This document shows positions 1 to 15,828 of a stretch of DNA of 15,828 nucleotides, piece by piece. Positions within the stretch are counted from its first letter, which is position 1. Each line of letters begins with the position of its first letter. The DNA is from a bacterium (GTDB lineage: Bacteria; CAIJMQ01; JAADFP01): positions 1-15,828 of the forward strand of contig JALUVB010000043.1 of NCBI GenBank assembly GCA_027021085.1, written 5' to 3'. The notes under the pieces are model-generated. The model was not told the origin of the DNA. It saw only the letters and a program-made list of their open reading frames with translations, and made no database searches. The position numbers and the translations under genes are program-made.

Positions 1-1127
1 TGGAGAATGCACTGCTTTACGATGAGGCGCAGAGTGCACGTATTTTCCAGGAGAACATTCTGGCTAACATGGTAAGTGGGGTTATAGGGATAGAGAAGAA
101 GGGAGAGATAAGAATATTTAACGAGAGAGCAGGGAAATTTCTGCATCTTAATCCTGTGAAAGTAGTAGGGCGTGATTTCCGTAAGATTATAGGGGGAGAA
201 ATCCGCTGGGTTATAGACCAGGTTTACCTGAATAGAAAAACAATTTCCCGCTGGGAAGTTAAGACACCGGAGGGGAATTCTGTAGAAGTTGATAATAAGT
301 ATATTCTTGGAGTTACTGGTGTTCCCTTGATAGATAAAAACAAGGAGTTCACCGGTGTTCTGGTGGTAATGGTGGACCTGACAGAGATACGAATGCTGGA
401 AAGCAAATTGCGTCATTCTGAAAGATTGGCAGCGGTAGGAAAACTGGCTGCAACTCTGGCGCACGAGGTGAAAAATCCGCTTGCCTCTATTCTTACTTTT
501 ACTCAACTGGTGAAGGAAGGAAATCGCGACCCTGAAGTATATACGGATTTTGCCGTAGTAGCCTATGAGGAGGCACAGCGGATTAATAATTTACTCCAGG
601 AGCTTCTGGATATTTCTCGCCCTGAGAAACTTGTTTTAGAGGAAAGCGATATTAATGACTTGATACGTGAAACCATGCGTTTTCTGAAACCAGAAGCCGA
701 GAAGAGAAACGTTGCCTTAATAGAGAAACTGGATGAGAGAATACCTGTTTTTTCAATGGATAGAAACAGGTTAAAGCAGGTAATTATTAACCTGGGGATG
801 AATGCCCTGGAAGCAATGGAAAAAGGTGGTTCTCTTTCCTTTGCTACCTCTTACGAATTAATGGATGAGGGGTTTGGAAAATGTGTTCTTCTGGTTAAAG
901 ATACAGGGAGAGGAATTTCAGAGGAAGAGATTCCCTATATATTTGACATTTTTTATACTACTAAAAAAGGCGGCACAGGCTTAGGGCTGGCATTGGTGAA
1001 GAAAATTGTGGAAACACACGGAGGTAGTATAGAAGTGACTAGTACGGTGAAGAAAGGGACTGAATTCAGGGTGGTTTTACCCTTGAGGATAAGGTCTGCT
1101 CCGGAGCTTATGGAAGAAATAGGATAA
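1..1127 (+). CDS. GAF-PAS sensor histidine kinase, 5' end outside the window
   Basis: The reading frame is open from the left edge (first full codon at base 3) and reads ENALLYDEAQ before the first ATG at 69. That phrase is the usual last helix of a GAF domain, so the ATG at 69 is internal and the gene is cut by the window. After the GAF tail come a PAS domain (about bases 48-400), an H-box LAHEVKNPLAS with phospho-accepting His at 462-464, and an HATPase domain with N-box NLGMNALEA, G1 box DTGRGIS and G2 box GTGLGLAL. It should autophosphorylate on His and pass phosphate to a receiver, probably the NtrC-type regulator downstream. No membrane segment is visible in the part present, so this part looks cytosolic. 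Its domain order matches the next kinase, suggesting tandem paralogues. The family assignment is certain; the stimulus is unknown. Confidence 0.93.
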   Translation, partial: ENALLYDEAQSARIFQENILANMVSGVIGIEKKGEIRIFNERAGKFLHLNPVKVVGRDFRKIIGGEIRWVIDQVYLNRKTISRWEVKTPEGNSVEVDNKYILGVTGVPLIDKNKEFTGVLVVMVDLTEIRMLESKLRHSERLAAVGKLAATLAHEVKNPLASILTFTQLVKEGNRDPEVYTDFAVVAYEEAQRINNLLQELLDISRPEKLVLEESDINDLIRETMRFLKPEAEKRNVALIEKLDERIPVFSMDRNRLKQVIINLGMNALEAMEKGGSLSFATSYELMDEGFGKCVLLVKDTGRGISEEEIPYIFDIFYTTKKGGTGLGLALVKKIVETHGGSIEVTSTVKKGTEFRVVLPLRIRSAPELMEEIG

Positions 1128-1253
1128 GAGATAAATGGTGAAAAAGGGAGCTATGGACAATAGCCTGTTAGGCTCCGGCTCCACAAAAGGTAATGTATAT
1201 TTTATGATTTTCCCGACATTGTGTCGGAGGATGTGTTTGATTAGGGGGTAGGT
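1128..1253 (+). promoter_or_regulatory. Leader with two small hairpins before the second kinase
   Basis: This 126-base gap holds two perfect short inverted repeats: AGCCT/AGGCT with loop GTT (1162-1174) and CCGACA/TGTCGG with loop TTG (1213-1227). The second lies about 16 bases before the Shine-Dalgarno AGGGGGT (1243-1249). Neither is followed by a T-run, so they do not look like terminators. They may be a regulator site or mRNA structure that affects translation of the kinase. I found no convincing sigma-70 or sigma-54 promoter. Confidence 0.3.
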
Positions 1254-3305
1254 ATGGAGACTATTCTGGTTATAAGTGAAGACGGCAGGTTGAGGAAATT
1301 ATTGGAAGAAGAGGTCAAGGAGGGTATTTTCCTTTTCTTTTCAGAAGACCTGGAAGAAGCTTACGATTTCTTAAAAAGTAAGCCAGTGGATATTGTGATT
1401 CTCGACCCCCTCCTAAAAAAGGTAACCCTGGAAGAAGTAAAGTATAAATTGAGAGACTACCTTGATACTCTTACTTTTGTAGGAATAGCCAGGAAAGAAA
1501 GGGAGGAATGGGAAGAAGAGCTGGAGAGGATAGGGGTCAAGATATGGATAAATCAGCCCTTTACCCTGAAAGATATTAGGAGAATACTATCCCTGGCAGA
1601 AGAAAGGATGTATCTTATGAGAAGCTTATCGGCAAATAAGAGGGAGAGAAGGAAAGAAGAGGAAAAGCACAGAGTTGCTCTCTTTTCTGAGCCAACACTT
1701 CCTCCCTCCCCTACTTATCCCTATTACCAGGAGACTATCCGTAAGTTTTCTAAGGCGCTTACTTACATGCTTGATCTTCCTCGCCTGATTGACCTTATTA
1801 TTACTGCTTTCCTGGAAATCTTTGAAGTGAACAAAGTGGCGATATTAATAAAGAAGGGGAACAGGGGATATCAGATAGAATCTTCCATGGGGTTAATGGA
1901 AGAACAAATCAGGGGAGCTGTCTTTTACAAGGATAGAGGTATATTCGAGTGGCTTACCAGGGAAGGGAGGCTTCTTTACCGGGCTGAAGCTGAATTGGAA
2001 GATAGCGTGAGAAGGGAAATGCTTATTCTTAATGCTGAGGTAGTTTTACCTATGGAGATAAAAGGTAACCTTCTGGGTGCTATTACAGTAGGGAAAAAAA
2101 TCACGGGTGAAAAGTTTAACATGGAGGACTTGAGGCTGCTTTATACAATGGCTAATTATGCTGCAGTAGCTCTCCATAATGCCTTACTATACAGGGAGAT
2201 AAATTCACAAAGCCAGTATTTTCAGTTTATCCTGGAAAGTTTGCCGAGCGGATTCCTTTTTGTTGACGAAGAAGGAAGAATTTCCCGTATTAACAGAAGA
2301 GCTAAGGAGATACTCGGAATTACCGATGAGGTAGTGGGAGATAGTATCCAGAAAGCAGGTTCTATTGTTTCCGACCTGTTCCTAAGAACCCTAAGGGAAT
2401 CTAAAGAGGTAAACAGGGAAGAAGTTTATTTACCAGGAGAAAAGCGCACCCTGGGGGTTACGACAGCCCTGATAAAAGATAAAGAGGGTAAAACCAAGGG
2501 GGCTGTGATGTTTTTCCGTGACCTCACCCCGCTCAAGGTGAAGGAGAAAGAGGATAAGAATAAAGAGGAAGAAAATCTATGGAAATTAATAGCGGAAAGA
2601 GTAGCACACGAAGTAAGAAACCCCCTGGTAAGCATAAAGACTTTTTCCCAGCTTTTACCGGAAAAATATCTGGATATGGACTTCCGTGATGAATTTTCCC
2701 AGATGGTAGTGGAAGAAGTGGACAGACTCTCCATCATGCTGGATTTATTGGAAAGATTTGCTCATCCTGGTGAACCAATTAGGAGCCAGGAATCTCTAAA
2801 TGAAATAATTGAAGAAGTGCTCCTGGAATTGCAGAGGGTGGCAAACGAAAAAAATATCAAGATTAATACACGCTTTGATTCTTCTTACCCGGTAGTAGAT
2901 GTAGATAGAAACCAGATTTACGAGGCAATCTTCCAGGTAATAAAAAATGCTTTCCAGGCGCTGGAAAACGGCGGCAGGTTAAATATTGCCACCATAGTGA
3001 ATAAAGAAAAAAACGAAGTACAGATTAAAATTAAAGATTACGGCGATGGCATCCCCCCGGAGAATTTGCAGAAAGTGTTTTTGCCGTTATTCACCACCCG
3101 GTTCCGGGGACTGGGATTGGGTCTGCCGCTGGTTAAAAAAATCATGGAGGGGCATGGAGGCAGGGTGGAAATTGATTCCTGGCTGGGGAAAGGCACGGAA
3201 GTTTCCTTGTTCCTTCCTTTATCTTTACAGAGGCGGGAAAAGGCCAGAATATTGAAAGAGAAGGAGAAGGAAGAGGTGAAAGTTGAGAACCTTATTAATA
3301 GTTGA
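1254..3305 (+). CDS. Histidine kinase with N-terminal degenerate receiver, GAF and PAS domains
   Basis: The ATG follows a good Shine-Dalgarno (GGGGGT, 1244-1249). Domains in order: a receiver-like domain (residues 1-120), GAF (about 165-310, ending AVALHNALLY), PAS (about 320-425), H-box ERVAHEVRNPLVS with His452, and HATPase with DYGDGIPPEN and GLGLGLPLVKK. The receiver keeps the phospho-acceptor-position Asp51 (VILDPLL). However, the acidic pair is SED, the usual Thr/Ser is Ala, and the usual Lys of the KPF motif is Gln (WINQPF). It is therefore probably a pseudo-receiver that does not switch normally. No membrane segment is seen, so the protein should be soluble. The gene overlaps the next regulator by 23 bases, which makes the two a coupled kinase-regulator pair. 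The C-terminus is a highly charged tail. Confidence 0.94.
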   Translation: METILVISEDGRLRKLLEEEVKEGIFLFFSEDLEEAYDFLKSKPVDIVILDPLLKKVTLEEVKYKLRDYLDTLTFVGIARKEREEWEEELERIGVKIWINQPFTLKDIRRILSLAEERMYLMRSLSANKRERRKEEEKHRVALFSEPTLPPSPTYPYYQETIRKFSKALTYMLDLPRLIDLIITAFLEIFEVNKVAILIKKGNRGYQIESSMGLMEEQIRGAVFYKDRGIFEWLTREGRLLYRAEAELEDSVRREMLILNAEVVLPMEIKGNLLGAITVGKKITGEKFNMEDLRLLYTMANYAAVALHNALLYREINSQSQYFQFILESLPSGFLFVDEEGRISRINRRAKEILGITDEVVGDSIQKAGSIVSDLFLRTLRESKEVNREEVYLPGEKRTLGVTTALIKDKEGKTKGAVMFFRDLTPLKVKEKEDKNKEEENLWKLIAERVAHEVRNPLVSIKTFSQLLPEKYLDMDFRDEFSQMVVEEVDRLSIMLDLLERFAHPGEPIRSQESLNEIIEEVLLELQRVANEKNIKINTRFDSSYPVVDVDRNQIYEAIFQVIKNAFQALENGGRLNIATIVNKEKNEVQIKIKDYGDGIPPENLQKVFLPLFTTRFRGLGLGLPLVKKIMEGHGGRVEIDSWLGKGTEVSLFLPLSLQRREKARILKEKEKEEVKVENLINS

Positions 3306-4641
3306 TGACGAAAGGTCGGTAAGGGAGTCTTTCCGTATGCTCTTTAAGAATCATTTTCATATTTTATTAGCGGAAAACGGAGAAGAAGCTCTTAAAAGTA
3401 TACACCGGGAGAATATTGACATAATTTTACTTGATCTTTTAATTCCTGACTTGAGCGGCATGGAGATACTTAAGGAAATTAAGAAAATGGAGTACCAGCC
3501 ATTAGTAATTGTGATAACCGCTGTCCGCTCTATTAAAACGGCTGTAGAAGCTATGAAATTGGGGGCATACGATTACATCACCAAGCCATTTGATATAGAT
3601 GAAGTGAGAATCGTGGTGGAGAAAGCGGATACAACTTTAAAACTTCATGAAGAACTGCACTTTCTACGAAAAGAAGTCACGGGAAAATATAGCTTTCATT
3701 CTCTTATAGGGAAAAGCACGCCCATGGAAGATGTTTTTTCTACCATAATGAAAGTAGCAGATAATAGTACCACGGTATTGATAACCGGGGAGAGCGGCAC
3801 GGGAAAGGAACTGGTAGCTCGTGCTATACATTTCCAGGGAGAGAGGAAAAAAGGACCTTTTATTCCTGTCCATTGTGCTTCCATTCCGGAAAACCTTCTG
3901 GAGAGCGAACTCTTTGGCTATGAAAAGGGAGCTTTTACCGGTGCCAACCGGAACAAGCCGGGAAGGTTTTCACTGGCGGAAGGGGGAACGTTATTTCTTG
4001 ATGAAATAGGAGAAATGCCTTTTTCTCTCCAATCCAAGCTGCTGCGGGTATTGGAGGAAAAAGAATTCATGCCTGTGGGTGCTACCCGGAGCAAGAAAGT
4101 TAACGTAAGGATAATTGCGGCTACACTTCGTAATCTGGAAACTATGGTGGAAGAAGGCAGTTTCAGGGAAGACCTGTACTACCGTCTTAACGTGGTTCCT
4201 ATCCATCTTCCTCCCCTGCGGGAAAGAAGAGAAGACATCCCTCTCTTAACCACACATTTTTTACAGAAATATTGCAGGGAAATGCATTATCCTATGAAAA
4301 AAGTTTCTCCCCAAGCCATGGAAATATTTCTTAACTATACCTGGCCGGGGAACGTGAGAGAGCTGGAGAATACAATAGAGAGGATAATTGTTCTCTATCC
4401 AGGAGCAAAGGAAATAATTCCCACTCATATACCGAAAAATATGCTTTTGAATAATGAAAAAAAGGACAAAAAAAAGGATGAGGGATTACCCACGTTAAAG
4501 GAAGCCATAAGCAACCTGGAAAGAGAAATGATAATAGAAGCGTTGAAAAGGAGTGGAGGCGTGCAGGCACGTGCTGCAAAGCTTCTGGGGACAACCAGGA
4601 GAATTCTGCGCTATAAAATAGAAAAGCTGGGAATCAATTAG
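3283..4641 (+). CDS. NtrC-family sigma-54-dependent response regulator
   Basis: The start is TTG at 3283, inside the kinase gene, with GAGGTG at 3273-3278 as Shine-Dalgarno. The 452 residues form a complete NtrC-type protein. The receiver has Asp8/Asp9, phospho-acceptor Asp51, Thr79 and Lys101. The AAA+ sigma-54 interaction domain has Walker A GESGTGKE, the sigma-54 contact loop GAFTGA, Walker B-type LFLDEIGEMP and arginine-finger region FREDLYYRLNV. The C-terminus is a Fis-type helix-turn-helix (about residues 405-450, ending TTRRILRYKIEKLG). It would bind upstream enhancer sites and remodel sigma-54 RNA polymerase when phosphorylated, most likely by the overlapping kinase. No -24/-12 promoter was found inside the window, so its targets probably lie elsewhere. 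The assignment is very secure; the regulon is unknown. Confidence 0.96.
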   Translation: MRTLLIVDDERSVRESFRMLFKNHFHILLAENGEEALKSIHRENIDIILLDLLIPDLSGMEILKEIKKMEYQPLVIVITAVRSIKTAVEAMKLGAYDYITKPFDIDEVRIVVEKADTTLKLHEELHFLRKEVTGKYSFHSLIGKSTPMEDVFSTIMKVADNSTTVLITGESGTGKELVARAIHFQGERKKGPFIPVHCASIPENLLESELFGYEKGAFTGANRNKPGRFSLAEGGTLFLDEIGEMPFSLQSKLLRVLEEKEFMPVGATRSKKVNVRIIAATLRNLETMVEEGSFREDLYYRLNVVPIHLPPLRERREDIPLLTTHFLQKYCREMHYPMKKVSPQAMEIFLNYTWPGNVRELENTIERIIVLYPGAKEIIPTHIPKNMLLNNEKKDKKKDEGLPTLKEAISNLEREMIIEALKRSGGVQARAAKLLGTTRRILRYKIEKLGIN

Positions 4642-4836
4642 ATGAACAAAAATGTCGCAGCCAAGTGCTTCTGTCCATTTTTGTCCAGGAGGCGAAGGTG
4701 GCAGCAAGAAAGAAGAATGGCAGGAATCAATATCCCGGGAAGCGGTAAAAGGACTCCTTTGCGTTTTCTCGGGCCATATGGTAGGCTTGGCAAGGAATTT
4801 GTTGTAATAAGTATCCAGAACTGTAAAGGGGGATAA
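4642..4836 (+). CDS. Doubtful 64-residue ORF in the leader before the HD-GYP gene
   Basis: An ATG directly abuts the TAG stop of the NtrC-type gene in the same frame and opens 64 codons. The predicted peptide is basic, Arg-rich and has cysteines near both ends, with no recognisable domain, signal peptide or membrane segment. Its only possible ribosome site is a weak GGGAA about 10 bases upstream. The same stretch contains a strong hairpin, so it may be an untranslated leader. I list it because nothing else fills the gap and because the TAGATG arrangement would allow re-initiation. Confidence 0.22.
   Translation: MNKNVAAKCFCPFLSRRRRWQQERRMAGINIPGSGKRTPLRFLGPYGRLGKEFVVISIQNCKGG
4734..4773 (+). 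promoter_or_regulatory. Hairpin in the leader of the HD-GYP gene
   Basis: CCCGGGAA (4734-4741) pairs with TTCTCGGG (4766-4773) over eight positions including one G-T pair. Inside the loop AAAGG (4748-4752) pairs with CCTTT (4756-4760). The nested stems make a compact element about 70 bases before the GTG start. No T-run follows, so it is not a simple terminator. It could be a regulatory leader structure or a protein-binding site. I could not match it to the conserved cores of the cyclic-di-GMP riboswitches. Confidence 0.35.
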
Positions 4837-4840
4837 GGAA

Positions 4841-5860
4841 GTGAACAAACAAGGAAAAATACTGATAGTGGATGATGAACTGGGAGTTAGGGAATCTCTC
4901 AAGTTTATATTAAAGGATAAATACGATATTTTCCCTTTTGACTCTGGAAAAGAGGTCATTTCTTCTTTTTCTCCCGGCGCTTATGACCTGGCACTTCTGG
5001 ATATAAAAATGCCGGAAATGACAGGTATAGAGCTGCTTAAAAGGTTGAAGAATCTTGACCCGGAAATTATCGTAATCATGGTCACAGGGCATGGTACTCT
5101 GGAAACTGCCCAGGCTGCTATAAACCTGGGGGCTTCTGGATATGTCAGTAAGCCTTTTGATAGACACGAATTAGAAAAGATGATAGAGGAGAATATACAA
5201 AAAAAGAAAAGAAGAGAAGAAGAACGCCTGAAATTGGTATCGCTGGAAGAAGCAAAGAAACAACTGGATAGCGAGGTAAGAAAAGCCTACTCGGCTACAC
5301 TTGAATCACTCATAATAGCTGTAAACGCAAAGGATTCATATACCTCGAGTCATTCGCAGGAAGTAGCCATGCTGGCTACATGGATTCTGGAAGCCTCGGG
5401 AGAGATGAGAAACAGTGGAGAAGAAAAAGCCATACTTCGCTATGTAGCTTCCCTGCACGATATCGGAAAGATTGGGATAAAAGAGAATATTCTTAAAAAA
5501 CCGGGCTCGCTAAATTCTCAGGAGTGGGAAGAAATCAAAAGGCATCCAATTATCGGGGCCGAGATTTTAGGCCCCATAGACTTCTTAAGAGGGTATATCT
5601 GCATTGTAAGAAATCATCACGAACGGTTTGATGGAACAGGTTATCCTGATGGTTTAAAAGGAGAAAAAATCCCTTTTTATGCCAGGGTGGTAAGTATTGC
5701 TGATGCATTTCACGCTATGTGCTCAGACCGTCCTTACCGGAAGTCTCTTCTGAAAGAAAGGGCATTGGAAATACTCAAACAGGAGAAGGGAAAGCAGTTC
5801 GACCCCGCGTTGGTGGATATAGCTGTAAAAGCATTGGAAGACTCAGACCTCTATCTTTAG
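4841..5860 (+). CDS. Response regulator with HD-GYP cyclic-di-GMP phosphodiesterase domain
   Basis: The start is GTG at 4841 behind GGGGGATAAGGA. Residues 1-120 are a receiver with Asp11/Asp12, phospho-acceptor Asp54, Thr82 and Lys104 (SKPFD). A charged helical linker follows, then an HD-GYP domain (about 150-335). The metal and signature residues are present: His171 (TSSHS), HDIGK at 206-210, HH at 259-260, and GTGYPDG with GYP at 267-269. It should hydrolyse cyclic-di-GMP under phosphorylation control, as in RpfG-like proteins. It follows the NtrC-type gene and may share one of the upstream kinases, giving a transcriptional and a second-messenger output. No diguanylate cyclase is present in the window. 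The catalytic motifs look complete. Confidence 0.95.
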   Translation: MNKQGKILIVDDELGVRESLKFILKDKYDIFPFDSGKEVISSFSPGAYDLALLDIKMPEMTGIELLKRLKNLDPEIIVIMVTGHGTLETAQAAINLGASGYVSKPFDRHELEKMIEENIQKKKRREEERLKLVSLEEAKKQLDSEVRKAYSATLESLIIAVNAKDSYTSSHSQEVAMLATWILEASGEMRNSGEEKAILRYVASLHDIGKIGIKENILKKPGSLNSQEWEEIKRHPIIGAEILGPIDFLRGYICIVRNHHERFDGTGYPDGLKGEKIPFYARVVSIADAFHAMCSDRPYRKSLLKERALEILKQEKGKQFDPALVDIAVKALEDSDLYL

Positions 5861-5892
5861 CAATTCCCCTGGTTTAAATTACATAATCCCAG

Positions 5893-7098
5893 ATGATTTT
5901 TCGCATAGAAACACTTGGCTGTAAAGTTAATCAATATAATTCTGAATGGCTGCGGGAGAATTTGCTCTCTCAAGGCTGGGAGGAAGGTGAAGGAGGCTGG
6001 ATGCTGTTAAATGGCTGCGTGGTTACCAGGACCGCGGAGAGAAAAAGCAGGCAGAAAATATACCAGGCTCTTAAAAATGGCGAGAAAGTAATTATTACGG
6101 GGTGTTTTGCCCGCTATATCGCAGAAAAAGAACCAGCAGACTTTCCCGCACAGGTAGTACATCTGACTGAGTATTCGGAGGTGATAAAATTTCTTACCCG
6201 TGCATCTCCGGTGGTAAGCTCTATAAATCGGCTTCCGGGACATCAGCGGGTATGGGTGAAAATTCAAGAGGGATGTTCCGCTAACTGCAGTTACTGTATA
6301 GTCCCCAAAGTTAGAGGAAAAGTATATTCTCGTCCCATGCGTGAAATCATAGAAGAAGTGGAAAAAATAGAGGAGAATTTTGGGGAAATTGTCTTCACGG
6401 GCACTCATCTTGGTATTTATGGGAGAGAATGGGGCGGAAGTTTACATGAATTACTAAGAGAAATACTCCGAAGGGTTACAAACGCAAGAATTCGTCTTTC
6501 TTCGGTGGAAATCGGAGAAATAGATGATTCTCTCATAGAGCTTTTCTCCCACCCTTCCTTATGTCCTCATTTGCATCCCCCTCTGCAGTCCGGTTCAAAT
6601 AAAATTCTCGCGTTGATGGGAAGACCCTACACAAAGGAAAGCTACCTTAGAAGGGTAAAAGAAATTTGCAGAAAGAAAAGTATTGCATTTACTACCGATA
6701 TTATGGTAGGATTTCCCTTTGAATCCGACAAGGAATTTCAGGAAACCCTAAAAATGATGGAAAGAATAAGTTTCCTTAAAGTGCACATTTTCCCTTTTTC
6801 TCCTCGTGAGGGGACAGAGGCTTCTCGTTTTGCCCCTCTTCCAGAAACCACTGTAAAAGAAAGAGTAAAGGTAGCCTCTCAACTGGCAAGAGAGATTTCT
6901 TACCAAAGACGGCGGGAAGAAGTTGGCAAAGTCAAAGAAGTGATTATAGAATCAGAAGATGGGAGTGGTTATTCTGAAGATTATTTGTGGGTGAAAGTTT
7001 GTGGAAAGAATATATCGACAGGTAAAAGGTTAAAAGTAAGAATTACTGAGGTAACTCAAAATGCCACTTTCGGGGAGGTAGTAAATGACCAAGAGTAA
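5893..7098 (+). CDS. mtaB: tRNA (t6A37) methylthiotransferase, MtaB type
   Basis: MtaB is a radical-SAM enzyme that adds a methylthio group to t6A at position 37 of tRNAs reading ANN codons. The N-terminal methylthiotransferase domain starts with the MtaB-like ETLGCKVNQYNSE and supplies the three cluster cysteines Cys10, Cys42 and Cys71. The radical-SAM CxxxCxxC is EGCSANCSYC with Cys128, Cys132 and Cys135. The C-terminus (about 340-400) resembles the TRAM RNA-binding domain. Its 401 residues are slightly shorter than is common, but all domains are present. There is no Shine-Dalgarno before the ATG. The AT-rich stretch before it contains a -10-like CATAAT (5882-5887), which could give a very short or leaderless transcript. 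The 3' end overlaps the next small ORF by 14 bases. Confidence 0.93.
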   Translation: MIFRIETLGCKVNQYNSEWLRENLLSQGWEEGEGGWMLLNGCVVTRTAERKSRQKIYQALKNGEKVIITGCFARYIAEKEPADFPAQVVHLTEYSEVIKFLTRASPVVSSINRLPGHQRVWVKIQEGCSANCSYCIVPKVRGKVYSRPMREIIEEVEKIEENFGEIVFTGTHLGIYGREWGGSLHELLREILRRVTNARIRLSSVEIGEIDDSLIELFSHPSLCPHLHPPLQSGSNKILALMGRPYTKESYLRRVKEICRKKSIAFTTDIMVGFPFESDKEFQETLKMMERISFLKVHIFPFSPREGTEASRFAPLPETTVKERVKVASQLAREISYQRRREEVGKVKEVIIESEDGSGYSEDYLWVKVCGKNISTGKRLKVRITEVTQNATFGEVVNDQE

Positions 7099-7309
7099 AT
7101 GTCCGGCAGGTAATTTGTACGAATTCATGGATATTGGTACCAGAGTTAAAAGGAAAGCAGTAAAATGTCTTTTTAAAGGAAATATCTATGACCTGGAAAC
7201 TATCCAGATATATTGTCTCGGTCACTATCTGCACTGTCCAGTCTATCGGAGCAACGTGCAAGATAAAGAAAATGAGGGAGAACCACAAAGAAAAATAGGA
7301 AAAGGATAA
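7085..7309 (+). CDS. Small Cys/His protein of unknown function overlapping the end of mtaB
   Basis: The ATG at 7085 lies inside the end of mtaB and has an excellent Shine-Dalgarno, GGGGAGGT at 7072-7079. It is therefore probably a translated, coupled gene. The 74-residue product has Cys6, Cys28, Cys44 and Cys51 plus His47 and His50 in the motif YCLGHYLHCPVY, which suggests a zinc or iron-sulfur site. The last 20 residues are polar and charged. It has no signal peptide or membrane segment. I do not recognise the family. Its last 110 bases overlap a convergent minus-strand ORF, so at least one of the two may be wrong in extent; the ribosome site favours this one. Confidence 0.6.
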   Translation: MTKSKCPAGNLYEFMDIGTRVKRKAVKCLFKGNIYDLETIQIYCLGHYLHCPVYRSNVQDKENEGEPQRKIGKG

Positions 7310-7556
7310 AAGGACTTTTTATCCTCTTAGCCAGATAAAAAGAAAAGAGCGAAAACACTCCCCCCCAGAAGTCTAATAGAAGCGGTTCCCGTGCTCCCGG
7401 ATATTTACCTGTTACCCTCAGGATGAAGCCTATCCAGAATGCCAGGGAAATGACTAAAAAAAGATAGTAGCCAGAACTTCCCATGTTCAGATAGAGTATA
7501 ATAAAGAAAGATAAGAAAAGCAGCCATTTAATTATGGTAATATTCTTTCTTTTCAT
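7200..7556 (-). CDS. Possible small membrane protein of unknown function
   Basis: This minus-strand frame encodes 118 residues with three or four hydrophobic segments: about 9-24, 29-46, 67-79 and 84-98. They are separated by short basic loops (LRVTGKYPGA, AKRIKS), as expected for an inner-membrane protein with positive-inside loops. Codon use looks like that of a coding region, and no other gene covers 7310-7556. Against it are the lack of a Shine-Dalgarno before the ATG at 7556, a polar tail (residues 100-118) that overlaps the small Cys/His gene by 110 bases, and the terminator-like repeat inside it. The family is not recognised. It would be divergent from the radical-SAM gene at 7673. Confidence 0.5.
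   Translation of the reverse strand: MKRKNITIIKWLLFLSFFIILYLNMGSSGYYLFLVISLAFWIGFILRVTGKYPGAREPLLLDFWGGVFSLFSFYLAKRIKSPFILFLFFFVVLPHFLYLARCSDRLDSADSDRDNISG
7303..7325. terminator. Inverted repeat at the stop of the small Cys/His gene, possible terminator
   Basis: AGGATAAAA (7303-7311) and TTTTATCCT (7317-7325) form a perfect nine-base stem with a five-base loop, starting at the TAA stop (7307-7309). The stem is AT-rich, so it would be a weak terminator. On the minus strand the stem is followed by a T-rich stretch (TTTCCTATTTTT), which resembles an intrinsic terminator for leftward transcription better than for rightward. If it works leftward, it would cut into the minus-strand ORF. Confidence 0.35.
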
Positions 7557-7576
7557 GGAGAAAGTTTGCCCCGGTG

Positions 7577-7620
7577 CCGAAATACTACCATATTCAGGTG
7601 AGATAGGAAAGGCATTTCGG
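7577..7620 (+). repeat. Inverted repeat upstream of the radical-SAM gene
   Basis: CCGAAAT (7577-7583) is matched by ATTTCGG (7614-7620) across a 30-base loop. It sits between the divergent starts at 7556 (minus) and 7673 (plus), where an operator or leader structure could lie. The arms are short and could be chance. Confidence 0.2.
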
Positions 7621-7672
7621 GGAGAATCAATAGAGGAAAGTCGTAGAGTGCAGGGTGCGGAACTTCACCATA

Positions 7673-8800
7673 ATGGATAACAAAATTTTGCTCTTGGGTG
7701 AAAGTGCACGTTTTGACCGGGTAAGCAGTTTTTCAAAACGAGGTGAAAAGGGTATGGGAAAATGGGTTTACCCTGCCCTATTGCCGGATGGCAAAAGAGT
7801 CAACATTATGAAGGTTCTTATGGATAATAGATGTGAAAACAACTGCCTTTACTGCATGAATCGAAAAGATTCTCCCCTACCCCGCACTTACTTCCGTCCT
7901 GAAGAATTATCCAGGATTTTCCTGGAACTTTATCGCAAAAGGATTGTACAGGGCATTTTCCTGAGTTCTGCTACCGGGCCGGATCCCCTGATTACTTTGA
8001 AAAACATGATAAAAACATGCCAAATCCTGCGAGAAAAATATAGATTTACCGGTTATCTCCATTTGAAAATTCTGCCCTTCGCTCCCTTTTCCTACATAGA
8101 AGAAGCGATAAGCTTGGCAGACAGAGTATCTATAAACCTTGAATCTCCTAACGGGCACTGTCTCTCTGCCATAGCTCCTGATAAAAACTGGAGTAATCTC
8201 TGGGGTATTATCAAGGCAATGAAAGAAATTTCAGGGAGAAAACCTTCCTCCCGCGTGGGTATAACTACGCAATTTATAGTGGGGCCGGGTGGAGAGAAAG
8301 ATAAGGACCTGGTGTATCTTGCCTATAACCTGTATCGACATTACAAATTAAAACGAGTTTATTATAGTGCTTTTACTCCTTTGCCTTCCACCCCCCTGGG
8401 CAAGTACCCTTCTACTTCTCCCTTGAGAGAGTATCGCCTGTATCAGGTAGATGCTCTCATTCGCTATTATGGTTTCTCTTCCGAAGAAATACCCTTTGAA
8501 GAAGGTAATCTTAATCTGAGTACTGACCCTAAACTTCTCTGGGCACTAAGGCATCCTGAATTATTTCCCGTGGAGGTAAACAAAGCTTCTTTTGCCACTC
8601 TTATCAGAATCCCCGGGATAGGTCCTGCAGGAGCGCAAAAAATTATTAAAAGAAGGATAAAGGAAAAGATAAGGAATGAGGAAGATTTAAAAGGTTTGCG
8701 CATACAGAGCAAAAGAGCGCTTCCATTTCTTCTTTTGGATGGGAGAGTTCTACGAAAGAAAACTTATAGTAAAAATCTTCTTCCGTTTCTTCGGGATTAA
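7673..8800 (+). CDS. Putative DNA modification/repair radical-SAM protein with C-terminal HhH motif
   Basis: The protein matches the radical-SAM family usually found beside a uracil-DNA-glycosylase-like partner and proposed to act in DNA modification or repair. From the ATG at 7673 (375 residues) it starts MDNKILLLGESARFD, as family members do. The cluster motif is CENNCLYC (Cys54, Cys58, Cys61). Typical family stretches follow: IFLSSATGPDPL, YTGYLHLKIL-like FTGYLHLKIL, VYYSAFTPLP and ALRHPELFPVEVNKA. A helix-hairpin-helix, RIPGIGPAGAQKI, near residue 310 suggests DNA contact. A GTG at 7655 would add six residues; neither start has a clear Shine-Dalgarno. The usual glycosylase-like partner gene is not beside it here. 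Family assignment is strong; the reaction is not known. Confidence 0.85.
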   Translation: MDNKILLLGESARFDRVSSFSKRGEKGMGKWVYPALLPDGKRVNIMKVLMDNRCENNCLYCMNRKDSPLPRTYFRPEELSRIFLELYRKRIVQGIFLSSATGPDPLITLKNMIKTCQILREKYRFTGYLHLKILPFAPFSYIEEAISLADRVSINLESPNGHCLSAIAPDKNWSNLWGIIKAMKEISGRKPSSRVGITTQFIVGPGGEKDKDLVYLAYNLYRHYKLKRVYYSAFTPLPSTPLGKYPSTSPLREYRLYQVDALIRYYGFSSEEIPFEEGNLNLSTDPKLLWALRHPELFPVEVNKASFATLIRIPGIGPAGAQKIIKRRIKEKIRNEEDLKGLRIQSKRALPFLLLDGRVLRKKTYSKNLLPFLRD

Positions 8801-8833
8801 CTTCAGGGCGAATAAAAATACAGGAGGTAGATT

Positions 8834-9262
8834 ATGATAGAAAAAATTCCAGTAAGAACTACCCGCAGGCAGGAATTCGTGGATTTAACCCCTAAAATAC
8901 AGGAAATAATCCGCGGAAACTCTATCAAAACAGGGGTAATACATATCTACATTCCGCATACAACAGCAGCTGTTACTATTAATGAGAATTACGACCCCAG
9001 TGTAATCCAGGACATATTAAGTACGCTGGAGAAACTAATTCCTGAGAGAGGTGGATATTCACACCTGGAAGGTAATGCCCATGCGCATATCAAGGCAAGC
9101 ATAATTGGGTCTTCACGTTTTATTCCCATAGAAAACGGGAGGTTGCAGGTTGGCACCTGGCAGGGTATCTTTTTTTGCGAATTTGATGGTCCACGCTCAA
9201 GAGAGGTGTGGATATCCTTTTTACCCGCTTCTGCAAACTCCCCGGGCAATTCGCTCGCTTGA
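8834..9262 (+). CDS. YjbQ family protein (UPF0047)
   Basis: The ATG follows a near-perfect Shine-Dalgarno, AGGAGGT at 8822-8828. The 142-residue product is the usual length of the YjbQ/UPF0047 family, some members of which have weak thiamine-phosphate synthase activity. Family hallmarks are all visible: IHIYIPHTTAAVTINENYDP near the centre, GNAHAHIKASIIGSS, and GTWQGIFFCEFDGPR near the end. The conserved histidines in these motifs would form the family's metal site. It is a compact cytosolic protein without extra domains. The physiological role is uncertain in this family. Its stop codon (TGA, 9260-9262) overlaps the -35 box of the next promoter, so the following gene is transcribed separately. 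Confidence 0.9.
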   Translation: MIEKIPVRTTRRQEFVDLTPKIQEIIRGNSIKTGVIHIYIPHTTAAVTINENYDPSVIQDILSTLEKLIPERGGYSHLEGNAHAHIKASIIGSSRFIPIENGRLQVGTWQGIFFCEFDGPRSREVWISFLPASANSPGNSLA

Positions 9263-9287
9263 CAACCGTGTGTTATATTGCTATACT
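9259..9287 (+). promoter_or_regulatory. Near-consensus sigma-70 promoter
   Basis: TTGACA (9259-9264), a 17-base spacer and TATACT (9282-9287) differ from the sigma-70 consensus at one position. Transcription should start near 9294, about 20 bases before the ATG of the 90-residue membrane protein. The -35 box overlaps the stop of the YjbQ gene. It is the best promoter in the window. Confidence 0.85.
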
Positions 9288-9315
9288 CCAATCAAAAAGA
9301 AAGGAGGTGCAGTAG

Positions 9316-9588
9316 ATGGGTAGTTTAATCGGCGGCATGATAGCCGTGGTTTTGGGAATTTGGGGAATAATAGGTTGGTGGGGTTGGTTTTTAAGGATTT
9401 TAATGGGCTCTATTCCTTTCCTTCTTCTTCTGGGCGGTGCAATAGCTATATTTGGTGGCATTACTTCTATCAAGGACCAGATTGCAGCTAAGAAGGAAGA
9501 AGAGAAGATACAAGAGGAAGAGATAAGAGAAGAGGAAAAGAAGAAAGAAAAAAAAGAGAAGGGTGCGGAAGATAAAAAGAAAGAATAG
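9316..9588 (+). CDS. Small two-helix membrane protein with long charged tail
   Basis: The ATG has a textbook ribosome site, AAGGAGGTG (9301-9309), and lies about 20 bases after the predicted transcription start. Residues 2-27 and 30-50 are two hydrophobic helices rich in Gly and Trp, joined by a one-turn loop (WWGWFLRILMGS). The motif GGITSIKDQ follows. Residues 55-90 are almost only Lys and Glu and should form a charged helix or coiled coil in the cytoplasm. The family is unknown to me. The layout of two short helices, WW and a terminal GxxSIK recalls MamI-like small membrane proteins, but that is a weak resemblance and the charged tail is extra. Promoter, ribosome site and terminator suggest strong expression as a single gene. 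Confidence 0.75.
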   Translation: MGSLIGGMIAVVLGIWGIIGWWGWFLRILMGSIPFLLLLGGAIAIFGGITSIKDQIAAKKEEEKIQEEEIREEEKKKEKKEKGAEDKKKE

Positions 9589-10681
9589 TAATTGGTATAG
9601 AGACAGGAAAAGGGGGCATGGAGAAGCCCCCTTTTTTATTTTTATTTTTATTTTTCTCCTGTTCAATCTCCTCCAGGCAGAAGAAGCAATTGTTGTCAAG
9701 ATAGTAAAAGCGGAGGGAAGTGTCGAGGTTCTTCTTCCCGGAGAAAAAGAGTGGAAGGAATGCCGGAAGGGAGATATCCTCTCTCCGGGAAGCGAAATAA
9801 AAACAGGAGAAAATTCCAGAGCTATTATAAAGTTTGCTGACTTTGGAGTTATCACTCTTTTTCCCAACTCCAGGTTGAAATTGAAGAGTTACTCCCTGAA
9901 AGAAAATATGTATAAATCCTCAGTGTTTTTCTCTGCAGGTAAGATATGGACTGTTATCAAAAAACCTTCTGTAAAGGGAACCAATTTTATTCTTGAGACA
10001 CCAAATGCTCTGACTGGTGTGCGAGGAACCACCTATTTTGTGAAGTATATTCCGCAACAGGAATTTACCCGTGTAGGGGTAATAGAAGGGGAAGTGGGAG
10101 TAAAGGGGAAGGGAAAGATTCCCGGCTATGTTCTGGTTAAATCTATGATGGCTACTAACATAGTAAAAAATGAGCCGCCCGCTTCTTTAGAGAAGCTAAG
10201 GGAAGCGGAAATAAAAGAATGGCAGAAGTGGAAGGAAGACCTGCAGAAAGCAGTTCCGTTATGGGCAAAAGGAATAGTGGGAGCTATGGCAGGGATGGAT
10301 GAGTCCAGAAGAGTGGAAGCAGCAATGACGGTAAAGAAAATATCCATGGCGAAAAGAGGAGGAAAGAAAGCCAGAGAAGATTTCTGGGGTTTTGAGGCAG
10401 CAATAAAACAGTTCTTTAAAGATACTGGGCGAATTCCCACCCGGCAAGAGGGACTAAAGGTTCTCCTGGAAAACGAGGGAATAGAGGGCTGGAATGGCCC
10501 GTATCTTGCTCCTTCCAGTAACCTGCTGGATCCTTATGGGCATCCCTACCAGTATCGGGTCAAGAAAACTCCCCGGGGGTCACGATACATAGAAATACGT
10601 TCGGTGGGAGTGGATGGTATTGCAGGGAGTAATGATGACCATATCAAGCTAATTTTCCTGAAAAAACTCCGAGCTAAATGA
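9563..10681 (+). CDS. Secreted FecR-domain protein with GspG-like pseudopilin C-terminus
   Basis: The open frame begins at GTG 9563 and overlaps the previous gene by 26 bases, but this start has no well-spaced ribosome site. Numbered from there: a basic stretch, a hydrophobic signal-peptide core FFIFIFIFLLFNLL (24-37) with cleavage likely at LQA-EEA, a FecR domain (about 43-180, with KAEGSVEVL, GDILSPGSEI, TPNALTGVRGTTYFVKY and VIEGEVGV), a charged helical linker, and a C-terminal domain (about 270-360). The last matches the globular part of type II secretion major pseudopilins: KDTGRIPTRQEGL, WNGPYL, DPYGHPYQYR and SVGVDGIAGSNDD. The N-terminal prepilin peptidase motif is absent, so it is not a processed pilin. 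It should act in the periplasm or envelope. The stop overlaps the CHASE2 kinase start (ATGA), implying coupling. The true start is unresolved: a well-placed ATG at 9618 is one frame off. Confidence 0.85.
   Translation: MRKIKRKNSNWYRDRKRGHGEAPFFIFIFIFLLFNLLQAEEAIVVKIVKAEGSVEVLLPGEKEWKECRKGDILSPGSEIKTGENSRAIIKFADFGVITLFPNSRLKLKSYSLKENMYKSSVFFSAGKIWTVIKKPSVKGTNFILETPNALTGVRGTTYFVKYIPQQEFTRVGVIEGEVGVKGKGKIPGYVLVKSMMATNIVKNEPPASLEKLREAEIKEWQKWKEDLQKAVPLWAKGIVGAMAGMDESRRVEAAMTVKKISMAKRGGKKAREDFWGFEAAIKQFFKDTGRIPTRQEGLKVLLENEGIEGWNGPYLAPSSNLLDPYGHPYQYRVKKTPRGSRYIEIRSVGVDGIAGSNDDHIKLIFLKKLRAK
9608..9637 (+). terminator. Strong intrinsic terminator overlapping the next gene's start
   Basis: AAAAGGGGGC (9608-9617) pairs perfectly with GCCCCCTTTT (9626-9635) around an eight-base loop, and six T residues (9632-9637) follow the G-C part. 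This is a classic rho-independent terminator 20 bases after the stop of the small membrane protein. Unusually, its loop contains an ATG (9618-9620) and it lies inside the reading frame of the FecR-GspG gene, so it could also limit transcription or translation of that gene. Confidence 0.85.
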
Positions 10682-12579
10682 GGAGGATTGTTTCCCGCTA
10701 TTTTCTAAGCGGGATAATCAGCGGGGTATTCTCTATTTTCCTGATCCTGTTATTGGGAAAGTCAGGAGCACTTAATTTCTTTTCCGGGAATTACCTGGAT
10801 TTCTTATTTGAGCTCAGGGGGGAAAGGAAACCTGGTAATGTAGTAATCATAAGCATTGACGAGGAGACCTTAAGAGGCCTACAGAAAACCTGGCCTATTC
10901 CCCGTTATTACTATGCACAATTAATCCGACAGATTGCTTCCCCGGAAGTAAAAGGTATAGGTGTGGATATCCTCTTTCTTGATTCTGCCGAAAAAGAGGC
11001 AGACAGGAAATTAGAGAAGGTCTTAATTAGTGCTCCTGTTGTATTAGCGGCGAAATTTGAAAAAGAAAGGAGAAAGATAGCAGGAATAGAAATAGAAAAA
11101 TTTTTTCTTGCCACTCCAGCAGAGGTTTTTCCCCGGGTGAATTGGGGATTCATAAATCTCCCCATGGACAGAGACAACAATATTAGAAGAGTGATTTTAA
11201 GAGAACGCTGGGAAAATATGGAAGTGCCTTCTTTTGCCCTATCCTTATACAAAATGGCAGGAAGAGATTTTGTTCCCTCTCACCATCCTTATCTTATTAA
11301 TTTCTACGGGGGGAGCGGAACATTCCCTACTTTTTCTTTCTACAGCGTGTTGAAAGGGGAAGTAAATCCCGGGTATTTCAAAAATAAATTTATTCTCATT
11401 GGGGTTGGTATTCCCGAAGCCCATGACTATTTTCTTACTCCATTCAAAAGCGAGTCCCTCATGTCAGGGGTAGAAATTCAGGCTAATATCCTGGAAAATA
11501 TTTCGAAGGGAGAATTTTTAAAAGAGTCTAATCCCACTGCTATTCTCATTGTTAACATTATATCTGCCTGCATGGCCGTAGCAGCGTCCTTGCTGCTCTC
11601 TACTATCTTGGGAGGAGCTTCTCTGGTTGTTTTTGCTTTTTTGCTTTTCGTTCTTTCCATATATTTTTTTGCAGGAAGAAACTATTTTTGGGATATCTCC
11701 CCTACTCTTTTGTCCTATTTAATTACCTATACATTTACTTCATTTACTCTAAAAGTGCGCATATTTACTTCCCCGGTGCTGGGAAAGTACAGGTTGGTGG
11801 AAGAAATAGGCAGAGGGGGTATGGCAGTAGTATATAGGGCATTAAGAAGGGGGAGAAGGAAATTTGTTGCTCTAAAAGTTTTACAGGAATCTTTTTCGCA
11901 TGACCCTGTATTCTTGCAAAGATTTCGCAGGGAAGTAGAGGCAGTAAAGGCTCTTGAGCATCCGAATATTGTAAAGATATATGAAGCGGGCAGTGAGGAA
12001 GATAAGTATTTCTTTTCCATGGAGTTTTTGAGGGGGAAGAGCCTTGATGATTACCTTAAAGAAAAAGGGAAATTAGAAGAAGCCGAAGCACTTGCCATTC
12101 TGACAGGAATAGCAAAGGGATTGCAACATGCTCATAACAAAGGAATAATCCATAGGGACCTTAAGCCGGGGAATGTTATACTGACTTCCCAGGGGCCCAA
12201 AATTGTGGACTTCGGGCTGGCAAGGGATCTTTCCAGCCAGGCCACCCGGGTAACTGTCACGGGAACGATGATGGGAACACCTGAGTATATGGCGCCTGAA
12301 CAATTCAGGGGAGAAGAGACCGATGAAAGAACAGATATTTACGCCCTGGGAGTGGTCTTTTATGAGATGCTTAAAGGTTCTCCTCCTTTCCAGGGTGAAA
12401 ACCTGGGAGAGATAATGAATCTTCATCTCTGGGAGGAAGCAGATACTTCTGGATTAAGGGAAGAGGTAAAGGCTATTATAAATAAGATGTTAGCCAAGAA
12501 TAAAGAGGAACGGTTTCAAAATATGGGAGAAGTGATTGAGAGATTGGAGATGGTAGTTAGTAGTGAGGGGAAAAGATAG
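10678..12579 (+). CDS. CHASE2-domain transmembrane Ser/Thr protein kinase
   Basis: The ATG overlaps the upstream stop (ATGA). Residues 10-30 are a first membrane helix. A CHASE2 sensor domain follows (about 38-280), with NYLDFLFELRG, VVIISIDEETL, WPIPRYYYAQLI and GVDILFLD, and would lie in the periplasm. About three membrane helices follow (290-355). The cytoplasmic kinase spans about 370-628: glycine loop GRGGMAVVYRA, ATP-binding Lys400 (VALKVL), catalytic HRDLKPGN with Asp494, DFG at 511-513, GTPEYMAPEQ and DIYALGVVFYEM. All catalytic residues are present, so it should be an active Hanks-type kinase. The protein ends directly after the kinase. FecR genes next to CHASE2 proteins are a known pairing, so the coupled FecR-GspG protein is probably a periplasmic partner. 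The substrate is unknown; an FHA protein lies downstream. Confidence 0.95.
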   Translation: MRRIVSRYFLSGIISGVFSIFLILLLGKSGALNFFSGNYLDFLFELRGERKPGNVVIISIDEETLRGLQKTWPIPRYYYAQLIRQIASPEVKGIGVDILFLDSAEKEADRKLEKVLISAPVVLAAKFEKERRKIAGIEIEKFFLATPAEVFPRVNWGFINLPMDRDNNIRRVILRERWENMEVPSFALSLYKMAGRDFVPSHHPYLINFYGGSGTFPTFSFYSVLKGEVNPGYFKNKFILIGVGIPEAHDYFLTPFKSESLMSGVEIQANILENISKGEFLKESNPTAILIVNIISACMAVAASLLLSTILGGASLVVFAFLLFVLSIYFFAGRNYFWDISPTLLSYLITYTFTSFTLKVRIFTSPVLGKYRLVEEIGRGGMAVVYRALRRGRRKFVALKVLQESFSHDPVFLQRFRREVEAVKALEHPNIVKIYEAGSEEDKYFFSMEFLRGKSLDDYLKEKGKLEEAEALAILTGIAKGLQHAHNKGIIHRDLKPGNVILTSQGPKIVDFGLARDLSSQATRVTVTGTMMGTPEYMAPEQFRGEETDERTDIYALGVVFYEMLKGSPPFQGENLGEIMNLHLWEEADTSGLREEVKAIINKMLAKNKEERFQNMGEVIERLEMVVSSEGKR

Positions 12580-12633
12580 TAAACAGTAAATAGTGAACAG
12601 TAAATAGTGAACAGTAAACAGTGAATAGTAAGT
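12578..12633 (+). repeat. Heptanucleotide tandem array, consensus AGTRAAY
   Basis: Seven consecutive perfect heptamers of the form AGT(A/G)AA(C/T) fill 12578-12626, and an eighth degenerate unit (AGTAAGT) ends at 12633. Variation occurs only at positions 4 and 7 and only as transitions. The array begins within the TAG stop of the kinase gene. Since the unit length is seven, it is not coding. The role is unknown. Confidence 0.85.
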
Positions 12634-12782
12634 CAGTATTCCCGGTTTCTTGGTTTTCTGGCAAATGGAACAGGTCCCTGCCTGTCTGTCCTCAGGTGGC
12701 GCGGGGACGGGAATGGTGTCAGTTAGCGATTTTGCGAATGATAGCCTGCAAGTAATATGCTTATTTCTGGTAAAATGTTACG
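12634..12782 (+). promoter_or_regulatory. Intergenic stretch with imperfect hairpin and extended -10 promoter
   Basis: An imperfect nested hairpin is present: GTCCC (12674-12678) with GGGAC (12704-12708), and inside it CCTG (12681-12684) with CAGG (12693-12696). Further on, TGGTAAAAT (12768-12776) is an extended -10 element with no good -35. The -10 ends six bases before the ATG of the FHA kinase, so transcription would start at or next to the start codon. No other gene is seen in the gap 12580-12782. Confidence 0.5.
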
Positions 12783-14324
12783 ATGAAGCTGGTTATTAAA
12801 GAAAAAGATAAAAAACCCCGCGAAATAGACCTGGAAAGAAAGGCCTATGTAATTGGCCGGGATGCTGCCTGTGATATTATAATTTCAGATAATCGTGTAT
12901 CCTCACGTCACCTTTTTCTTACCCCACGAGGAGAAGGATGGTGGGTAAGGGATCTTGGCTCGACAAATGGAACATTTATTAACGGCAGACAGGTATCCGT
13001 ATCTCCTCTCCGGGAAGGGGATGTGCTGAAGATTGGCCACACAATATTAACTTTAGGGATACCACCTTCTTCTGTTCCGCGTGCGTCTTCTCCCACACAG
13101 TTAACCACGCGGGTAGAGATTGTTCCTTCCCCCCCTTCTACGCTGGAAGAAGCCAAAAAAGTTCACCGCCATCTGGAAGTTCTCTGTGAGGTAAGCAGGG
13201 TGCTTAATTCTTTGCTTACCGTGAAAGAAGCACTGCAAAAAACCATGGATTTAATCTTTCAGGTTTTGCGAGCAGATAGAGGGGTTATATTCCTCGAGGA
13301 TAACGGTACACTGAAGATAACGGCTGAGAGAAGAAGAAGCGATGATGTGTCTCCCTTACAAATAAGCCACAGTATTGTAGACGAAGTTTTTAAGGGTGAA
13401 GAATCTGTGCTTACCTCTGATGCTATGGAAGATACGCGTTTCCGTAACCGTGCCAGTGTTGTTTCTTCTCATATACATTCTGCCATGTGTGTTCCTTTGA
13501 AAGGAAAAGAAAGAAACCTGGGAGTCATTTATGTGGATACACTCCTTTCAAAAGGAGCTTTCCAGGAAGAAGATTTGGAGCTCCTCACAGTTATTGGCCA
13601 TCAGGCAGGCATGGCTATTGAAAATGCACATCTGTATGAGGAGAACCTCAAAAGGGAAAAATTGGCAGGTATAGGGATGGCTATTGCAGGCATGGCTCAC
13701 TATGTAAAAAATATCATCCAGGGTTTGAAAGGCGGAGGGACCCTGGTTGACCTGGGAATGAACGAGAAGAAACCGGTACTATTACAAAAAGGATGGGAGG
13801 TGGTAAAAAGAGCTGTGGCGCGTATAGAAGACCTTATTATGAATATGCTTACCTACTCTAAGGAAAGAGAGCCTGTTAAAAAACCCACCCAGTTAAATGA
13901 ACTGATAAAAGAGATACTCGAACTTTTCCAGGTTAAGCTGAAAGAACATAAAATCCTGGTGGAAGCTAACCTGGACCCGGAAATAAATGAAGTTATGATT
14001 GACTCACAGGCAATTCATCGCGCTATCCTCAATCTTCTTACCAATGCCATAGAAGCTGTGGAAGAAAATGGAAAGATAACTTTTTCCACCTCTCGCGTTC
14101 CCAGAGGAATAGAAATAAAAGTGTCAGATACAGGGAAAGGCATTCCGAAAGATATTCTTCCCCAACTTTTTACCCCTTTCACCTCAGGCAAGGGCATGGA
14201 AGGCACTGGCCTGGGATTGGCTGTTACCCACAAAATTATCCAGGAACACGGAGGGGAAATAAGAGTGGAATCCAAGATAAATCGCGGGACTACATTTACT
14301 ATCTTTCTTCCCTTTACTTCCTGA
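12783..14324 (+). CDS. FHA-GAF sensor histidine kinase
   Basis: The ATG lacks a Shine-Dalgarno and may be leaderless. Residues 1-95 are an FHA domain, which binds phosphothreonine; the ligand-site residues are present (Gly25-Arg26, Ser40 and His43 in RVSSRH, and STNGT with Asn62). A GAF domain follows (about 128-285, ending GMAIENAHLYEEN). The H-box is GMAHYVKNIIQGLKGG with His306, and the HATPase has NLLTNAIEA, DTGKGIP and GTGLGLAV. It is soluble. Because a Ser/Thr kinase gene precedes it, phosphothreonine-dependent recruitment or activation is plausible. No response regulator is adjacent; the NtrC-type and HD-GYP regulators upstream in the window are possible partners. Domain assignment is secure; the link to the Ser/Thr kinase is inferred from position and domain chemistry. 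Confidence 0.93.
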   Translation: MKLVIKEKDKKPREIDLERKAYVIGRDAACDIIISDNRVSSRHLFLTPRGEGWWVRDLGSTNGTFINGRQVSVSPLREGDVLKIGHTILTLGIPPSSVPRASSPTQLTTRVEIVPSPPSTLEEAKKVHRHLEVLCEVSRVLNSLLTVKEALQKTMDLIFQVLRADRGVIFLEDNGTLKITAERRRSDDVSPLQISHSIVDEVFKGEESVLTSDAMEDTRFRNRASVVSSHIHSAMCVPLKGKERNLGVIYVDTLLSKGAFQEEDLELLTVIGHQAGMAIENAHLYEENLKREKLAGIGMAIAGMAHYVKNIIQGLKGGGTLVDLGMNEKKPVLLQKGWEVVKRAVARIEDLIMNMLTYSKEREPVKKPTQLNELIKEILELFQVKLKEHKILVEANLDPEINEVMIDSQAIHRAILNLLTNAIEAVEENGKITFSTSRVPRGIEIKVSDTGKGIPKDILPQLFTPFTSGKGMEGTGLGLAVTHKIIQEHGGEIRVESKINRGTTFTIFLPFTS

Positions 14325-14343
14325 GCAAGATTATTCCTGCTAC

Positions 14344-15270
14344 ATGAAAAAAGTTCTAATTCTACGCTGGGGCACACTGGGAGATTTAGTGCTTACCTTC
14401 CCCATCCTTTACACGCTCAAACAAGAAGGCTTTGAAGTAAACCTTTTCACCCGCGGCAATTTGCTTAACCTTGCCCGGGAGCTTGGCCTTGTCAATGGAG
14501 GGGAGGCGATGGACTCTCTAAAACTTCTGCCCCTTTTTTCCGGTAATCCCCTACCCCCTGGTTTAAGAGAATTCATAAACTCACACGACTTTGTTATCTC
14601 CTATGCACCATCCCGGGACAGGGTGAATTGCATCCTCGCCGGAATTTTAAAAGAACGGCTGCTTACCTTACCCGTGGATAGAACCACACTTTCCTCTCAC
14701 CTAACAGAATGCTTATTTGAACCTGTTAAAAAACTGGGGGGAGAAAGAATCATTCCTTTTCCCGGCATATGGAAAAATAGTGGGAATGCCATCCTCATTC
14801 ATCCGGGAAGTGGGGGGAAATGGAAAAGATGGCCTAAAGAAAAATTCCGTGTATTAATAAGTCTTCTCTTACCAGCGGGGAAAGTAAAAGTTATTTTAGG
14901 GGAAGCAGAAGCGAGAGAAATTTCTTACTGGGAGAAAACCTGTGAAGTGATATTTAATCCCTCTCTATCCCGGCTTAAACAGATTCTTTTGCAGGCAAAA
15001 ATTTTCCTGGGAAATGATTCCGGTGTGACTCACCTCTCTGCCTTTCTCGGAGTTCCCACCCTGGCTATTTTCGGGCCTACTTCTCCCCATATCTGGGGTC
15101 CCCAGGGTAAGAGAGTAAAGATAATTTACCGGGAATACCCCTGTTCTCCTTGTTCCGATACACAGAGAGAAAAATGCAGAGACTTCCCCTGCCTTCAGGA
15201 TATTTCAGCCGAAGATGTGGCTGAGATTATATCAGTCCTTTCTCCTTTAAAATCTCAAGGGAATCTCTAA
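14344..15270 (+). CDS. Glycosyltransferase family 9 (heptosyltransferase-like)
   Basis: This 308-residue protein belongs to the GT9 family, which transfers heptose from ADP-heptose to lipopolysaccharide core or related glycans. The N-terminal motif is ILRWGTLGDLVLTFPIL. The C-terminal half has the donor-site motifs IHPGSGGKWKRWP (about 152-164) and FLGNDSGVTHLSAFLGVP (about 222-239), then FGPTSPHIWGP. A Cys-rich stretch near the end (YPCSPCSDTQREKCRDFPC) is common in the family. It is probably cytosolic or membrane-associated at the inner leaflet. Length is slightly short for the family but complete. There is no Shine-Dalgarno before the ATG. The last 44 bases overlap the convergent minus-strand gene at 15227. 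The acceptor and exact sugar cannot be read from sequence, so waaF or waaC would be over-assignment. Confidence 0.9.
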   Translation: MKKVLILRWGTLGDLVLTFPILYTLKQEGFEVNLFTRGNLLNLARELGLVNGGEAMDSLKLLPLFSGNPLPPGLREFINSHDFVISYAPSRDRVNCILAGILKERLLTLPVDRTTLSSHLTECLFEPVKKLGGERIIPFPGIWKNSGNAILIHPGSGGKWKRWPKEKFRVLISLLLPAGKVKVILGEAEAREISYWEKTCEVIFNPSLSRLKQILLQAKIFLGNDSGVTHLSAFLGVPTLAIFGPTSPHIWGPQGKRVKIIYREYPCSPCSDTQREKCRDFPCLQDISAEDVAEIISVLSPLKSQGNL

Positions 15271-15562
15271 TAAATTCATGTAATTCTTTTTTTTCAGATG
15301 TAAATAAATGAGATTGTGGAGAGTTGAAAGGATGTTTGTGGTATCTACCTCCTTCGCCGTCAAAACCATATATTCTCTCATCCCCTACTACAAGAGCGAA
15401 ATTTAATTTCTCCTTTATGATATTTATATACACCTGGAAAAAGATTTGAGGGGTAAAGCCAAATCTTATCAAGGCTGTGTTTTCTGTTCTATCTATGAGA
15501 AAAACATCAAAACCATATTCGTAAGAAATCTGATAAATTTCATTGATAATACTATCAATCAA
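15227..15562 (-). CDS. Second gene of a toxin-antitoxin-like pair, unknown family
   Basis: The start is TTG at 15562, overlapping the upstream stop as TTGA, so translation is coupled to the 88-residue gene. The 111-residue product has a predicted mixed alpha/beta fold and a motif rich in aromatic and His residues, RIYGFDGEGGRYHKHPF (63-79), with Asp68, His75, His77 and His85. A helical tail follows (ELHEFIRDSLEILKE). The spacing of D and H residues loosely recalls TumE/DUF6516-type toxins, but I cannot confirm the family. The gene is AT-richer than its neighbours and opposite in strand, which suggests mobile origin. It converges on the glycosyltransferase gene and overlaps it by 44 bases. Confidence 0.65.
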   Translation of the reverse strand: MIDSIINEIYQISYEYGFDVFLIDRTENTALIRFGFTPQIFFQVYINIIKEKLNFALVVGDERIYGFDGEGGRYHKHPFNSPQSHLFTSEKKELHEFIRDSLEILKEKGLI

Positions 15563-15825
15563 AGCAATTTTTCAAGTTCTTGTATTTTTTTTAGATACGT
15601 TTTGATTCCATCTACTGCATGCTCCCATTCCATGGAATCCTTTTCTACCTCCCAGGAATAACCTTTCTTTTTGACGATATGAGAATTTTCAAAGGTGGCA
15701 AAATTCATCTTATATTTATTTTGTAACCGTTCGTCTGTCAGTCGATAAAGTATCAGTTTTCGTTTATACTCGTTTAGCAAAGCCTCTATAATTTCCTTCT
15801 CTGGTATTTTTTCTAATACTCTCAT
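15559..15825 (-). CDS. First gene of a toxin-antitoxin-like pair, antitoxin-like helical protein
   Basis: The first visible ATG is at 15825, three bases from the window edge, so the true start may lie outside. The 88 residues are highly charged and helical. A central region KYKMNFATFE...YSWEVEKDSMEWEHAV is followed by a coiled-coil-like tail (IKTYLKKIQELEKLL). This layout is common in small proteins encoded before putative toxins. The stop overlaps the next start by four bases (TTGA). Function is inferred from size, order and coupling only; I do not recognise a named family. Confidence 0.6.
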   Translation of the reverse strand: MRVLEKIPEKEIIEALLNEYKRKLILYRLTDERLQNKYKMNFATFENSHIVKKKGYSWEVEKDSMEWEHAVDGIKTYLKKIQELEKLL

Positions 15826-15828
15826 ATC

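Follow-up and report, generated by a model that had tools for sequence, protein, structure and literature searches.

The open reading frame at 9563-10681 (+) of the DNA analysed here (the window, 15,828 nucleotides) encodes a protein in which a FecR domain is fused to a GspG-like pseudopilin head, and iterated profile searches recovered 18 full-length fusions of this kind from four phylum-level groups, 12 of them encoded directly beside a CHASE2 sensor enzyme. A first-pass annotation of the same DNA had not recognised the FecR-GspG architecture as a described family and had raised its linkage to CHASE2 proteins across genomes; we likewise found no paper describing such a protein in the literature searched, and the search across genomes bore the linkage out. 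As a conserved fusion that usually lies beside a membrane sensor enzyme, the protein is probably a signalling input rather than a component of a secretion filament, and the reading we prefer, with somewhat better than even confidence, is that it is exported to the periplasm and provides the input of a CHASE2 signalling cassette of three parts. Few of the inputs of the widespread sensor domain CHASE2 are known, and the fusion offers a concrete candidate for what this domain reads, as well as documenting a GspG head in use outside the filament, with a single apparent origin.

Domains and start of the fusion protein

Counted from GTG, a start codon that is uncertain, the gene has 372 codons. Its sole segment of transmembrane-grade hydropathy is the hydrophobic core of a signal peptide, PFFIFIFIFLLFNLLQA (residues 23-39, 9629-9679, +), which directly precedes the FecR region; past the signal peptide, hydropathy gives no transmembrane-grade helix in the window protein (maximum KD19 0.97). 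The FecR domain (PF04773, residues 78-178, 9794-10096, +; E 7.1e-13, 49.3 bits, Pfam cut-off 24) is followed by an inter-domain segment predicted, at low confidence, to be helical (residues 206-262, 10178-10348, +) and by a T2SSG domain (PF08334, residues 268-360, 10364-10642, +; E 1.3e-15, 57.8 bits, Pfam cut-off 21). All four GspG motifs named in the first-pass annotation are found in the C-terminus. In a phmmer search of the PDB, the only structures to match this region above noise are those of GspG (2kep, 5wda, 1t92, 3gn9, 3g20, 29jd), with an alignment that is near gap-free through the loop SVGVDGIAGSNDD (residues 347-359, 10601-10639, +), and a profile of nine fusions ranks eight GspG chains at the top (best 6.9e-08). 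Compared as profiles, the 18 fusion heads match the genuine GspGs and related pilins of the same genomes with an hhalign probability of 99.3% (E 2.6e-19), confirming the earlier proposal that a FecR domain and a GspG-type domain share one reading frame.

Like GspG, PulG and EpsG (TIGR01710, PF08334), the fusion has a globular head with the EGL, WxGPY and DPxGxPYxY motifs and, in part of the family, the calcium loop. Unlike them, it is joined to FecR, forms a separate clade and lacks both the N-terminal hydrophobic helix and the prepilin peptidase site (G[F..][ST]xxE followed by a hydrophobic stretch), which is absent from all 18 fusions, as had been noted earlier for the window protein. The NCBIfam GspG equivalog model TIGR01710 gives the window protein 38 bits, far under its cut-off of 88.85, and we thus speak of a GspG-like domain and not of GspG. 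In a global hhalign alignment the inter-domain segment falls opposite the pilin N-terminal helix, the two being nearly equal in length, whereas the local alignment ends at the head. AlphaFold2, run on the window and near-identical L003 sequences only, reached a pLDDT of 44 for the C-terminal part and 40 for nearly the full length. Foldseek and VIA-align list no pilin for the pLDDT-44 model, whose confidence is too low to bear on the fold; the order of elements in this low-confidence model, helices and then strands, is that of the pilin/GspG fold.

Relative to the sister genome, dN/dS (computed dN divided by computed dS) comes to about 0.10 in the FecR domain, 0.07 in the inter-domain segment and about 0.06 in the GspG head, indicating that the head is under purifying selection. 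An assembly or frame-merging artefact is ruled out by the 18 full-length copies in 18 genomes together with a dN/dS of 0.08 over residues 38-372.

The GTG at 9563 is a doubtful start, since it overlaps the 3' end of the upstream gene, since the stretch coding for the predicted N-terminus contains a terminator-like hairpin of 12 pairs with its T-tract, GGAAAAGGGGGCATGGAGAAGCCCCCTTTTTT (9606-9637, +), and since differences from the sister genome in this stretch show no third-position bias (8/2/8 by codon position); over residues 38-372 such differences fall chiefly on third positions (18/16/96). The true start is probably within about 9563-9660, and the mature protein is unaffected by the choice. 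This strong hairpin has a counterpart in the sister genome. The upstream gene itself (9316-9588, +), found at the same place in G001 and G002, encodes a small hydrophobic, MamI-like membrane protein that matches the magnetosome MamI model at E 3e-11 and 43 bits (cut-off 80), and counterparts occur at L036 5007-5303 and L004 2588-2992 (-); its membership of the cassette is uncertain.

Distribution and origin of the family

Among 60 relatives searched, full-length copies were present within the genus (89%), elsewhere in the family (58%) and in the distant genome G030 (33%). In a wider sample, which took about one genome per family over most of the tree and came to a few hundred, the fusions belong to the phylum of the window (G000, G001, G002), to the phylum of G030 (G030, G060 and G061, all three genomes sampled there), to one phylum of 35 genomes (G268, G386, G132, G399, G400, G402, G404, G405, G389, G413, G417) and to a fourth group (G083); G412 holds a fusion fragment additional to the 18 full-length copies. 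The matches listed by name in a plasmid search were ordinary GspGs.

In a maximum-likelihood tree whose comparison rows were a limited sample of 23 genuine GspGs and pilins from the same groups, all 18 fusion heads fall on one side of a 100/100 branch, apart from these rows. This single clade favours one origin for the GspG domain of the fusion, judged from its sequence relationships. Repeated independent fusions are unsupported, given the one clade, set against those 23 rows only, and a conserved inter-domain segment, whose mean pairwise identity is 51% when the 15 members from the other phylum-level groups than that of G030 are compared.

The CHASE2 neighbourhood and a proposed cassette

Downstream of the fusion, and with a start that overlaps its stop, lies a gene for a CHASE2 sensor with a Ser/Thr protein kinase domain (10678-12579, +), followed by an FHA-GAF-histidine kinase assigned from its domain matches (12783-14324, +) and a family 9 glycosyltransferase (GT9, 14344-15270, +). 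The sister-family genome G002 has the same order of fusion, CHASE2-kinase, FHA-GAF-histidine kinase and glycosyltransferase, its kinase genes being confirmed and its glycosyltransferase, a similar gene at the same place, being assigned by position and sequence only. In G083 the fusion is followed by a CHASE2-kinase, and the 35-genome phylum mostly shows GAF-histidine kinase, CHASE2-cyclase and fusion in that order, in overlapping or closely spaced frames. The partner, whose output domain is either a Ser/Thr kinase or an adenylate/guanylate cyclase, directly adjoins 12 of the 15 fusions outside the G030 phylum; in G417 it belongs to the same four-gene run without directly adjoining, and in G399 and G413 the neighbourhood is cut by contig ends, with a GAF-kinase/CHASE2 pair of G399 running off the end of another contig. 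By a rough estimate, chance adjacency would be expected in about 0.2% of genomes (1-3 CHASE2 genes per ~2,000 genes). CHASE2 is also present in 18/18 genomes with the fusion and in 19/32 others of the same groups, and within three genera (g130, g331 and g81) genomes have either both fusion and CHASE2 or neither, although neither comparison is phylogenetically independent. Against a partnership stand the fusions of G030, G060 and G061, whose neighbours are genes for a glycerate kinase and for a Zn-ribbon protein and whose genomes encode CHASE2 elsewhere, and the general point that gene adjacency is not interaction.

A third gene, for a GAF-kinase, shares the operon of the fusion in the window, G002, G268, G132, G389, G417, G400, G386, G402 and G405. 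In its GAF-kinase part, the FHA-GAF-histidine kinase of the window is 33-40% identical to the cyclase-type GAF-histidine kinases over 324-404 residues (192-231 bits), compared with 91-104 bits for two further histidine kinases encoded in the window against the G268 protein. FHA domains are phosphothreonine readers. Where the CHASE2 enzyme is a Ser/Thr kinase, an FHA domain is found on the histidine kinase itself (window, G002) or on a separate neighbouring protein (G083), and none is found on the nine cyclase-type GAF-kinases; this pattern, seen in few lineages, is our main ground for suggesting a signal from the kinase to the FHA protein.

We propose that the fusion is a Sec-exported, soluble subunit, probably periplasmic or facing the envelope, in which FecR and the pseudopilin head would jointly form a binding module. 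The membrane enzyme encoded next to the fusion may read the state of this module with its periplasmic CHASE2 domain, through a putative contact and in a presumed direction from fusion to enzyme, and its cytoplasmic domain would relay the signal, as a Ser/Thr kinase in the window and as an adenylate/guanylate cyclase in other lineages. In the kinase versions, the FHA-bearing GAF protein of the cassette could then receive the signal through phosphothreonine recognition, a putative phospho-relay, and the GspG head, having given up filament assembly, would act as an adaptor or recognition domain. The suggestion made earlier, that the pilin fold is reused as a periplasmic binding or sensing module, stands in so far as a GspG head is reused outside the filament and linked to CHASE2, with 12 direct adjacencies and the shared cluster of G417, and fails as regards calcium as a common ligand.

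The closest published arrangement, which the window type resembles by analogy, is the biofilm-linked BiofilmReg operon of Burkholderia, consisting of a response regulator, a LysM-FecR protein and a CHASE2 histidine kinase (PMC5192318). As in BiofilmReg and PA4035-type LysM-FecR proteins (COG4254), an exported FecR protein with an accessory domain is encoded directly before a CHASE2 enzyme on the same strand. The accessory domain there is LysM and the output a histidine kinase with a separate response regulator; in the window type the pseudopilin head (T2SSG) would take the place of LysM, Pkinase or Guanylate_cyc stands in place of the histidine kinase, and a GAF-kinase is the third gene. In Sinorhizobium meliloti, a protein signal acts on the CHASE2 cyclases CyaD1, CyaD2 and CyaK by way of an outer-membrane protein (PMC13001267), likewise an envelope protein input, and a FecR-domain protein, SMc02177, has been studied with the Clr regulon that these cyclases drive; no GspG domain is reported in that system. 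The gene smc02177 is reported to be dispensable for perceiving the plant signal (PMC5498481), which weighs against a FecR protein as CHASE2 input. The FecR domain (PF04773) is also shared with FecI-FecR iron-citrate signalling, and its name does not imply an iron role at the window locus: no TonB receptor, ECF sigma factor or cytoplasmic anti-sigma segment is found there, and with no sigma factor or receptor nearby an iron-citrate system is ruled out.

Taken with these systems, the cassette looks like a signalling module with swapped parts, FecR occurring with GspG, LysM, vWA or nothing, and kinases occurring with FHA and cyclases without. By its domain content, an operon of G030 (L158 2664-9841), encoding vWA-FecR, CHASE2-(weak cyclase match)-Ser/Thr kinase and FHA-GAF-cyclase proteins, is another FecR-CHASE2 variant in a distant phylum. 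A FecR-only protein, a large protein and a CHASE2 protein follow one another in the same order in two lineages (L040 5835-12001 and L124 5355-12001), the large protein of L040 being clostripain-like and its CHASE2 protein a cyclase. The genome of the window has a second CHASE2 protein, fused to an HD domain (HD_5; L161 3381-5711), and no FecR gene of the fusion's type lies beside it in the stretch read.

Alternative roles and further genes

The pseudopilin head might instead dock on the machinery of type II secretion or of type IV filaments, and the cassette would then inform the CHASE2 enzyme of the status of secretion or of the filament. By Pfam and hhalign the head clearly derives from GspG, and of 21 genomes checked all encode secretins and 19 a genuine GspG over the curated cut-off, the two exceptions being 54% and 64% complete. 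Yet the relatives G003-G005 carry a genuine GspG and no fusion, so that co-occurrence is unspecific and does not discriminate for or against contact with the secretion system. The genuine GspG of the window genome is encoded at G000:C155, followed by reading frames whose N-termini are of prepilin type and whose order is the one expected for gspHIJK, whereas the window fusion lies in a signalling cluster and none of the fusions found was seen in a T2SS operon. Moreover, the heads form a separate, diverged clade and, without the N-terminal helix, cannot enter a filament in the known way. We therefore regard a secretion-monitoring role as possible and unlikely, and its more specific form, in which a domesticated pseudopilin head would let the CHASE2 enzyme sense T2SS or type IV filament assembly or activity and convert it into cAMP/cGMP or Ser/Thr phosphorylation, as improbable.

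It is quite improbable that the fusion serves the envelope as a structural or adhesion protein and only travels with the CHASE2 cassette. FecR domains do occur in surface proteins, models for LipL45 and Lsa33 match the FecR part of the fusion, and the fusions of the G030 phylum are not beside CHASE2; the direct adjacencies and the joint presence or absence in three genera nevertheless fit a functional partner better.

The first-pass annotation had brought in calcium from Asp residues at the GspG calcium site. Those residues are indeed in place in the window protein. In the 3G20 loop, PGPDGVPNTEDD, calcium is held by the side chains of D117, T122 and D125 and by two main-chain oxygens (PMC3396595), and the window loop (GVDGIAGSNDD) has identical spacing, with D351, S356 and D359 of SVGVDGIAGSNDD at these three positions, making calcium binding by the window protein plausible from its sequence. 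The GxD...DD pattern is kept in the window, G001, G002, G030, G060, G061, G083 and G417, and the loop Asp residues are lost in 10/18 fusions, comprising nearly all of the cyclase-linked group, so that calcium binding cannot be a family-wide function. That the fusion is a periplasmic calcium sensor whose loop gates CHASE2 is thus very unlikely, even with ligand positions matched in the window, the more so as GspG itself is described as requiring calcium for its function or stability, and not as a regulatory signal.

Elsewhere in the window, two small overlapping genes (15227-15562 and 15559-15825, both -) have a toxin-antitoxin-like arrangement and gave no convincing Pfam, NCBIfam or PADLOC family. 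The radical SAM protein at 7655-8800 (+) comes near TIGR03916, a putative DNA modification/repair family, with 302 bits against a cut-off of 343.5.

Follow-up and report, generated by a model that had tools for sequence, protein, structure and literature searches.

A conserved terminator hairpin inside the signal-peptide codons of a FecR-GspG gene: a probable attenuator within a coding region

Results

A predicted attenuator inside the fecR-GspG coding region

In a 15,828-nucleotide stretch of bacterial DNA (the window, a contig of a 1.93-Mb genome, hereafter G000), a gene encoding a FecR-GspG protein probably carries a transcription attenuator within its own coding sequence. Judging from comparative sequence analysis, translation would start at the GTG at 9563, an intrinsic terminator would lie in frame a few codons further on, and fecR-GspG (henceforth fecR) and the kinase gene behind it would be expressed by readthrough of this terminator, without any frameshift. 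The anatomy can be read directly: the GTG frame, the hairpin and the promoter are conserved, and no other promoter was found. From this anatomy we infer initiation at the GTG, the efficiency of termination and the effect that ribosomes would have on it.

Three loci share the gene order

The nearest relatives of the window are a locus from the same genus (G001, JAADFP010000091.1) and one from a second genus of the same family (G002, JAGGYA010000003.1). The comparison is based on three loci from two genera of Calescamantes, which is all that the searched genomes gave, and a scan of genome contigs for further loci returned the same two relatives only. A search of seven genomes of the class added no further locus: the FecR proteins of its other family are distant and begin at an ordinary ATG. 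Published Calescamantes populations inhabit terrestrial thermal springs of ~70-90 C (PMC4791363), and the host family consists of uncultured bacteria, probably of hot springs. The record of G001 is titled Caldisericota bacterium, while our kinship table places it with a Calescamantes genome; it is probably a mislabelled MAG.

All three genomes have the order small protein, FecR-GspG and CHASE2 kinase (Table 1), with different genes farther upstream. The small protein matches the profile of the magnetosome protein MamI with 43 bits (E = 3e-11), which lies below the NCBIfam cut-off of 80 bits. One copy of this MamI-like protein is found in each of the seven class genomes, and none of 14 control genomes has a match. 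FecR-GspG is a fusion of a FecR domain to a C-terminal part resembling GspG, a pseudopilin of type II secretion systems (T2SS). A distant relative in another lineage (L006) aligns over both parts with 33% identity and has an ordinary ATG start. Since the kinase gene begins at an ATGA overlap without a Shine-Dalgarno (SD) sequence, coupled starts appear to be normal in the fecR operon.

Table 1. Features of the fecR-GspG locus (positions in the window)
Feature	Position	Strand	Remarks
Promoter TTGACA-17-TATACT	9259..9287	+	extended -10 in G000; upstream of the small gene in 3/3 genomes
Small membrane protein gene, MamI-like	9316..9588	+	strong SD GGAGG; 3' end overlaps fecR start by 26 nt
FecR-GspG gene	9563..10681	+	FecR domain residues 78-178; T2SS GspG domain residues 268-360
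GTG start (predicted)	9563..9565	+	sole in-frame ATG/GTG/TTG upstream of the mature FecR region; same phase to the upstream ORF in 3/3 genomes
Signal peptide codons of FecR-GspG (MRKIKRKNSNWYRDRKRGHGEAPFFIFIFIFLLFNLLQA)	9563..9679	+	assigned by eye; basic n-region, then hydrophobic core
Intrinsic terminator (predicted)	9606..9637	+	stem of 12 pairs, loop of 8 nt, T6 running into a T-rich tail; within the fecR frame
Loop ATG (start proposed earlier)	9618..9620	+	not conserved; G001 has ATA, G002 an ATG in a different frame
T TTT TTA heptamer	9632..9638	+	part of the terminator U-tract; no sign of frameshifting use
CHASE2-Ser/Thr kinase gene	10678..12579	+	ATGA overlap with fecR; without SD; adjoins fecR in 3/3 genomes

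A single promoter found upstream of a conserved predicted terminator

Scanning the + strand from 8400 to 12120 for promoter-like sites gave none besides the one in front of the small gene, and promoter scans of the three genomes detected none between this conserved promoter and fecR. As far as such scans can tell, a polymerase therefore has to get past the terminator to transcribe fecR and the kinase gene.

The hairpin in their way has the stem and loop GGAAAAGGGGGC-ATGGAGAA-GCCCCCTTTTTT, with six of its 12 pairs G-C, and combines a G-C-rich stem with a U-tract directly after it, the form of an intrinsic terminator. No other terminator-like site in the window comes close to it, and it is the only strong element in folds of the region. 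The fold energy of 9605-9640 is -19.7 kcal/mol (z = -3.66), a value that none of 200 shuffles equalled; the stability predicted at 75-80 C is only -4.5 to -6.7 kcal/mol, modest and still negative. Strong terminators are rare in these genomes, as a strict scan of both strands returned only 10 sites in 347 kb of G000 and 5 in 272 kb of G002, and most of those inside ORFs in this survey lay late in the ORF, close to an alternative start, or in an ORF that is itself doubtful. A possible second case is an ExbB/MotA-like gene of G000 (L076:6067-6684), in which a hairpin of terminator shape (GAGGATAC...GTATCCTC, followed by T-rich sequence) lies at codon 6, with no later start for ~50 codons. The fecR hairpin is terminator-shaped on the - strand as well, with T4 after the stem; there it sits in an antisense ORF of 155 aa (9400-9867), which is unlikely to be a gene.

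The predicted terminator is conserved in all three genomes, with its pairing kept through sequence changes when the arms are anchored. G001 retains all 12 pairs with a single G-U to A-U change, and in G002, whose arms (GGGAGC/GCTCCC) were anchored by hand, the loop is longer by one base and one G-C pair has become A-U by a double change. RNAalifold, run on the automatic alignment, did not see this double change because that alignment places no gap in the loop. In each genome the terminator lies 20-23 nt 3' of the upstream stop codon; in the window it takes up fecR codons 15-25. Few synonymous recodings of codons 10-34 reach the observed terminator score (336 of 20000 for G000, 448 of 20000 for G001 and 1 of 20000 for G002), so the hairpin is not accounted for by the protein sequence alone. 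The preliminary description of this DNA had remarked that a terminator laid over the start of the gene would tie its expression to readthrough; the superposition does recur across two genera, and the coupling would follow from it.

The GTG at 9563 is the supported start codon

The same description had offered a genuine GTG start as one of several options, and this is the one that the comparison favors. In all three genomes the GTG lies near the end of the upstream ORF, within its final codons and in equal relative phase (GGT G), and the FecR frame is open from it (to 10681 in the window), while each of the other two frames has at least one stop between the GTG and the mature protein. Ahead of the mature protein the three genomes share no further ATG, GTG or TTG, nor any ATT or ATA after the first codons, that could supply a signal peptide. 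The spacing of the elements varies: in G000, G001 and G002, respectively, the overlap with the small gene is 26, 29 and 17 nt, the gap from its stop to the stem 23, 20 and 22 nt, and the loop 8, 8 and 9 nt. Despite this variation, the distance from the GTG to the 3' arm (63, 63 and 54 nt) is always a multiple of three. Substitutions counted by codon position are too scarce to establish the frame by themselves.

The reading frame thus defined carries the signal peptide of FecR-GspG across the terminator: the 3' arm of the stem encodes Ala-Pro-Phe, and the hydrophobic core begins in the U-tract. The earlier objection that the GTG has no well-spaced ribosome site holds for G000 and G001, where the best pairing to the anti-SD sequence is weak (-2.9 kcal/mol), but not for G002, where pairing is fair (-7.5 kcal/mol at a spacing of 6). 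We conclude that GTG 9563 is the supported start of FecR-GspG, and that translation probably initiates there.

Readthrough may depend on translation

How would such a locus be expressed? We propose that transcription begins at the single conserved promoter, at 9259, and that most RNA polymerases would stop at ~9637-9645, leaving a short mRNA that encodes the small protein. Readthrough transcripts, which would be few compared with the abundant mRNA of the small protein, would then serve to make FecR-GspG and the CHASE2 kinase. A ribosome travelling close behind the polymerase, and ending the small gene ~20 nt before the stem, would hinder formation of the hairpin; by an alternative route, a ribosome translating fecR from the GTG across the stem would hinder it as well. 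Readthrough should accordingly rise and fall with translation. The arrangement matches that expected of a ribosome-dependent attenuator, with a terminator within or just after a translated region and upstream of, or in, the gene to be regulated.

Measurements in E. coli bear on the ribosome effect in both directions. Terminators less than ~27 nt from an upstream stop codon are repressed by ribosomes (PMC4824070), and the stop codon of the small gene, 20-23 nt before the G-C stem, falls inside this range; readthrough should therefore increase when the small gene is translated. By contrast, for a terminator 30 nt after a start codon translation cost only ~10% of the efficiency (PMC4824070), and coupling between overlapping genes drops steeply for overlaps of 4 to 25 nt (PMC12548453). 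Such a small loss, together with poor coupling near 25 nt, means that the ribosome effect may be slight and the terminator mainly a fixed valve. On this analysis an effect of ribosomes on readthrough is plausible.

The ribosome effect is also all that separates the attenuator from its most serious competitor, which assumes the same anatomy: the hairpin could be a plain 3' terminator of the small gene, overlapped by the GTG as an accident of compact packing and leaky at a constant, unregulated rate. This account, to which we give a substantial chance, if somewhat less than an even one, is functionally the simplest, as hairpin and promoter suffice for it, and terminators near stop codons are common (PMC4824070). 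It sits less easily with the finding that the superposition has been kept in two genera through indels that leave the frame intact, and that all fecR transcripts must cross the hairpin for want of a separate fecR promoter in the scans.

A stricter form of regulation, in which a ribosome that starts at the GTG and crosses the in-frame terminator is what lets the polymerase go on, so that the gene's own translation decides its transcription, is in our estimate unlikely. If true, fecR-GspG and the sensor kinase would be expressed only when the mRNA of the upstream membrane protein is efficiently translated, and a structural gene would carry, across genera, an attenuator in the codons of its signal peptide.

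Other start sites fit the comparison poorly

Readings in which fecR does not start at the GTG fare much worse. The gene could have a promoter of its own within 9590-9700 and a non-canonical start after the hairpin, for which G000 offers ATT codons at 9638, 9644 and 9650. The corresponding codons of G001 are GTT, CTT and GTT, however, no promoter-like site was found on the coding strand at 9590-9700, and a start after the hairpin would drop the basic part of the signal peptide. We therefore regard this possibility as very improbable.

The preliminary description had put forward programmed -1 frameshifting, with a start at the loop ATG (9618) and a slip at T TTT TTA into the FecR frame. Its observations are all borne out by the sequence: the stem, the ATG in its loop with AGGA (9605-9608) nine bases 5', the frame reading MEKPP and then the heptamer in -1 phase, and the stop TAG at 9702-9704. 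Neither the ATG nor the phase is conserved in either relative, however. The loop of G001 (ATACAGAG) has ATA in place of ATG, and the first ATG, GTG or TTG after the last stop in that frame falls past the slip site; the loop ATG of G002 falls into the remaining wrong frame, at offset 50 (phase 2) as against offset 55 (phase 1) in the window. A heptamer in phase with a translated upstream frame, as a frameshift site would have, is thus not what the three loci share, the phase occurring in the G000 window only.

Nor does the surrounding RNA favor slippage. Both the AGGA and the ATG are buried in a hairpin of about -19 kcal/mol, so that the proposed ribosome site would be sequestered. This strong hairpin stands upstream of the heptamer and takes in part of it, whereas 5-9 nt downstream, where a stimulatory structure would be expected, the fold of 9585-9704 (pseudoknots excluded) has only weaker pairing. 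The heptamer itself is no more than chance would give: TTTTTTA occurs ~0.3 times per kb per strand in G000 and any X XXY YYZ ~5 times per kb, and here the U-tract of the terminator supplies it for free. As the FecR frame is already open from the conserved GTG, we consider frameshifting at this site hardly credible.

Equally far-fetched is a base missing from the C5/T6 tract, by sequencing error or phase variation, that would hide a simple ATG start at 9618: a one-base change would indeed link this ATG to the FecR frame, but the tract is exactly C5T6 in G001, a separate MAG from another species of the genus that lacks the ATG, so the homologous locus provides no extra base, and the GTG frame is open in 3/3 genomes.

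Discussion

Taken singly, an attenuator, a terminator near a stop codon or a pair of overlapping genes is nothing new. A word search covering part of the literature yielded no conserved intrinsic terminator inside the signal-peptide codons of a downstream structural gene. In two genera the bases of the stem and U-tract double as signal-peptide codons, the U-tract being reused as a Phe/Ile/Leu-rich signal sequence. Programs that find genes or terminators usually treat a terminator as the border between transcription units and expect the next start codon behind it; the fecR start precedes the terminator. The locus offers a small and concrete test case for the question of whether a gene's transcription can be rescued by its own translation.

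Compared with known systems, the locus shares only the U UUU UUA heptamer with programmed -1 frameshift sites, and differs from them in lacking a conserved zero-frame start, a conserved phase and a strong downstream stimulator. Like the coupled overlapping gene pairs described in PMC12548453, fecR overlaps its upstream neighbor co-directionally, by 17-29 nt, and has a weak SD sequence in two of the three genomes, but the terminator inside the downstream coding sequence sets it apart, and its overlap exceeds the spacings at which coupling is strongest. The distance of 20-23 nt from stop codon to stem falls in the range in which ribosomes repressed termination in the tR2 constructs measured in E. 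coli (PMC4824070), although in those constructs the downstream gene starts after the terminator and fecR starts before it. A further parallel is offered by the pyrBI-type attenuators of E. coli (PMC4824070), in which the terminator likewise lies in a translated stretch and a ribosome behind the polymerase blocks the hairpin, as we propose for fecR. In those attenuators the translated stretch is a dispensable leader peptide, whereas at the fecR locus it is the beginning of the structural gene itself, placed behind a complete upstream gene.
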